Under the pieces are notes generated by a model. It saw nothing but the letters and a program-made list of their open reading frames with translations, did no database searches and was not told the origin of the DNA. From Mesorhizobium australicum (GTDB taxonomy: Bacteria > Pseudomonadota > Alphaproteobacteria > Rhizobiales > Rhizobiaceae), in the NCBI RefSeq assembly GCF_900177325.1, contig NZ_FXBL01000004.1, forward strand, positions 1,054,001 to 1,118,000: 64,000 nt of DNA. The letters are read 5' to 3'. The first letter of the stretch is position 1. Every line of letters begins with the position of its first letter. The position numbers and the translations under genes were made by a program. Positions 1 to 64,000 of this stretch are shown here, in pieces.

Positions 1-408
1 CCGAGCTCAGGCTACTACGCCGCGACCAAGCATGCGGTAGAGGGCTGGTCGAAATCGCTCGCCGTGGAGGGCGCGCCGCTGGGCATCAAGGTCACGGCGG
101 TCGCGCCGGGTCCGTTCCGGACCGACTGGGCGGGCCGCTCCATGATCCAGACCCCGAATCTGATCGAGGATTACGCGTCGACGGCCGGGACGAGAATGAA
201 GAACGTTTCCGGATACAGCGGCCAGCAGGCCGGCGATCCGGTTCGTGCGGCCGAAGCGATGATCGCGCTGACCCAGATGGAAAACCCACCCTTGCACATT
301 GTGTTGGGCCGAGGCGGCTTCGATGTGGTGACGGCAAGTCTTCGCACCAGGCTGGCCGAGATCGAGGCGCACCGGGAACTGGGAGTCGGCACCGATTTTC
401 CGGCCTGA
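1..408 (+). CDS. SDR family oxidoreductase, C-terminal part (5' end outside window)
   Basis: The reading frame is open from the first base of the window to a TGA at 406-408, so this is the 3' part of a gene that starts upstream. The fragment opens at the active-site region of a short-chain dehydrogenase/reductase: GYYAATKHAVEG carries the catalytic Tyr and, four residues later, the Lys of the YxxxK motif. The run GIKVTAVAPGPFRTDW follows, which is the family's PG motif closing the NAD(P) site. The Gly-rich nucleotide-binding motif would lie before the window. The substrate cannot be told from this part. The ffs promoter starts 30 bases after the stop. Confidence 0.85.
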   Translation, partial: PSSGYYAATKHAVEGWSKSLAVEGAPLGIKVTAVAPGPFRTDWAGRSMIQTPNLIEDYASTAGTRMKNVSGYSGQQAGDPVRAAEAMIALTQMENPPLHIVLGRGGFDVVTASLRTRLAEIEAHRELGVGTDFPA

Positions 409-440
409 CGCATCCGTTTGCCTCTTCGACCATTCCCGTC

Positions 441-469
441 TTGCATTTCGCGCGCCGATTGCCGATATG
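441..469 (+). promoter_or_regulatory. sigma70-type promoter of ffs
   Basis: TTGCAT (441-446) and GATATG (464-469) are separated by exactly 17 bases. The first base of the SRP RNA fold (476) lies 7 bases after the -10 box, where transcription would be expected to start. The match of promoter position and RNA 5' end supports both calls. Confidence 0.6.
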
Positions 470-475
470 CAGGAT

Positions 476-571
476 GGGAGGTTGGTGGTGGACGAGCCAC
501 TCGCCAACCGGGTCAGGTCCGGAAGGAAGCAGCCCTAACGAGCCAGGAACGGGTCATTGTTCCAGCCTCCC
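476..571 (+). ncRNA. ffs: Signal recognition particle RNA, small bacterial type (4.5S RNA)
   Basis: The segment folds into the single long hairpin of the bacterial SRP RNA. The end bases GGGAGG (476-481) pair with CCTCCC (566-571), and the apical part contains the diagnostic GTCAGGTCCGGAAGGAAGCA block (512-531), the GGAA tetraloop with its symmetric loop that binds the Ffh M domain. Length is about 96 nucleotides, as expected for the small bacterial type. The RNA joins Ffh to target signal-peptide and membrane proteins to FtsY and the Sec translocon. A location just upstream of dnaX is common in alphaproteobacteria. The exact 3' end is inferred from the pairing. Confidence 0.93.
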
Positions 572-681
572 GCCTTTCCTTCCGCTTCGGCATGCGCGCG
601 ACCCGCTACAGGGTCGTTGACGTCGCGCGGCGGGTAGGTTGAACTGGACGGGCAGGGACCGGAACGGAGCGGACGAGGCGG

Positions 682-2493
682 ATGAACCCAGCCGGAACCG
701 ACGCGAAAGGCGGCGCCTACCGTGTTCTCGCGCGGAAATATCGCCCGCGTGACTTCTCCGGCCTCATCGGCCAGGAGCCGATGGTCCGCACGCTCACCAA
801 CGCCTTTGCCTCCGGCCGCATCGCGCAAGCCTGGATGCTGACCGGCGTGCGCGGCGTGGGCAAGACGACGACCGCCCGCATCCTCGCCCGCGCGCTGAAC
901 TACAAGACACCCGAGATCGACCAGCCGACCATTCTCATGGATTCCATCGGCGAGCACTGCCAGGCCATCCTCGAAGGCCGCCATGTCGACGTGATCGAGA
1001 TGGACGCCGCTTCCCACACCGGCATCGACGACATCCGCGAGATCATCGAGCAGGTGCGCTATGCGCCTGTGTCCGCGCGCTACAAGGTCTACATCATCGA
1101 CGAGGTGCACATGCTCTCGACGCAGGCCTTCAACGGCCTGCTGAAGACGCTGGAAGAGCCGCCGCCGCATGTGAAGTTCATCTTCGCCACGACGGAAATC
1201 CGCAAGGTGCCGATCACCGTCCTGTCGCGCTGCCAACGCTTCGACCTGCGCCGCATCGACGCCAGCCTGATCAAGTCCCACCTCGCCCATATCGGCGGTC
1301 TGGAAGGCGTGGAGGCCGAGGACGACGCGCTCGCCATGATCGCGCGCGCCGCGGAGGGATCGATGCGCGACGCACAGTCGATCTTCGACCAGGCGATCGC
1401 GCATGGCGGCGAAAACGTCACCGCCGAGGCGGTGCGTTCGATGCTCGGCCTTTCCGACCGCAACCGCGTCATCGATCTGTTCGAGCAGCTGATGAAGGGC
1501 GACATCGCGGCCGCTTTGTCCGAATACCGCGCGCAATACGACACCGGCGCCGACCCTGCCGTGGTGCTGGCGGACCTCGCCGAGTTCAACCATCTCGTGA
1601 CCCGCCTGCGCTTCGTGCCGGAAGCGGCGTCGGATGCCTCGCTGACCGAGGACGAGCGCCGCCGGGGCGCCGATTTCGCCGAGAAGCTCTCGGTCAAGGT
1701 CCTGTCGCGCACCTGGCAGATGCTGCTCAAGGGCATTCCGGAGGTGCAGGGTGCATCCCGACCGGTCTCGGCCGGCGAGATGGTGCTGATCCGCATCGCA
1801 CACGCCGCCAGCCTGCCGACGCTGGACGAAGCGCTGAAGATGCTGGACGGCGATACGCTGCCGGCCGGCAGTCCGTCGCCGCCCCGCCCGTCGGGCGGGG
1901 TGCTGAACGGTTCCGGCGCCAACGCGATCGGGCAGGCCCGCATGCCGAGCGCGCAGGGTGGGGCGCAGACGATGCGGCTGGTGCAGCGGCAGGACGCGCC
2001 GCCAGCGATGCAGCCGGCGCCCGCTCCGGTCGTGGAGGAGGACGCCGTGCCGGTGCGCTCGCTGGCCGACATCGCAGCGCTCGCGACGTCGAACCGCGAG
2101 GTCGCCTTCAAGGCGCTGCTCAAGCGCTGCGTGCGGCTGGTGCGGATCGAGCCCGGCAACCTGCAGATCGGCCTGACCGACGACGCCCCGCGCGACCTCG
2201 CCGGCCAGATCGGCGCCAAGCTGCAGGCCTGGACAGGCCGGCGCTGGATGGTGAGCGTCGCGCGCGAAGGCGGCGGACCGACGTTGGCCGAGGAAGAGGC
2301 CAACAAGCGCGAGACCGCGTTCACCGACGCGAAGTCCGACCCGGCGGTGGCGGCGATCCTGGCGAAATTCCCCGGCGCAAAGATCATCGACGTACGGATA
2401 CCCGACACGACCGGCGAAGCGGACGCACCGGCCGAGCTTGTGCCCGATCCGGGCATCGAGCCGGCGCTCGATCCCGATGACGACGATAGTTGA
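682..2493 (+). CDS. dnaX: DNA polymerase III subunit gamma/tau
   Basis: This is the ATPase of the clamp loader, which opens and loads the beta clamp and couples the polymerase cores to the replisome. The 603-residue product has the AAA+ core in the N-terminal half: Walker A GVRGVGKT (about 55-62), Walker B IIDEVH (138-143) and the SRC sensor motif (182-184). The proline-rich region after about residue 390 and the C-terminal domain fit the tau part. The four-cysteine zinc module of the E. coli protein is reduced to one Cys (GEHCQAI, about 90-96). No evident A-rich slippery site for a gamma product was noticed. The gene is followed 18 bases later by ybaB, and ybaB and recR nearby are the usual partners. 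Confidence 0.95.
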   Translation: MNPAGTDAKGGAYRVLARKYRPRDFSGLIGQEPMVRTLTNAFASGRIAQAWMLTGVRGVGKTTTARILARALNYKTPEIDQPTILMDSIGEHCQAILEGRHVDVIEMDAASHTGIDDIREIIEQVRYAPVSARYKVYIIDEVHMLSTQAFNGLLKTLEEPPPHVKFIFATTEIRKVPITVLSRCQRFDLRRIDASLIKSHLAHIGGLEGVEAEDDALAMIARAAEGSMRDAQSIFDQAIAHGGENVTAEAVRSMLGLSDRNRVIDLFEQLMKGDIAAALSEYRAQYDTGADPAVVLADLAEFNHLVTRLRFVPEAASDASLTEDERRRGADFAEKLSVKVLSRTWQMLLKGIPEVQGASRPVSAGEMVLIRIAHAASLPTLDEALKMLDGDTLPAGSPSPPRPSGGVLNGSGANAIGQARMPSAQGGAQTMRLVQRQDAPPAMQPAPAPVVEEDAVPVRSLADIAALATSNREVAFKALLKRCVRLVRIEPGNLQIGLTDDAPRDLAGQIGAKLQAWTGRRWMVSVAREGGGPTLAEEEANKRETAFTDAKSDPAVAAILAKFPGAKIIDVRIPDTTGEADAPAELVPDPGIEPALDPDDDDS

Positions 2494-2511
2494 GAGAAAG
2501 GAAGACCTGCG

Positions 2512-2835
2512 ATGAAAGACCTGCTCGGATTGATGGGCAAGGCCAAGGAGATGCAGGCCAAATTCCAGGCCATGCAAGAGGAGTTGACCCAGGTCGAGGC
2601 GTCCGGCCAGTCCGGCGGCGGCCTCGTCACCGTCACGCTGACCGGCAAGGGCGAGATGAAGTCGGTCAGCATCGATCCGTCGCTGGTGAAGCCGGACGAG
2701 GCGGAGATTCTCGAGGACCTGATCGTGGCGGCCCACAACGACGCCAAGGCCAAGGTCGAGGCGATCATGCAGGAAAAGACGCGCGAACTGACCGCCGGCC
2801 TGCCGATCCCGCCCGGAATGAAGCTGCCGTTCTAA
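2512..2835 (+). CDS. ybaB: YbaB/EbfC family nucleoid-associated protein
   Basis: The 107-residue product matches the YbaB/EbfC family in length and layout: an N-terminal helix rich in Met, Lys and Gln ([20 protein letters not shown]), a central beta region ([20 protein letters not shown]) and a C-terminal helix ending in PPGMKLPF. Family members are small dimeric DNA-binding proteins of the nucleoid. The gene lies between dnaX and recR as in most bacteria, though here a GNAT gene on the other strand separates it from recR. An AAGGAAG ribosome site stands just before the ATG. Confidence 0.93.
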
Positions 2836-2838
2836 GGC

Positions 2839-3345
2839 TCAGTCGAGCCGCAATTCCATGTCGATCGCTGGCAGCGGGTTGCCTGCGACGCTGGTCATGA
2901 CCTGGCCGATCCGCCGGAACCCGAACGATTCGTAGAACGGGACGCCGGGCAGGCTCGCCTGGCTTTTCATCAGCGTCACGCCTTGCGCGCGCGCTTCGGC
3001 GAGGCAGTGGGCGAGCAGGCGCCCGGCGATGCCCCTGCGCTTGAAGGCCGGATGGGTGGCGAAGTGCCGGATGTGGCCGACGCCGTCGACGATCTCGCCG
3101 GTCCAGGGTGCGGACAGGCTCCAGCCACCGCAGGCCGCGGGAACGCCGTCCGCTTCCACGACGTAGTAGGTGCCGCTCTCGACCAGCCTCGGATTGGCTT
3201 TCGACATGAACGGCATCGCGGCCGTCAGTTGCGCGCGATCGTAGCTGCCGTCGTCCAGCGTCGCATAGGACGCCGTGATCAGCGCCGACAGCATGTCGAG
3301 GTCGGCGTGCGTGGCGCGCCTGATCGAGATGTCATGAGCCGTCAT
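2839..3345 (-). CDS. GNAT family N-acetyltransferase
   Basis: The 168-residue protein has the GNAT fold signature. The acetyl-CoA binding motif A reads [20 protein letters not shown] (about 94-113, the RRGxAGR core), and the C-terminal part has [11 protein letters not shown], the usual motif B that ends the domain. The acceptor substrate cannot be predicted. The gene is convergent with ybaB, with only 3 bases between the two stop codons, and it is divergent from recR, so the 64 bases upstream must hold both promoters. It interrupts the usual ybaB-recR neighbourhood. Confidence 0.85.
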
Positions 3346-3409
3346 CGCATCTCCTCCGTTCGGGAGCGGCGACTATGCATCTTTCGCCGTCCGCGTTAAG
3401 TCTCGCGCC

Positions 3410-4018
3410 ATGTCCTCCAAGCGAATCGCCGGCCCCGAGATCGAGCGCCTGATCCAGCTTCTGGCCAAGGTGCCGGGGCTGGGGCCGCGTTCGGCGCGCC
3501 GGGCGGCCCTGCATCTCATCAAGAAGAAGGAGCAGCTTCTCGGCCCGTTGGCGCACGCGATGGCTGACGCGGTCGACAAGGTGCGCGTCTGCTCGGTCTG
3601 CGGCAATGTCGACACGTCGGACCCGTGCATGATCTGCTCCGATCCGCGCCGCGACGATTCCACGATCGTCGTGGTCGAGGACGTGTCCGATCTGTGGGCG
3701 CTGGAGCGGGCGGGCGTGCAGAATGCGCGCTTCCACGTGCTGGGCGGCACGCTGTCGCCGCTGGACGGTGTCGGGCCGGACGACCTCACCATCGCCAAGC
3801 TCGTCTCGCGCGTGGCGGCCGGTGGCGTGGCGGAGGTGATCATCGCCGTCAACGCCACGATCGAAGGCCAGACGACGGCGCACTATATCACCGATCAGCT
3901 TGCGGGGATGGGCGTGAAGGTGACGCGGCTGGCGCATGGCGTGCCGGTGGGGGGCGAACTCGACTATCTCGACGAGGGGACGCTCGCGGCGGCGCTCAAA
4001 TCGCGGACGGCGTTTTGA
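3410..4018 (+). CDS. recR: Recombination mediator protein RecR
   Basis: RecR acts with RecO and RecF to load RecA at single-stranded gaps. The 202-residue product has the full family layout: an N-terminal helix-hairpin-helix ([20 protein letters not shown], about 17-36), a four-cysteine zinc finger (Cys 61, 64, 73 and 76) and a Toprim domain starting at VVVEDVSDL (about 87-95). Length is typical for the family. The stop codon lies 26 bases before the chosen start of the transglycosylase gene, whose frame is also open through the end of recR. Confidence 0.95.
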
Positions 4019-4043
4019 CATGATTGAGGGCGAGAACGATCTC

Positions 4044-5333
4044 ATGAATCGCGTTCCTTCGCGCCCCCCTCTGTCCTGCCGGACATCTCCCCCACAAGGG
4101 GGGCGTGCCGCGCTCCGGGTGTTCTTAGCAGCCGCGCTCTTCGCCCTCGCCTCCCCAGTCCAAGCCGCCTCCGTCTCCGACCAGTTCCGCGCCTGGCTCG
4201 ACGCCGATCTTTGGCCTGCGGCCAAGGCGCAGGGCGTGTCGCGAAAGACGTTCGACGCCGCCTTCGCCGGTGTGTCGCCCAACCTCAAGCTGCCCGACCT
4301 CGTCATGCCCGGCGAGAAGCCGAAGCCGCCGAAGAAGCAGCATCAGGCGGAGTTCGGCTCGCCCGGCAATTATTTCGCCGAGAAGACGCTTCAGCCGGTG
4401 ACATCCGGCGGGCGGGCGCGGGTGGGGCGGGTGTCGCAGACACTGTCCGCCGTCGAGAAGCGCTACGGCGTGCCGGGCGAAATCGTGCTGGCGATCTGGG
4501 GCCGCGAATCCGGCTTCGGCGCGGCCAAGATCCCCTATGACGCGTTCGAGGTGCTCGGCACCAAGGCCTTCATGGCCACCCGCAAGGACATGTTCCGCAA
4601 GGAGGTGCTGGCGGCGCTGACGATCCTCCAGAAGGGCTTTGCGACGCGAGCGATGATGAAGACGTCGTGGGCGGGCGCGATGGGCCAGCCGCAGTTCCTG
4701 CCGACCTCGTTCCTCAACCACGCGGTCGACGCCGATGGCGACGGCATTCGCGACATCTGGACCTCGACGCCGGACACGCTGGCCTCGATCGCCAACTATC
4801 TCAAGCATTATGGCTGGGTGTCGGGCCGCGACTGGGGTTTCGAGGTGAGCGTGCCGGACAGCGTGTCCTGCGCATTGGAAGGGCCTGATCGCGGCAAGCG
4901 CATCTCCGAGTGGGCGTCGATGGGCATCACGCGGGTCTCGGGCAAGCCGTTCCCTGCGCACGAGGCGAAGGCCGAGGGCTACCTGTTGATGCCGGCCGGC
5001 CGCGCCGGCCCGGCCTTCATCGTCACGCCCAACTTCTACGTGCTCAAGGAATACAACGAGAGTGACCTCTACGCGCTCTTCGTCGGTCATGCGGCGGATC
5101 GCATTGCCGGCGGCGACCGCACCTTCTCCGGCTCCTGGGGCAAGGTCGGCGGGATGCTGCGCTCCGACATTGCGAAGCTTCAGGAACGGCTGGAGGCGAA
5201 GGGCTACGATGTCGGCGGGGCCGACGGCCTGCCGGGCTACAAGACCCGCCGCTCGATCGGCGAATGGCAGGCAAAGAACGGACAGGCTCCGACCTGCTTC
5301 CCGAGCCAGGCCCTGGTCAGGTCTTTGCCCTGA
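4044..5333 (+). CDS. Lytic murein transglycosylase (MltB-like, SLT_2 and peptidoglycan-binding domains)
   Basis: The enzyme cleaves the MurNAc-GlcNAc bond of peptidoglycan to give 1,6-anhydro ends. Sequence support is the catalytic Glu in AIWGRESGFG (about residue 155), the substrate loop AMGQPQFLPTSFLNHAVDAD, and a C-terminal peptidoglycan-binding domain (LQERLEAKGYDVGGADGLPG). A hydrophobic signal sequence, LRVFLAAALFALASPVQA, directs it to the periplasm. The start is uncertain. ATG 4044 includes about 20 residues translated from a palindromic REP-like element (4062-4105); GTG 4119 would begin right at the signal peptide; ATG 4020 is also in frame. The 3' end overlaps the convergent permease gene by 17 bases. 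Confidence 0.85.
   Translation: MNRVPSRPPLSCRTSPPQGGRAALRVFLAAALFALASPVQAASVSDQFRAWLDADLWPAAKAQGVSRKTFDAAFAGVSPNLKLPDLVMPGEKPKPPKKQHQAEFGSPGNYFAEKTLQPVTSGGRARVGRVSQTLSAVEKRYGVPGEIVLAIWGRESGFGAAKIPYDAFEVLGTKAFMATRKDMFRKEVLAALTILQKGFATRAMMKTSWAGAMGQPQFLPTSFLNHAVDADGDGIRDIWTSTPDTLASIANYLKHYGWVSGRDWGFEVSVPDSVSCALEGPDRGKRISEWASMGITRVSGKPFPAHEAKAEGYLLMPAGRAGPAFIVTPNFYVLKEYNESDLYALFVGHAADRIAGGDRTFSGSWGKVGGMLRSDIAKLQERLEAKGYDVGGADGLPGYKTRRSIGEWQAKNGQAPTCFPSQALVRSLP
4062..4105. repeat. REP-like palindromic element inside the 5' coding region of the transglycosylase
   Basis: CGCCCCCC (4062-4069) pairs perfectly with GGGGGGCG (4098-4105), and inside it GTCC (4073-4076) pairs with GGAC (4081-4084) around a TGCC loop. 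This is the nested palindrome of a rhizobial intergenic repeat. If translation starts at 4020 or 4044 the element is read through as a Pro/Arg/Ser-rich stretch ahead of the signal peptide. Confidence 0.6.
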
Positions 5334-6462
5334 CCGGCTCCGCAGGCTCGGACGGCTCCACCGCCTGATGCGCGGCCAGGAAGTTGCCGATTGGCCTGAG
5401 TTCGTCGAAATGGTCGCAGAAGACCTTGATGATAACGAGAATCGGCACGGCGATCAGCGCGCCGATGAAGCCCCACAGCCATGACCAGAACGCGACGGCA
5501 ATGAACACCGCCACCGCGTTGAGCTCCAGCCTGCGGCCGACCGTAACGGGCGTCACGATCTGCCCTTCGGTGATGTTGCACATCAGCACGAAGGCCGGCG
5601 GGATGGCCGCCATGGTCAGCGTCTCGAACGAGACGAGCGACACGGCCGACACGCCGATGATCGTCATCGCCGCGCCGATATAGGGCAGGAAGTTGAGGAG
5701 TGCCGCCGCGGCGCCCCACACGAACGGCATCGGCATGCCGATCGCCCACAGCCCGAGTCCGATCGCCGCGCCGAGGCAGAAATTGATGACGGCGACCGTC
5801 AGCAGGTAGCGCGAGATCTCGCGCTCGACGTCGTAGACGATACGCAGCGCGCGCTTCTTGTCGCTGAGGGTGCCGAAGGACTGCACGATCTTCTCGTAGA
5901 ACAGCGTTCCGGAGGCGAGCAGAAACACCGTCAGCATCAGCGTGATGGCGACGGTCGTGCCGGCGCTCAGAAGGTTGCCGGCGGCGCGCGAGATGATGCC
6001 GGGCTGCTGCACCACCACGCGCTGGGTGTCGGCGGCGGTGACGTTATCGGTCGCCTCGTCGATGTCGCGAGAGATGCGCAGCAGCCGGTCGATCGGGCCA
6101 CGCAACTCGCTGAGCTTTTCCCTGATCTGGGACCCGATCTGCGGGGCCTCGTTGACGAGATCCGTCACCGGGCCGCTGAGCAGGTAGCCGGCGATCGCGA
6201 GGCTGCCGGCGGTAAAGAAGACAAGCAGGGTGGCGGAGATCGGCGAGGGGATGCCACGCTTGCGCAGGAAGCGGACGATCGGCGTCAGCGTCAGCGCGAA
6301 CAGGAAGGCGAGAACCACGGGCATGAAAAACTCGCGCGCGAAATAGAGCGACGAGAAAAGCAGGATGATGAAGATGCCGAGCACCAGTCCACGCAGGCTT
6401 GGCCATTTCTCCTGAACGGCCTTGTCGGCCTCCACGGGCTCGATTGGTTCCCCGGCATTCAT
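5317..6462 (-). CDS. AI-2E family transporter (PerM/TqsA-like membrane permease)
   Basis: The 381-residue membrane protein has the AI-2E transporter layout. A paired N-terminal hydrophobic segment (LVLGIFIILLFSSLYFAREF and the next, about 28-60) is followed by a further membrane segment, a soluble middle region (about 90-160), and a C-terminal block of membrane helices. That block includes the PFVWGAAAALLNFLPYIGAA and VTPVTVGRRLELNAVAVFIA segments typical of the family. Members export autoinducer-2 or other small molecules, or ions in some cases; the substrate here is unknown. The start ATG at 6462 gives MNAGEPIEP; the frame stays open upstream but that part lacks family similarity. Confidence 0.85.
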   Translation of the reverse strand: MNAGEPIEPVEADKAVQEKWPSLRGLVLGIFIILLFSSLYFAREFFMPVVLAFLFALTLTPIVRFLRKRGIPSPISATLLVFFTAGSLAIAGYLLSGPVTDLVNEAPQIGSQIREKLSELRGPIDRLLRISRDIDEATDNVTAADTQRVVVQQPGIISRAAGNLLSAGTTVAITLMLTVFLLASGTLFYEKIVQSFGTLSDKKRALRIVYDVEREISRYLLTVAVINFCLGAAIGLGLWAIGMPMPFVWGAAAALLNFLPYIGAAMTIIGVSAVSLVSFETLTMAAIPPAFVLMCNITEGQIVTPVTVGRRLELNAVAVFIAVAFWSWLWGFIGALIAVPILVIIKVFCDHFDELRPIGNFLAAHQAVEPSEPAEPVRAKT

Positions 6463-6563
6463 GGTCTCGCTCCCCCCGCGCAGCATTCGGCCGTAACGCG
6501 GCCATTGGCGACAATGCGGGGAATGCGGGAAAGTTCCGGCGCCGGGCGCAGGAAGACCGGGGT

Positions 6564-7574
6564 TCAGGCCGCCTTCGAGAGGCCGAGATGGACGTCGGCG
6601 AGGATCTCGTAGGATCTCTTGCGCGCGGCGTGGTCGAAGATCTGGGCCGTGACCATCAACTCGTCGGCGCCGGTCCGCTGCAGGAAAGCCTCCACGCCGC
6701 GGCTGACCGTCTCCGGCGCGCCGACGATGGCCTGCGACAGCGTCTGGTCGAGGATGGCGCGCGACATCGGCTCGAGGCTCTCGTAGTACCCTTCCACCGG
6801 CGGCTTCAGCTTGCCGCGCGTATTGGTGCGGATCGCCACGAAGGCCTGCTGCATGGAGGAGAACAGCAGCCGCGCCTCCGCGTCGGTGTCGGCGGCGGTG
6901 ATGTTGACGCCCAGCATGACATAGGGCTTGTCGAGGAACTGCGACGGCTCGAAGCGGGCGCGGTAAATGTCCAGCGCGCGGTCGAGCTCGGCTGGCGCGA
7001 AGTGGGAGGCGAAGGCATAAGGCAGGCCGAGCATGGCGGCCAGCTGCGCGCCGTAGGTGCTCGATCCGAGGATCCACACCGGCACCTCCTGGCCCTCGCC
7101 GGGATAGGCGTGCACATGGCGGTTCGGTGCCTCGGGGGCGAAATAGTTGATCAGCTCGACGACGTCCTGCGGGAAGTTGTCCGCGCCCGCGTCGAGATTG
7201 CGCCTGAGCGCCCGCGCCGTCGCCATGTCGGTTCCCGGCGCGCGGCCAAGGCCGAGGTCGATCCGGCCGGGATGCAGCGCTGCCAGGGTGCCGAACTGCT
7301 CGGCGATCACCAACGGCGAATGGTTTGGCAGCATCACGCCGCCTGCCCCGACGCGTATGGTCGACGTGCCGCCGGCGATGTGGGCGATCACCACCGAGGT
7401 CGCCGCGCTGGCGATGCCGGGCATGTTGTGATGCTCGGCAAGCCAGTATCGGTTGTAACCGAGCTTCTCGACGTGTCGCGCAAGGTCGAGGCTGTTGGCC
7501 AGCGACTGCGAGACGGTGTTGCCTTCGGTGACGGGAGCGAGGTCGAGAACGGAGAGCAGAGCCATTGTGCGCAT
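6564..7574 (-). CDS. LLM class flavin-dependent oxidoreductase (luciferase-like monooxygenase)
   Basis: The roughly 336-residue protein belongs to the bacterial luciferase-like monooxygenase superfamily. It shows the N-terminal [12 protein letters not shown] strand, the WLAEHHN motif (about 54-60), a phosphate-binding region ([19 protein letters not shown]) and [19 protein letters not shown]. This pattern matches the MsnO8 subgroup. It uses reduced FMN and oxygen, but the substrate cannot be inferred. Two in-frame ATGs are possible, 7574 (MRTMALLS) and 7565 (MALLS); neither has a strong ribosome site. A second, distantly related LLM gene lies 0.8 kb away on the same strand, with the Kazal lipoprotein gene between them on the other. 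Confidence 0.88.
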
Positions 7575-7689
7575 ATAGGAAGTGCTGCCCCGGATCGGCA
7601 ACCCGGCGCGGCACGAGTTCTTTTGTAAAGACGAATCACGCGTTCGTGAGTAGGCTGCGCGCAATTCATGCAATGGGAGGAACCGGAAG

Positions 7690-8358
7690 ATGCGCATCCC
7701 GGCCCTGGTTCGTAGTCTGGCGGTTCTTGCATTGGTGGTGCTCGCCGCGTGCGTCGCGGAAGAGGGCCCGATCGGCCCCGGCCCGCAATACTGCTCGCGC
7801 GAATACGCACCGGTCTGCGCCCGCCGCGGCGACGACCGCCGCACCTTCCCCAACGATTGCGAGGCCGACCGGGCCGGCTACTACGTGATCCGCGATGGCC
7901 AGTGCCGGCGCGACCGGCCGGACTATCCCGACGAGCCCCGCCCGCCGCGTCCGCCCCGCCCCGATCGTCCGCAGGCCTGCCCGATGATCTATGCGCCGGT
8001 CTGCGCCCAGCGGGGAAGCGATCGCCGTACCTTCGACAATGACTGCCAGGCCGCATCTGCCGGCTACCGCGTTATCCGCGATGGCCAGTGCGGCGGCGGG
8101 CAGATGCAGCCTCCGGGCCAGCCGGGCGCTGTCCCGGGCGGTCCCGGCGGCCGTCCCGGCACGATCGAGGGCGGCCCGGGTGCTTCCTCGCCCATTGGCC
8201 AGCCGGGCGCCAGCGCTCCGGGTGGTGGGGGGCAGGCTGTCTGCACGCGTGAATATGCGCCGGTCTGCGGTGTGGTCGGCGGCTCGCAGCAGACCTTCTC
8301 GAACGAATGCGTTGCGCGCGCCGAAGGCGCCCGTCGCATCCGCCCCGGCCAGTGCTGA
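7690..8358 (+). CDS. Lipoprotein with three Kazal-like protease-inhibitor domains
   Basis: A lipoprotein signal peptide ([20 protein letters not shown], then Cys in LAAC) leads a 222-residue protein with three repeats of one small domain. Each has the pattern C-x7-C-x13-C-x14-C with a conserved YAPVC core, a TFxN(D/E)C segment and a closing RxGQC. The repeats lie at about residues 36-75, 97-135 and 183-222. The linkers are rich in Pro, Gly and Arg. The YAPVCG-type core and TFxNxC are Kazal hallmarks, but each domain has four rather than six cysteines. Kazal domains inhibit serine proteases; a role in protecting the envelope from foreign proteases is inference. A GGAGG ribosome site precedes the ATG. 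Confidence 0.87.
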
Positions 8359-8378
8359 GGAACAGGTGACGACGGACG

Positions 8379-8401
8379 GGCCGCCTGACGATCAGGCGGC
8401 C
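8379..8401. terminator. Hairpin between convergent genes
   Basis: GGCCGCCTGA (8379-8388) and TCAGGCGGCC (8392-8401) form a perfect 10-base-pair stem with a 3-base loop. It lies between the Kazal gene and the convergent oxidoreductase gene and includes the stop codon of the latter. No T-run follows on either strand, so termination activity is uncertain. Confidence 0.35.
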
Positions 8402-9438
8402 TGGCTGTCGCCGACCCGCTGGCGCACCAGCGGCGCGACCCTGGTGCCGTAGAGTTCGATCGCCTTCATCAGCCTGTCGTGCGGCATAAGGCCGATCGCC
8501 ATCTGGAGCATGAAGCGGTCGTTGCCGAAGATGCGGTGCATGGCGACGATCTTGTTCGCGACCGTTTCCGGATCGCCGACGAACAGATTGCCGTCCGGGC
8601 CGCGCGCCTGGTCGAAATGGGCCCTTGAGGTCGGCCCCCAGCCGCGCTCGCGGCCGATCCTGTTCATCACCGCCGCCTGCGGACCGTAGAAGTCGTCCGC
8701 CGCCTGATCCGACGTCTCTCCAACGAAGCCGTGGACGTTGAGGCTCGTCGCCAGATGGGCCGGATCGTGCCCGGCCTTCCGTGCGGTCTGGCGGTAGAGG
8801 TTGAAGAAGGGCTGGAACCGCGCCGGCTCCCCGCCGATGATCGCAAGCGCCATCGGCAGGCCGAGCGTCGCCGCCCGTACAACCGACTGCGGCGTGCCGC
8901 CGACGGCGATCCAGAGCGCCAGCTTCTCCTGCACGGGGCGGGGAAACACGCCGAGCCCGTCGATCCGCGGTGTGTGACGGCCGCCCGGCCAGGACACGCG
9001 CACCTCGTCGCGCAGCTTCGCCAGCAGTTCCAGCTTTTCGGAGAACAGCGTCTCGTAGTCGTTGAGGTCGTAGCCGAAGAGCGGGAAGCTCTCGATGAAG
9101 GAGCCGCGTCCGGCCATGATCTCGGCCCGGCCGCCCGAGATCAGGTCGAGCGTCGAATATTGCTGGAACACGCGCACCGGATCGTCGGAACTCAGAACGG
9201 TGACCGCGCTCGTCAGCCTGATCCGATTCGTGCGCGAGGCCGCGGCGGCGAGGATCATCGCGGGCGCGGAGGCCACGTAGTCGGGGCGGTGATGTTCGCC
9301 CAGCCCGAACACGTCGAGCCCGACCTGGTCGGCAAGCTCGATCTCCGCGATCAGTTCGCGCACGCGCTTCTCGCCCGCAGCACCCGTGCCGGCATGGGCG
9401 GGATCGACGTCGCCGAAGGTGTAAAGGCCGAGTTCCAT
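8392..9438 (-). CDS. LLM class flavin-dependent oxidoreductase
   Basis: The 348-residue protein is a second luciferase-like monooxygenase. It starts [13 protein letters not shown] and has the [11 protein letters not shown] motif (about 44-54), [40 protein letters not shown] and a C-terminal [13 protein letters not shown] segment that is typical of the group. It should bind FMN, with electrons from a separate reductase; the substrate is unknown. The frame is open for 46 codons upstream of the chosen ATG, but those codons lack family features. It belongs to a different branch from the LLM gene at 6.6-7.6 kb, so this is not a recent tandem duplication. Confidence 0.88.
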
Positions 9439-9593
9439 GTGCCGCTCCGCGTTCGAGGTCTCAAGCAGATATGATTCGCGCGCGGGTGCCGCCAGTCTCC
9501 GTCCGGTGAACGCACCTTGCAGGGAAAGGCCCCGCATAGCGGTGCAGAAACGTCGCGCTGGCACAAAATCTGTCAAATCCGTTGTGCAGCGGG

Positions 9594-9621
9594 TTGAACT
9601 TCACGCGATCCTGCGTATGTA
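9594..9621 (+). promoter_or_regulatory. Candidate promoter of the DUF6481 gene
   Basis: TTGAAC (9594-9599) and TATGTA (9616-9621) are 16 bases apart and lie about 50 bases before the GTG start at 9674. The call rests on sequence alone. Confidence 0.4.
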
Positions 9622-9673
9622 AGCGGCGCACGCGTATGAGTATCGACGCAGACTGCGAGAGAGACTGACATCA

Positions 9674-10090
9674 GTGGCAATTTACAGGGAAAAGGACTTC
9701 ACGGAGAGGCGCAATGCCGCCGTTGAAGCGAAGAAGGCGTTGCTTGAACGGTTCAAGTCGCGTCCTTCGGAGGACGATCCGGAAGTGATCGCCCGCAAGC
9801 AGGAGCGCGAGGCCATCCTGGCCGCCCGCGCCATCCGCGAAAAAGAAAAAGAGAAGCTCCGGCAGGAGAAGCTCGCCCGCGAAGCGGCCGAACGTGCCGA
9901 ACGCGAGCGTCTTGCGGAAATCGCCCGCAAGGAAGCCGAGGAGCAGGCCCGCATCGAGGCCGAGGCTCGCGAGGCCGAGGAAAAGGATCGCCTGTCGCGC
10001 TACCTCGCCGAGGAAGCCGAGAAGAAGGCACGGCGCGACGCGCGCTACGCCGCTCGGAAGTCTCGCGTCGGGACCCGCCGCACCGCCTGA
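9674..10090 (+). CDS. DUF6481 family protein, highly charged coiled coil
   Basis: The 138-residue protein starts at a GTG with MAIYREKDFTERRNAAVEAK and is then almost wholly Ala, Arg, Glu and Lys. This gives one long charged helix or coiled coil from about residue 40 to 128. The N-terminal FTERRNAA(V)EAKKALLERFK segment matches a small conserved family seen in Hyphomicrobiales and annotated as DUF6481; the family name comes from memory of the pattern. No enzyme motif is visible and the function is unknown. The gene stands alone, with its own candidate promoter and a strong intrinsic terminator 45 bases after the stop. Confidence 0.8.
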   Translation: MAIYREKDFTERRNAAVEAKKALLERFKSRPSEDDPEVIARKQEREAILAARAIREKEKEKLRQEKLAREAAERAERERLAEIARKEAEEQARIEAEAREAEEKDRLSRYLAEEAEKKARRDARYAARKSRVGTRRTA

Positions 10091-10135
10091 TCCGGGTCGG
10101 ACAGCGTCCGGCCGAAAAGCTGCTCAGCCATTATG

Positions 10136-10165
10136 GCGGACCCGAGATGCTCGGGCCCGCTTTTT
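10136..10165 (+). terminator. Rho-independent terminator after the DUF6481 gene
   Basis: GCGGACCCGAG (10136-10146) pairs with CTCGGGCCCGC (10150-10160) apart from one A-C mismatch. A three-base loop separates the arms and TTTTT follows. Confidence 0.8.
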
Positions 10166-10196
10166 GGTGTTAGCCTTGTGACGCGGCGTCCGGAGC

Positions 10197-10331
10197 CTAC
10201 TTGTCTTTCTTCGGCTTGGAGATCCGTGCCGGCTCGACCTTGGCGAACGGCGCTGGCGCCGCGGCCGGTTTCTTCGCGTCCTTCTTGGGTTTTCGAGCTT
10301 CCTTGCCGGGCCTCATCGCACCCTTTGCCAT
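10197..10331 (-). CDS. Small Lys/Pro-rich basic protein of unknown function (44 aa)
   Basis: A 44-residue product starts MAKGAMRPGKEARKPKKDAK, is extremely basic, and ends in SKPKKDK. The ATG at 10331 has a near-perfect ribosome site (AAGGAGG, 6 bases upstream), which is strong evidence that it is translated. Short proteins opening MAKGxxRxxxEx(R/K)KPKK occur widely in proteobacteria without a known function. Nucleic-acid or ribosome association is a guess from charge alone. The frame extends upstream to an ATG at 10388, but the ribosome site argues for 10331. Confidence 0.7.
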   Translation of the reverse strand: MAKGAMRPGKEARKPKKDAKKPAAAPAPFAKVEPARISKPKKDK

Positions 10332-10413
10332 GCCATCCTCCTTCGGGGCGTTCGACTGAGCGCATCTGAATGGAAAAGCACAACGCAATCAAGCGCGAAC
10401 GCCGAGGCGCGGC

Positions 10414-11664
10414 CTAATCGTCGCCGTCGACGACGCGAAGCCGCAACTGGCCGGTGCGCGTCCCCACAGAGGGTTCCGCCGCTGGCGACGAATCCGCGCT
10501 GTCCGGAGCCTGGCCGAACTCCAGAGCCTCGATCTTCTGGCCGCGCTTGGCGAGCTTGTCGGCCGAGGTGACGATCTGGTCGATGTCCTTCGCCGTCAGC
10601 GCGAAATGCCCCTGCAACTTGCGCACGCGGTCGTCGAGACGGGACAGGTCCTCCATCAGTCGCACCACCTCGCCCTGGATCAGGTGCGCCTGCTCGCGCA
10701 TGCGGGCGTCCTTGAGCACCGACTGGATCACCTGGATCGACAGCATCAGCAGCGAGGGCGAGACGATGACGATGCGGGCGCGGTGCGCGCGCTGGACCAG
10801 CGCCTCGAAGTTCTCGTGGATCTCGGCGAAGATGGACTCCGAGGGCACGAACATGAAGGCCGTGTCCTGCGTCTCGCCGGTCAGCAGGTACTTCTCCGAG
10901 ATCGCCTTGATATGCACCTCAACGTCGCGCCGGAACGCCTGCGCGGCGGCCTTGGCGGCTTCCGGCGAGCCCTCCGCCGCCTCGGCGGCGCGGATCGCGT
11001 TCCATGCCTCCAGCGGGAACTTGGCGTCGATGACCAGCGGCGGTGTGCCGTTCGGCATCCTGACGATGCAGTCGGGGCGGCTGCCGTTCGACAGCGTCGC
11101 CTGGAACTCGTAGGCGCCGTGCGGCAGACCATCGGCGACGATCGCCTCCATGCGCGACTGACCGAAGGCGCCGCGCGTCTGCTTGTTCGACAGGATCGCC
11201 TGCAATTGGACGACCTGTCCGGCGAGCGACTGGATATTGCCCTGCGCCGTGTCGATCACCGCCAGCCGCTCCTGCAGCTTCGCCAGGCTCTCATGCGTCG
11301 AGCGGGTCTGCTCGGTCATCGTCTGGCCGATCCGCCCGGTCATGGCGTCGAGGCGTTGGCCGAGCGACTGGTTGAGCTCGGCCTGGCGCGCGGTCAGGCT
11401 CTCGTTCATCAGCCCCATCCGCGTCTGCATCTCGACCTGCTGGCGAACGATCTCGGCCATGCGCATCTCGGCGTCGCGCGCGAGCTGCGCGGCATCCGCG
11501 GCCGCCTGGGCACGCGCGCTCGCCGACCGCCACAGCGCCGCCGCCAGAAGCCCGACGAGGAGCAGCAGGACAATGCCGGCCCCGGCGAGCGCGTGGCCGA
11601 GCGTCACGGTCGTCGCACCGAGCTGCGCCACGGGCCGGTCGAGAAGAATCGAAAGATCGTTCAT
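10414..11664 (-). CDS. rmuC: DNA recombination protein RmuC
   Basis: The 416-residue protein has an N-terminal membrane anchor (GAGIVLLLLVGLLAAALWRS, about 28-47), a long coiled-coil region (about 50-160) and the RmuC nuclease-like domain (about 165-370). That domain contains the PLVIDAKFPLEAWNA and AFMFVPSESIFAEIHENF motifs. In E. coli RmuC limits inversions at short inverted repeats and is related to restriction-endonuclease folds. The length is typical. The gene is transcribed alone and is divergent from def, with about 100 bases between the starts. Confidence 0.92.
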   Translation of the reverse strand: MNDLSILLDRPVAQLGATTVTLGHALAGAGIVLLLLVGLLAAALWRSASARAQAAADAAQLARDAEMRMAEIVRQQVEMQTRMGLMNESLTARQAELNQSLGQRLDAMTGRIGQTMTEQTRSTHESLAKLQERLAVIDTAQGNIQSLAGQVVQLQAILSNKQTRGAFGQSRMEAIVADGLPHGAYEFQATLSNGSRPDCIVRMPNGTPPLVIDAKFPLEAWNAIRAAEAAEGSPEAAKAAAQAFRRDVEVHIKAISEKYLLTGETQDTAFMFVPSESIFAEIHENFEALVQRAHRARIVIVSPSLLMLSIQVIQSVLKDARMREQAHLIQGEVVRLMEDLSRLDDRVRKLQGHFALTAKDIDQIVTSADKLAKRGQKIEALEFGQAPDSADSSPAAEPSVGTRTGQLRLRVVDGDD

Positions 11665-11729
11665 GCCGACACTCTAGGCGATTCGTCGCGCGCCGTCAGA
11701 TCAAAACGGGAACGAAGCGTCGGGCTATG

Positions 11730-11757
11730 TTGACGCTGGATGGATCACGGCTTACCT
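11730..11757 (+). promoter_or_regulatory. Candidate promoter of def
   Basis: TTGACG (11730-11735) and TTACCT (11752-11757) are spaced by 16 bases. The -10-like box ends 7 bases before the def ATG (11765), and no clear Shine-Dalgarno sequence lies between, so a leaderless transcript is possible. Confidence 0.35.
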
Positions 11758-11764
11758 GAGCGAC

Positions 11765-12274
11765 ATGTCCGTCAAGCCCTTGATCATCCTTCCCGACCCG
11801 CTGCTGCGCCAGGTTTCCAAGCCCGTGGAGCGCGTCGACGCGCCGCTTCTGAAGTTTGCCGGCGACATGCTGGACACGATGTACGACGCCCCCGGCATCG
11901 GCCTTGCCGCGATCCAGGTGGGCGAGCCGCTGCGCCTGGTCGTCATCGACCTTGCCAAGGAGGGCGAGACGCCGGAGCCGCAGATCTTCATCAATCCGGA
12001 GATCATGGCTTCCGGCAACGACACCAATGTCCACGAGGAAGGCTGCCTTTCGATCCCCGACTACTATGCCGAGGTCGAGCGCCCGGCCAGCGTGACCGTC
12101 CGCTATCTCGACAAGGACGGCAAGCAGCAGGAACTCGCCGCGGACGGACTGCTGGCAACCTGCCTGCAGCACGAGATCGACCATCTGAACGGCGTGCTGT
12201 TCATCGACCATATCTCGAAGCTGAAGCGCGACATGGTGATGCGCAAGTTCAAGAAGCTCGCGCGCACCGCCTGA
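11765..12274 (+). CDS. def: Peptide deformylase
   Basis: The enzyme removes the N-formyl group from nascent proteins, using a metal held by one Cys and two His. The 169-residue product shows all three family motifs: GIGLAAIQ (44-51), EGCLS (92-96, metal Cys94) and HEIDH (136-140, two His and the catalytic Glu). Length matches typical type 1 deformylases. No methionyl-tRNA formyltransferase gene (fmt), the frequent partner, lies downstream here; the gene ends at a bidirectional terminator shared with yidC. Confidence 0.96.
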
Positions 12275-12320
12275 GCGGAGCGTCCCGGCCACCGACGTTC
12301 ACTTCCAAGTCGCTCCAACG

Positions 12321-12346
12321 AAAAAGCCCGCCGAAGCGGGCTTTTT
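12321..12346. terminator. Bidirectional intrinsic terminator between def and yidC
   Basis: AAAAAGCCCGC (12321-12331) and GCGGGCTTTTT form an 11-base-pair stem with a CGAA loop. A-runs and T-runs flank the GC core, so it can serve the convergent def and yidC genes alike. Confidence 0.9.
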
Positions 12347-12368
12347 GTTTGAGGGTTTTGCGCGGCGG

Positions 12369-14186
12369 CTATTCCGCCGGCGTGGGTTTCTTCTTGAAGA
12401 TGCCGATGAGATTGTCCCAGAGCTCGATCTTGGCGCCCTGGCGCTTCATGATGATGCCCTGCTGCAGGATCGACAGCGAGTTGTTCCATGCCCAGTAGAT
12501 CACCAGGCCGGCGGGGAACGAGGCCAGCATGAAGGTGAATATGACCGGCATCCAGGTGAAGATCATCGCCTGGGTCGGGTCCGGCGGCGTCGGGTTCATC
12601 CGCATCTGCAGGAACATCGTGATGCCCATGATGATCGGCCACACGCCGATCAGCAGGAATGCCGGAACCGCGAACGGCAGCAGGCCAAACAGGTTGAAGA
12701 TCGAGGTCGGATCGGGTGCCGCGAGGTCCTGGATCCAGCCGAAGAACGGCGCATGCCGCATCTCGATCGTGACGTACAGCACCTTGTAGAGCGCGAAGAA
12801 GACGGGGATCTGGATCAGGATCGGCCAGCAGCCGGCAAGCGGATTGATCTTCTCCGTCTTGTAGAGCTCCATCATCGCCTGCTGCTGCTTCATCTTGTCG
12901 TCCGCGTATTTCTCGCGGATCTCCAGCATCTTCGGCTGCATCTTCTTCATGTTCGCCATCGAGGCGTAGCTCTTGTTGGCGAGCGGGAAGAAAACGGCCT
13001 TGACGATGACCGTGGTGGCGAGGATCGCCAGGCCGAAATTGCCGAGCAGCTTGTAGAGGTGGTCGATCAGCCAGAACATCGGCTTGGTGATGAAATAGAA
13101 CCAGCCCCAGTCGATCATCAGGTCGAACTGCCGGATCTGCCGGTCGGTCTCGTAGGCCTGGATCTTGTTCACTTCCTTGGCACCGGCAAAGACGAGCGTC
13201 TCGACATTGGCGGAGGCACCCGGCGCGAGCTGGATCGGATCGGTCAGGTAGTCGGCCTGGAAGCGGGCCCGGCCGTCATCGAACCAGGAGAAGTTGGGCT
13301 GGAAGGGCTGGGCGCCCGACGGGACCAGCGCGACGGCCCAGTATTTGTCGGTGATGCCAAGCCAGCCGTCGGTCGACTTGCCGGGCGTGACCCGCTTGTC
13401 TTCCTCGAGGGTGGCATATTTGATTTCCTGCAGGCCTTCCTCACCGGTTACGCCGATCAGGCCCTCATGGATCACGTAGACGCTCGGATGGGCCGGCTTG
13501 TCGAAGCGCGTGACGCGACCGTAGTTCTGAAGCGAAACGGCGGCCGCACCGGCATTTTCCACCTTGTCGCTGACCGTGAACATGTAGTTCGCGTCCACCG
13601 CGATGGTGCGCGTGAAGGTTATGCCCTTGTCGTTGGTGTAGGTCAGCGTGACCGGGGTCGACGGAGTGAGCGTCGCGCCGGCCGGGGCCGTCCAGACCGT
13701 ATCGGGGCCCGGCATTGCGCCGGCGTCGGCGCCGGCCACGTAGCCGATCTCGGCATACTGGCCGTTGGGCAGGGAGGCGGGATTGAGCAGGTCGATGTTG
13801 GGCGAGCTCTTGTCGACCTCGGTGTGGTAGGCCTTGAGCTTCAGGTCGTCGATCCGCGCGCCGGCGAGGTTGATCGAGCCGGCCAGCGCCGGTGTGTCGA
13901 TCGCGACACGGTTGCCGGCGGCGACCGTAGCCTCGCGGCTGGCGCCCGCGGGCGCCGAAGCCTGGCCGGGCACCGTCGTCTGGGGCGCACCGGGCACTCC
14001 GGCTCCGGCGGGCTGGCCGGGCTGTTCGGTCGTCGGCGAATTCTGCACGGCGATGCGTTCCTGCTCGATCCGGGCGGCCTCGCGCTGCGCCTCGATGCGC
14101 GGCTGCATGAAGAACACCTGCCAGACGGTCAGTATGATGACCGACAGGATGATCGTGATGAGCAGGTTGCGGTTATTGTCGGTCAT
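12369..14186 (-). CDS. yidC: Membrane protein insertase YidC
   Basis: YidC inserts and folds inner-membrane proteins, alone or with SecYEG. The 605-residue product has a first membrane segment ([20 protein letters not shown], about 7-26), a long periplasmic P1 domain (about 40-370) and the conserved five-helix core. The core includes [21 protein letters not shown] segments (here [20 protein letters not shown]), the cytoplasmic hairpin with [16 protein letters not shown], and [17 protein letters not shown]. The ATG overlaps the rnpA stop (ATGA), so the two are translationally coupled. The yidD gene often found between rnpA and yidC is absent. Confidence 0.96.
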
Positions 14187-14521
14187 CGGTCGGTTCCGCG
14201 AATGCGCCGGGCAAGCTCGGCCTTCAATGTGCTGAACGGCGCGGCAAGCACGTCGCGCCGCGCGACGATCACATAGTCGCTCCCTGCCGCCATGTCATCA
14301 GCGGCATGGACGCGCATGGCTTCCTTGAGTCGGCGCCGGATACGGTTTCGGACGGCTGCGTTGCCGACCTTCTTCGTCACGGTGACGCCGAAACGTGGCG
14401 CGCCTTCGTCGTCGCGACGCAGCGCCTCCACGAGGAAAAGCCGCCCGCGGCGCTTTTCGCCCGCACGGACGGCCAGGAACTCAGCGCGTTTGCGCAGCCG
14501 TTCGGGAGGCCGGTTCTTCAC
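14183..14521 (-). CDS. rnpA: Ribonuclease P protein component
   Basis: RnpA is the protein subunit that helps the RNase P RNA mature tRNA 5' ends. The basic product starts, by the GTG at 14521, with [20 protein letters not shown] and has the RNR signature [16 protein letters not shown] near residue 65, which is diagnostic. This start lies 16 bases after the rpmH stop and gives 112 residues, close to the usual length. An ATG at 14617 inside rpmH is in frame and would add 32 residues without family similarity. The order rpmH-rnpA-yidC is the classic cluster. The ribosome site is weak, so coupling to rpmH translation is likely. Confidence 0.9.
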
Positions 14522-14537
14522 CGGCGCTGGCCCCGGA

Positions 14538-14672
14538 TCAGGCCGACAGCCGCTTGCGGCCGCGGTTGCGACGGGCTGCGACGACGGCGCGGCCGCCCTT
14601 GGTGGCCATGCGGGCACGGAATCCGTGCCGACGCTTGCGGACGAGCTTGGAGGGTTGATAGGTGCGCTTCAT
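14538..14672 (-). CDS. rpmH: 50S ribosomal protein L34
   Basis: The 44-residue product starts [20 protein letters not shown] and ends in NRGRKRLSA, a full match to bacterial L34, one of the most conserved small ribosomal proteins. It is the first gene of the rpmH-rnpA-yidC operon, with a good promoter about 120 bases upstream on the same strand. The gene encodes a protein of the large subunit near the peptide exit tunnel. Confidence 0.97.
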
Positions 14673-14791
14673 TTATTTGATACCGCGGCGTGCGGCCCTT
14701 CTTGGATCTGTCTTTTCAACAGGAGCGTTTGCCGGACTGACACTGGGCGCAACAACAATTGCGCCGGGCGGTCGACCCGAGCGTGCGCGCG

Positions 14792-14820
14792 CTTTTAGTG
14801 AAGACCGGCGGCCGAGTCAA
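14792..14820 (-). promoter_or_regulatory. Promoter of the rpmH-rnpA-yidC operon
   Basis: Read on the minus strand, TTGACT (14820-14815) and TAAAAG (14797-14792) are separated by 17 bases. Transcription would start near 14785 and leave a leader of roughly 110 bases before rpmH. This is the only good promoter match in the gap between rpmH and lnt. Confidence 0.6.
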
Positions 14821-14904
14821 TGTACGGGAGCCGCGTGCTCGTTTGGCAGCGCTCCGGCCGCCTGATACACCGTGCGCACCGATTCGCGGGGACGAAGGGA
14901 ACGG

Positions 14905-16488
14905 ATGGAGCGGCTGGCCGGCAAGGTCATTCTGCTGTGGGGATGGCGCCGCGCGCTTCTGGCATTCGTAGCCGGCGCGCTGGCGACGCTGTCGCAGGCG
15001 CCGTTCGATTTCTTCGCCGTCTGCCTCGTCTCCTTTCCGGTCCTCGTTTGGCTGATCGATGGCGCGGTGAGCGAGGGCCGCGTCGGCCTCCTGGGCCGTC
15101 TCAAACCGGCATTTTCCGTCGGCTGGTGGTTCGGTTTCGGCTATTTCCTCGCCGGTCTCTGGTGGGTGGGGAACGCGCTGCTCGTCGAGGCCGAGAGCTT
15201 TGCCTGGGCGCTCCCGCTCGCAGTGCTCGTCCTGCCGGCCGGGCTGGCGATCTTCTACGGCCTGGCTGCGTCACTGGCGCGGCTGTTCTGGTCGGACGGG
15301 ATCGGTCGCATCTTTGCGCTCGCCTTTGGTTTCGGCATCGCGGAATGGCTGCGCGCGGTCGTCTTCACCGGCTTTCCCTGGAACGCGATCGGCTATGCGG
15401 CGATGCCCGACGCGGTGCTCATGCAATCGTCCTCGGTCGTCGGGCTCTACGGCATGAATGCGCTGGCGGTGTTCGTCTTCGCCATGCCGGCGCTGTTCGC
15501 CTCGAAGCGGCATCTGCGCGCGGGGACGCTCCTCGCCCTGGCGCTGGTGGCCGCCCATATCGGCTTCGGGCTGCTTCGTCCGCCTCCGGTCGCCGACGGC
15601 AGGAAGATCGCGCTTCGCATCGTCCAGCCCTCCATCGACCAGTCGGAAAAATGGGACGCCGCGGTTCGCGACCGTATCTTCAAGAGGTATCTCGACATGA
15701 CGACGGCGCCGCCGGCCGACGGTAAGAAGCGCCCGGATCTGATCGTCTGGCCAGAAACAGCCGTTCCCTTCCTCTTCACCGATCGCCCGGATGCGCTTGC
15801 AGCGCTGGGTGCCGCGCTCGAAGACGGCCAACTCCTCCTCGCGGGCGCGGTGCGCTCCGAGGGCGGCGCGGGCGGCAATGGCGAGACGCGCTATTACAAT
15901 TCGATCGTCGCGATCGACAGCCGCGGCGAGATTGTGGGCGCCTTCGACAAGGTGCATCTCGTGCCCTTCGGCGAATATCTGCCCTTCGAGGACATTCTGA
16001 CGCGCCTCGGGATGAAGAAGATCGTCTCGACGCCTGTGAGCTTCTCACAAGGACTGGGGCGATCGCTGCTCGACCTGCCAGGCGGGCTGCGCGCGCTGCC
16101 GCTGATCTGCTACGAGGCGATATTCCCGGGCGAGGTCGCTCCGGCGGCTCCAGGAGCCGACGTCATTCTCAATGTCACCAACGACGCCTGGTTCGGCGAC
16201 ACGCCCGGACCTTACCATCATTTCCGCCAGGCGCGGCTGCGCGCGGTAGAGCAGGGACTGCCGCTTCTGCGCGCAGCCAACAACGGCATTTCGGCGGTCG
16301 TCGCGGCCGACGGCCGAATCGTCGACGGCTTTGCGTTGAACGGCATAGGCAATCTCGACGCCGAGCTGGAGATCGCGAAGCGTCCTCCGCCGCTCGGTTC
16401 GCCAGACGTTAACGGTCTGCTGATTGTCGCCTTTTTTGCAATCTCCGCGTGTGCTATGTATTTTGCCGGGAGGGCGCGCCCGAATTGA
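14905..16488 (+). CDS. lnt: Apolipoprotein N-acyltransferase
   Basis: Lnt is an inner-membrane enzyme that adds the third acyl chain to the N-terminal Cys of lipoproteins. The 527-residue product has about seven membrane segments in the first 220 residues and a nitrilase-type domain after them. The catalytic triad is visible as Glu284 (VWPETAVPF), Lys349 ([12 protein letters not shown]) and Cys402 ([11 protein letters not shown]). The ATG at 14905 is chosen for its ribosome site (GAAGGGAA) and because it opens the expected [16 protein letters not shown] start; an ATG at 14872 is also in frame. The order lnt-XRE-metK-trmB is conserved in Hyphomicrobiales. Confidence 0.95.
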
Positions 16489-16629
16489 CAAGTGTTGAAG
16501 GGCGTCAGCATAGTAGACCGCCAGTCGTGGATTGGCTCTTTCGGTCGTGAATATTGGGGCCTTGTGCCGAAAGAGCAGGGAGACTGGCAAAAAAAACTCC
16601 ATACGGCCGTGCAAAGCGGCGAGGAAAAG

Positions 16630-17043
16630 ATGGTAGAGAACAAGAAAAAACCAAACCCGATCGATATACACGTCGGTAGCAGGATCCGACTGCGCCGGAA
16701 CATGCTCGGAATGAGCCAGGAGAAGCTTGGCGAAAGCCTCGGCATAACCTTTCAGCAGATTCAGAAATATGAGAAGGGCACGAATCGTGTCGGCGCGAGC
16801 CGCCTCCAGGCGATCGCATCGATTCTCGGCGTGCCGGTCTCGTTCTTCTTCGAGGATGCGCCGGGGCAGGAAGGGGGCGGGCCTGCCGGCTTTGCCGAGG
16901 ATTCGTCCACCAGCTACGTCGTGGACTTCCTGAACAGCGCCGAAGGCATCCAGCTCAACCGGGCATTCGTGAAGATCGCGGACGTCAAGGTGCGTCGCAA
17001 GGTCATCGACCTCGTGAAGGCGTTGGCCGCCGACGAAGACTGA
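16630..17043 (+). CDS. Helix-turn-helix (XRE family) transcriptional regulator
   Basis: The 137-residue protein has an XRE/Cro-type helix-turn-helix at about residues 16-71: RIRLRRNMLGMSQEKLGESL, then ITFQQIQKYEKGTNRVGASR. After it comes an acidic linker and a C-terminal helix region (LNSAEGIQLNRAFVKI). It resembles the short regulators found between lnt and metK in rhizobia, one of which was named PhrR for low-pH induction in Sinorhizobium; that name is from memory. The ATG at 16630 is chosen because GAGG stands 5 bases before it; the frame is open 46 codons further upstream. Its target is unknown; control of metK is possible from position. Confidence 0.88.
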   Translation: MVENKKKPNPIDIHVGSRIRLRRNMLGMSQEKLGESLGITFQQIQKYEKGTNRVGASRLQAIASILGVPVSFFFEDAPGQEGGGPAGFAEDSSTSYVVDFLNSAEGIQLNRAFVKIADVKVRRKVIDLVKALAADED

Positions 17044-17119
17044 GCGTCTGCTCGGCTCAAGCGGCCGGCAATGGCGGGGAAAATCGAAGGTGCGAGAGCC
17101 CTGCGCTGTCGCGCCCGTC

Positions 17120-17174
17120 TTGACGCGCGCCTGCCGCTTTTCTAACAGGATCGCCGATCGGGCTGGCGATCCTG
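17120..17174 (+). promoter_or_regulatory. metK promoter candidate with a 10-bp inverted repeat
   Basis: A promoter-like pair TTGACG (17120-17125) and CTAACA (17142-17147) has a 16-base spacer. Overlapping its end is a perfect inverted repeat: CAGGATCGCC (17146-17155) and GGCGATCCTG (17165-17174) with a 9-base loop. The repeat would span the transcription start, so it could be an operator or a 5' mRNA hairpin. It does not resemble the SAM-II or SAM/SAH riboswitch patterns as I know them. Confidence 0.4.
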
Positions 17175-17202
17175 CCGTGCCTGCTTTCCAGAGGGGACAC
17201 CC

Positions 17203-18474
<1,272 letters not shown>

Positions 18475-18481
18475 TCGAGAC

Positions 18482-19180
18482 ATGTCCGAAGAACGCCGCA
18501 CGCGCACGGCGGAGGCGTTCTTCGGTCGCCGCCACGGCAAGACCATCCGCCCGATGCAGGCCGTCGTGCTGGCCGACGTCCTGCCGCGGCTGAAGGTCGA
18601 CCTTTCAGCTGCGTCGCCCGGCGATCTGCGCGCGCTCTTTCCGGTTCCGGTCGACCGGATCGTTCTGGAAATAGGTTTCGGCGGCGGCGAACACCTGCAT
18701 CACGCGGCTGGAGCGGCGCCCGCCACCGGTTTCATCGGCGTGGAACCGTTCGTCAACGGCATGGCAAGCCTGCTGCGCATGCTGGAGCGGGAAGCGCGGC
18801 CTAACATCCGTCTCTACGACGACGACGCGGCCGCGCTGCTCGACTGGCTGCCCGACGGATCGCTCGACCGGATCGATCTTTTCTATCCGGATCCCTGGCC
18901 GAAGAAGAAGCATTGGAAACGCCGGTTCGTGAACCGGGCGAACCTCGACCGGTTCGCCAGGGTTCTGAAGCCCGGTGGCTTGTTCCGCTTTGCCTCGGAC
19001 ATCGACCACTACGTCAACTGGACGCTGCTGGAGGTCGCGCGGCAGGGCGGATTTTCATGGCGGGCCGAGATGCCCGACGACTGGCGCGCGCCGTACGAAG
19101 GCTGGCCGGGAACGCGCTACGAGGCCAAGGCGCTGCGCGAGGGGCGGAGGCCGGCCTATCTGACGTTTGTCAGGACCTAA
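18482..19180 (+). CDS. trmB: tRNA (guanine-N7-)-methyltransferase
   Basis: TrmB forms m7G at position 46 of tRNAs with SAM as donor. The 232-residue protein opens with [13 protein letters not shown] and carries the SAM-binding motif [12 protein letters not shown] (about 61-72), then the family-specific [20 protein letters not shown] (about 131-150), whose PDPWPKxxHxKRR core is diagnostic. It follows metK by 7 bases and probably shares its transcript. About 30 bases after its stop comes the end of a small convergent gene. Confidence 0.96.
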
Positions 19181-19209
19181 GACGTCCGGAGTCCCGTTGG
19201 GGTCGCTGA

Positions 19210-19374
19210 TCAGCGGCGAATGATACGGCTGAACTGCTCCGGATCGATGCCGAGGCGCCTGAGCGCATGGGCGTTCGGCTGCTTGCCGCTTTCGACCGCG
19301 GCGGAGGCGGAGATCGCGCTGGCCGTCACTTCGATGAAGCCGCGAAGGGTGCTGGCGAAACTACGACGAGTCAT
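19210..19374 (-). CDS. 54-aa protein of unknown function, paralogue of the next upstream gene
   Basis: The product opens MTRRSFASTLRGFIEVTASA and ends LRRLGIDPEQFSRIIRR. It has the same length as the gene at 19555-19719 and about 22 of 54 positions are identical without gaps, concentrated in the R-LGIDPE-F--I-R end. This conservation between two copies is the best sign that both are real genes. An AGGTG ribosome site lies about 7 bases before the ATG. The middle is an Ala-rich possible amphipathic helix; there is no signal peptide or known motif. The function is unknown. The style resembles small DUF1127-like proteins, but the signature of that family is not met. Confidence 0.65.
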   Translation of the reverse strand: MTRRSFASTLRGFIEVTASAISASAAVESGKQPNAHALRRLGIDPEQFSRIIRR

Positions 19375-19496
19375 GATGACACCTGTTCGTTCGAGGTCAC
19401 TCGAAGATAGGGGTGATCTCGCGCCTGCGAAATAGATCGTTGTGCAGTGCAGCAATGCACGGTGTGCATGGAAGCGGACGACGGGGTCCAGAATGC

Positions 19497-19524
19497 AAAA
19501 GCCCTGCGGCATGCCGCGGGGCTT
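19497..19524 (-). terminator. Intrinsic terminator of the upstream 54-aa gene
   Basis: On the minus strand a GC-rich stem (19521-19512 against 19510-19501, with one T-G pair) has a two-base loop and is followed by TTTTG. It lies 30 bases after the stop of the gene at 19555-19719, so the two small genes have separate transcripts. Confidence 0.7.
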
Positions 19525-19554
19525 GAGAAGATCGGGATGCGCCTGTGGCGCGGA

Positions 19555-19719
19555 TCAGAACCTGTTGATCTCGCGGAAGCGTTCCGGGTCGATGCCGAGA
19601 CGCTGCAGATCGCGCGGGTCGGGAGCACGGCGGTTTGCCGTCGCGTTGGCGGCCGTGACGGCGCTGCCGAAAATGTCGAGAAGGCCGAGCAGCCTTCCGG
19701 AGAAGATGCCACGGGTCAT
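19555..19719 (-). CDS. 54-aa protein of unknown function, paralogue of the neighbouring gene
   Basis: The product starts MTRGIFSGRLLGLLDIFGSA and ends LQRLGIDPERFREINRF. It is aligned end to end with the 54-residue product at 19210-19374, sharing the MTR start, Leu and Gly in the first helix, and the LGIDPE-F--I-R tail. The ATG at 19719 is chosen because it matches the start of the sister protein; an ATG at 19770 is in frame. Its first half is a hydrophobic or amphipathic helix, so membrane contact is possible. It ends with its own terminator (19497-19524). The function is unknown. Confidence 0.65.
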   Translation of the reverse strand: MTRGIFSGRLLGLLDIFGSAVTAANATANRRAPDPRDLQRLGIDPERFREINRF

Positions 19720-19851
19720 GGGAACTACCTGTCTATCTATTGATGCGCTGTGCATATAGGCGTTTGCCAATTGATGAGGCAGGGTCTGCCGCGCATTTCA
19801 GCCATGCGTGGCGTGCATTGATCGCCGTTGGGAGCGAATCCGGCCTTTCCC

Positions 19852-19880
19852 TTGCATCCAATTCCGAAATCGCCTATTTA
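19852..19880 (+). promoter_or_regulatory. Promoter of the rimP-nusA-infB operon
   Basis: TTGCAT (19852-19857) and TATTTA (19875-19880) are exactly 17 bases apart. Transcription would start near 19887, giving a leader of about 85 bases before rimP that contains an intrinsic terminator. Confidence 0.6.
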
Positions 19881-19908
19881 GTGCGTAAATTCTTGGTCGG
19901 TATGACGA

Positions 19909-19939
19909 AGAGTGGGTCCACCCGGTCCCGCTCTTTTTT
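19909..19939 (+). promoter_or_regulatory. Terminator hairpin in the rimP leader (candidate attenuator)
   Basis: AGAGTGGG (19909-19916) pairs with CCCGCTCT (19927-19934), with two more C-G pairs above a T-T mismatch, and TTTTTT (19934-19939) follows. This is a canonical intrinsic terminator only 33 bases before the rimP ATG. No plus-strand gene precedes it, since the nearest is trmB with minus-strand genes between, so it must act within the rimP leader. A leader family for rimP is known from Rfam, as I recall. NusA, encoded in this operon, affects termination, so autoregulation is plausible. Confidence 0.65.
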
Positions 19940-19972
19940 GTTACCAGCACCAGGATTCGACCTGGAGCGACG

Positions 19973-20599
19973 ATGGACGAAATCACGGCAACGATCGAAG
20001 GCGACGACCGCATCATCCGCGAGAGCGGCATCGATGCGCGCATCGCGCTGATCGTCGAGCCGGTGTTGACCGCGATCGGCTACCGGCTGGTGCGCGTCCG
20101 CCTCACGGGGCAGAACGGCCTGACGTTGCAGATCATGGCCGAGCGGCCGGACGGCACGATGACCGTGGAGGACTGCGAGACGGTCAGCCGCGCAGTGTCG
20201 CCGGCGCTCGACGTCGAGGATCCGGTCGAGAAGGCGTATCACCTCGAGGTATCGTCGCCCGGCATCGACCGTCCGCTGGTGCGCAAGTCGGACTTCGCGA
20301 CCTGGCAGGGCCATCTGATGAAGATGGAGACCTCGGTGATGGTGGCCGACCGCAAGCGCTTTCGCGGCCGCATCGCCTCGGTGGACGAGACCGGCGTCAC
20401 CGTCGATCGCGATGCGCCGGGCTATGGCGAGGAGCCGAGCGTGCGCGTGCCCTTCGAGGCGATTTCGGATGCGCGGCTGATCCTGACGGACGACCTGATC
20501 CGCGACGCGCTGTCGAAGGACAACCAGGCCAAGAAACAGGCGCGCAAGAAGCGCGGCGAGACCGAACCGGACGGCGAGGAGCCGTCCGAGGACAATTGA
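19973..20599 (+). CDS. rimP: Ribosome maturation factor RimP
   Basis: RimP binds the 30S subunit and is needed for its late maturation. The 208-residue protein has the two-domain family layout: the first domain with [16 protein letters not shown] and [20 protein letters not shown], and [12 protein letters not shown] (about 91-102), the signature block; then the SH3-like second domain. A charged Lys/Glu-rich tail extends past the usual end, as in many alphaproteobacteria. It is first in the rimP-nusA-ylxR-infB operon; nusA starts 37 bases after the stop. Confidence 0.95.
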
Positions 20600-20636
20600 G
20601 TTCATGAACCGCGGCCAGTCCGCGAGGGAGATCACA

Positions 20637-22232
20637 ATGGCAGTCAGTGCGAACAGGCTCGAACTTCTGCAGATCGCCGATGCGGTCGCGCGCGAGAAGT
20701 CGATCGACAAGTCGATCGTCATCGACGCGATGGCTGACGCGATTCAGAAGGCTGCGCGGTCCCGCTACGGCCAGGAGACGAACATCCGCGCCGACATCAA
20801 CCATGCCACGGGCGAGATGAAGCTCCAGCGGCTGATGGAAGTCGTCGAGGACGTCGAGGACTACGCCAAGCACATCTCGCTGAGGGATGCGCGGGCGCGT
20901 AATCCGGACGCCCAGGTCGGCGACTTCATCGCCGAGCAGCTGCCGCCGATGGATTTCGGCCGCATCGCCGCCCAGTCCGCCAAGCAGGTGATCGTGCAGA
21001 AGGTGCGCGAGGCAGAGCGCGACCGGCAGTATGACGAATACAAGGACCGCATCGGCGAGATCGTCAACGGCACGGTCAAGCGTGTCGAATACGGCAATGT
21101 CATCGTCGACCTCGGCCGCGGCGAGGCGATCATCCGCCGTGACGAACTGATCCCGCGCGAGAACTTCAAATACGGCGACCGCGTCCGCGCCTATGTCTAC
21201 GACGTGCGCCGCGAGCAGCGCGGTCCGCAGATCTTCCTGTCGCGCACGCATCCGCAGTTCATGGCCAAGCTGTTCACGATGGAAGTGCCGGAGATCTACG
21301 ACGGCATCATCGAGATCAAGTCGGTTGCCCGCGACCCCGGCTCGCGCGCCAAGATCGCCGTCATCTCGCGCGACTCGTCCATCGACCCGGTCGGCGCCTG
21401 CGTCGGCATGCGCGGCAGCCGCGTTCAGGCGGTCGTCGGCGAGTTGCAGGGCGAGAAGATCGACATCATTCCGTGGTCGCAGGACGCCGCGTCCTTCATC
21501 GTCAACGCGCTGCAGCCGGCGGAAGTCGCCAAGGTGGTGCTCGACGAGGATGCGGAGCGCATCGAGGTGGTGGTGCCCGACGACCAGCTGTCGCTGGCCA
21601 TCGGCCGCCGCGGCCAGAACGTCCGCCTCGCCTCGCAGCTCACCGGCTGGGACATCGACATCCTGACCGAGCAGGAAGAGAGCGAGCGTCGCCAGAAGGA
21701 ATTCGTCGAGCGGTCGAAGCTGTTCATGGAAGCCCTCGACGTCGACGAGATGGTCGGCCAGGTGCTCGCCTCCGAAGGCTTCACCTCGGTCGAGGAAGTC
21801 GCCTATGTGGACTCCGACGAGATCTCCTCGATCGATGGTTTCGACGAGGACACCGCCAGCGAGATCCAGACGCGCGCCCGCGAATATCTCGATCGCATCG
21901 AGGCCGAGCACGACGAGGAGCGCCGGAAGCTCGGCGTCGCTGACGAACTGCGCGAGCTGCCCGGCATGACGACGGCCATGATGGTCGCGGTCGGCAAGGA
22001 CGGCGTGAAGACGATCGAGGATTTTGCCGGCTACGCGGTCGACGATCTCGTCGGCTGGAAGGAGCGCAAGGACGGCGAGACCAAGACCTTCGCCGGCGTG
22101 CTGGGCGATTTCGGCGTCAGCCGCGCCGAGGCCGAGCAGATGGTGCTGGCCGCGCGCCTTCAGGCGGGCTGGATCACGGAAGACGATCTCGCCGGCGAGG
22201 AAGCCGACGAAGACGCCGAAGCCGCGGCCTGA
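20637..22232 (+). CDS. nusA: Transcription termination/antitermination protein NusA
   Basis: NusA binds RNA polymerase and nascent RNA and modulates pausing, termination and antitermination. The 531-residue product has the NusA N-terminal domain (about 1-130), an S1 domain ([20 protein letters not shown] near 142), two KH domains (about 235-355, with the [15 protein letters not shown] motif) and two C-terminal helix-hairpin-helix repeats with an acidic end. The start at 20637 follows a GAGGGAG ribosome site; an ATG at 20604 in the same frame lacks support. It belongs to the rimP operon. Confidence 0.96.
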
Positions 22233-22259
22233 CGGTCATGCTGAGGCCTGGAGCAGACC

Positions 22260-22915
22260 TTGAACGAAATGAACGATCGCACCTGTATCGTGACGCGGCA
22301 AGCGGGAGACCCTGAGGGTCTCATCCGCTTCGTCGTCGGTCCCGACTCGTCCGTCGTTCCCGACATCAAGAGAAAGCTACCGGGCCGCGGCTGCTGGGTG
22401 ACGGCCGACCGCCGTCATGTCGATGAGGCGGCGCGCAAGAACCTGTTTCGCCGCGCGTTCAAGTCCGAGGTTTCCGTTTCGCCGAATCTCGGCGACGTGG
22501 TCGAGCGCGTTCTCGTACAGAATGCGCTAGGGGCACTGGGGCTGGCGCGCAAAGCCGGAGTTCTCGCGCTCGGTGCCGCCAAAGTCGAGGCATCGGTGCG
22601 CAGCGGCGAGGCGGCCGCCGTGCTGCATGCCCATGAGGCGCAGGCCGACGGCGTGCGCAAGATAACCCAGGCGCGGCGTGCGACGGTCCATCTCGGCGGG
22701 CCGGATATCCCCGCATACAAACTCTTTTCGGAGGCCGAATTGGGTTTGGCATTGGGGGGGGCAAATGTGATACATGCAGCCGTGCTCGCCGGGGACGCGG
22801 GCAAGGCGGCGCTGAAGCGCGTGGTAGCGCTTGACCGATACCGGGGCGGATCCCCGGATGACGGCCTCGGTTCGGCGACCATCGAATCCGTCGATGGCGC
22901 ATCTAAGGATATGGA

Positions 22916-22919
<4 letters not shown>
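22260..22919 (+). CDS. RNA-binding protein with YlxR (DUF448) and L7Ae-like domains
   Basis: The 219-residue protein joins two RNA-binding modules found as separate genes (ylxR and ylxQ) in Firmicutes. The N-terminal YlxR domain has the RTCIVTRQ start and LPGRGCWV (about 41-48), the conserved GRG motif. The C-terminal half (about 85-185) has the L7Ae-like [20 protein letters not shown]. The fused form is common in alphaproteobacteria. A TTG start at 22260 is preferred over ATG 22269 because GGAG lies 6 bases before it. The stop overlaps the infB ATG by four bases (ATGA). A role in ribosome assembly or RNase P modulation is inferred from family reports. Confidence 0.85.
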
Positions 22920-25510
<2,591 letters not shown>

Positions 25511-25529
25511 CCGGCCAGCCGGGGAGCAG

Positions 25530-26048
25530 ATGAGCGACATCGCACAGGTTCCCATCCGCACGCTTGCCTATACGGTGTCGCGTGCGGATGCCCTTGCCTT
25601 CGCCGTGCTGCGCCACGAACTGACCGGATGGGACAAGCTGAGGCTTCTCCTCCTGATCAGTGCGGCAGGGTTGCTGGCCGGCATCGTTCCGCAGGATATC
25701 GGCCCGGTGCTGTGGTGGACATCGATCGTCACCATCCTGGTCGCAGCCGGCGTGGCAGCTGTCGTCTGGACCAATCTCGACGTTCGGCGAAAGGCGGCCA
25801 CGCTGCCGATCGTGGAAGGCCAGGCGACGCTCGACCAATGGGAAGACCGCCTGATCGAGCACCGGCTGCCGGGAACCCGGCAGGTGGACATCGACAGGAT
25901 CACGCAGGTGGTCTGCACGGACCGCCACGTGTTCATCCGCGAAGGCGCCCTGGCGGTGATCATTCCGCTGGCGGCCTTCCGGGACCAGGAAGACATGCAG
26001 GACTTCGCCGCCGACATCGACGAGCGGTCGAGCCAAGCGGTAGCGTAG
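25530..26048 (+). CDS. Two-helix membrane protein, YcxB-like
   Basis: The 172-residue product has two adjacent membrane segments (LRLLLLISAAGLLAGIVPQD, about 38-57, and WWTSIVTILVAAGVAAVVW, about 62-80). A soluble C-terminal domain ends in VFIREGALAVIIPLAAFRDQ followed by an acidic stretch. That tail, with a hydrophobic strand then IPxxAF, matches the YcxB-like domain of many small uncharacterised bacterial membrane proteins. It stands between infB and rbfA, 19 and 20 bases from each, so it is surely cotranscribed with translation genes. An unrelated membrane protein in this place is unusual. The function is unknown. Confidence 0.8.
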   Translation: MSDIAQVPIRTLAYTVSRADALAFAVLRHELTGWDKLRLLLLISAAGLLAGIVPQDIGPVLWWTSIVTILVAAGVAAVVWTNLDVRRKAATLPIVEGQATLDQWEDRLIEHRLPGTRQVDIDRITQVVCTDRHVFIREGALAVIIPLAAFRDQEDMQDFAADIDERSSQAVA

Positions 26049-26068
26049 GTGCCAAGGACAGTTAGGCC

Positions 26069-26464
26069 ATGAGTGGAACCACCGGACCATCCCAGCGCAT
26101 GCTGCGCGTCGGCGAGCAGGTGCGTCATGCGCTTGCCGAAGTCCTCGCGCGGGGCGAGGTGCGTGACGACGTCATCGAGCAGACCGTGATCTCGGTCTCG
26201 GAAGTGCGCATGTCGCCAGACCTGAAGATCGCGACGGCCTTCGTCGCGCCGCTGGCGGCCAAGGACAACGACGCGGTGATCAAGGCGCTGGCGCAGAATG
26301 CCAAGTTCATCCGCGGCAGGGTCTCAGGCGCGCTGCGCCAGATGAAATACATGCCGGAATTCCGCTTCCGTCTCGACACGAGCTTCGACAACATGGCGAA
26401 GATCGACCGGCTGCTGCGTTCGCCGGAAGTGGCGCGGGATCTCGACAAGGAAGACGACGAGTGA
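26069..26464 (+). CDS. rbfA: 30S ribosome-binding factor RbfA
   Basis: RbfA binds the 30S subunit near helix 1 of 16S rRNA and supports late maturation and cold adaptation. The 131-residue protein has the family pattern: [20 protein letters not shown] at the start, [17 protein letters not shown] (a KH-type core) and LRFRLD-type end, here [20 protein letters not shown]. The stop overlaps the GTG start of truB by four bases (GTGA), the usual rbfA-truB coupling. Confidence 0.96.
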
Positions 26465-27435
26465 GCAAGCCGCGCAGGAAGAAGGGCCGGAACATCTCCG
26501 GCTGGGTAGTGCTCGACAAGCCCGCCGGGATGGGCTCGACCGAAGCCGTCTCGAAGGTCAAGTGGCTCTATCGCGCCGAAAAGGCCGGTCATGCCGGCAC
26601 GCTCGATCCGCTCGCCTCCGGCATGCTGCCGATCGCGCTGGGCGAGGCGACGAAGACCGTTCCCTATGTGATGGACGGGGCGAAGATCTACCGCTTCACG
26701 GTGGCCTGGGGCGAGGAGCGCGCGACCGACGATCTGGAAGGCGGAGCTACCGCGACGTCCGCCGACCGGCCGACCGAGGCGCAGATCCGTGCGCTTTTGC
26801 CGAAATACACCGGCGTGATCATGCAGGTGCCGCCGCAGTTCTCGGCGATCAAGATCGATGGCGAGCGCGCCTACGACATCGCCCGCGCGGGGGAGACGGT
26901 CGAAATCGCCGCGCGCGAGATCGAGATCGGTAGGCTCGACATCGTCGAACTGCCGGACGAGGGCCACACGACCTTCGAGGTCGAATGCGGCAAGGGCACC
27001 TATGTCCGCTCGCTTGCCCGCGACATGGGCCGCGATCTCGGCTGCTACGGCCATGTCAGCGACCTGCGCCGCGAACTGGTCGAGCCGTTCGAGACGGACG
27101 ATCTCGTGACGGTGGCCGAGCTTGAGGCGGCCGCCGGCATCGTCCGCAATCCGGACGGCACCGAAACCCGCCCCGACCCGGACGAGACGCCCACGGCCTT
27201 CGGCGCCCTCGACGAGCTTCTGGTGGATACCGTCGTCGCGCTCGACAGCCTGCCGGAGATCCCGCTGGGCGACGACGCGGCGCAGAAGGTGCGGCTCGGC
27301 AATCCTGTCATCGTGCGCGGCCGCGACGCACCCGTCGAGGCGGCGGATGCGTTTGCCACGCAGCGCGGCAAGCTGGTCGCGATCGGCTCGGTGGAGGCCG
27401 GCATGTTCAAGCCGCGCCGGGTTTTCACGGCTTAG
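26461..27435 (+). CDS. truB: tRNA pseudouridine(55) synthase
   Basis: TruB makes pseudouridine 55 in the T loop of tRNAs. The 324-residue protein has the catalytic Asp49 in [15 protein letters not shown], the KIYRFTV strand, and [20 protein letters not shown] (the family's RxYxxAR-like region), with [12 protein letters not shown] later. It starts at GTG 26461, coupled to rbfA. A hairpin without a T-run (27455-27481) lies just after the stop. It closes the rimP-to-truB cluster; rpsO follows after an inserted corA gene. Confidence 0.95.
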
Positions 27436-27454
27436 AGACATCGTTAGTTCTCCG

Positions 27455-27481
27455 CCGTCGTCCCTGCCTTCGGGATGACGG
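27455..27481. repeat. Palindrome after truB
   Basis: CCGTCGTCCC (27455-27464) pairs with GGGATGACGG (27472-27481), one pair being G-T, around a 7-base loop. There is no T-run. It looks like a fragment of a rhizobial intergenic repeat and may stabilise the 3' end of the operon mRNA. Confidence 0.5.
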
Positions 27482-27591
27482 TCGAAGATGTAATGGATGC
27501 CGTAAACCTCCCACAACGCCGCTGACCGTCTGACCCGCCTGTCGCTTTCGCGTCGGACTTGCTATCCCAGCGATGCAGCGGGACCAAGCGC

Positions 27592-28686
27592 ATGGCAGTC
27601 GAGAAAGCAGAACCAGTCCAGAAGCGGACGCGCACCAAGCGCTCCCCGATCGGTGCCCCGCCGGGCACGCTGATCGCCGATCCCACGGCGCCCCAGCCGG
27701 CGCTGACGCTCACCGGCGTTGCCGCAGACAGTTCGATGCTGTTCGAGAACGCCAGCCTCGAGACAGTTCGCCACTGCCGCGCCGAATGGCCGCTCGTCTG
27801 GATCGACTGTGTCGGCCTCGGCAATGTCGATCTCATCCGCGAGCTCGGCACGATCTTCGGCCTGCACCCGCTGGCGCTCGAGGATACGGTCAACACCAGC
27901 CAGCGCCCGAAGGCGGATTTCTACGACGACCATGCCTATGTCGTCATGCGCATGATCGACCATCCCACGTCGCGGCGCTGGGAGCAGATATCGGTCTTCT
28001 TCGGCGACAATTTCGTCATCACCTTCCAGGAGCGGGCGGGCGATCCCTTCGCGCCGGTGCGCAAGCGCATCGAGGCGACGCTGCCGAACCGGCTCCGCAC
28101 GCGCAAGGCCGACTATCTGGCTTACGCTCTCATCGATGCGATCGTAGACAGCTATTTCGGGCCGATCGAGACGATCGGCGACCAGATCGACCACATCGAG
28201 GACGAGATGCTGGCGGGACCGCGCAAGCACCACCTGCGCGACCTCCACCTGCTGCGCCGGGAGGTCGTGGCGCTGAAGCGGGCGCTCTGGCCGCTGCGCG
28301 ATGCCCTTGCAGCGCTGACGCGCGCCGATGCGCCCTATATCCATCGCGAGACGGCGGTCTATTTCAACGACACGCTGGATCATTCCGTCCGGCTGATCGA
28401 CGCGGTCGATACGGACCGCGAACTGCTGACCGAGCTTCTGGACACCCATAACTCGCTCTCTCAGGCGAGGGTGAGCGAGGTGATCTCGATCCTCACCATC
28501 GTTTCCTCGATCTTCATCCCGCTGACCTTCCTGGCGGGAATATGGGGCATGAACTTCGACCCGCAGGCCTCGCCCTGGAACATGCCGGAGCTCGAGTGGA
28601 GCTATGGCTATCCCGCCGCGCTGGCCTTCATGCTGTTTGTGGCGCTGGCCCTGCTCGGCTACTTCAAATGGCGGAAGTGGCTTTAG
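27592..28686 (+). CDS. CorA family magnesium transporter
   Basis: CorA proteins form pentameric Mg2+ (also Co2+, Ni2+) channels of the inner membrane. The 364-residue product has a large soluble N-terminal domain, the long stalk helix with ETAVYFNDTLDHSVRLIDAV, and two C-terminal membrane segments. The first ends in the signature GIWGMNFD (GMN at about 319-321), and the second is AALAFMLFVALALLGYFKWR, followed by the basic tail KWL. The start at 27592 gives MAVEKAEP; the frame is open 11 codons further up. The gene sits between truB and rpsO, which are usually adjacent in this group. Confidence 0.93.
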   Translation: MAVEKAEPVQKRTRTKRSPIGAPPGTLIADPTAPQPALTLTGVAADSSMLFENASLETVRHCRAEWPLVWIDCVGLGNVDLIRELGTIFGLHPLALEDTVNTSQRPKADFYDDHAYVVMRMIDHPTSRRWEQISVFFGDNFVITFQERAGDPFAPVRKRIEATLPNRLRTRKADYLAYALIDAIVDSYFGPIETIGDQIDHIEDEMLAGPRKHHLRDLHLLRREVVALKRALWPLRDALAALTRADAPYIHRETAVYFNDTLDHSVRLIDAVDTDRELLTELLDTHNSLSQARVSEVISILTIVSSIFIPLTFLAGIWGMNFDPQASPWNMPELEWSYGYPAALAFMLFVALALLGYFKWRKWL

Positions 28687-28766
28687 ACCGGCCCGGCCAA
28701 GCATCACTGCGACGCCGCTGCCGAAGGGGCTGGCTTTTCCCTTCGACATGCAGTATAGGCCCCGCA

Positions 28767-28789
28767 GCAAAGCGGTTAACCGGCTTTGC
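28767..28789 (+). promoter_or_regulatory. Inverted repeat in the rpsO leader
   Basis: GCAAAGC (28767-28773) and GCTTTGC (28783-28789) are 7-base arms around a GGTTAACCG centre that is itself mostly self-complementary. It lies about 75 bases before the rpsO start. S15 represses its own translation through a leader structure in several bacteria; whether this repeat serves that role is a guess. Confidence 0.3.
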
Positions 28790-28863
28790 AGACACGGCCC
28801 CTGCTGGACGACATCCCGGCTGAGGGCATCCCGTTTCCTGACAAGAGAGAAAGGAAAAGCGCG

Positions 28864-29133
28864 ATGTCGCTGACTGCTGAGCGTAAGACTGAACTGATGA
28901 AGGAATTTGCGACCAAGCCGGGCGACACGGGTTCGCCGGAGGTCCAGGTTGCCATCTATTCGGAGCGCATCAAGAACCTGACCGAACATTTCAAGGATCA
29001 CAAGAAGGACAACCACTCGCGTCGTGGCCTTCTCGCCCTTGTCTCCCAGCGCCGCCGCCTGCTCGACTATCTGAAGGGCAAGGACGAGGCGCGCTACAAC
29101 GCGCTGATCGAGAAGCTCGGCCTGCGCCGCTAA
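28864..29133 (+). CDS. rpsO: 30S ribosomal protein S15
   Basis: The 89-residue product matches S15 throughout: [40 protein letters not shown], HxxDHxSRRGLL (here [20 protein letters not shown]) and [20 protein letters not shown]. It binds the central domain of 16S rRNA early in assembly. The ATG at 28864 follows a GAAAGGA ribosome site. pnp lies downstream after a strong hairpin, the usual rpsO-pnp arrangement. Confidence 0.97.
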
Positions 29134-29140
29134 CGACTTC

Positions 29141-29170
29141 GCCGCCGGGTCCGGTAACGGACCCGGCGGC
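29141..29170 (+). promoter_or_regulatory. Long hairpin in the rpsO-pnp intergenic region
   Basis: GCCGCCGGGTCCG (29141-29153) and CGGACCCGGCGGC (29158-29170) form a perfect 13-base-pair stem with a GTAA tetraloop, 8 bases after the rpsO stop. No T-run follows. In E. coli the same interval holds a terminator and an RNase III site involved in pnp autocontrol; a similar role here is inference. The rest of the gap to pnp (29171-29415) has another spaced inverted repeat (GGTTCCGG 29207-29214, CCGGAACC 29238-29245) and no gene that I can support. Confidence 0.6.
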
Positions 29171-29415
29171 TCTGCAATGGGCCGCCGCCAGAGGGTCGGC
29201 CCGACCGGTTCCGGACCTGGACCACGTTTGTATGAACCCGGAACCGCCCATGGACAGTCATGGGGCAGGATTGCCGGATGCTTGTCGCGCCGAGGATGCG
29301 CGAGAAAGCCAAGCTTCCCGTTGTCTTGCCCGTGGCTCGTCCGACACGAAGCCAGGGACCGAATGGCGCGCCGGAATGGTCCGGTGCCGCCCGTCCCGCA
29401 TATGAAGGACAAGAC

Positions 29416-31560
<2,145 letters not shown>

Positions 31561-31583
31561 TCTCGGACATCGGATTGTATCGG

Positions 31584-31612
31584 AAGGGCGCGGAGCGATC
31601 CGCGCCCTTTTT
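31584..31612 (+). terminator. Rho-independent terminator of pnp
   Basis: AAGGGCGCGGA (31584-31594) and TCCGCGCCCTT form an 11-base-pair stem with a GCGA loop, followed by a T-run (31608-31612). Confidence 0.92.
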
Positions 31613-31619
31613 GCTTTGA

Positions 31620-31716
31620 GGCGGCTCCCCTTCTCCCCGTTCACGGGGTCCGAAGGACGGGCGAGACAAGCGGCTCGCCCCGGCACAGGTGCCCGAAGGG
31701 CGGATGAGGGGCGGCA
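31620..31716. repeat. REP-like palindromic repeat on the 3' side of the IS110 transposase gene
   Basis: The stretch holds CCCCTTCTCCCCGTTCACGG, GTCC-GAAG-GGAC-like and GGGC-GAGACAAGCGGCTC-GCCC-like small palindromes, then GTGCCCGAAGGGCGGATGAG. Its outer ends (GGCGGCTCCCCTT and its near-complement GATGAGGGGCGGC) are inverted. This is the composition of dispersed rhizobial intergenic repeats. No gene is supported between 31613 and 31756. Confidence 0.5.
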
Positions 31717-31756
31717 CGAGCTTTCAAAGGCTGGGCACTGCCCCTCACCGCCGTCA

Positions 31757-32692
31757 TCAACTCTGCTGCATTTGAGCGTCCCTTAGCCTGGCATTGAGGG
31801 TCACGATGATCTTTCGCATGACAGCGGCGAGGGCGAGGATTGGCTTTTTTCCGGCGGCCAGCAGGCGTTTGTAGAAGTCCGCGAACTCGCCGCGTCCGCA
31901 GGCGGCCTGCATGGCGGGCATGTAGAGTATGGTTCGCACGGCCGGGCGGCCGCCGCGCATGCGTCGGTAGCCGACCTTCTTTCCGCTTTCGTTGGGATGC
32001 GGCGCCAGGCCTGCCAGCGCGGCGGCCTGCCTTCGGTCCATGGTGCCGAGTTCCGGCATCGCGGCGAGAAGGGCGGCGGCGGTGACTTGGCCGATGCCCG
32101 CCATGGCGGTGACGACGGCGCTCCTGTGCTTCAGCACCCCGCTGCGCATGAGCGTGCGGATTGCCTGCTCGACGCGCGCGATCTGTCGCTTCAGGACGGC
32201 CAGCACGGCTCGGAAGGTCGTGGCCAGTTCGGCTGCCCCGGGCGCCTTCGAGCGGTTCTGCTCGGCCACCTTCATAGCCACGAGGTCGTCGCGGCGGCGA
32301 ACCAGCGCCTTGAGCCTTTCCTGGCGGGGGTCGGCGGCCTGCCACAGGGCGAGGCTCGCCCAGCGCTCCAGGCCATAGGCGGCCAGCTCGCGCGCATCGA
32401 TGGCGTCGCTCTTGCCGAGCCGGCCACGCGAACGGATGAAGGCCTTGAGCTTGCGCGTGTCGGCGCGGTGTGCCGGCAGGTCGAGGCGCAGGCACTCGTC
32501 GAGCAGGACGGTCTCGTGGCCGCCGGTCGGCTCGCACACGGCGAAATCGGCGCGGCAGGCCCGCAGAAACCGGCGGATGGCGGGACGGCGGTTGTCGATG
32601 ACCTCGACGGTGCGGCCATCGGAGACGGCGATCGTCTCCTTGGCGACGTCGAAGCCCAGGCAGCGGCGGGGAAGGTGGTGCAGAAGGGCCAT
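31757..32692 (-). CDS. IS110 family transposase (DEDD recombinase)
   Basis: The 311-residue product has the two-domain IS110 layout. The N-terminal RuvC-like DEDD domain shows Asp in GFDVAKET, Glu in FAVCEPTGG, and the two Asp of KSDAIDARELA. The C-terminal Transposase_20 domain has GIGQVTAAALLAAMPELG and LAPHPNESGKKVGYRRMRGG, whose Ser in ESG is the expected catalytic serine. The gene seems intact. The start MALLHHLPRRCLGFDVAKE at 32692 is chosen by family length; the frame is open further up to 32812. Recent work showed that IS110 recombinases are guided by a bridge RNA from the non-coding end. Confidence 0.92.
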   Translation of the reverse strand: MALLHHLPRRCLGFDVAKETIAVSDGRTVEVIDNRRPAIRRFLRACRADFAVCEPTGGHETVLLDECLRLDLPAHRADTRKLKAFIRSRGRLGKSDAIDARELAAYGLERWASLALWQAADPRQERLKALVRRRDDLVAMKVAEQNRSKAPGAAELATTFRAVLAVLKRQIARVEQAIRTLMRSGVLKHRSAVVTAMAGIGQVTAAALLAAMPELGTMDRRQAAALAGLAPHPNESGKKVGYRRMRGGRPAVRTILYMPAMQAACGRGEFADFYKRLLAAGKKPILALAAVMRKIIVTLNARLRDAQMQQS

Positions 32693-32880
32693 GCTGATGC
32701 TATCCTCATCCAGGCTGGCTTGAGATTGTTTGCGGGCGTGGCGATCAGCGGCCCGATCAACTCTCCAAGCGATGGCGCGAGACGGCAGGAACCTTGATGA
32801 CGACGGGTGCAAACCCGATTCCGGGACGGTTGCCTGCCGCCGGAACTGCGGGCTGTCGAAGAGCCCGCAGTTCCACCCGT
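32693..32880 (-). ncRNA. Candidate bridge RNA region of the IS110 element
   Basis: The non-coding end upstream of the transposase start holds nested structure. A perfect 13-base-pair hairpin (32842-32854 with 32862-32874, loop of 7) stands at the outer end. Inside it GGCAGGAACC (32784-32793) pairs with GGTTGCCTGCC (32828-32838) with one bulged base, enclosing a 34-base loop that itself has CGGGT/ACCCG (32804-32808, 32813-32817). In IS110-group elements the bridge RNA is encoded in this end, opens with a 5' stem-loop and has two loops that read target and donor DNA. The order seen here fits, but transcription and exact ends are inferred. Confidence 0.4.
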
Positions 32881-32904
32881 ATTCTAGCCCGATTCAGACA
32901 AACA

Positions 32905-33053
32905 ATTCCGGGTCCGCGCAGCGGAGCCCGGAATCCAGCGCGCCAACGCCTGCGCGCTGCACTCATCTGCGCTCCGACGTGGTCGCGACAGTCGATGAAC
33001 TGCCTGCTTGCCCGGCGCTCTGGGTTCCGGGTTCCGCTGCGCGGCCCCGGAAT
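32905..33053. repeat. Paired palindromic repeats in inverted orientation
   Basis: Two palindromes of the same family, 32905-32934 (ATTCCGGGTCCG to CCCGGAAT) and 33025-33053 (TTCCGGGTTCCG to CCCCGGAAT), lie in opposite orientation about 90 bases apart. The stretch between has further matching parts (CCAGCGCG and GCGCTCTGG). The whole is a small non-coding repeat element of the kind common in rhizobial genomes. Nothing coding is seen from 32881 to 33141. Confidence 0.6.
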
Positions 33054-33141
33054 GACGGCGCGCGCGATTGTCCTCCCCGTGCGAGGGAAGGCCGATCTCA
33101 TATGGTAAGGCACTGCGAGAAGGGGCACGACAGGTGCACCT

Positions 33142-33600
33142 TTAGGACGTGTCGTGATACTCGACCGGAACGGCGGCGGATATGGCGAGCCTTTCGATGA
33201 GCGCGCCCAGGCCATGGATCGCGCGGCCCTCATTCCCCGCCTCGTCGGACGCCTGCCCCCGATGCAGGAACGACAGGCGGCACAGATGCGCCGCGATGGC
33301 CCGCATGTAGAGCCCGAATGCCCTGAGCGAATCTGCAAGGTCCTCCGCATCGAAAGGATTGCTGCCGAAGCCGGCCGGCATCGGGACGGGCGACCAGGGT
33401 CTGCGGGCGAAGCTGCGGAGCGTGCCTTCGACGTAGGCGCTCAGCAGCGCATTCGCCTGCCAGGCGGCCCACAGCACGCACCAGCGGACCCAGAACGAGC
33501 GGCCGGCGGCCTGTTCGGCCATATCGGCGATCGAGAACAGGCGCATGACGATCCGCGCCATCTCCGCCTGCTCCCTCCCCGCCTTCGCCCTCCAGCCCAT
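33142..33600 (-). CDS. Conserved-looking hypothetical protein (152 aa)
   Basis: The product is not recognised. It starts MGWRAKAGREQAEMARIVMR, with a strong ribosome site (AGGAG, 7 bases before the ATG at 33600), and an alternative start is the ATG at 33561. The first half is predicted helical with RLFSIADMAEQAAGRSFWVR and WCVLWAAWQANALLSAYVEG; the middle has a Pro-rich loop (RPWSPVPMPAGFGSNPFDAE); the last third is again helical. There is no signal peptide, and the Trp-rich helix could be membrane-associated. It lies alone between repeat regions beside the IS110 element. Codon use is like that of the core genes. Confidence 0.6.
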   Translation of the reverse strand: MGWRAKAGREQAEMARIVMRLFSIADMAEQAAGRSFWVRWCVLWAAWQANALLSAYVEGTLRSFARRPWSPVPMPAGFGSNPFDAEDLADSLRAFGLYMRAIAAHLCRLSFLHRGQASDEAGNEGRAIHGLGALIERLAISAAVPVEYHDTS

Positions 33601-33764
33601 CACCGGCTCCTGTTTGACCGGACATAGTTTCGGGCATGTCGGCAGGGGTGGGGATGGAAAAAGTTTCTGCTGTGAGAATCTCCAAGCGGGACAAAGGGTT
33701 GCGGGAGAGGGAGCGAAAATCGATCCATCTGAAGGCTCACTTTCCTTCGCACAACCTGCCCTCT

Positions 33765-33823
33765 CGCGCGCCCCCTCCACCACGCTTCGCGTGGTCCCCC
33801 TCCCCCGTGAACGGGGGAGGATA
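33765..33823 (+). repeat. REP-like palindromic repeat, copy 1
   Basis: The unit contains CCACGC-TTC-GCGTGG and CCTCCCCCGT-GAACGGGGGAGG type palindromes within a C-rich stretch. It is nearly the reverse complement of the unit at 33889-33945. Confidence 0.7.
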
Positions 33824-33888
33824 CGCGCTCAGCCGTCGCGCTTTTCTAACCCTCGATGAAGGCAGCCACGGGAGATGCGGTGGCACCT

Positions 33889-33945
33889 TATCCTCCCCCG
33901 TTTACGGGGGAGGGGGACCACACGCAGTGTGGTGGAGGGGGCGCG
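33889..33945 (-). repeat. REP-like palindromic repeat, copy 2 (inverted)
   Basis: TCCTCCCCCGTTTACGGGGG (33890-33909) is followed by a GGACCACACGCAGTGTGGTG block, the near reverse complement of copy 1. The two copies are about 65 bases apart and could fold into one long hairpin. The remaining bases 33601-33764 and 33946-34125 show no supportable gene; the latter must hold the selO promoter. Confidence 0.7.
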
Positions 33946-34125
33946 GGAACAGGGAACATTGCGCAGTAGGTCGAGAGCGCCCGGCAGGGGTGTCGGGTCC
34001 GTTTTGCCAAGGATCGTCGTCCTCAACGAGATTGCGAGGCGTTCAAATCCGATAGAGTTGGTGACGGCGCGGGTGCGGGGACCTATGTATGTGGATGTGC
34101 CGGTATCCGGCTGGGTGAGCACAAG

Positions 34126-35649
34126 ATGAGCAGAGCAACAACATTGGCGGCGTCGAGCGAAGCACCGGCGATCGGGCGCTTCGACAATTCCTATGCGCGG
34201 CTGCCCGCGGGCTTCCATGCCGCGGCGGAGCCTGCGCGTGCGGCAGGCCCGCGTCTGGTGAAGTTCAACCGGGAGCTGGCTGCCGAACTCGGCCTCGATG
34301 TCGCGGGCATCGACGACGCGACGCTGGCTGCCATCTTCTCCGGCAACGCGATACCCGAGGGCGCGGAGCCGGTCGCGCTGGCCTATGCCGGCCACCAGTT
34401 CGGCCATTTCGTGCCGCAGCTCGGCGACGGCCGGGCGATCCTGCTCGGCGAGGTGGTCGACACGACCGGCCGCCGCCGCGACATCCAGCTCAAGGGCGCG
34501 GGGCCGACGCGCTTCTCGCGCAATGGCGACGGGCTGGCGGCGATCGGCCCGGTGCTGCGCGAATATCTGGTCTCCGAAGCGATGGCGGCCCTCGGCGTGC
34601 CGACGACGCGCTCGCTGGCCGCCGTCACGACAGGCAATCCAGTCTATCGCGAGACCCGCCTGCCGGGCGCGGTGGTGACGCGCGTGGCCGCGAGCCATAT
34701 CCGCGTCGGCACCTTCCAGTATTTCGCCGCGCGCAGCGACGTCGACGCGATCCGCACGCTGGCGGACCATGCCATCGACCGCCACTATCCTCAGGCGAGC
34801 GAGGCCGCCAACCGCTATCTCGCGCTCTACGAGGCGATCCTTGCCCGGCAGGCGGCGCTCATCGCCAGATGGATGCAGCTGGGCTTCATCCACGGCGTCA
34901 TGAATACGGACAACATGTCGATCGCCGGCGAGACGATCGACTACGGCCCCTGCGCCTTCATGGACGAATACCATCCGGCCAAGGTGTTCTCGTCCATCGA
35001 CCGGCATGGCCGCTACGCCTTTTCCAACCAGCCGCACATCGCGCTGTGGAACCTCGCGCGGCTGGCCGAGTGCCTGCTGCCGCTGCTGCACGACGATCCG
35101 GAACAGGCCGTGCCGATGGCGCAGGAGGCGCTAGGGGTGTTCCTGCCGGCCTTCGAGGCGCACTATGTCGACGGCATGCGCCCCAAGCTCGGCCTGACCA
35201 GCGCGCGCGACGAGGACAAGGCTCTGGTGAAGGGCCTGCTTGAAACGATGGCGGCCGGCGGCGCCGACTTCACGCTGACGTTCCGCACGCTGGCCGGTGA
35301 CGCGGCCCTTCTCCCGCAGGATGTCGCGCGATCGGCGACGCGCAAGCTCTTCGCCGATCCTGCCGGCTTCGACGCCTGGGCGCGGCTGTGGCTGGAGCGC
35401 CTGGCGCTGGAGAATGTTTCGGCCGAGACGCGTGTTGCGCTGATGAACCGGGCCAATCCGAAGTTCATCCCGCGCAACCATCTGGTCGAGGAACTGATTG
35501 CCGCGGCGATCGAACGCGACGATTTCGGCCCGTTCCACGAGATGCTGGCGGTGGTCACGCATCCCTACGACGAGCAGCCGGGCATGGAGCGCTACGCCGA
35601 GCCGCCGCAGCCGGAAGAGCGCGTGCTGCAGACATTCTGCGGAACCTGA
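34126..35649 (+). CDS. selO: Protein adenylyltransferase SelO (YdiU/UPF0061 family)
   Basis: SelO is a pseudokinase-fold enzyme that transfers AMP to Ser, Thr or Tyr of target proteins. The 507-residue product carries the family blocks: [53 protein letters not shown], and [20 protein letters not shown], which holds the Asp-Asn and Asp residues that bind metal and ATP. The C-terminus has [10 protein letters not shown] (here [13 protein letters not shown]). There is no Sec residue, as usual in bacteria. In E. coli SelO is linked to oxidative stress. The methyltransferase gene starts 8 bases after the stop. Confidence 0.94.
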
Positions 35650-35657
35650 GGACCTGA

Positions 35658-36680
35658 ATGGCAGCCGGTGATGACGCCCAGCGCACTCTCTTCCATCCCT
35701 TCGAGACCGGCGACATGGACGTGCCGGGCAAAGGCGCGCGGGTGCTGTTCCTCGGCGCCGAGCCCGGCTTTCGCCTGCCGGAGGGCTTCGCTGCCGAGCT
35801 CACGCTCGTGCAAGGGTTTCGCCCGGATTTCCTCAAGCTGAAGGCCGGCCGGCACAGGGTCGTGCCGGTGGCGGACGGGGAGGGATACGATCTCGTCCTC
35901 GTCTTGACGGGCAAGCACAAGGGGTTGAACGAGATCCTGATCGCCGAGGCGATGCGGCGCGGTTCGCCGGCGTCCGTCATTCTCGTGGCCGGCAGCAAGG
36001 ACGACGGCATAGCCAGCCTGCGCAAGCGGCTGGAGGCGCTGGCTCCGATTGAGGGAAGCCTCTCCAAGTTCCACGGCCAGGCTTTCTGGCTGCATCGGCC
36101 GGCGGATGCGCGCGCTGTGGCCGCCATGCTGGAGAACCCCCACAGGGAGGCTCTCATCGGCGGCCGCTTTCGCGCAACCCCCGGCATGTTCTCGCACGAC
36201 CGTATCGACGCCGGTTCGCGGCTCCTGGCGCAGCATATACCGCCCGATCTCTCGGGCGCGGTGGCGGACTTCTGTGCCGGCTGGGGCTATCTTGCCGCCG
36301 AGGCCCTGGAGCGATGCGCGGGCGTCGCCTCGCTCGATCTGTTCGAGGCCGATTTTGCTTCACTGGAAGCCGCGAAGCTCAACCTTGCCGACGCGCGCGT
36401 GCCGGTGGGCTTCCACTGGGCCGATCTCGCTTCCGAGCCCGTGCCGCGCAAGTTCGATGCGATCGTCATGAACCCGCCGTTCCACCAGGGGCGCGCGGCG
36501 GACCCGGCTATCGGCAATGCGATGATCCGCGCCGCGAGCGCGGCGCTCAAGCCGAACGGCCGGCTCTATATGGTCGCCAATCGCGGCCTGCCGTACGAGG
36601 CGGCGTTGTCCGCGGGCTTCCGTCAGTCCGGCGAGCTCGTTCGCGACCAGACCTACAAGGTGCTGTGGGCGCGGCGCTGA
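35658..36680 (+). CDS. Class I SAM-dependent methyltransferase, RsmC-like
   Basis: The 340-residue protein has two related halves like RsmC, which methylates G1207 of 16S rRNA. The C-terminal half is the active methyltransferase: VADFCAGWGYLAAEAL (motif I, about 195-210), then IVMNPPFHQG (NPPF at about 272-275), the motif of N-methyltransferases acting on bases. The N-terminal half lacks these motifs. Assignment to the exact rRNA position is by family only; rsmC itself is commoner in gammaproteobacteria. It is probably cotranscribed with selO. It ends directly against the convergent membrane-protein gene. Confidence 0.85.
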   Translation: MAAGDDAQRTLFHPFETGDMDVPGKGARVLFLGAEPGFRLPEGFAAELTLVQGFRPDFLKLKAGRHRVVPVADGEGYDLVLVLTGKHKGLNEILIAEAMRRGSPASVILVAGSKDDGIASLRKRLEALAPIEGSLSKFHGQAFWLHRPADARAVAAMLENPHREALIGGRFRATPGMFSHDRIDAGSRLLAQHIPPDLSGAVADFCAGWGYLAAEALERCAGVASLDLFEADFASLEAAKLNLADARVPVGFHWADLASEPVPRKFDAIVMNPPFHQGRAADPAIGNAMIRAASAALKPNGRLYMVANRGLPYEAALSAGFRQSGELVRDQTYKVLWARR

Positions 36681-37622
36681 TCAGTCTTGTCCGAGGCGGG
36701 AGTGCTCGAAGGCAAGGATGACCACGATCGCGATCACGAAGGGGATGATCAGGTAGAGCAGGCGGAACACGACGAGCGCTGCGATCACGTCGGCCGGATC
36801 CATCTCCGACAGCGCATGCACGAAGACGAGTTCGAGCACGCCGAGCCCGCCCGGCGCATGCGACAGGAGCGCGACCGAGAACGAGATCAGGAAGATGCCG
36901 AGGATGACGAGATAGCCGGGATTTCCGGCATCGGGCAGGGCGAAATAGACGATACCCGCCGCGCCGATGATCTCGATCGGTCCGATCACCAGCTGCCGCG
37001 CCACGATCGACGGCGACGGATAGCTCAGCTGAAAACCCCTGATATTGAGCGGCCGCAGCTTCAGCAGGCTGCCCGCCACATAGAGGCCGATCAGGGCCAG
37101 CAGAAGATAGCCGGTGCCGCGCGAGAAATCGGTCGGCAGGATATCGACGAACCTGTCGACGATCTCCGGCTCGATCACGAGGACGAGCCCGGTCAGGAAC
37201 AGCACCCCGATGGCGAAGGTGAAGGAGCAGAAGGCGACGAGCACGCCGACCTCCGCCATGGTCAGCCCCTTCGACCCATAGGCCCTGTAGCGTACCACGG
37301 CGCCCGACAGCACCGAGGCCCCGACATTGTGCGAGATCGCATAGGTGGTGAAGGAGCCGATGGTGATGAACAGCCACGGCACCTTCCGGTTCAGGTATTT
37401 CAGCGCGATGTTGTCGTAGCCGGCGAGCGCGCCGTAGGCGACGAAGGTGGAGAGGATCGCCAGAAGCCAGCTGTGCAGCGAAATCCGCGCGAAGCTGGTC
37501 GTCATCTCTTCAAGGGAGACACCGCGCAGTTCGTGATAGAGCAGCCAGATCGAGAAGACCACGGCCGCGCTGCCGACGATCGGCCAAAAGAACTTCCTGA
37601 GCTTCATTCCGCCCGGCGCCAC
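36681..37622 (-). CDS. YbhN/UPF0104 family membrane protein (lysylphosphatidylglycerol synthase TM-like)
   Basis: The 313-residue protein has about eight hydrophobic segments. These include FFWPIVGSAAVVFSIWLLYH near the start and WLFITIGSFTTYAISHNVGA with GASVLSGAVVRYRAYGSKGL, the most conserved block of this family; SHAPGGLGVLELVF (about 254-267) is another family signature. It corresponds to the flippase-like membrane part of MprF proteins without the synthase domain. The lipid substrate is unknown. The start is GTG 37622 or ATG 37607. Its stop touches that of the methyltransferase gene. Confidence 0.85.
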   Translation of the reverse strand: MAPGGMKLRKFFWPIVGSAAVVFSIWLLYHELRGVSLEEMTTSFARISLHSWLLAILSTFVAYGALAGYDNIALKYLNRKVPWLFITIGSFTTYAISHNVGASVLSGAVVRYRAYGSKGLTMAEVGVLVAFCSFTFAIGVLFLTGLVLVIEPEIVDRFVDILPTDFSRGTGYLLLALIGLYVAGSLLKLRPLNIRGFQLSYPSPSIVARQLVIGPIEIIGAAGIVYFALPDAGNPGYLVILGIFLISFSVALLSHAPGGLGVLELVFVHALSEMDPADVIAALVVFRLLYLIIPFVIAIVVILAFEHSRLGQD

Positions 37623-37699
37623 CTCATCGGAGTGAATGGGTCCGCGATCCCGCCCCGCGAACTGCGAATGGCTGGTGATGAACGCTCAAAATAGCCGGG

Positions 37700-37718
37700 T
37701 CAAGGCAAAAAGCCTTGA
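37700..37718 (-). terminator. Possible terminator after the EAL gene
   Basis: TCAAGGC and GCCTTGA form 7-base-pair arms around a five-base A/T loop 14 bases after the stop of the EAL gene. No T-run follows on the minus strand, so support is weak. Confidence 0.3.
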
Positions 37719-37732
37719 GGTTGGGGTGACGA

Positions 37733-39262
37733 TCAGTGAACCGTGGCGCCCGCGGCGACCGGCCGGGTATCCAACCCCATCGCGGCCAGGGGACCCGGCC
37801 GTCCGTAGAGGAAGCCCTGCACCACGTCGCACCCCGCGGCGCGCAGCAGCGTCGCCTGGTCCTCCGTCTCGACGCCTTCCGCGATCGTGCGCACGCCGAG
37901 CGCGCGCGAGAGGCCCACGATGGTCGATACCACCGCGCCGCCATTGTCCTTGTCGATGCGGTTGACGAAGGAGCGGTCGATCTTGAGCTTCTGGAAGGGG
38001 AAGTCGATCAGGTAGCTGAGGTTCGAATAGCCGGTGCCGAAATCGTCGACCGCGACGGAAATGCCCATGTCGCCCAGCTGCCGCATGACCTGGGCCGCGC
38101 GCTCACGGTCCTGCATCATGGCCGTCTCCGTCACCTCCAGCTCCAGCCGCGACGGGTTCACGCCCGTCTCGGCGATGACGGCGCGGACGCGCGAGACGAA
38201 GTCCTTGGTCATCATCTGCACCGGCGAGATGTTGACCGCGATGGACATGTCCTGAGGCAGCGACTTGAGGTCCGTACAGGCCTTGCGCAGCACCCACTCG
38301 CCGATCGGCACGACCATTCCGGTCTCCTCGGCGACCGGCACGAACTCCGCCGGCGGAATCATGCCGCGCTTGGGGTGCCGCCACCGCAGCAGGGCCTCGT
38401 AGCCGATCACCCTGTCGGTGGCGAGGTCATGTTGCGGCTGGTAGTACACGTCGAAGTCGCCGCGCTGGAAGGCGGCATGCAGCTCGGATTCGATCCACTG
38501 CCGGTAGTCTGCGATCTGTCCCATGTCGGGGTGGAACACCGACCAGTTGCCGATGCCGCTCGCCCTCGCATTCTGCAGCGCGAGGTTGGAGCGCCGCAGG
38601 AGCACGATCGGGTCGCGCCCGTCCTTCGGCATGGCGACCATGCCCACCGACAGGTTCACCGACTGCAGGTGCGTCGTCAGGCGATAGGGCTCCATCATGG
38701 TCTCGATGAGCCTCTCGACCATCCGGTCGATCGAAAGGATGCGCCCGTCCGGAACCAGGATCGCGAACTCGCCCGCGCCGATGCGGCCGATCTCGGATCC
38801 CGGCGGCACGTGGTCGCGCAGGCGCGTGGCGAAGGCGCGGATCAGTTCGTCGCCCTGCGTGTAGCCGATGGCGTCGTTGATCTGCTTGAAGCGGTCGATG
38901 TCGATGTCGATCAGGAAGACGGGCTTTCCGTCCTGCACGGTCGCCGCGGCGGCGGCCGCGATCCTGCCGATCATGGCCTGGCGCGAATGCAGGCCGGTCA
39001 GCTTGTCCACCTGCGTCTCGTTGTGGACGAAGCTGGCGGACTCGTCGATGCCCGCGAAGAAGGACAGCGAGGAACCCGCCGCTGCGAGCGCGCAGAGCGA
39101 GGCGATGATCCCGCCCAGCGCCGAGGGCGTCATACCGCCCAGCTGCGCGCCGAAGCCCATACGCAGCGCCCACAGGCCGAGCACGAAGCTGGATATGCCT
39201 GCGGCGGCGATGGTGATCAGCCGGAACAGCGGACTGCGAGTCGGATTTGCATACGTCTGCAT
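37733..39262 (-). CDS. Membrane-bound GGDEF/EAL protein with degenerate GGDEF site
   Basis: The 509-residue protein has two N-terminal membrane segments (LITIAAAGISSFVLGLWALR, 15-34, and ALGGIIASLCALAAAGSSLS, 48-67), a GGDEF domain (about 83-240) and an EAL domain (about 256-500). The EAL domain is intact: YEALLRW (288-294), VNISPVQ, LEVTET, DDFGTGYS (406-413) and IAEGVE, so it should hydrolyse cyclic di-GMP. The GGDEF signature reads GAGEF (162-166); loss of the second Gly and the Asp predicts no cyclase activity, perhaps a GTP-sensing role. It is monocistronic. Output pathways such as motility or biofilm are inferred from the family. Confidence 0.92.
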   Translation of the reverse strand: MQTYANPTRSPLFRLITIAAAGISSFVLGLWALRMGFGAQLGGMTPSALGGIIASLCALAAAGSSLSFFAGIDESASFVHNETQVDKLTGLHSRQAMIGRIAAAAAATVQDGKPVFLIDIDIDRFKQINDAIGYTQGDELIRAFATRLRDHVPPGSEIGRIGAGEFAILVPDGRILSIDRMVERLIETMMEPYRLTTHLQSVNLSVGMVAMPKDGRDPIVLLRRSNLALQNARASGIGNWSVFHPDMGQIADYRQWIESELHAAFQRGDFDVYYQPQHDLATDRVIGYEALLRWRHPKRGMIPPAEFVPVAEETGMVVPIGEWVLRKACTDLKSLPQDMSIAVNISPVQMMTKDFVSRVRAVIAETGVNPSRLELEVTETAMMQDRERAAQVMRQLGDMGISVAVDDFGTGYSNLSYLIDFPFQKLKIDRSFVNRIDKDNGGAVVSTIVGLSRALGVRTIAEGVETEDQATLLRAAGCDVVQGFLYGRPGPLAAMGLDTRPVAAGATVH

Positions 39263-39357
39263 GCGTGAATCATCCTGAAGCGGGCTATCCGTATAGGAAA
39301 TCCCCTTAAAGTCGGTTTCCAGCTATCGTTAGCATTTGCTGAACGCGGAGAATGCGG

Positions 39358-40167
39358 TCAGGCGCCGTCGTCCGTCCGCTTCAGTTCGTCCAGCGTCGGC
39401 ATCGAGACGATGTGGTAGCCGGAATCGACGTAGTGGATCTCTCCTGTCACCCCGCCCGACAGGTGCGAGAGCAGGTAGAGGGCCGAGCCGCCCACTTCCT
39501 CCAGGCTCACCGTTCGCCTGAGAGGGGAGTTGCGCGCCTGGTAGGAGAACATGTGGCGGGCGTCCGAGATGCCGGCGCCGGCGAGCGTGCGCACCGGTCC
39601 GGCGGAGATCGCATTGACGCGGATGTTGCGCGGCCCGAAATCGTTCGCGAGGTAGCGCACGCTGGCCTCGAGCCCGGCCTTGGCGACGCCCATGACGTTG
39701 TAGTTCGGCATCACCCGCACCGAGCCGGCATAGGTGAGCGTGATCATCGAGCCGCCCTCGTTCATCATCGCGGCGGCCTTGCGCGCGACCTCGGTGAACG
39801 AATAGCAGGAGATCACCATCGTGCGGATGAAGTTCTCCTTCGTCGTGTCGGCATAGAGGCCCTTCAGCTCGTTCTTGTCGGAGAAGCCGATGGCGTGGAC
39901 GATGAAGTCGATCGTGCCCCATTCGGCCTTCAGCGCGTCGAACACGCTGTCGACGGAGGCGCTGTCCTCGACGTCGCAGGGCAGGACGAGCTTCGCGCCG
40001 ACCTTCTCGGCCAGCGGCCTGACGCGACGTCCGAAAGCCTCGCCCTGATAGGTGAAGGCCATCTCCGCGCCCTGCGCGTGAAGCGTCTGGGCGATGCCCC
40101 AGGCAATGGAATGATCGTTCGCGACCCCCATGATCAGGCCGCGCTTGCCCTTCATCAGTCCGTTCAT
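39358..40167 (-). CDS. fabI: Enoyl-[acyl-carrier-protein] reductase FabI
   Basis: FabI reduces enoyl-ACP with NADH in the last step of each fatty-acid elongation cycle. The 269-residue protein shows the nucleotide motif GVANDHSIAWGIA (about 14-26) and the active-site YNVMGVAK (Tyr-x6-Lys) characteristic of FabI rather than other SDR proteins. The end, SGYHIVSMP, is also typical. It is the last gene of fabA-fabB-fabI, starting 13 bases after the fabB stop. This order, with irr opposite, is common in Hyphomicrobiales. The ATG at 40155 is a possible internal start. Confidence 0.96.
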   Translation of the reverse strand: MNGLMKGKRGLIMGVANDHSIAWGIAQTLHAQGAEMAFTYQGEAFGRRVRPLAEKVGAKLVLPCDVEDSASVDSVFDALKAEWGTIDFIVHAIGFSDKNELKGLYADTTKENFIRTMVISCYSFTEVARKAAAMMNEGGSMITLTYAGSVRVMPNYNVMGVAKAGLEASVRYLANDFGPRNIRVNAISAGPVRTLAGAGISDARHMFSYQARNSPLRRTVSLEEVGGSALYLLSHLSGGVTGEIHYVDSGYHIVSMPTLDELKRTDDGA

Positions 40168-40180
40168 CTGTGAACTGCCC

Positions 40181-41401
40181 TCAGTCTGCCACGCGCTGGA
40201 AGACCAGCGTCGCATTGGTGCCGCCGAACCCGAAGGAATTGGACAGGACGGTGTCGATCCTCGCATTGTCGATCCGCTTGCGCACGACCGGCATGCCTTC
40301 GAATTCGGGATCGAGCGTCTCGATGTGGGCGCTTTCACCGATGAAGCCAGCCTGCATCATCAGGATCGAATAGATCGATTCCTGCACGCCGGCCGCTCCC
40401 AGCGAATGGCCGGTGAGCGACTTGGTGGAGGAGATGTGCGGGAGCGCGTCGCCGAACACCTCGCGGATGGCGCCCATCTCCTTCGAATCGCCGACCGGCG
40501 TCGAGGTGCCGTGGGTGTTGATGTAATCGACCGGTCCCTTCACGGTCGCCAGCGCCTGACGCATGCAGCGCACCGCGCCTTCGCCTGAAGGGGCCACCAT
40601 GTCGTAGCCGTCCGAGGTGGCGCCATAGCCGGTGAGCTCGCAATAGATCTTGGCGCCGCGCGCCTTGGCGCGTTCGTATTCCTCGAGCACCAGCACGCCG
40701 GCGCCGCCCGCGATCACGAAGCCGTCGCGGTCGACGTCGTAGGCGCGCGAGGCGACATCCGGCCGGTTGTTGAACTTGGAGGACATCGCGCCCATCGCGT
40801 CGAACAGGTTCGACATCGTCCAGTCGAGGTCCTCGTGGCCGCCGGCGAACATCACGTCCTGCTTGCCCCACTGGATCATCTCGGCCGCGTTGCCGATGCA
40901 GTGCGCCGAGGTGGAGCAGGCCGACGAGATCGAATAGTTGACGCCGTGGATCTTGAACCACGTGGCGAGCGTCGCGGACGCCGTCGAGGACATGGCCTTC
41001 GGCACGGCGAACGGACCGATCCGCTTCGGGCTGTTGTTCTTGATGGTGGTCTCAGCCGCCTCGACGATGATTCGGGTCGAGGGGCCGCCCGAGCCCATGA
41101 TGATGCCGGTGCGCTCGTTGGTAATGTCGCCCTCTTCCAGCCCCGCATCCGCGATGGCCTGCTGCATGGCGACGTGGTTCCAGGCGCCGCCCTTGTGCAG
41201 GAAGCGCAGGGCGCGACGGTCGACAAGGTCCGTGGGATCGAGCGTCGGCGCGCCCCAGACCTGGCAGCGGAAGCCGTGTTCGGCGAAATCCGGCGAAAAG
41301 CTGATGCCCGACTTCGCATCGCGCAGGGATTCGCGCACCTCGTCCGCATTGTTGCCGATCGACGATACGATGCCGAGACCGGTGACGACGACTCGTCTCA
41401 T
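40181..41401 (-). CDS. fabB: Beta-ketoacyl-ACP synthase I
   Basis: FabB condenses malonyl-ACP with acyl-ACP and is required to elongate the unsaturated product of FabA. The 406-residue protein has the Cys-His-His triad: Cys162 in [10 protein letters not shown], His in [11 protein letters not shown] (about 299) and His in [12 protein letters not shown] (about 335). The start [18 protein letters not shown] and the C-terminal [14 protein letters not shown] are family hallmarks. Its pairing with fabA confirms the FabB rather than FabF type. The ATG lies 30 bases after the fabA stop. Confidence 0.96.
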
Positions 41402-41431
41402 GGAATGCTCCTTGTGCCGTGTGCCGCCGCG

Positions 41432-41950
41432 CTAGGCCGCTGCTTCCTGCTTGGCGAGGCCGACCTTCAGGTCGGTCGCCGTATAGATGGTCTCGCCGTC
41501 CGCCTTCAGCCAGCCGTCGGCGATGCCGAGCACCAACCGCCCGCGCATCACGCGCTTGAAGTCGACGCCGTATTCGACCAGCTTCGTCTTCGGCGTGACC
41601 ATGCCCTTGAACTTCACCTCTCCGGTCGAGAGCGCCATGCCCTTGCCCGGTTCGCCGAGCCAGCCGAGATAGAATCCCGTAAGCTGCCACAGCGCGTCGA
41701 GGCCGAGACACCCTGGCATGATCGGATTGTCGATAAAATGGCAGGGGAAGAACCAGAGGTCGCGATGAATCGCGAAATCGGCGCGGATGAAGCCCTTGTC
41801 GAACGCCCCGCCGGTCTCGCTGATGTCGGTGATGCGGTCGAACATCAGCATCGGCGGATAGGGAAGTTGAGCGTTGCCAGGGCCGAACAACTCGCCCTTC
41901 GCGCAGGCGAGGAGCTCGTCGTAGCCGTAGCTGGATTTCTTTTCGGCCAT
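41432..41950 (-). CDS. fabA: 3-hydroxydecanoyl-ACP dehydratase/isomerase FabA
   Basis: FabA dehydrates 3-hydroxydecanoyl-ACP and isomerises the product, the branch point to unsaturated fatty acids. The 172-residue protein has the same length as E. coli FabA and the active-site His71 and Asp85 in [26 protein letters not shown] ribosome site precedes the ATG at 41950; an upstream in-frame ATG lacks one. It leads the fabA-fabB-fabI operon and is divergent from irr, with 235 bases between the starts. Confidence 0.96.
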
Positions 41951-42082
41951 GTGGTCTCCCGTCGAAGCTCCCTGATCGAAGCGCATTCTTGTCTTTGCAC
42001 GCGCATCCTCGCCGGGCTTCGCGACGAAGGAAACTGCCGGCTTCGATTAGCTTGCCGGGTCGGAGCGGTCAATGTGCCGCTA

Positions 42083-42111
42083 TTGATCGCTGGCGGTTCC
42101 CGGAATATATG
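42083..42111 (+). promoter_or_regulatory. Promoter of irr
   Basis: TTGATC (42083-42088) and TATATG (42106-42111) are spaced by 17 bases, about 75 bases before the irr start. No clear Irr or Fur operator motif was recognised in the fabA-irr gap (41951-42185). Confidence 0.55.
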
Positions 42112-42185
42112 CTGGAAAAAGCGGCGTTCGCCCGGGGTTCGGGCCGTCGCCGCGTGGCCGGCTTCGGACGGCGGTTCGGAAGGAA

Positions 42186-42617
42186 ATGGACAAGGCGACC
42201 CAAACGATCGGACCTGATGTCGAGACGCGTGTGCGCGAGGCGGGGCTTCGCCCCACGCGGCAACGCGTTTCCCTCGCATCGCTGCTGTTCGCCAAGGGCG
42301 ACCGCCATCTGACGGCCGAGGAGCTTCACGAGGAAGCGCTGGGCGTCGGCGTCGCGGTGTCGCTCGCCACGGTCTACAACACCTTGCACCAGTTCACCGA
42401 AGCCGGGATGCTGCGCATCCTGGCCGTCGAAGGGGCGAAGACCTATTTCGACACCAACACGTCCGACCATCATCATTTCTATGTCGAGGGCGAGAACAAG
42501 GTTCTCGACATCGAGGCCGGGCCGGTGACCGTGAGCAACGTGCCGGCGCCGCCGCCCGGCATGGAGATCGCCAACATCGACATCGTCATCCGCCTGCGCC
42601 CGAAGCGCGGCCGCTGA
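42186..42617 (+). CDS. irr: Fur-family iron response regulator Irr
   Basis: Irr is the alphaproteobacterial iron regulator that represses haem synthesis and iron-using genes under iron limitation and is inactivated by haem. The 143-residue protein has the winged helix of the Fur family (LRPTRQRVSLASLLF and VSLATVYNTLHQFTEAGMLR) and the DHHHFY motif (94-99), which in rhizobial Irr binds haem. It lacks the N-terminal GCPWHD-type haem motif of Bradyrhizobium, as most rhizobial forms do. The C-terminal metal sites of true Fur are missing. The place beside fabA is conserved. Confidence 0.92.
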   Translation: MDKATQTIGPDVETRVREAGLRPTRQRVSLASLLFAKGDRHLTAEELHEEALGVGVAVSLATVYNTLHQFTEAGMLRILAVEGAKTYFDTNTSDHHHFYVEGENKVLDIEAGPVTVSNVPAPPPGMEIANIDIVIRLRPKRGR

Positions 42618-42624
42618 CGCTTAC

Positions 42625-43185
42625 TCAGTCTTCGATCGTTTCGTCCGGATAAGCGCCCCAGATCAGGTTCTGCGGCACCCAGCCCTTGTAGCGGTCGAAC
42701 CGCATCTGGCACCAATTGCCGTTGCAGGTCTGGATTTCGCCCATGGCGCCGGGCTCGATCGTGGCGACCAGCCGCGCATCCTCGGCCGGATCGGCGCGCA
42801 TCTGGATCGTGGTCTCCTTGCCCTTGAACCAGGGAGCCGCGATGCCGCTGCGCTTGCCCGACAGCAGCGACTGGTTGATCCAGCCCTCCGTGCCTTCCGA
42901 ATCGCGGATGCGCCGCCAGTTGTCGTATTCCTGGATGATCTCGACCGGCAGGCCGGACTTCAGATACATCCACTCGACAGGATAGTTGCGGCCGGGCCCG
43001 ATGCGCAGGTTCACGCGGCCGGATTTCAGCGTGACGAAGCGGGGAAGGGGCAGGCCGCTCTTGTTGGGGCCGACCGCCTGCGCCGCGGCCTCGCCCACCG
43101 ACGGCAGCACCGGGGAGGCGACGTTGAGCGCGAAGCCTGCCAGACCCGCGCAAAGAGCCAGTCGAAGCGACAGATAACGCGACAC
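42625..43185 (-). CDS. Exported protein with two bacterial SH3 domains
   Basis: The 186-residue product has a Sec signal peptide (SLRLALCAGLAGFALNVASP then a later AQA cleavage region) and two SH3_3-type domains. The first has LKSGRVNLRIGPGRNYPVEW followed by WRRIRDSEGTEGWI (about 60-110), and the second has WCQMRFDRYKGWVPQNLIWG near the end. Such periplasmic SH3 proteins often bind peptidoglycan or modulate cell-wall enzymes. Two Cys (TCNGNWCQ) could form a disulfide. It is convergent with irr, 7 bases apart. Confidence 0.87.
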   Translation of the reverse strand: MSRYLSLRLALCAGLAGFALNVASPVLPSVGEAAAQAVGPNKSGLPLPRFVTLKSGRVNLRIGPGRNYPVEWMYLKSGLPVEIIQEYDNWRRIRDSEGTEGWINQSLLSGKRSGIAAPWFKGKETTIQMRADPAEDARLVATIEPGAMGEIQTCNGNWCQMRFDRYKGWVPQNLIWGAYPDETIED

Positions 43186-43355
43186 GATCCACTCCTGACA
43201 CCGCGAGGCGCCGCACCCCGCGCGACGCCTTTTTCTTTGTCATCACCCGCGGGGCTTGTTAGAGAGAGGCCGGGCGGGCGCTGGCTACGAATGTCGCCGG
43301 TCTTGGTTAAAGAGGTCTCAACAGGACCCGGGATGCCGCCCTCGAAGAGGAAATA

Positions 43356-44360
43356 ATGCCGGGGAAGAAGAAGCCTCTCGTCGTCATCACGCGCAAGCTG
43401 CCGGATCCGGTCGAGACCCGGATGCGCGAACTGTTCGACGCGCGGCTGAACCTCGACGACCATCCGATGAGCCAGCCCGAACTGGTGGCGGCGATTCGCG
43501 AGGCGGACGTGCTCGTCCCGACCGTCACCGACCGCATCGACGCGGCCCTGATCGCCCAGGCCGGACCGAACCTGAAGCTGATCGCCAATTTCGGCAACGG
43601 CGTCGACAATATCGACATCCCCGCCGCCCAGAAGCAGGGCATCACCGTCACCAACACGCCGAATGTCCTCAACGAGGACACCGCCGACATGACGATGGCG
43701 CTGATGCTCGCCGTGCCGCGCCGCCTCGTCGAGGGCGCGAACGTGCTGCAGGGCGACGGCGGAGCCTGGCAGGGCTGGTCGCCGACCTGGATGCTCGGCC
43801 GCCGCATCTGGGGCAAGCGCCTGGGTATCGTCGGCATGGGCCGCATCGGCACTGCGGTCGCCCGCCGCGCCAAGGCCTTCGGCCTGTCGATCCATTATCA
43901 CAACCGCAAGCACGTCGCGCCCGCGATCGAGGAGGAACTCGAGGCCACCTACTGGGAGAGCCTCGACCAGATGCTGGCGCGCATGGACATCGTGTCGGTC
44001 AACTGCCCGTCGACGCCGGCGACCTATCACCTGCTCTCGGCCCGCCGGCTCGCGCTGATGCAGCCGACGGCCTATGTCGTCAACACCGCCCGCGGCGAGA
44101 TCATCGACGAGGACGCGCTGGTGAAGATGATCGAGCAGGGCAAGCTCGCGGGCGCCGGCCTCGACGTCTTCGCCCACGAGCCGGCGGTGAGCCCGAAGCT
44201 GGTGAAGCTCGCCAGGAAGGGCAAGGTCGTGATCCTGCCGCACATGGGCTCGGCGACCCTCGAAGGCCGCATCGACATGGGCGAGAAGGTGATCATCAAC
44301 ATCCGCACCTTCTTCGACGGCCACCGGCCGCCGGATCGCGTGCTGCCGATCCGGAACTAG
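43356..44360 (+). CDS. D-isomer-specific 2-hydroxyacid dehydrogenase (glyoxylate reductase/D-glycerate dehydrogenase type)
   Basis: The 334-residue enzyme should reduce a 2-keto acid such as glyoxylate or hydroxypyruvate with NAD(P)H. It has the cofactor motif GIVGMGRIGTAVARR (about 152-166), catalytic Arg in NTARGEIID (about 246-254), Glu in FAHEP (about 276) and His in LPHMGSAT (about 293-300). NFGNGVDNID is the substrate-loop motif. It fits the GyaR/GRHPR-like group, but the exact substrate is not certain. A GAGGAAA ribosome site precedes the ATG. Its last four bases overlap the convergent ATPase gene. Confidence 0.9.
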   Translation: MPGKKKPLVVITRKLPDPVETRMRELFDARLNLDDHPMSQPELVAAIREADVLVPTVTDRIDAALIAQAGPNLKLIANFGNGVDNIDIPAAQKQGITVTNTPNVLNEDTADMTMALMLAVPRRLVEGANVLQGDGGAWQGWSPTWMLGRRIWGKRLGIVGMGRIGTAVARRAKAFGLSIHYHNRKHVAPAIEEELEATYWESLDQMLARMDIVSVNCPSTPATYHLLSARRLALMQPTAYVVNTARGEIIDEDALVKMIEQGKLAGAGLDVFAHEPAVSPKLVKLARKGKVVILPHMGSATLEGRIDMGEKVIINIRTFFDGHRPPDRVLPIRN

Positions 44361-47080
44361 GCCGCCAAGGCCGACGGCATCAGGCGGCGCATTGCCGCCT
44401 TCTCCGCTTCCAGCACGACCATCAGCGCCACGCCGATGCCGACGATCAGGAGGCCGTCGGCGAACGAGATCGGCGCGCTTCCGAACAGGGAGTGCATGAA
44501 CGGCGCGTAGGTGAAGGCCAGTTGGGCGGCGACGACGGCGGCGATCGCGCCCAGCACGGCCGGCGTGCCCATGGCCCCGATCAGGCTGAACGATGTCGTG
44601 TGCAGGTAGCGGACGTTGAAGAGGTAGAAAATCTCCATCACCACCAGCGTGTTCACCACCATGGTGCGCGCCGCAGCCTCGCCCAGCCCCTGCCGCATTG
44701 CATATTCGTAGACGAAGAAGACGCCGGCCGTGAACAGCAACGAGACCAGCACGACCCGCCATACGAGGAATCTCGACAGGATGGGCTCGTCCCGTCGGCG
44801 CGGAGGGCGGCGCATCACGCTCGGCTCCGACCGCTCGAAGGCCAGTACCAGGCCAAGCGTGACTTCGGTGACCAGGTTGACCCACAGGATCTGGACCGGC
44901 GTCATCGGCAAGGCGAGGCCGAACGCGATGGCGAGGATGACGCACAACGTCTCGCCCCCGTTGGTGGGCAGAGTCCAGGCGATGACCTTGCGGATATTGT
45001 CGTAAACCGTCCGGCCTTCCTGCACGGCGGCGACGATCGAGGCGAAATTGTCGTCGACCAGCACCATCTCCGCCGCTTCCTTGGCGGCTTCCGTACCCTT
45101 GCGGCCCATGGCGACGCCGACATCCGCCTGCTTGAGCGCCGGCGCGTCGTTGACGCCGTCTCCCGTCATGGCGACGATGTGGCCCTCCGCCTGCAGGGCG
45201 CGGACGATGCGAAGCTTGTGTTCCGGCGTGGTGCGGGCGAACACGCTGACGCGGCCTACGAGCCCGCGCAGTTCGTCGTCGGAAACTGCGTCGATCTCGC
45301 GCCCTTCGACCGCCACCGGATCGTCGGCGATGGCGAGCTGCCTGGCGATCGCAGCGGCGGTGCCGACATGGTCGCCGGTGATCATCTTGACGGCGATGCC
45401 GGCCGAGCGGCAGGCGGCGATCGCTTCCACGGCCTCTTCGCGCGGCGGATCGATCAGCCCGACGGTGCCCAGCAGGACCAGGTCTCCGTTCTGCACGGCG
45501 TCGAAGGACAGCCGTTCGGTATCCGGCCGCGCGGGCATTTCCGCGAAGGCGAGCACGCGCTCGCCCTGGCTTGCGGCATGTGCGATGCGGGCGCTCCAGT
45601 CGTCCATGTCGATCGCCGTCTCGGATCCGTCCTGTGCCTGGGCGCGGCACATGCCGATGACGCGCTCGGGCGCGCCCTTGACGAAGACGCGTCGCTGGCC
45701 ACCCGGGCCCTCGTGGAGCGTCGCCATGAAGCGGTGCCGGGCATCGAAGGGGATCTCGTCGATCCGGCTCCACTGTTCGCGGATCGTCTCGGCATGCAGC
45801 CCTCCCTTGGCGGCGAGCGTTGCGAGAGCGCCCTCCATCGGATCGCCGACGACCCGCCACTGACCGTCCCGTTCGACGACTTCGGCGTCGTTGCAGAGAT
45901 GCGCCGCGAGAAAGAGGCGGTCGCGCGCTTCCTCGCTCGGCGATCCGCTCTCCAGCACGCCGTCGGGCGCGTAGCCGGAGCCGGTAACGAGCGTCTCGCC
46001 CGACGCGGTGGTGACGCGGCGCGCCGTCATCTCGTTCCGGGTCAGCGTGCCGGTCTTGTCGGAGCAGATCACGGAGGTGGCGCCGAGTGTCTCCACCGCC
46101 GGCAGGCGGCGCACGACAGCGTTGCGCGCGGCCATGCGCTGCACGCCGATGGCCAGCGTGATGGTGATGACCGCCGGCAGGCCTTCGGGAATCGCGCCGA
46201 CCGCGAGCGCGACGACGACCAGCAGCGCGTCGACCCATGCATAGCCGCGAAACAGGACCGCGAAAGCGTAGACGATCGCCGCCATCGATATCGCGAACCA
46301 GGTGAACAGCCGGCCGAAATGATCGATCTGCTTCAGCAGCGGCGTGGTGAGCGGCGAGACGCGGCTCAGCAAGGCCGAGATGCGGCCGATCTCGGTCTGC
46401 GCCCCGGTCGCGACGGCGACGCCGATGGCCTGACCCGTCGCCACCAGTGTGCCGGAATAGAGCATGGAGAAGCGGTCGCCGAGCGGCGCATCCGCCGGCA
46501 CCCGGCGCTCCCGCTTTTCGACTGCGACGGACTCGCCCGTCAGGATCGCTTCGTCGGCAAGCAGGCCGCGCGCGCGAACAATGCGCAGGTCCGCCGGCAC
46601 CTTGTCGCCCGCCTCCAGCGCCACGATGTCGCCGGGCACGATCTCGCGGGCGTCGACCGAATGCCGCTCTCCGCCGCGCAGCACGATGGCATGCGGCGCG
46701 ATCATGTCGCGGATGGCATCCAGCGCCCGTTCGGCGCGGCCTTCCTGCACGTAGCCGACGATGGCGTTGATCAGCACCGCGGCGACGATCACCGTCGCGT
46801 CGATGATGTGCCCCAGCATGGCCGCCGCGACCGACGCCAGAAGCAGGAAATAGATCAGCGAACTGTTGAACTGGCCGAGGAAGCGCAGAAGCGGATGGAC
46901 GCGGGGCGGGGCAGGCAGCTCATTCGCCCCCTGGCTTGCGAGCCGTCTCGACGCCTCGGCCGGATCGAGGCCGTCCGCTCGTGTCGCGAACGCCTCGATC
47001 ACCGCGTCAGGCGGCTCCGCATGCCATGCGCTGTCGAGGGGCGGGTTCCGGACGGGCCTGTCCGCGCGAGCCTTCTGCAT
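44357..47080 (-). CDS. Cation-transporting P-type ATPase (P2 type)
   Basis: The 907-residue protein has the complete P-type ATPase plan: actuator motif LTGESVAV, the PEGLPA motif of membrane segment 4, phosphorylation site DKTGTLT with Asp341, MKMITGDH-like region ([20 protein letters not shown]), [20 protein letters not shown], and six C-terminal helices. The N-terminal cation-ATPase domain and PEGLPA place it in the P2 group (Ca2+, or Na+/K+ type) rather than among heavy-metal pumps. Ion specificity cannot be fixed by eye. It is monocistronic; an SDR gene ends 21 bases upstream on the same strand. Confidence 0.92.
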
Positions 47081-47101
47081 CCCGTGCCGGTCTCCGTCCC
47101 G

Positions 47102-47854
47102 TCAATGCGCCGTATAGGCGCCGTCGACGAGATGGTAGCTTCCGGTGATGAAGCTGGCCGCGTCTGACAGGAGGAAGCAGGTGAGCGCCGACACCTCCTC
47201 GGGCCGGCCGATGCGGCCGATCGGATGAAGCCCCGCAAGCGCGCCGAGCGTTTCGGCGTCGAGATTGTTGGAGAGCAGCGGCGTGTCGATGTAAGCCGGG
47301 CCGACCGCGACGACACGGATTCCTTGCGTCGCGTATTCGAGGGCCGCGGTCTTGGTGAGGCCGAGCAGGGCGTGCTTGGCGGTGACATAGGCGCTGGAGC
47401 CGGGCGTGCCGACGGAACCGAGGATGGAGGCCATGTTCACGATCGCGCCTCCGCCGGACTTCAGCATCGCGGCGATCTGGTATTTGAGGCCGTAGAAGAC
47501 GCCGTTGAGGTTGATGTCGATCACCGACTTCCAGCCGTCCAGCGGGTAGTCGGCGACGGGCGCGATGGGGCCGCCGATGCCGGCATTATTCACCGCGAGA
47601 TGCAGAGCGCCGTAGGTCTCGACGGCGAAGGCGACCATATGCTCGACCTCTTCGGCGACAGCCACGTTGACGGCGAAGGGCTCGGCCGTGCCGCCCGCGG
47701 CGCGGATCGCCTCGACCACCTTGCCGGCATGCGTCTTGTCCAGATCCGCGACGATCATCTTGGCCCCGCCTCGTGCGAGATCCTTCGCGATCGCCTCGCC
47801 GATGCCCGACGCGCCGCCGGTCACGATTGCCACCTTGCCGTTGAAGTCGGTCAT
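47102..47854 (-). CDS. SDR family NAD(P)-dependent oxidoreductase
   Basis: The 250-residue protein is a classical short-chain dehydrogenase. It has TGGASGIGEAIA (12-23) for the cofactor, NNAG (89-92), catalytic Ser near 142 and Tyr156/Lys160 in SSAYVTAKHALLG, and a glucose-1-dehydrogenase-like C-terminus. The Asp in VADLDK after the second strand (about 37) suggests NAD rather than NADP. Substrate unknown. It may be cotranscribed with the P-type ATPase gene 21 bases downstream. The 188 bases upstream (47855-48042) contain no supportable gene. Confidence 0.9.
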   Translation of the reverse strand: MTDFNGKVAIVTGGASGIGEAIAKDLARGGAKMIVADLDKTHAGKVVEAIRAAGGTAEPFAVNVAVAEEVEHMVAFAVETYGALHLAVNNAGIGGPIAPVADYPLDGWKSVIDINLNGVFYGLKYQIAAMLKSGGGAIVNMASILGSVGTPGSSAYVTAKHALLGLTKTAALEYATQGIRVVAVGPAYIDTPLLSNNLDAETLGALAGLHPIGRIGRPEEVSALTCFLLSDAASFITGSYHLVDGAYTAH

Positions 47855-48042
47855 TACCTGTCTCCTTGATCCGTTCTCGACCTCCCGATGCGTTCCTCCC
47901 GCCGGATCGTGATCGCGGGATTGGAGCTATCCCGAGTGCACTGTCCGCGCCTTGATTGACATCAAGATGAAGCAGTACCGCCTTGGCGGTCGCCGTGCCT
48001 GCCAAGGCCTGCGAGGCGGCGGATTCTCGCGAATCCGTCAGG

Positions 48043-48489
48043 TCAGCGCGGGGAGGCTGGCTTTTCCGATCCGGTATCCAGCCGTGAAGCCGTTCCGCCG
48101 GCGTCCACCTTTGCGAGGGTGTCGCGAAAGGAGGCGAAATGCGTGCGATCCATCCGAACCGCCACCGGCGTTTCCCAGCCCATTTCCTTTGCCACGATCA
48201 GGCCGAGGAGCAGGATCGCGTCAGGCTCGTGCATGACGATGGCGGCCGGCGCGTGGCCGTTGTGGACGAGTTCGAGCAGGACTGCGGAGGCCGACGACGA
48301 GCCGATGGTGCCGGGCAGGAAGAGAACCTTGTCGGCGATGCAGTCGCCATGCTGCGGGTGGCGCACGTCGGCGATCCGGCCCGTCTTCGGATCGACCCCG
48401 CCCCAGAAGCTGATCGGCGCGTCGAGGACCAGGGCCTCGCCTTCGCCGCCGCGGCCCCCGACGAGGATTTCGCCCGGTAACCCGCTCAT
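48043..48489 (-). CDS. Aconitase X small subunit (swivel domain, DUF126)
   Basis: The 148-residue protein is the swivelling domain of the split aconitase X. It has SGLPGEILVGGRGGEGEALV at the start, then ISFWGGVDPKTGRIADVRHP, HGDCIADKVLFLPGTIGSSS and VMHEPDAILLLGLIVAKEMG. These blocks (GGxDPxTGxI and LPGTIGSSS) are the DUF126 signatures. The ATG overlaps the stop of the large subunit (ATGA), so the two are coupled. Two-subunit aconitase X enzymes of bacteria have been shown to act as cis-3-hydroxy-L-proline dehydratases; this role is inferred. Confidence 0.9.
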   Translation of the reverse strand: MSGLPGEILVGGRGGEGEALVLDAPISFWGGVDPKTGRIADVRHPQHGDCIADKVLFLPGTIGSSSASAVLLELVHNGHAPAAIVMHEPDAILLLGLIVAKEMGWETPVAVRMDRTHFASFRDTLAKVDAGGTASRLDTGSEKPASPR

Positions 48490-49757
48490 CAGGATGCGGC
48501 CGCCAGGACCGGCCTGCCCGACACCGCGCTCTCGACGCAGTCGGCGAGCGAGCCGTAAAGAACGCCGTATCCGGTGTTGCCGGGGGCGTAATGCGCGAAC
48601 TTGCCGGAATTGGTCATCAGCACTCCGCCGGGGAGCTCGTCCATGATCGGCGTGACCACCACGCAGGTGTCCGCGACGATGGTGACGCCGGCTGCTTCCA
48701 GGCCGCGCCGGAGCCCGCATTTGTCGAGATGTGCGAGCGTGTGGCGGCCGGTGCAGGCATAGAACGGCACAGCGAGCCGCCGGCCCGCGATCAGCTTCGC
48801 CAGTTCCTCGAACTCGCGCGGCGACAAATGCGGGCTGCCGATCGCGACCGCGTCGATCCGGTCGGCCCGGTCCGCCGTCGAGAGCCGCAACTGCGCCTCG
48901 CGCGCCATCGCCTGCGTCACGCGGATCGTGCGTTCCGGCAGGTCTCCGCCAAGGGCTGTCGCAAGGTCGGGCGCTTCCGGGGTGACGCCCGCGACATGGA
49001 ACAGTCCGACGGAGCCGGAAGAGGCGGCGGCCGCGCCGAACGCCTTCAGGGCGTCTTCTCCCGGATGCTTGGCCACGCCGGCGACGACGCCCACATCGTT
49101 GCCCGCCTCGCGGCCATAGAGGCTGCCCAGCACCGGCCAGGCGATCTCGGAAGCGAGAAAGGCGGGCGGCAGGCCGGAGACGTCGAACACGAAGCGGGCC
49201 CGCCTGTTCTCCGCCCGGTGCAGCCCGTAGTCCGGCGCGCAACCGGCGATGGCGCAGGCGATGTCGAGGAAATCGCCATAGCGGTTCGTCCGAGCGCCGA
49301 GGACGGAGTTGCAGAAGACGACCGCGTTCGACTCGCCCCAGGCGACATCCGTGCCGAGAGCGGGGCGATGACCGGCCTGGTAGGGCGCGCAGGTCCAGCT
49401 CGGCTCGCAGCCGAGTGTGCGATAAGCCTCCATCATCCGCCGCGCCATGCCACGCTCATGCTCGGGCAGGCGGTCGCGCGAGCAGCCGGTCAGGTCGAGC
49501 GCGCCGACGTTCAGCGTCGCGCGGACCGACACCCTCGCGCCGCCCTCGACCAGCTTTTCGGCGAACAGCGTGCCGGAATCGCCATGATAGAGCGCCCCGT
49601 CGATATGTGCCGATGCGATCGGGATCAGCCGCGGCGCAGCAAGCAGCTCCGCCGTGCGCGCCACGATCCGCATCGCCATCGCGACGCCTTCACCTCGCTC
49701 TCCCGCTGCCGTCGCGCGCTGGTCGTCGGTGAGGAGAACGGGCACGTCAGGCCGCAT
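48489..49757 (-). CDS. Aconitase X catalytic subunit (DUF521)
   Basis: The 422-residue protein is the large subunit of aconitase X. It carries SAHIDGALYHGDSGTLFAEK, TCAPYQAGHRPALGTDVAWG, ESNAVVFCNSVLGARTNRYG and a late DTCVVVTPIMDELPGGVLMT with NSGKFAHYAPGN; the Cys residues in these blocks bind the iron-sulfur cluster in the family. Bacterial members dehydrate cis-3-hydroxy-L-proline, while archaeal ones act on phosphomevalonate. The frame starts 11 bases inside the end of the MoeB-like gene and overlaps the small subunit, so this is a tight operon. The substrate is an inference. Confidence 0.9.
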   Translation of the reverse strand: MRPDVPVLLTDDQRATAAGERGEGVAMAMRIVARTAELLAAPRLIPIASAHIDGALYHGDSGTLFAEKLVEGGARVSVRATLNVGALDLTGCSRDRLPEHERGMARRMMEAYRTLGCEPSWTCAPYQAGHRPALGTDVAWGESNAVVFCNSVLGARTNRYGDFLDIACAIAGCAPDYGLHRAENRRARFVFDVSGLPPAFLASEIAWPVLGSLYGREAGNDVGVVAGVAKHPGEDALKAFGAAAASSGSVGLFHVAGVTPEAPDLATALGGDLPERTIRVTQAMAREAQLRLSTADRADRIDAVAIGSPHLSPREFEELAKLIAGRRLAVPFYACTGRHTLAHLDKCGLRRGLEAAGVTIVADTCVVVTPIMDELPGGVLMTNSGKFAHYAPGNTGYGVLYGSLADCVESAVSGRPVLAAAS

Positions 49758-50514
49758 CCTTCGGTGCCGAGTAGCGGATGGTGTCGAAGCGCGCGCCGAG
49801 CGCGTCGTAGAGTAGCAGTCGGCCGACCAGCGGCTCTCCGGAGCCGGTGATGAGCTTGATGGCCTCCATCGCCTGCAAGGTGCCGATGACGCCGGTGAGC
49901 GCCCCTACCACGCCGGCCACGGCGCAGCTCGGCACCATGCCGGCCGGCGGAGCTTCGGGATAGAGATCGCGATAGGTCGGGTTGCTGCGGCCCTTCCCGT
50001 CATGCTCCCAGGGGATCAGCACGGTCAACGAGCCGTCGAAGCGCCCGACCGCGCCGGAGACGAGCGGCTTGCGGGCGGCCGCGCAGGCGTCGGCAAGGAC
50101 ATAGCGGGTGTCGAAATTGTCCGATCCGTCGATGACGAGGTCATAGGCGGAGACGATGGCGTCGACATTGGATTGATCGAGCCGGACGGCATGCGTCTCG
50201 ACGGTCACATGCGGATTGATCCGCCCGACCGTCTCGCCGGCGCTCTCGACCTTGGCCTTGCCGATGGCGGCCGTGTCGTGGATCACCTGCCGCTGCAGGT
50301 TGGAGAGCGAGACGGTATCGTCGTCGACGATGCCGAGCGTGCCGACGCCGGCGGCGGCGAGATAGAGCAGCACCGGCGCGCCGAGCCCGCCGGCGCCGAC
50401 GACCAGCACCCGCGCGCGCTTCAACTTCTGCTGTCCCGGGCCGCCGACCTCGGGCAGCACGATGTGGCGCGCGTAGCGTTCCAGTTCCAGCTCGGAGAGG
50501 CGCGTGTCAGCCAT
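49747..50514 (-). CDS. HesA/MoeB/ThiF family adenylyltransferase without zinc cysteines
   Basis: The 255-residue protein is an E1-like enzyme that adenylates the C-terminus of a sulfur-carrier protein such as MoaD. It has the ATP motif VLVVGAGGLGAPVLLYLAAA (about 46-65), DDDTVSLSNLQRQVIH and the Asp-rich IDGSDNFDTRYVLADAC. The active-site Cys sits in VPSCAVAGVVG. The two CxxC zinc motifs of E. coli MoeB are absent (NPTYRDLYPEAPP in place of the first), as in other alphaproteobacterial members. The start at 50514 lies inside the end of the hydrolase gene; an in-frame ATG at 50541 is less likely. Confidence 0.88.
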   Translation of the reverse strand: MADTRLSELELERYARHIVLPEVGGPGQQKLKRARVLVVGAGGLGAPVLLYLAAAGVGTLGIVDDDTVSLSNLQRQVIHDTAAIGKAKVESAGETVGRINPHVTVETHAVRLDQSNVDAIVSAYDLVIDGSDNFDTRYVLADACAAARKPLVSGAVGRFDGSLTVLIPWEHDGKGRSNPTYRDLYPEAPPAGMVPSCAVAGVVGALTGVIGTLQAMEAIKLITGSGEPLVGRLLLYDALGARFDTIRYSAPKDAA

Positions 50515-51148
50515 GCGCCGTCCCCAGGATGAAATCGGCAACCGCCTTCGCCGCGATGTCGAGATTGCCGTCGAACGTCGCGCCGGAAGCCTTGCGCGGC
50601 TTCAGGTCGTGGTCGCCGTCGGTCAGCCATTCGATCCTGATCGCTGGCGACAGCGGATAGCTTGCGACCTCCTCGCGCGTGCCGAACGGGTCGCGCTCGC
50701 CCTGGCAGATCAGGGTCGGGCAGGAGAGCTTTTCCAGATGGTCCGTCCGCAGCTTGGCGGGCTGGCCGGGCGGATGGAAGGGATAGCCGAGGCAGACGAG
50801 GCCGGCGATCGCGCCCTCCTTGAACTGCTTGTCGGCGATCATGCTCGCCATGCGCCCGCCGAGCGACTTTCCGCCGATGAACAGCGGCCCGCTGCGCTCC
50901 ACGCTGCCGATGGCGCCAACATATTCACCGATCAGCCGGTTGGCCGGCGCGGGCGGCGGACGGTTGCCACTGCCGTCGCGGCGCGTGGCCATGTAGCCGA
51001 ACTCGAACCGCGCGACCCGGATGCCGTGGACCGCGATTTTGGCCGCGATCGCATTCATCCAGTCCGAGTCCATCGGTGCTCCCGCGCCATGCGCGAGAAG
51101 CAGCGTCGCCTTCGCGGCGGGTGAGCCGTCATGGATGAAATCGGTCAT
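50507..51148 (-). CDS. Alpha/beta hydrolase family protein (KANL3/Tex30-like)
   Basis: The 213-residue protein has the short alpha/beta-hydrolase fold of the KANL3/Tex30 group. It has [15 protein letters not shown] (oxyanion region), nucleophile Ser95 in the elbow [10 protein letters not shown], Asp in CQGERDPFG and His in DGDHDLKPR. The triad is therefore intact. Substrate unknown. It is the first gene of a four-gene overlap operon leading to the MoeB-like and aconitase X genes, all minus strand. It is divergent from purH, whose ATG lies 132 bases away. Confidence 0.85.
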
Positions 51149-51280
51149 TTTCGGTCTTCCTCGTCGCCGGAGGCTATCGTCCGCCGGGGATCATCGCAAT
51201 GCATGCCTGCTGCGGCGGCGTTGACACTTGCAATCAACTGCCACGGGAGGCATGAGCGGGCCTCCGCAGAAAGGATCGTC

Positions 51281-52897
51281 ATGGCCGTCGTCTCCAAGAA
51301 CATCCCCGCGCCCGACCTCGTCTCCATCAGCCGCGCCCTGATTTCGGTATCGGACAAGACGGGCCTGATCGACTTCGTGCGGGCGCTGACGAAGCATGGC
51401 GTCGAGATCGTCTCCACCGGCGGCACGCGCAAGGCGATCGCCGAGGCCGGCATCGCGGTGACCGATGTGTCCGAGGTCACCGGCTTTCCCGAGATCATGG
51501 ACGGCCGCGTCAAGACGCTGCATCCGCTGGTGCATGGCGGCCTGCTCGCGGTGCGCGGCGACCAGGACCACCAGCAGGCGATGCGCGACCACGGCATCCG
51601 CCCCTTCGACCTCGTCGTCATCAATCTCTACCCGTTCGAGGACGTGCGCCGCGCCGGCGGCGACTACGCGGCGACCGTGGAGAACATCGACATCGGCGGT
51701 CCGGCCATGGTCCGCGCCTCGGCCAAGAACCACGCCTATGTCGGCGTCGTCACCGACCCGGCCGACTATCCGCTGGTGCTGGAGGCGCTGGAGGAGAACA
51801 CCGGCAGCCTGTCCTACCAGTTCCGCCAGAAGCTGGCGGCCAAGGCCTTCGCCCGCACCGCCGCCTATGACGCCGCCATCTCCGGCTGGTTCGCCGAAAC
51901 GCTCGCCATCGAGCATCCGGTGTGGCGCGCCTTCGGCGGCAGGCTGGAACAGGTGATGCGCTACGGCGAGAACCCGCATCAGGACGCCGCCTTCTACGTC
52001 AACGGCGACCCGCGCCCCGGCGTCGCCACCGCCCGCCAGCTGCAGGGCAAGCAGCTGTCCTACAACAACATCAACGACACGGACGCGGCCTACGAGCTCG
52101 TCTCCGAATTCGACCCGGCCCGCACCGCCGCCGTCGCCATCATCAAGCATGCGAACCCCTGCGGCGTCGCCGAGGGCGCGACGCTGAAGGACGCCTATCT
52201 CAAGGCGCTCGCCTGCGATCCGGTCTCGGCCTTCGGCGGCATCGTGGCGCTGAACCGGACGCTGGATGCGGAAGCGGCCGAGGAGATCGTCAAGATCTTC
52301 ACCGAGGTGATCATCGCGCCGGACGCCACCGACGAAGCGGTCGCGATCGTCGCCGCCAAGAAGAACCTGCGCCTGCTCATCGCCGGCTCGCTGCCTGATC
52401 CGCGCGCGGCCGGCCTGACCGTGAAGTCCGTTTCAGGCGGCCTGCTCGTCCAGTCGCGCGACAACGGCGCCGTCGACGATCTCGACCTCAAGGTGGTGAC
52501 GAAGCGCGCCCCGACCGACCGCGAGCTGGCCGACCTGAAGTTCGCTTTCCGCATCGCCAAGCACGTCAAGTCCAACGCCATCGTCTATGTCCGCGACGGC
52601 GCGACGGTAGGCATCGGCGCCGGCCAGATGAGCCGCGTCGATTCCTCCCGCATCGCCGCGCGCAAGGCGGCGGACGCTGCCGAGGCAGCCGGGCTGAAGG
52701 AGCCGATGACCATCGGCTCGGTCGTCGCCTCCGACGCCTTCTTCCCCTTCGCCGACGGCCTGCTGTCGGCCGTCGAAGCGGGCGCCACGGCGGTCATCCA
52801 GCCGGGCGGCTCGATGCGCGACGACGAAGTCATCGCCGCCGCCGACGAAGCCGGCATCGCGATGGTATTCACCGGGATGAGACACTTCAGGCACTGA
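51281..52897 (+). CDS. purH: Bifunctional purine biosynthesis protein PurH
   Basis: PurH carries out the last two steps to IMP: AICAR formyltransferase and IMP cyclohydrolase. The 538-residue product has the N-terminal MGS-like cyclohydrolase domain ([45 protein letters not shown]) and the C-terminal transformylase with [25 protein letters not shown] and [20 protein letters not shown]. The ATG at 51281 follows an AAAGGA ribosome site; upstream in-frame codons have no similarity. The gene stands alone between divergent and convergent neighbours. Confidence 0.96.
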
Positions 52898-52913
52898 GGG
52901 TTCGGGACGCGAT

Positions 52914-53240
52914 TCAGGCTGCTTCCGCGTTTACCCCGAGCTGGACGCCTGTCGCCTGCTGCAGGGCGGAGATCACCGCGAACAGGCTGGCAGCGGTCGG
53001 GTTTCCTTTCGGCCCGAACATCCGCATCAGGCTCTTCGCCGGAATGCCAGAGCGCGTGGCCAGTTCCTCGAAGCCGACTGTCGCGTTGATGAAGCTGCGC
53101 AGCACGGCTTTCCCCGTGTCGAGGTCGCCGGAAAGCAGCAGCTCCACCGCGTCGGACAGCAGGGCCGCGCGAAAGGCGGGATCGGCATCCGCACGTGCCT
53201 TCATCGTTTCCTTGAAATTCCGAGTCAGTGCCATGGCCAC
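52914..53240 (-). CDS. HigA-like helix-turn-helix regulator (orphan antitoxin-type protein)
   Basis: The 108-residue protein resembles antitoxins of RelE/HigB systems. An N-terminal part with [20 protein letters not shown] and [20 protein letters not shown] is followed by a helix-turn-helix ([20 protein letters not shown], about 55-74) and the conserved [20 protein letters not shown]. No toxin-sized gene lies on either side: purH is 16 bases downstream and the MFS gene is 42 bases upstream in the same direction. A palindrome over its promoter fits self-repression. The start may also be the ATG at 53234. Confidence 0.85.
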
Positions 53241-53269
53241 ATAATGGTAACGTAAACGATACCATTATA
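53241..53269 (-). promoter_or_regulatory. Palindromic operator over the promoter of the HigA-like gene
   Basis: ATAATGGTA (53241-53249) and TACCATTAT (53260-53268) are perfect 9-base arms, and the centre (CGT-AA-ACG) extends the symmetry to about 28 bases. On the minus strand the outer arm contains TATAAT (53269-53264), a consensus -10 box about 20 bases before the likely transcript start codon region. Binding here would block polymerase, which is typical of antitoxin autoregulation. Confidence 0.65.
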
Positions 53270-53282
53270 CAAAGCCAGGCCG

Positions 53283-54680
53283 TCATGCCTCCGCCGGCTT
53301 GTACTCCCGGCTCCTGATCCACGGCAGCAACACGAGCCCGATCACGAACAGCGCCACGATCGGGGTGACGCCGAGGCGCTGCGCGTCCTGCGTCGACAGG
53401 TTGAAAGCCTCCGACGCGAACCAGGCGGTGGCGAAGGCGATGGCGAAGGGGGCGATGAACGAGGTCGCGCGGCCAGAGAGTGCGTAGAGCCCGAAGGCTT
53501 CCGTCACCTTGTCGCCCTCGACCTGGTCGACCAGCAGCGTGCGCGAGGCGGCCTGGATCGAGCCGCCGGCCGCGCCGATGAAGGCCCCGGCGATGTAGAA
53601 GACGATGTCCGGCAGGGTCGACCCGCTTCCCTCTGCGGCGACCGTCATGAACAGAACTTCGGTCTTGGTGGTCGAGATCACCGTCACGCACCACAGTATC
53701 AGGATCAGGATCGAAACGCTGATCACCGGCTTCGGCCCGAAGCGCTGGTCGGCGCGGCCGCCGATCCAGGCGCCCACCGCGCCGGTCAGGTTGGCGAGGA
53801 TGCCGAAGATGCCGATCTTGATGATCGGCCAGCCGAGCACGCCCGCCGCATAGATGCCGCCGAAAGAATAGAGCGCGTTGAGCGCGTCGCGGTAGAACAT
53901 CGACGACAAAAGGAAGGAGAAGTAGCTGCGCTGCGAGGGCAGGGTGCGCAGCGTCTCCCACAGCTCGGCAAGGCCGCGTCGCACCGCGCCGGTCGCGGAG
54001 CCCCGCCGGCTGACGTCCGGCGTCCAGAGGAACATCGGCAGCACGAAGATCAGATACCACAGCGAGGTGAGCGGTCCCGAAGCCCGGTCGCCCTCATGCG
54101 TCGCCGGGTCGAGGCCGAACAGCGGCGACACCCCAAGCAGGGTCTTGCCGGTCTCGGGGCTCGCCGACAGGAAGCCGAGCACGATCACCAGCGAGATCAG
54201 ACCGCCGACATAGCCGAGGCCCCAGGCGGAGCCGGAGAGGCGGCCGAGCTCGGAGCGCGGCACCAGCGTCGGCATCATCGCATTGTTGAACACGGCGGCA
54301 TATTCCATGCCGACGAGCGCGATGACGATCGCGAGCACGGCGAAGCCGAGATTGCCCATGCCGGGGGTCGCGTACCAGAGCATCCAGCAGCCGATGAAGC
54401 CGAGTATGGAGAACAGCAGGATCCACGGCTTGCGCGGGCCGCTCGCATCGGCGATCGCGCCGAGGATGGGCGATGTCAGCGCGATGATCGCGCCGCCGAT
54501 GCCGGCCGCATAGCCCCAGTATTCCTGGCCCTCGGCCGGGTTCGACGCCACCTTCGCCGCGAAATAGGGCGCGAAGACGAAGGTGATGATGAGGGTGTGG
54601 AAGGGTTGCTGCGCGAAGTCGAACAGCATCCAGCCCCAGATACCGCGCTTCGGGGCGCGTTGCACGACCTGTTCCGCCAT
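53283..54680 (-). CDS. MFS transporter, UMF1 (Atg22-like) family
   Basis: The 465-residue protein has about twelve membrane segments and the family start [20 protein letters not shown], then FVFAPYF. It also has [15 protein letters not shown] (the MFS loop 2-3 motif) and [20 protein letters not shown], both typical of UMF1-type proteins related to the yeast vacuolar effluxer Atg22. Atg22 exports amino acids; the bacterial substrate is unknown. The glutamate dehydrogenase gene ends 17 bases upstream on the same strand, so cotranscription is likely and hints at an amino-acid link. Confidence 0.88.
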
Positions 54681-54697
54681 CGTCCCATCCTCTCCGG

Positions 54698-57600
54698 TCA
54701 GACGCCGGCCAGATCGTTCATCAGTCCCGCCGCCACCGACAGGCGCGACAGGGTGATGTCGCCGCTCTCGGTGAGCGCCTGCAGCCGCTCGCGAGCGCGG
54801 CGGATACGTTCTCCGCCGGCGTCCACCCAGGCCGCCACCGGGTCGTCGGCCGCCGCGTGGTTGCGCAGCGCCGCCACGGCCATCCCCCGCCGGGCGATGC
54901 CGATCATGTCATGCGCCCGCGAAAGGGCAAGGCCGTCGTAGTAGTCGGTGGTGACGATCGAGCGGGCCGCATCCTCGATCCTGCCGACCCGGAAATGGGC
55001 GTTGAGCGACAGGATCGCCCGCGCCGCGGCATCGGCCGGGACGCCGGCAATGCGGCCGACCAGGGCCATTTCCGGCACCAGTTCCGCATCCGCCAGGGCG
55101 GCCAGCCGCTCGGCGAGCCTTAGCGGCGCCCCGGACTGCGCCAGCGCCTCGACGCGGGCGATGTGCCGCGCCTTCATGTCGGGCGCCAGCCATTGCGCGA
55201 GCCTCGGCTCGATCGATCGGCGGGCGGCCGCGAGTGCGGCGATGCGCTCAGCAAGCGTGGCCGCTTCGGGATTGCGCACGAACCACGAGGTCTGGCCATG
55301 CACCAGCCGGCCGACGCTCTGGTAGAGCTGCAGCTGGACCTGTCCGTCGATCTTCGTGTCGAGCGCGTCGATCTCGGCATAGAGCGCCGGCAGGCCGAAC
55401 CCGTCGCGCACCAGCACATAGGCCTCGACGATTTCCTGTGGCGCTCCGCCCGTCGCATCCTGCAACCGGCTGACGAAGGTCGGCCCGCCGCGGTTGATCG
55501 CGTCGTTGGCGAGCTGCGTCGCGATGATCTCGCGGCGCAGCCTGTGGCTGGCGATCTCGGCGGCGTATTTCTTCTCCATCCGGTCGGGGAAGTAGGCAAG
55601 CAGGTCGCGTTCCAGATATGGGTCGTCTGGCAGAGCGCCCGCCACGAGGTCGTCGAGCAGCACCATCTTGGCATAGGCCAGGAGCACGCCGAGCTCTGCC
55701 CGCGTCAACGGTTCGTTGCGCGCCGCGCGTTCGGCGAGCGCCATGTCGGAGGGCAGCATCTCCACCTTGCGGTCGAGCAGCTTGCGCGCCTCCAGCCCGG
55801 CCATGAAGCGTTGCTGGTGCGGAATGTCGGCGGTGCCGCGCAGCTGGGCGAGCGAGATCGCCAGTGTCTGGTGGTAGTTGTTGGCGAGCACGAGGCTGGC
55901 CACCTCCTCGGTCATGGAGGCGAGCAGCTTGTTGCGCGCGGGGCGCGTCAGGCTGCCCTGGCGCATCGCCGTGGCGAAGGCGATCTTGATGTTCACCTCG
56001 ACGTCGGACGAGTTCACGCCGCCCGAATTGTCGATCGCATCCGAGTTGCAGCGCCCGCCCGCGAGCCCGTATTCGATGCGGCCGCGCTGCGTGACGCCGA
56101 GATTGGCGCCTTCGCCGATCACCTTGGCGCGCACCTCGGACCCGGTGACGCGGATCGCGTCGTTGGCGCGGTCGCCGACCTCCTGGTTGCTCTCGGCGGC
56201 GGCCTTCACATAGGTGCCGATGCCGCCGAACCAGAGCAGGTCCGCCGGCGCTTTCAGGATCGCGTTCATGATCTCGGCCGGCGAGGCGACCGTCTTGTCG
56301 AGCCCGATCGCGGTGGCCGCGGCCTGGCTCAGCGTGACCGATTTCTGCGAGCGCGGGAAGATGCCGCCGCCGGCCGACAGCTTGCTCCTGTCGTAGTCCT
56401 GCCACGAGGAGCGCGGCAACGCGAACAGCCGCTCACGCTCGGCGAAGGAGGCCGGTGCGTCCGGGTCGGGGTCGATGAAGATGTCGCGATGGTCGAAGGC
56501 GGCGATCAGCCGGGTCTGCCGTGAAAGCAGCATGCCGTTGCCGAACACGTCGCCGGACATGTCGCCGACGCCGACCACGGTGAAAGGCTCGTTCTGGATG
56601 TCGCGGTTCATCTCGCGGAAATGCCGCTTCACCGCCTCCCAGGCACCGCGGGCGGTGATGCCCATCTTCTTGTGGTCATAGCCGGCCGAGCCGCCCGAGG
56701 CGAAGGCGTCGTCCAGCCAGAAGTCGTAGGCTTGGCTGATCGCGTTGGCGGTGTCGGAGAACGTCGCCGTGCCCTTGTCGGCGGCGACGACGAAATAGGG
56801 ATCGTCCCCGTCGCGCCGCACCACGTCCTTCGGCGGCACGACGCCGGTCGAATCCAGATTGTCGGTGATCGACAGCAGCGAGGAGACGAAGTTGACATAG
56901 GCGCTGGTTCCGGCGGCGAACACCGCGTCGCGGCTGCCGCCGGCCGGCAGCTGCTTGGGAAAGAAGCCGCCCTTCGCGCCGACCGGCACGATGACGGCGT
57001 TCTTCACCTGCTGCGCCTTGACGAGGCCGAGCACCTCGGTGCGGTAGTCCTGTGCCCGGTCCGACCATCTGAGGCCGCCGCGCGCCACCGGGCCGAAGCG
57101 CAGATGCACGCCCTCGACCTCCGCGCCGTAGACGAAGATCTCGCGCCACGGCTTCGGCTCGGGCAGGCCGCCGACGTGCTTCGAATCGAGCTTGATCGCG
57201 AGCGAGACGCCGGGCTTCGCGGGCGCGAAATGGTTGGTCCTGAGCGAGGATTCGATCAGGTTCAGATAGCGGCGGATGATCGTGTCGTCGTCGAGGTTGG
57301 GCACCTCGGCCAGGGCGTCGCGGATCGCCGACTTCAGGTGCTTGCTCTCGACATCCCAGTCGTCGGCATGCGCGGGATCGAAGCGGGCGACGAAGAGCGA
57401 GTGGAGCGCGCGCGCGATCTGCGGATAGCGGTTCAGCACCCCGGCGATGAATTCCTGGCTCTGCGGGATGCCGGCCTGCTGCAGGTAGCGGCCATAGGCG
57501 CGCAGGATGAGGATCGCGCGCGGGTCGAGGCCTGCGGTCTGCGCCAGCGTGTTGAACCCGTCATTGTCCGCCTCTCCGCGCCATACGGACAGGAACACGC

Positions 57601-59458
57601 TTTCCAGCAGCGCGCCGCCGTCGCCGAGATCGATCGGCCGGCCGAAAGCGTTCTCGATCTCCATGTCGTGCAGGAAGATCGTGTCGCCTTCGCCGTCGGC
57701 GATCTCGAACGTGCGCTCGCTGATGACGCGGAAGCCCATGTTCTCCAGCAGCGGCACGCGCCGCGACAGTGACACCGGCGCGCCGAAATGATGGATCTTC
57801 AGCGCCGCCTGCTCCGGCGGCTGGTCGCCCTTGCGGTAGTAGTCGATCGCGATCGGGTTGTCCCGGTCGACGCTCGCCGCCCGTCTTGCGTCGTGCAGCG
57901 CCTCCGCCGGATCGAAGCTGCCGCGATAGCTTTCCGGGAAACGCGAGGCGATGGCGGCGAGCTCGTCCTCGATCGACAGCGTTTCGGCCGTTTCCGCGAT
58001 CGCGTCCTCCCAGGTGCGCACGATGTCGCGCACGGCGGCTTCCAGCACGCCGGTCTCGACCTTCGGCGTCTTGCCGCCGGAGCGTCCGATGATGAAATGG
58101 ACGCGCGCGAGGTTGTTGTCCGGAAACGCCGGATAGTAGGCGGAGAGGCGGCCTTCGAAGACCGTCTTGAGATAGGCGCCGATCCGCTCGCGCACCTCGC
58201 TGTCGTAGCGGTCGCGCGGCACGAACACGATCAACGAGACGAAGCGGTCGAACCGGTCGACACGCGTCAGGACGCGCACGCGCGGCCGTTCGCCGAGCGC
58301 CAGGATGGTCGCTGCATGCTTGCGCAGCAGCGGCACGTCGATCTGGAACAGCTCGTCGCGCGGATAGGATTCCAGCACGTTAATCAACGCCTTGCCGGAA
58401 TGGTCCGTCGCCTCGAACCCCGACTTGGCAATCACCTGCTGCGCCTTCGAGCGCAGATAGGGAATGGTCATCACCGAGCGCGTATAGGCCGTGGAGGTGA
58501 ACAGGCCGACGATGCGCAGCTCGCCGATCAGCCGGCCCCTCACGTCGAAGGTCTTCACGCCGATATAGTCGAGATAGATGCGCCGGTGCACGGTCGACTT
58601 CGTGTTGGCCTTGGTCACGATCAGCGGATCGGGGCCGTTCAGGAAGGCGCGAATCTCCGGCGTCGTCGTCACCGCCTCGGTGCCGCTGCGCAGCACCAGC
58701 GTGTTGGGATCCTCAAGGATGCCGAGGCCTGGCTGGTCGCTGCGTTCCAGCTTCCCGGTCTTCTCCCCGCCGCGATAGCTGTAGTCGCGCATGCCGAGGA
58801 AGGTGAAGTTGTCGTCGCGCAGCCATTCGAGGAAGGCGACGGCCTCGGCAACGGCGTCCTTTTTCAGCGGCAGATCGGCGTAGCGGAAGTTCGAGATCGC
58901 CTGTTCGAGGCGGGCAAGCATCGGCTTCCAGCTACCCACCGCCGAGCGGACGCTGTCGAGCACGCGCTTCAATGCGGCTTCGAGCGCCTCGGCCCTCGCT
59001 TCGGACAGCAGCGGCAGATGGATGTGGATCAGGCTGACCTTGTCGGTGTCGCTTCGGCCGGGTCCCGCATCGGCGGCGATCGAAACGACGCCGGATTTGC
59101 CGTGCGAAACATGCAGCACCGGATGCATCACCAGCAGCGGCTCCGCCCAGGCTTCGCCGATCTCGGCGATGACGGAATCGAACAGGAACGGCATGTTGTC
59201 GTTGACGAGCGTGACGGCCGTCACCTTGCGCCCCTGCCGCGCGATGCCGGGGTCGCGGTCGATAGCGATCACGCTGTCGCCCTTGCGATGGCGCTTCAGG
59301 GCCGAATAGGCGAGCTGGACCGTCTTGCGGAACGCGTCGTCGTCATAAGCCGCGACGTCCTCGCTCGGCGCATGCGAAAGCAGATGCTCGGCCAGACTCT
59401 CCGCATTGGCCTCCCGGGACGCCTCTGCTCTTGCGAGCCCCTTTTTCGCCGTTGGCAT
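54698..59458 (-). CDS. NAD-specific glutamate dehydrogenase, large (about 170-180 kDa) type
   Basis: The 1586-residue protein belongs to the large bacterial NAD-GDH group that oxidises glutamate to 2-oxoglutarate in catabolism. N-terminal regulatory ACT-like parts (about 1-700) precede the dehydrogenase core. The core has LRFGPVARGGLRWSDRAQDY (substrate and lysine region), VPVGAKGGFF, VGVGDMSGDVFGNGMLLSRQ (dinucleotide fold) and IGEGANLGVTQRGRIEYGLA. Length and motifs match alphaproteobacterial GDH. A GGAGGGG ribosome site precedes the ATG. It is the longest gene of the window and appears intact. Confidence 0.95.
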   Translation of the reverse strand: MPTAKKGLARAEASREANAESLAEHLLSHAPSEDVAAYDDDAFRKTVQLAYSALKRHRKGDSVIAIDRDPGIARQGRKVTAVTLVNDNMPFLFDSVIAEIGEAWAEPLLVMHPVLHVSHGKSGVVSIAADAGPGRSDTDKVSLIHIHLPLLSEARAEALEAALKRVLDSVRSAVGSWKPMLARLEQAISNFRYADLPLKKDAVAEAVAFLEWLRDDNFTFLGMRDYSYRGGEKTGKLERSDQPGLGILEDPNTLVLRSGTEAVTTTPEIRAFLNGPDPLIVTKANTKSTVHRRIYLDYIGVKTFDVRGRLIGELRIVGLFTSTAYTRSVMTIPYLRSKAQQVIAKSGFEATDHSGKALINVLESYPRDELFQIDVPLLRKHAATILALGERPRVRVLTRVDRFDRFVSLIVFVPRDRYDSEVRERIGAYLKTVFEGRLSAYYPAFPDNNLARVHFIIGRSGGKTPKVETGVLEAAVRDIVRTWEDAIAETAETLSIEDELAAIASRFPESYRGSFDPAEALHDARRAASVDRDNPIAIDYYRKGDQPPEQAALKIHHFGAPVSLSRRVPLLENMGFRVISERTFEIADGEGDTIFLHDMEIENAFGRPIDLGDGGALLESVFLSVWRGEADNDGFNTLAQTAGLDPRAILILRAYGRYLQQAGIPQSQEFIAGVLNRYPQIARALHSLFVARFDPAHADDWDVESKHLKSAIRDALAEVPNLDDDTIIRRYLNLIESSLRTNHFAPAKPGVSLAIKLDSKHVGGLPEPKPWREIFVYGAEVEGVHLRFGPVARGGLRWSDRAQDYRTEVLGLVKAQQVKNAVIVPVGAKGGFFPKQLPAGGSRDAVFAAGTSAYVNFVSSLLSITDNLDSTGVVPPKDVVRRDGDDPYFVVAADKGTATFSDTANAISQAYDFWLDDAFASGGSAGYDHKKMGITARGAWEAVKRHFREMNRDIQNEPFTVVGVGDMSGDVFGNGMLLSRQTRLIAAFDHRDIFIDPDPDAPASFAERERLFALPRSSWQDYDRSKLSAGGGIFPRSQKSVTLSQAAATAIGLDKTVASPAEIMNAILKAPADLLWFGGIGTYVKAAAESNQEVGDRANDAIRVTGSEVRAKVIGEGANLGVTQRGRIEYGLAGGRCNSDAIDNSGGVNSSDVEVNIKIAFATAMRQGSLTRPARNKLLASMTEEVASLVLANNYHQTLAISLAQLRGTADIPHQQRFMAGLEARKLLDRKVEMLPSDMALAERAARNEPLTRAELGVLLAYAKMVLLDDLVAGALPDDPYLERDLLAYFPDRMEKKYAAEIASHRLRREIIATQLANDAINRGGPTFVSRLQDATGGAPQEIVEAYVLVRDGFGLPALYAEIDALDTKIDGQVQLQLYQSVGRLVHGQTSWFVRNPEAATLAERIAALAAARRSIEPRLAQWLAPDMKARHIARVEALAQSGAPLRLAERLAALADAELVPEMALVGRIAGVPADAAARAILSLNAHFRVGRIEDAARSIVTTDYYDGLALSRAHDMIGIARRGMAVAALRNHAAADDPVAAWVDAGGERIRRARERLQALTESGDITLSRLSVAAGLMNDLAGV

Positions 59459-59567
59459 GCCGAATCCCCTCCCGTTTCCGCTTTTTGGACTATGGTATCA
59501 GAGAAAAATGCGTCGCGGCCGCTCAAATCGCGCGCAATGTGCGAAAACCGTGTGAATGGAGGATGAC

Positions 59568-60134
59568 GTGACGGGCGAAAGGATCATCGCGCTGGACCTG
59601 GAACAGGCCGAACTGAGCGAGCCGACCAGGGCCTATTTCGCCAAGGCCAAGGAGAAGCTGGGCCTGATCCCGAACGTGCTTCTCGCCTATGCATTCGACG
59701 AGAAGAAGCTGCGCGCCTTCACCGACATGTACAACGACCTCATGCTCGGCGAGTCCGGCTTGAGCAAGCTGGAGCGCGAGATGATCGCGGTGGTCGTCTC
59801 GTCGGTGAACCACTGCTACTACTGCCTGACCGCGCACGGCGCGGCGGTAAGGCAATTGTCGGGCGATCCGGCGCTTGGCGAGATGATGGTGATGAACTAC
59901 CGCGCCGCCGACCTGACGCCGAAGCAGAAGGCCATGCTGGATTTCGCGGTCAAGCTGACGGAGACGCCTGCCAGGGTCGAGGAGGCGGACCGCGAAACCC
60001 TTCGGGCCGTGGGTTTCTCCGATCGCGACATCTGGGACATCGCCTCGACGATCGCCTTCTTCAATATGTCGAACCGGGTGGCGGCCGCGACGGACATGCG
60101 GCCGAACCCGGAATATCATGCGATGGGGCGATGA
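59568..60134 (+). CDS. Peroxidase-related protein, AhpD/carboxymuconolactone decarboxylase fold
   Basis: The protein of about 188 residues has the AhpD-like core: LEREMIAVVVSSVNHCYYCL with the CxxC redox pair and the following His (CYYCLTAH). It then has LTPKQKAMLDFAVKLTETPA and DIWDIASTIAFFNMSNRVAA. It fits the peroxidase-related group of the carboxymuconolactone decarboxylase family and may reduce peroxides with thiols. The start is GTG 59568, because GGAGG stands 5 bases before it. The in-frame ATG at 59556 overlaps that ribosome site and so is less likely. It is divergent from the glutamate dehydrogenase gene. Confidence 0.87.
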   Translation: MTGERIIALDLEQAELSEPTRAYFAKAKEKLGLIPNVLLAYAFDEKKLRAFTDMYNDLMLGESGLSKLEREMIAVVVSSVNHCYYCLTAHGAAVRQLSGDPALGEMMVMNYRAADLTPKQKAMLDFAVKLTETPARVEEADRETLRAVGFSDRDIWDIASTIAFFNMSNRVAAATDMRPNPEYHAMGR

Positions 60135-60213
60135 GAACAACCAAAAATAGTATTTGAATTGATATAAAATCTTTGATTGTATGTCCGAAGTGATGCTCAC
60201 TTCGGGGGATGGG

Positions 60214-61251
60214 GTGAAACGCGCTCTACTTCTGTGCTTGGCCGTGGCTCTGGTGTCGTGTTCTCGCGCGCCTGATCGGGATTTGACACTCGCTTACGGA
60301 AAGGCGGTTCGCGAAGTCGGTCTCTTCCCTGTCTATCCGCCACGCGAGGAATTTCAGATCGGAGACGTGTATATGTGGTCGCAATCTATCAGCGACCCTA
60401 ACGACACGGTATCCGTCTATCTGCTGACTCTCGATTGGCTCCGTCAGAAGGCGGATGACTTCATGGCCAGCCGGATCGTGTTCCGGAACACCGACTCGCT
60501 GGATCTGGAGGATCCGGACTACAGTTCCACCGATATTCCCGAGGGCTCGTCCGATCTTGCGCTTCGCGGCGACCATCGCGAGCCGGCGCTTTCGCGATCC
60601 CTGCCGATCGCGGCATTCCCGACTGTCTCCGCGGATGCCGGGTTTACGGCAGGGGCGGGCCTTGTGAACGTACTTACCTCCGTCGGACTTGCCGGAGGTT
60701 CACGCACGATCGTCACACTGGATTTCAACGACGTACGTACCTATTGGGTCCCGACCGCGCAGGTTCTGAACGATATCCGGGGGGATCTGGCTCCGAAGAT
60801 AGGTCCTTTGCTCGAAGCAGGGACGATCGACCGAGACAGGCTGGTGAAGGCAAAGCGCGGCATCGCCACCGCACCCTGCTCAAACGGGCGTCGCTGCGGC
60901 ATTTCGGTCGTAACGCGCGTCTACCTCACGCGTCAGATCAATTATACCTACCGGAACAATCGCATCGTTGCCGCGGCATTGCGGATCGCGGAAAAGCCGG
61001 GCGCGACAGCGCCACTCGCTCCGAGCATCAATGTTACGGTGAAGACCGACAATCAGGGCGTCATCGACAGCGCCGACATCGACACGCAACTGGTCGAAAT
61101 ACGAAAGCAGCTCGACAACCTCGGCGCCAACAACGCGCAGGGGCAGGCGTTCCGCTTCGAGTCGTGGAACGCTCGCGGGGTCACGTTCTCCAGCCGATAC
61201 CAGCGCCCGGTTGTCGTGGGATGGGACGGCGCGGACCTTTCATTCATGTAG
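60214..61251 (+). CDS. Putative lipoprotein of unknown function
   Basis: The product is not recognised. From the GTG at 60214 it opens KRALLLCLAVALVSCSRAPD, a clear lipoprotein signal with the lipid-bearing Cys in LVSC. The mature part of about 325 residues has no known motif. Visible are a GAGLVNVLTSVGLAGGSRTI segment (hydrophobic, near 150), a Cys pair in APCSNGRRCG, and a C-terminal ADIDTQLVEIRKQLDNLGAN helix. An ATG at 60181 is in frame, but the signal peptide favours 60214. The base composition is visibly less GC-rich than neighbouring genes, and the upstream bases 60135-60180 are AT-rich, hinting at acquired DNA. The next gene follows after 16 bases. Confidence 0.7.
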   Translation: MKRALLLCLAVALVSCSRAPDRDLTLAYGKAVREVGLFPVYPPREEFQIGDVYMWSQSISDPNDTVSVYLLTLDWLRQKADDFMASRIVFRNTDSLDLEDPDYSSTDIPEGSSDLALRGDHREPALSRSLPIAAFPTVSADAGFTAGAGLVNVLTSVGLAGGSRTIVTLDFNDVRTYWVPTAQVLNDIRGDLAPKIGPLLEAGTIDRDRLVKAKRGIATAPCSNGRRCGISVVTRVYLTRQINYTYRNNRIVAAALRIAEKPGATAPLAPSINVTVKTDNQGVIDSADIDTQLVEIRKQLDNLGANNAQGQAFRFESWNARGVTFSSRYQRPVVVGWDGADLSFM

Positions 61252-61267
61252 TCAGGGAGCTAGCGAT

Positions 61268-61744
61268 ATGCGCATTCATCTGGCGGCACTTGCACTCGTC
61301 ATCGCTGGAGATGCCTCCGCGCAGACGATGAATGCGACATTGCGAGAAGATCAGCCGTATTTTCGATATTCGGTGACCGTTCCCGATGCGCTGTCGCAGA
61401 ACGGCGCATCCCTCCCCCTCGAACTCGAATTGTTCGTTTCTCGATCGGGAGATGTGCAGATCGCGAAGACTGCCTCCCGGGCCAGCCTGTGCGACCCGAT
61501 CTGCTGGCTGCAGGGGAGCCCGCCGCAGCGGATATGCCTGATCTTCCAAGGATGCCCCGGAGCCCCCGGCACCGGTCCGGGCCCGACCTTGCAGTCGCCT
61601 CTGCTGGTGGAGCTGTCCGCCCCGGCGATAACGACGATGACTGCGGGAACGCCGACGACCACGACATTGTCCATTCGGCCGATCTCTCAGGAACGCGTGG
61701 AGACCCCGTTGACGTACCAGCTCGAAATGCCGCCTGCACAGTAA
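61268..61744 (+). CDS. Putative exported protein of unknown function
   Basis: The 158-residue product is not recognised. It begins MRIHLAALALVIAGDASAQT, a Sec signal peptide with an ASA cleavage site, and the mature part is rich in Thr, Pro and beta-prone stretches (SLPLELELFVSRSGDVQIAK). Four Cys (LCDPICW, ICLIFQGC) could give two disulfides, and a Pro/Gly stretch GAPGTGPGPT follows. AGGGAG before the ATG supports the start. It lies 16 bases after the putative lipoprotein gene, shares its lower GC, and is probably cotranscribed, so the two may act together in the envelope. Confidence 0.68.
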   Translation: MRIHLAALALVIAGDASAQTMNATLREDQPYFRYSVTVPDALSQNGASLPLELELFVSRSGDVQIAKTASRASLCDPICWLQGSPPQRICLIFQGCPGAPGTGPGPTLQSPLLVELSAPAITTMTAGTPTTTTLSIRPISQERVETPLTYQLEMPPAQ

Positions 61745-61752
61745 GGCTGAAG

Positions 61753-62367
61753 CTACCCCCGCGTCGCGATGGCTGCCGCAGCGCCCGCCATCGTGCCGGC
61801 GCTGACGCGGTTGGCGAACCTGACCGCGCGGGGGCTCTTGAGCAGCTTGCGCGCCTGGGCGGCGGCGAACGCCCAGCTGCAATCGACCGCGATCAGCACC
61901 GCGAGCATGGTCAGCGTCAGCTCCGCCCAGCCGGTGACCGTCACCGTGGCGAGGTCGACGAATGTCGGCAGCAGCGCCAGGTAGAACATCATGATCTTCG
62001 GGTTGCCGAGCGTCACCGCCATCCCGGCGAAGAACAGCCGCATCGGCGCGTCGGCCTTGGGAAGGTCGCCTTCGCCGACCTCGGCGGGCGCGGTCCACAT
62101 CTTCCAGGCGAGCCATGCCAGGTAGGCGACGCCGGCCCATTTCAGCACCACGAAGGCGAGATGGAAGGTCTGCGCCACATAGGCGAGGCCGAACACGGCG
62201 AGCGACAGCCAGATCGCCTCGCCGACCCACATGGCGATCAGGAACGGCAGCACGCCGGACATGCCGCGCGTCATCACGCGCGAGACGAGCGCGGCGATGG
62301 ACGGCCCGGGCGAGCCGGATGCGACCAGCAAGGTGCCGGCGAAGATGAGCAGCGAGGTGAGATCCAT
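61753..62367 (-). CDS. LysE family transporter (amino-acid exporter type)
   Basis: The 204-residue membrane protein fits the LysE/RhtB exporters: about six hydrophobic segments, with the first containing LIFAGTLLVASGSPGPSIAA, the family's GPxxxx region, and a later FFAGMAVTLGNPKIMMFYLA, a second signature (the LGNPKxxxFY block). Exported substrate unknown; amino acids or homoserine lactones are typical. The start at 62367 is fixed by GGAGGATC just upstream. It is convergent with the unknown exported gene, 8 bases apart. Confidence 0.9.
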   Translation of the reverse strand: MDLTSLLIFAGTLLVASGSPGPSIAALVSRVMTRGMSGVLPFLIAMWVGEAIWLSLAVFGLAYVAQTFHLAFVVLKWAGVAYLAWLAWKMWTAPAEVGEGDLPKADAPMRLFFAGMAVTLGNPKIMMFYLALLPTFVDLATVTVTGWAELTLTMLAVLIAVDCSWAFAAAQARKLLKSPRAVRFANRVSAGTMAGAAAAIATRG

Positions 62368-62431
62368 AGCGATCCTCCGGATGCCGGTATAGCGCAGCTC
62401 CGCGGACACCGGAAGGCGGCGCCCTTGCGGG

Positions 62432-63346
62432 TTACACCGTCGCCTCGATCGGCTCCGCCAGCTTCGGATTGGTCCGCGCGGCGACGAGGCAACCGGCGAT
62501 GATGAGGCCGGCCCCCGCCAGCGTCGTCCAGGACACGACCTCGCCGAACAGGAACCAGCCGAGCCCGATCGCCCAGACGAAGGCGGTGTATTCCATCGGG
62601 ATCAGGTACTGGGCCTCGGCCCGCGCGTAAGCCCAGTTCATCATCAGGTTGCCGCCGAACGAAAGCGCCGCGACGCCGGCGATCGGTAGCCAAAGGTCGC
62701 TGGACGGCGCGACGGCTACCCAGGGCGCGCCGGACGCAAGGATGATGACGAGGATCAGGTTCTGGAAAAAGGAAATCTCCAGCGGCGGCGCGATGAGCGC
62801 CTGCCGGCGCATCAGGACGAGGTTGAACGCGTAGAAGACCGTCGAGAACAGAACGGCCGCCGTGCCGGCCAGGGCGTCAGAGGTATAGGTGGAATGGCCG
62901 AACTGTCCGGCCATGATGATCACGACACCGCCCATGCCGGCGAGCGAGCCCCAGATCGCCTGCTTGCGGACCCGCTCGCCGAGCAGCAGCGCGGCGAAGA
63001 ACAGGGCGATCAGCGGCGCGATGAAGCTGAGCGCGATCGCCTCGGCCAGAGGCAGCTTCGCCAGACCCCAGAAGAAGGAAATCAGCGTGATGCCGATGAC
63101 GACGGCGCGCAGCGCGTGAAGTTTCAGCGCTGCCGCCCTCGGGGCCGCAGGCCGCAGGAGCGACCAGGCGCCGCCGGCGGCCATCGTCACGACAACGCTG
63201 CGCCAGAGGATGGTGTTGTAGACGCCGATCGCGATGACGAGGCCCTTCATGGCCGCATCCATCACCGACATGAGGAAGATCGCAAACGCGCACACCGCCA
63301 GCGCGATCAGTGGCGAGGCGGCGGCAGCCGTCTTCAGCTTCGTCAC
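62432..63346 (-). CDS. DMT superfamily transporter (EamA domains)
   Basis: The 304-residue protein has about ten membrane segments in two EamA repeats (about 10-140 and 150-290). Typical blocks are LAEAIALSFIAPLIALFFAA with LLLGERVRKQAIWGSLAGMG in the first repeat and the YTAFVWAIGLGWFLFGEVVS in the second. Members export small metabolites; substrate unknown. It starts at GTG 63346, supported by a strong GGAGGAGG ribosome site 6 bases before. The LysE gene follows on the same strand after 64 bases. Confidence 0.9.
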   Translation of the reverse strand: MTKLKTAAAASPLIALAVCAFAIFLMSVMDAAMKGLVIAIGVYNTILWRSVVVTMAAGGAWSLLRPAAPRAAALKLHALRAVVIGITLISFFWGLAKLPLAEAIALSFIAPLIALFFAALLLGERVRKQAIWGSLAGMGGVVIIMAGQFGHSTYTSDALAGTAAVLFSTVFYAFNLVLMRRQALIAPPLEISFFQNLILVIILASGAPWVAVAPSSDLWLPIAGVAALSFGGNLMMNWAYARAEAQYLIPMEYTAFVWAIGLGWFLFGEVVSWTTLAGAGLIIAGCLVAARTNPKLAEPIEATV

Positions 63347-63453
63347 GGGTTCCTCCTCCGGCGTTCGGGGAGGCGGTAGCCGCGCGCCGCGCAATGCGCC
63401 AGATGGCACGCGGGGCGAGACGGCGGTCCAGCCGTCTCGCGGGACCGGCAGGC

Positions 63454-64000
63454 TTACGCCGCGCCGGCGATCTTCTGCTTCTCGAAGCGCTTGCGGTCGT
63501 TCGGGTCGAGATGCATCTTGCGCAGCCGGATCGACTTCGGCGTCACCTCGACCAGCTCGTCGTCCTGGATCCAGGCGAGCGCGCGCTCCAGCGTCATGCG
63601 GATCGGCGGGGTGAGCTTCACCGCCTCGTCCTTGCCGGCGGCGCGGATGTTGGTGAGCTTCTTGCCCTTGAGCACGTTCACTTCGAGGTCGTTGTCGCGG
63701 CTGTGGATGCCGATGATCATGCCCTGGTAGACCTTGACGCCCGCGTCGATGACCATCGGGCCGCGGTCCTCCAGGTTCCACATCGCATAGGCGACCGATT
63801 CACCCTGCTCGTTGGAGATCAGCACGCCGTTGGTGCGGCCCGGTAGCTCGCCCTTGTAGGGCTCGTAGGCGTGGAACAGCCGGTTCATCACCGCCGTGCC
63901 GCGCGTGTCGGTCAACAGTTCCGACTGGTAGCCGATCAGGCCGCGCGTCGGCGCATGGAACACCAAACGCTGGCGGTTGCCGCCGGAAGGGCGCAGCTCG
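63454..64000 (-). CDS. typA: Ribosome-associated GTPase TypA/BipA, C-terminal part (5' end outside window)
   Basis: The frame is open to the last base of the window, so only the last 181 residues are present. They match the C-terminal end of TypA/BipA: LVFHAPTRGLIGYQSELLTD, TRGTAVMNRLFHAYEPYKGE, then GVLISNEQGESVAYAMWNLE, and the C-terminal domain with ALAWIQDDELVEVTPKSIRL and RKMHLDPNDRKRFEK. This is the EF-G-like domain V plus the TypA-specific end that binds the ribosome. The G domain lies beyond the window. TypA helps ribosome assembly and stress responses. Confidence 0.95.
   Translation of the reverse strand, partial: ELRPSGGNRQRLVFHAPTRGLIGYQSELLTDTRGTAVMNRLFHAYEPYKGELPGRTNGVLISNEQGESVAYAMWNLEDRGPMVIDAGVKVYQGMIIGIHSRDNDLEVNVLKGKKLTNIRAAGKDEAVKLTPPIRMTLERALAWIQDDELVEVTPKSIRLRKMHLDPNDRKRFEKQKIAGAA

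Follow-up and report, generated by a model that had tools for sequence, protein, structure and literature searches.

A candidate bridge RNA in the left end of an IS110-group element inserted in REP-like palindromes of Mesorhizobium australicum

Introduction

Does the non-coding end of an IS110-group element in the genome of Mesorhizobium australicum encode a bridge RNA? That IS110 elements target REPs has long been known (PMC1525189), and the principle of RNA-guided recombination has already been published; the element described here is a further example. The question arose from a first-pass annotation of the window, by which we mean the whole stretch of 64,000 nucleotides that was analysed. 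It had marked about 190 structured non-coding bases at 32693..32880, upstream of the recombinase gene, as a candidate bridge RNA. This stretch is indeed non-coding and structured, but the range stops short of a -10-like box and of the left terminus of the element (32881-32906).

Results

The features of the locus are collected in Table 1. Comparison within the genome revealed that the element is present in four copies, identical over 1151 bases each, with the same flanking hexamers in 4/4 copies and four filled left junctions. Because the element reads AT-TGTTTG...GAGTTG-AT and the unoccupied repeat reads CCCGGA-AT-GACGG, AT is the common core, and the ends placed in this way enclose the stretch in question, as the first-pass annotation required. 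The recombinase stop codon closes with the A of the right core, and the right end therefore has no non-coding bases. The same ending of the frame, CAGAGTTGA followed by T, is found in the window element, in 30 of the 33 relatives of the main comparison set (L051 and L073 have early stops and the stop of L068 comes shortly before) and in seven additional relatives. On the other side, 212 non-coding bases (32693-32904) lie between the recombinase frame and the left core, and these contain the match to the covariance model described below, which is the arrangement of an RNA in a long left end combined with a short right end. The IS1111 group, in which the RNA occupies a long right end, was rejected on the same grounds. 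None of the named IS emerged as the closest relative: matches were obtained to 2405 plasmid records, every one below 60% identity, the best of those listed at 37.7%.

Table 1. Features of the IS110-group element and its candidate bridge RNA (window coordinates)
Feature	Position	Strand	Basis or remark
IS110-group element, both AT core copies included	31756..32906	-	1151 bases; complete
IS110 recombinase, 311 aa	31757..32692	-	PF01548, PF02371; NF033542
Right core dinucleotide AT	31756..31757	-	comparison of copies
Left core dinucleotide AT	32905..32906	-	set against unoccupied repeat 33046-33058
Right target half GACGGC (flank)	31750..31755	-	comparison of copies
Left target half CCCGGA (flank)	32907..32912	-	comparison of copies
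Unoccupied REP-like target CCCGGAATGACGG beside the element	33046..33058	+	one of 22 exact genome sites
-10-like box TAGAAT	32881..32886	-	consensus match only
Candidate bridge RNA, covariance-model match	32717..32877	-	144.9 bits, E 7.3e-28; presumed transcript ends
5' stem-loop, 13 bp perfect	32842..32874	-	folding; 32862-32874 with 32842-32854
Target-binding stem and loop (predicted)	32781..32841	-	folding, covariation counts
Left target guide CCCGGAAU	32818..32825	-	same as left target half plus core
Right target guide CGUCGUCAU	32797..32805	-	CGUCAU pairs with ATGACG
Donor-binding stem and loop (predicted)	32718..32770	-	folding, covariation counts
Left donor guide AGAGUUGAU	32756..32764	-	same as the element's right end plus core
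Right donor guide CAAACAAU	32725..32732	-	complement of the element's left start ATTGTTTG

As for the target, the genome contains 22 exact unoccupied CCCGGAATGACGG sites, compared with 0 for the pattern read backwards, which served as a control. In 21 of these 22 sites a complementary arm lies at most 34 bases upstream, which identifies the target as the 3' arm of a REP-like palindrome. The left flank of the element (32907-33058) is a composite in which two REP-like palindromes face opposite ways and which could give two target sites. In the right flank, a repeat of about 58 bases (31700-31757) recurs at four other places in the genome (C4:1989052, 3806505, 5386099 and 2076068) with 83-97% identity, and these recurrences adjoin REP-like sites.

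The recombinase scores 143.9 bits against NF033542 (cut-off 140) and aligns to IS621 (8wt6) over residues 77-296 with an E value of 1.3e-26 and about 97 bits. In this alignment, counted by hand, D96, D99 and S236 correspond to D102, D105 and S241 of IS621 (chain numbers are two higher), while D15 (GFDVAKE) and E54 (CEPTG), both outside the aligned region, were assigned by sequence motif. The role of the five catalytic residues in IS621 is described in PMC11208158. Hence the claim that the recombinase keeps its DEDD residues and catalytic serine holds, for three residues by alignment and for two by reading, and the protein shows the RuvC-like DEDD domain and the Tnp domain with catalytic Ser of the IS110 family, D15 and E54 by motif alone. 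A TIGR-Tas assignment was rejected, its NCBIfam model NF052498 giving 25.8 bits, below the cut-off of 100.

Folding of 203 nt of the left end gave -89.5 kcal/mol (z = -3.13), a value equalled by 1 of 200 shuffles and moderate when taken alone. In the predicted structure the perfect 13-bp hairpin is present, but it stands 5' of the second stem and not around it as the first-pass annotation had placed it. The second stem itself was described correctly: 32828-32841 pairs with 32781-32793 and encloses 34 bases (32794-32827), among them the small hairpin CGGGTTTGCACCCG. The proposed layout of a 5' stem-loop followed by target and donor loops likewise fits, but a third stem, carrying the predicted donor loop, had gone undescribed. 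We aligned 23 left ends including that of the window, and used 22 trimmed left ends without the window for the covariance model and the covariation counts. Run on the window, the model built from these 22 relatives matched the stretch in question at 144.9 bits, the next of five matches reaching 11.4, and in the whole genome, searched up to E = 1, it found precisely the four copies. Of 27 further loci, the model matched L125, L071 and L046 at E below 0.01 and none of the remaining 24, whose proteins are 31-38% identical, at E below 0.1. In the 22-sequence alignment 97.3% of 850 cells are paired, compared with 32-48% for slid structures, over which the counted structure is favoured by its derivation from the same alignment, and both sides have changed in 13 of the 39 pairs. 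Four of five covariation measures exceeded all 500 shuffles, and the fifth (further pair types) was reached by 81 of the 500. Changes on both sides, which the first-pass annotation had made a test of its reading, are present among the homologues chiefly in the 5' hairpin (6/8 modelled pairs), followed by the target stem (2/12) and the donor stem (1/10), with 1/2 and 3/4 in the small inner helices 3 and 6; in the donor stem, which is largely invariant, covariation carries little information. We consider the evidence for the predicted structure strong on account of covariation and the model match rather than of folding energy.

At the gathering threshold Rfam returned nothing for the bridge RNA stretch, and a relaxed match to an unrelated lncRNA family (7.8 bits against a gathering score of 55) was taken as chance. 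Elsewhere in the window lies an ordinary bacterial small SRP RNA (477-573; RF00169, 58.6 bits). In the Pleomorphomonas relative L071 (about 100 bases upstream of 1501-1392), the loop of the 5' hairpin seems to be split by about 100 extra bases, which, read by eye, carry inverted repeats of their own.

Both predicted loops match DNA at the places expected of guides. The first loop matches both target halves and the second both donor halves, that is, the joined ends of the element. For the right target guide, pairing extends over ten bases if one G-U is allowed and over 6 bases without it. In IS621 the 5' side of a loop pairs with the bottom strand and the 3' side with the top strand (PMC11208160), and the predicted guides of the window's RNA follow the same order and strand rule. 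Equally long matches anchored at the core arose by chance elsewhere in the window in 296/41694 cases for the left target guide, 84/41694 for the left donor guide and 295/41694 for the right donor guide; for the right target guide the count was 81/8338 with G-U and 3222/41694 without. Unanchored comparison with random 20-mers gave 270/4000 for the 8-base left target guide, 2262/4000 for the 6-base right target guide, 72 for the left donor and 272 for the right donor guide; this test is weak, and we therefore adopted the core-anchored and permutation tests.

For the permutation test 65 loci were entered, L010-L038, L123, L126 and L127 being excluded from the input. Fifteen were dropped, namely L046 and L071, which lack an intact left end, and 13 more distant loci lacking the donor-loop signature, which left 50 elements with a readable left end and 15 left guides. 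With the register of four of these 15 guides set by hand and with related elements not independent, left guides fitted their own sites at a mean of 4.39 of 5 outer positions, compared with 2.79 after permutation between guide groups; 0 of 20000 permutations reached the observed fit, the best giving 3.86. Matching pairs of left guide and site include GCGUAGGAU with GCGTAGGAT (L049), ACAGGAAU with ACAGGAAT (L124) and CCUAGGAU with CCTAGGAT (L073); misfits are L043, where CUAAGGAC stands with CCTAGGAT, and L120, with 2 of 5 in its register. The right guide is almost constant. Its fit to the own site exceeded that to other sites in 5/7 guides, clearly so for GCCTCAT alone (2.00 versus 0.93), and it changes clearly in L068/L125, where CCUCAU stands with ATGAGG; these two loci, taken from different collections, are probably one and the same element. 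Covariation of right guides with their targets is weak. On the loops, then, the first-pass expectation of complementarity to target and donor DNA was borne out, with left guides that track their targets among the relatives. In L051 (Pannonibacter carbonis), whose recombinase frame has the early stop, the left guide CTCCGGGAT is altered jointly with the target TCCGGGAT, and the left donor guide reads GAGTTGACG in place of GAGTTGAT.

In Pannonibacter sp. SL95, 18 related copies were found (L050, L052-L067, L069). Their right junctions are AT in 18/18, their left junctions GT in 13 and AT in 5, and the left guide ends in GGGGU in 18/18 copies. Exact unoccupied sites number 10 for CCCGGGGTGAC and 21 for CCCGGGATGAC. 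Against these stand 12 and 4 filled left junctions, counted in the CCCGGG form (Fisher p = 0.012), a count open to disturbance by missed copies or by filled sites with a right half other than TGAC. Sites that fit the guide seem to be preferred, and reading of the target core may here be uncoupled from reading of the donor core in nature, a proposal to which we give slightly less than even weight.

Joining the two ends of the element yields TTGATT-17 bases-TAGAAT, a promoter-like sequence by consensus match only, with the box ending 6 bases before the 5' hairpin. When the left ends of 22/22 distinct relatives were combined with the common right end, a promoter-like match with a spacing of 17-19 resulted, a count to which no chance rate is attached and in which the right end was set by rule, unseen in 6. 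A promoter spanning the joined ends has been published for IS621 (PMC11208160). As for the handshake guides, CA in the target loop fits donor TG, its C being invariant and its A nearly so in the alignment of 23 left ends. CU in the donor loop stands opposite target GA and does not fit in the four copies of the window element. Among the 50 elements, the donor-loop handshake is CC with GG, which fits, in 45/50, and GC with GA in one further element; the target-loop column of this tally is partly an artefact of the search pattern and was left out of use.

Discussion

We conclude that the stretch is very probably a bridge RNA gene, belonging to an IS110-group element that is intact and has spread recently. 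At the level of sequence, the support covers the ends, the core, the conserved structure, the four guide matches and the tracking of targets by left guides in relatives, and the bridge RNA interpretation of the first-pass annotation gains from covariation, element ends and guide matches alike. By analogy with IS621, the excised circle would bring the right end up to the left end at the AT core, thereby making a promoter from which a transcript would start at the 13-bp hairpin and be bound by the recombinase. Pairing of the first loop would involve the two strands of the REP-like palindrome's 3' arm (CCCGGA-AT-GACG), and that of the second loop the junction of the ends (AGAGTTG-AT-TGTTTG); strand exchange, again as in IS621, would take place beside the core.

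Three other explanations deserve weighing. The element might be a dead remnant whose RNA and recombinase look intact and which is now immobile. In its favour, the assembly gave 0 matches to the joined circle junction, the presence of which there is not expected; however, four full-length identical copies at four places point to recent spread, and the guides still fit 22 unoccupied sites, which makes a remnant improbable. Still less probable is a structured leader that acts as a cis regulator of the recombinase gene, attenuator-like, and guides nothing. Such a role would suit a strongly folding leader directly upstream of the start codon, but a regulator does not predict matches of four distinct segments to target and donor DNA up to the core, nor left guides that shift with the target in relatives. 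Finally, the flanks are rich in REP-like repeats, which have CCCGGAAT in common with the RNA, as they might if the stretch were itself a REP-like palindrome or a set of chance hairpins unconnected with the element. We regard this as hardly credible, for the stretch lies inside the element in 4/4 copies and is kept, with compensatory changes, in relatives with differing REPs.

Read as a bridge RNA gene, the stretch has its closest described counterpart in IS621 (PMC11208160, PMC11208158). According to these accounts, IS621 shares with the window element an RNA in the left end, a 5' stem-loop followed by two stem-loops with internal loops, the catalytic residues and REP targets; the promoter across the joined ends of IS621 would correspond to the promoter-like sequence here. 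The core of IS621 is CT whereas that of the window element is AT, and IS621 is functional with GT, AT and TT cores too (PMC11208158). Further differences from IS621 as described there are the stop codon that overlaps the core at a right end free of non-coding bases, a recombinase similarity confined to the aligned residues, and the misfit of the donor-loop handshake pair, handshake guides being described for IS621. Judged by their descriptions, two other groups are similar: the seekRNAs described for IS1111 elements and, with ISEc21, for IS110 (PMC11187229), where an RNA from the upstream non-coding region has pieces that match both target strands, and the IS110-family elements ISRm19, ISPpu9, ISPpu10 and ISPa11, which likewise insert in REPs, in work that predates bridge RNAs (PMC1525189). 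For ISRm19 of Sinorhizobium meliloti, the table of that paper places 4/4 copies in REPs. As far as the published bridge RNAs are described in PMC11208160 and PMC11208158, the window RNA is in agreement with them and has no feature outside the published kind. Our literature search found no title or abstract on the RNA of this clade; the supplements of PMC11208160 predict thousands of IS110 RNAs and may include this one or its relatives.

The locus provides a complete and testable pair of recombinase and candidate bridge RNA, with ends, core and guides defined, and it comes from a clade in the Alphaproteobacteria in which the core is AT and a right-end spacer is missing. Among its relatives, 15 left guides occur together with the insertion sites that belong to them, a natural series from which it can be learned what changes of guide and core evolution tolerates.
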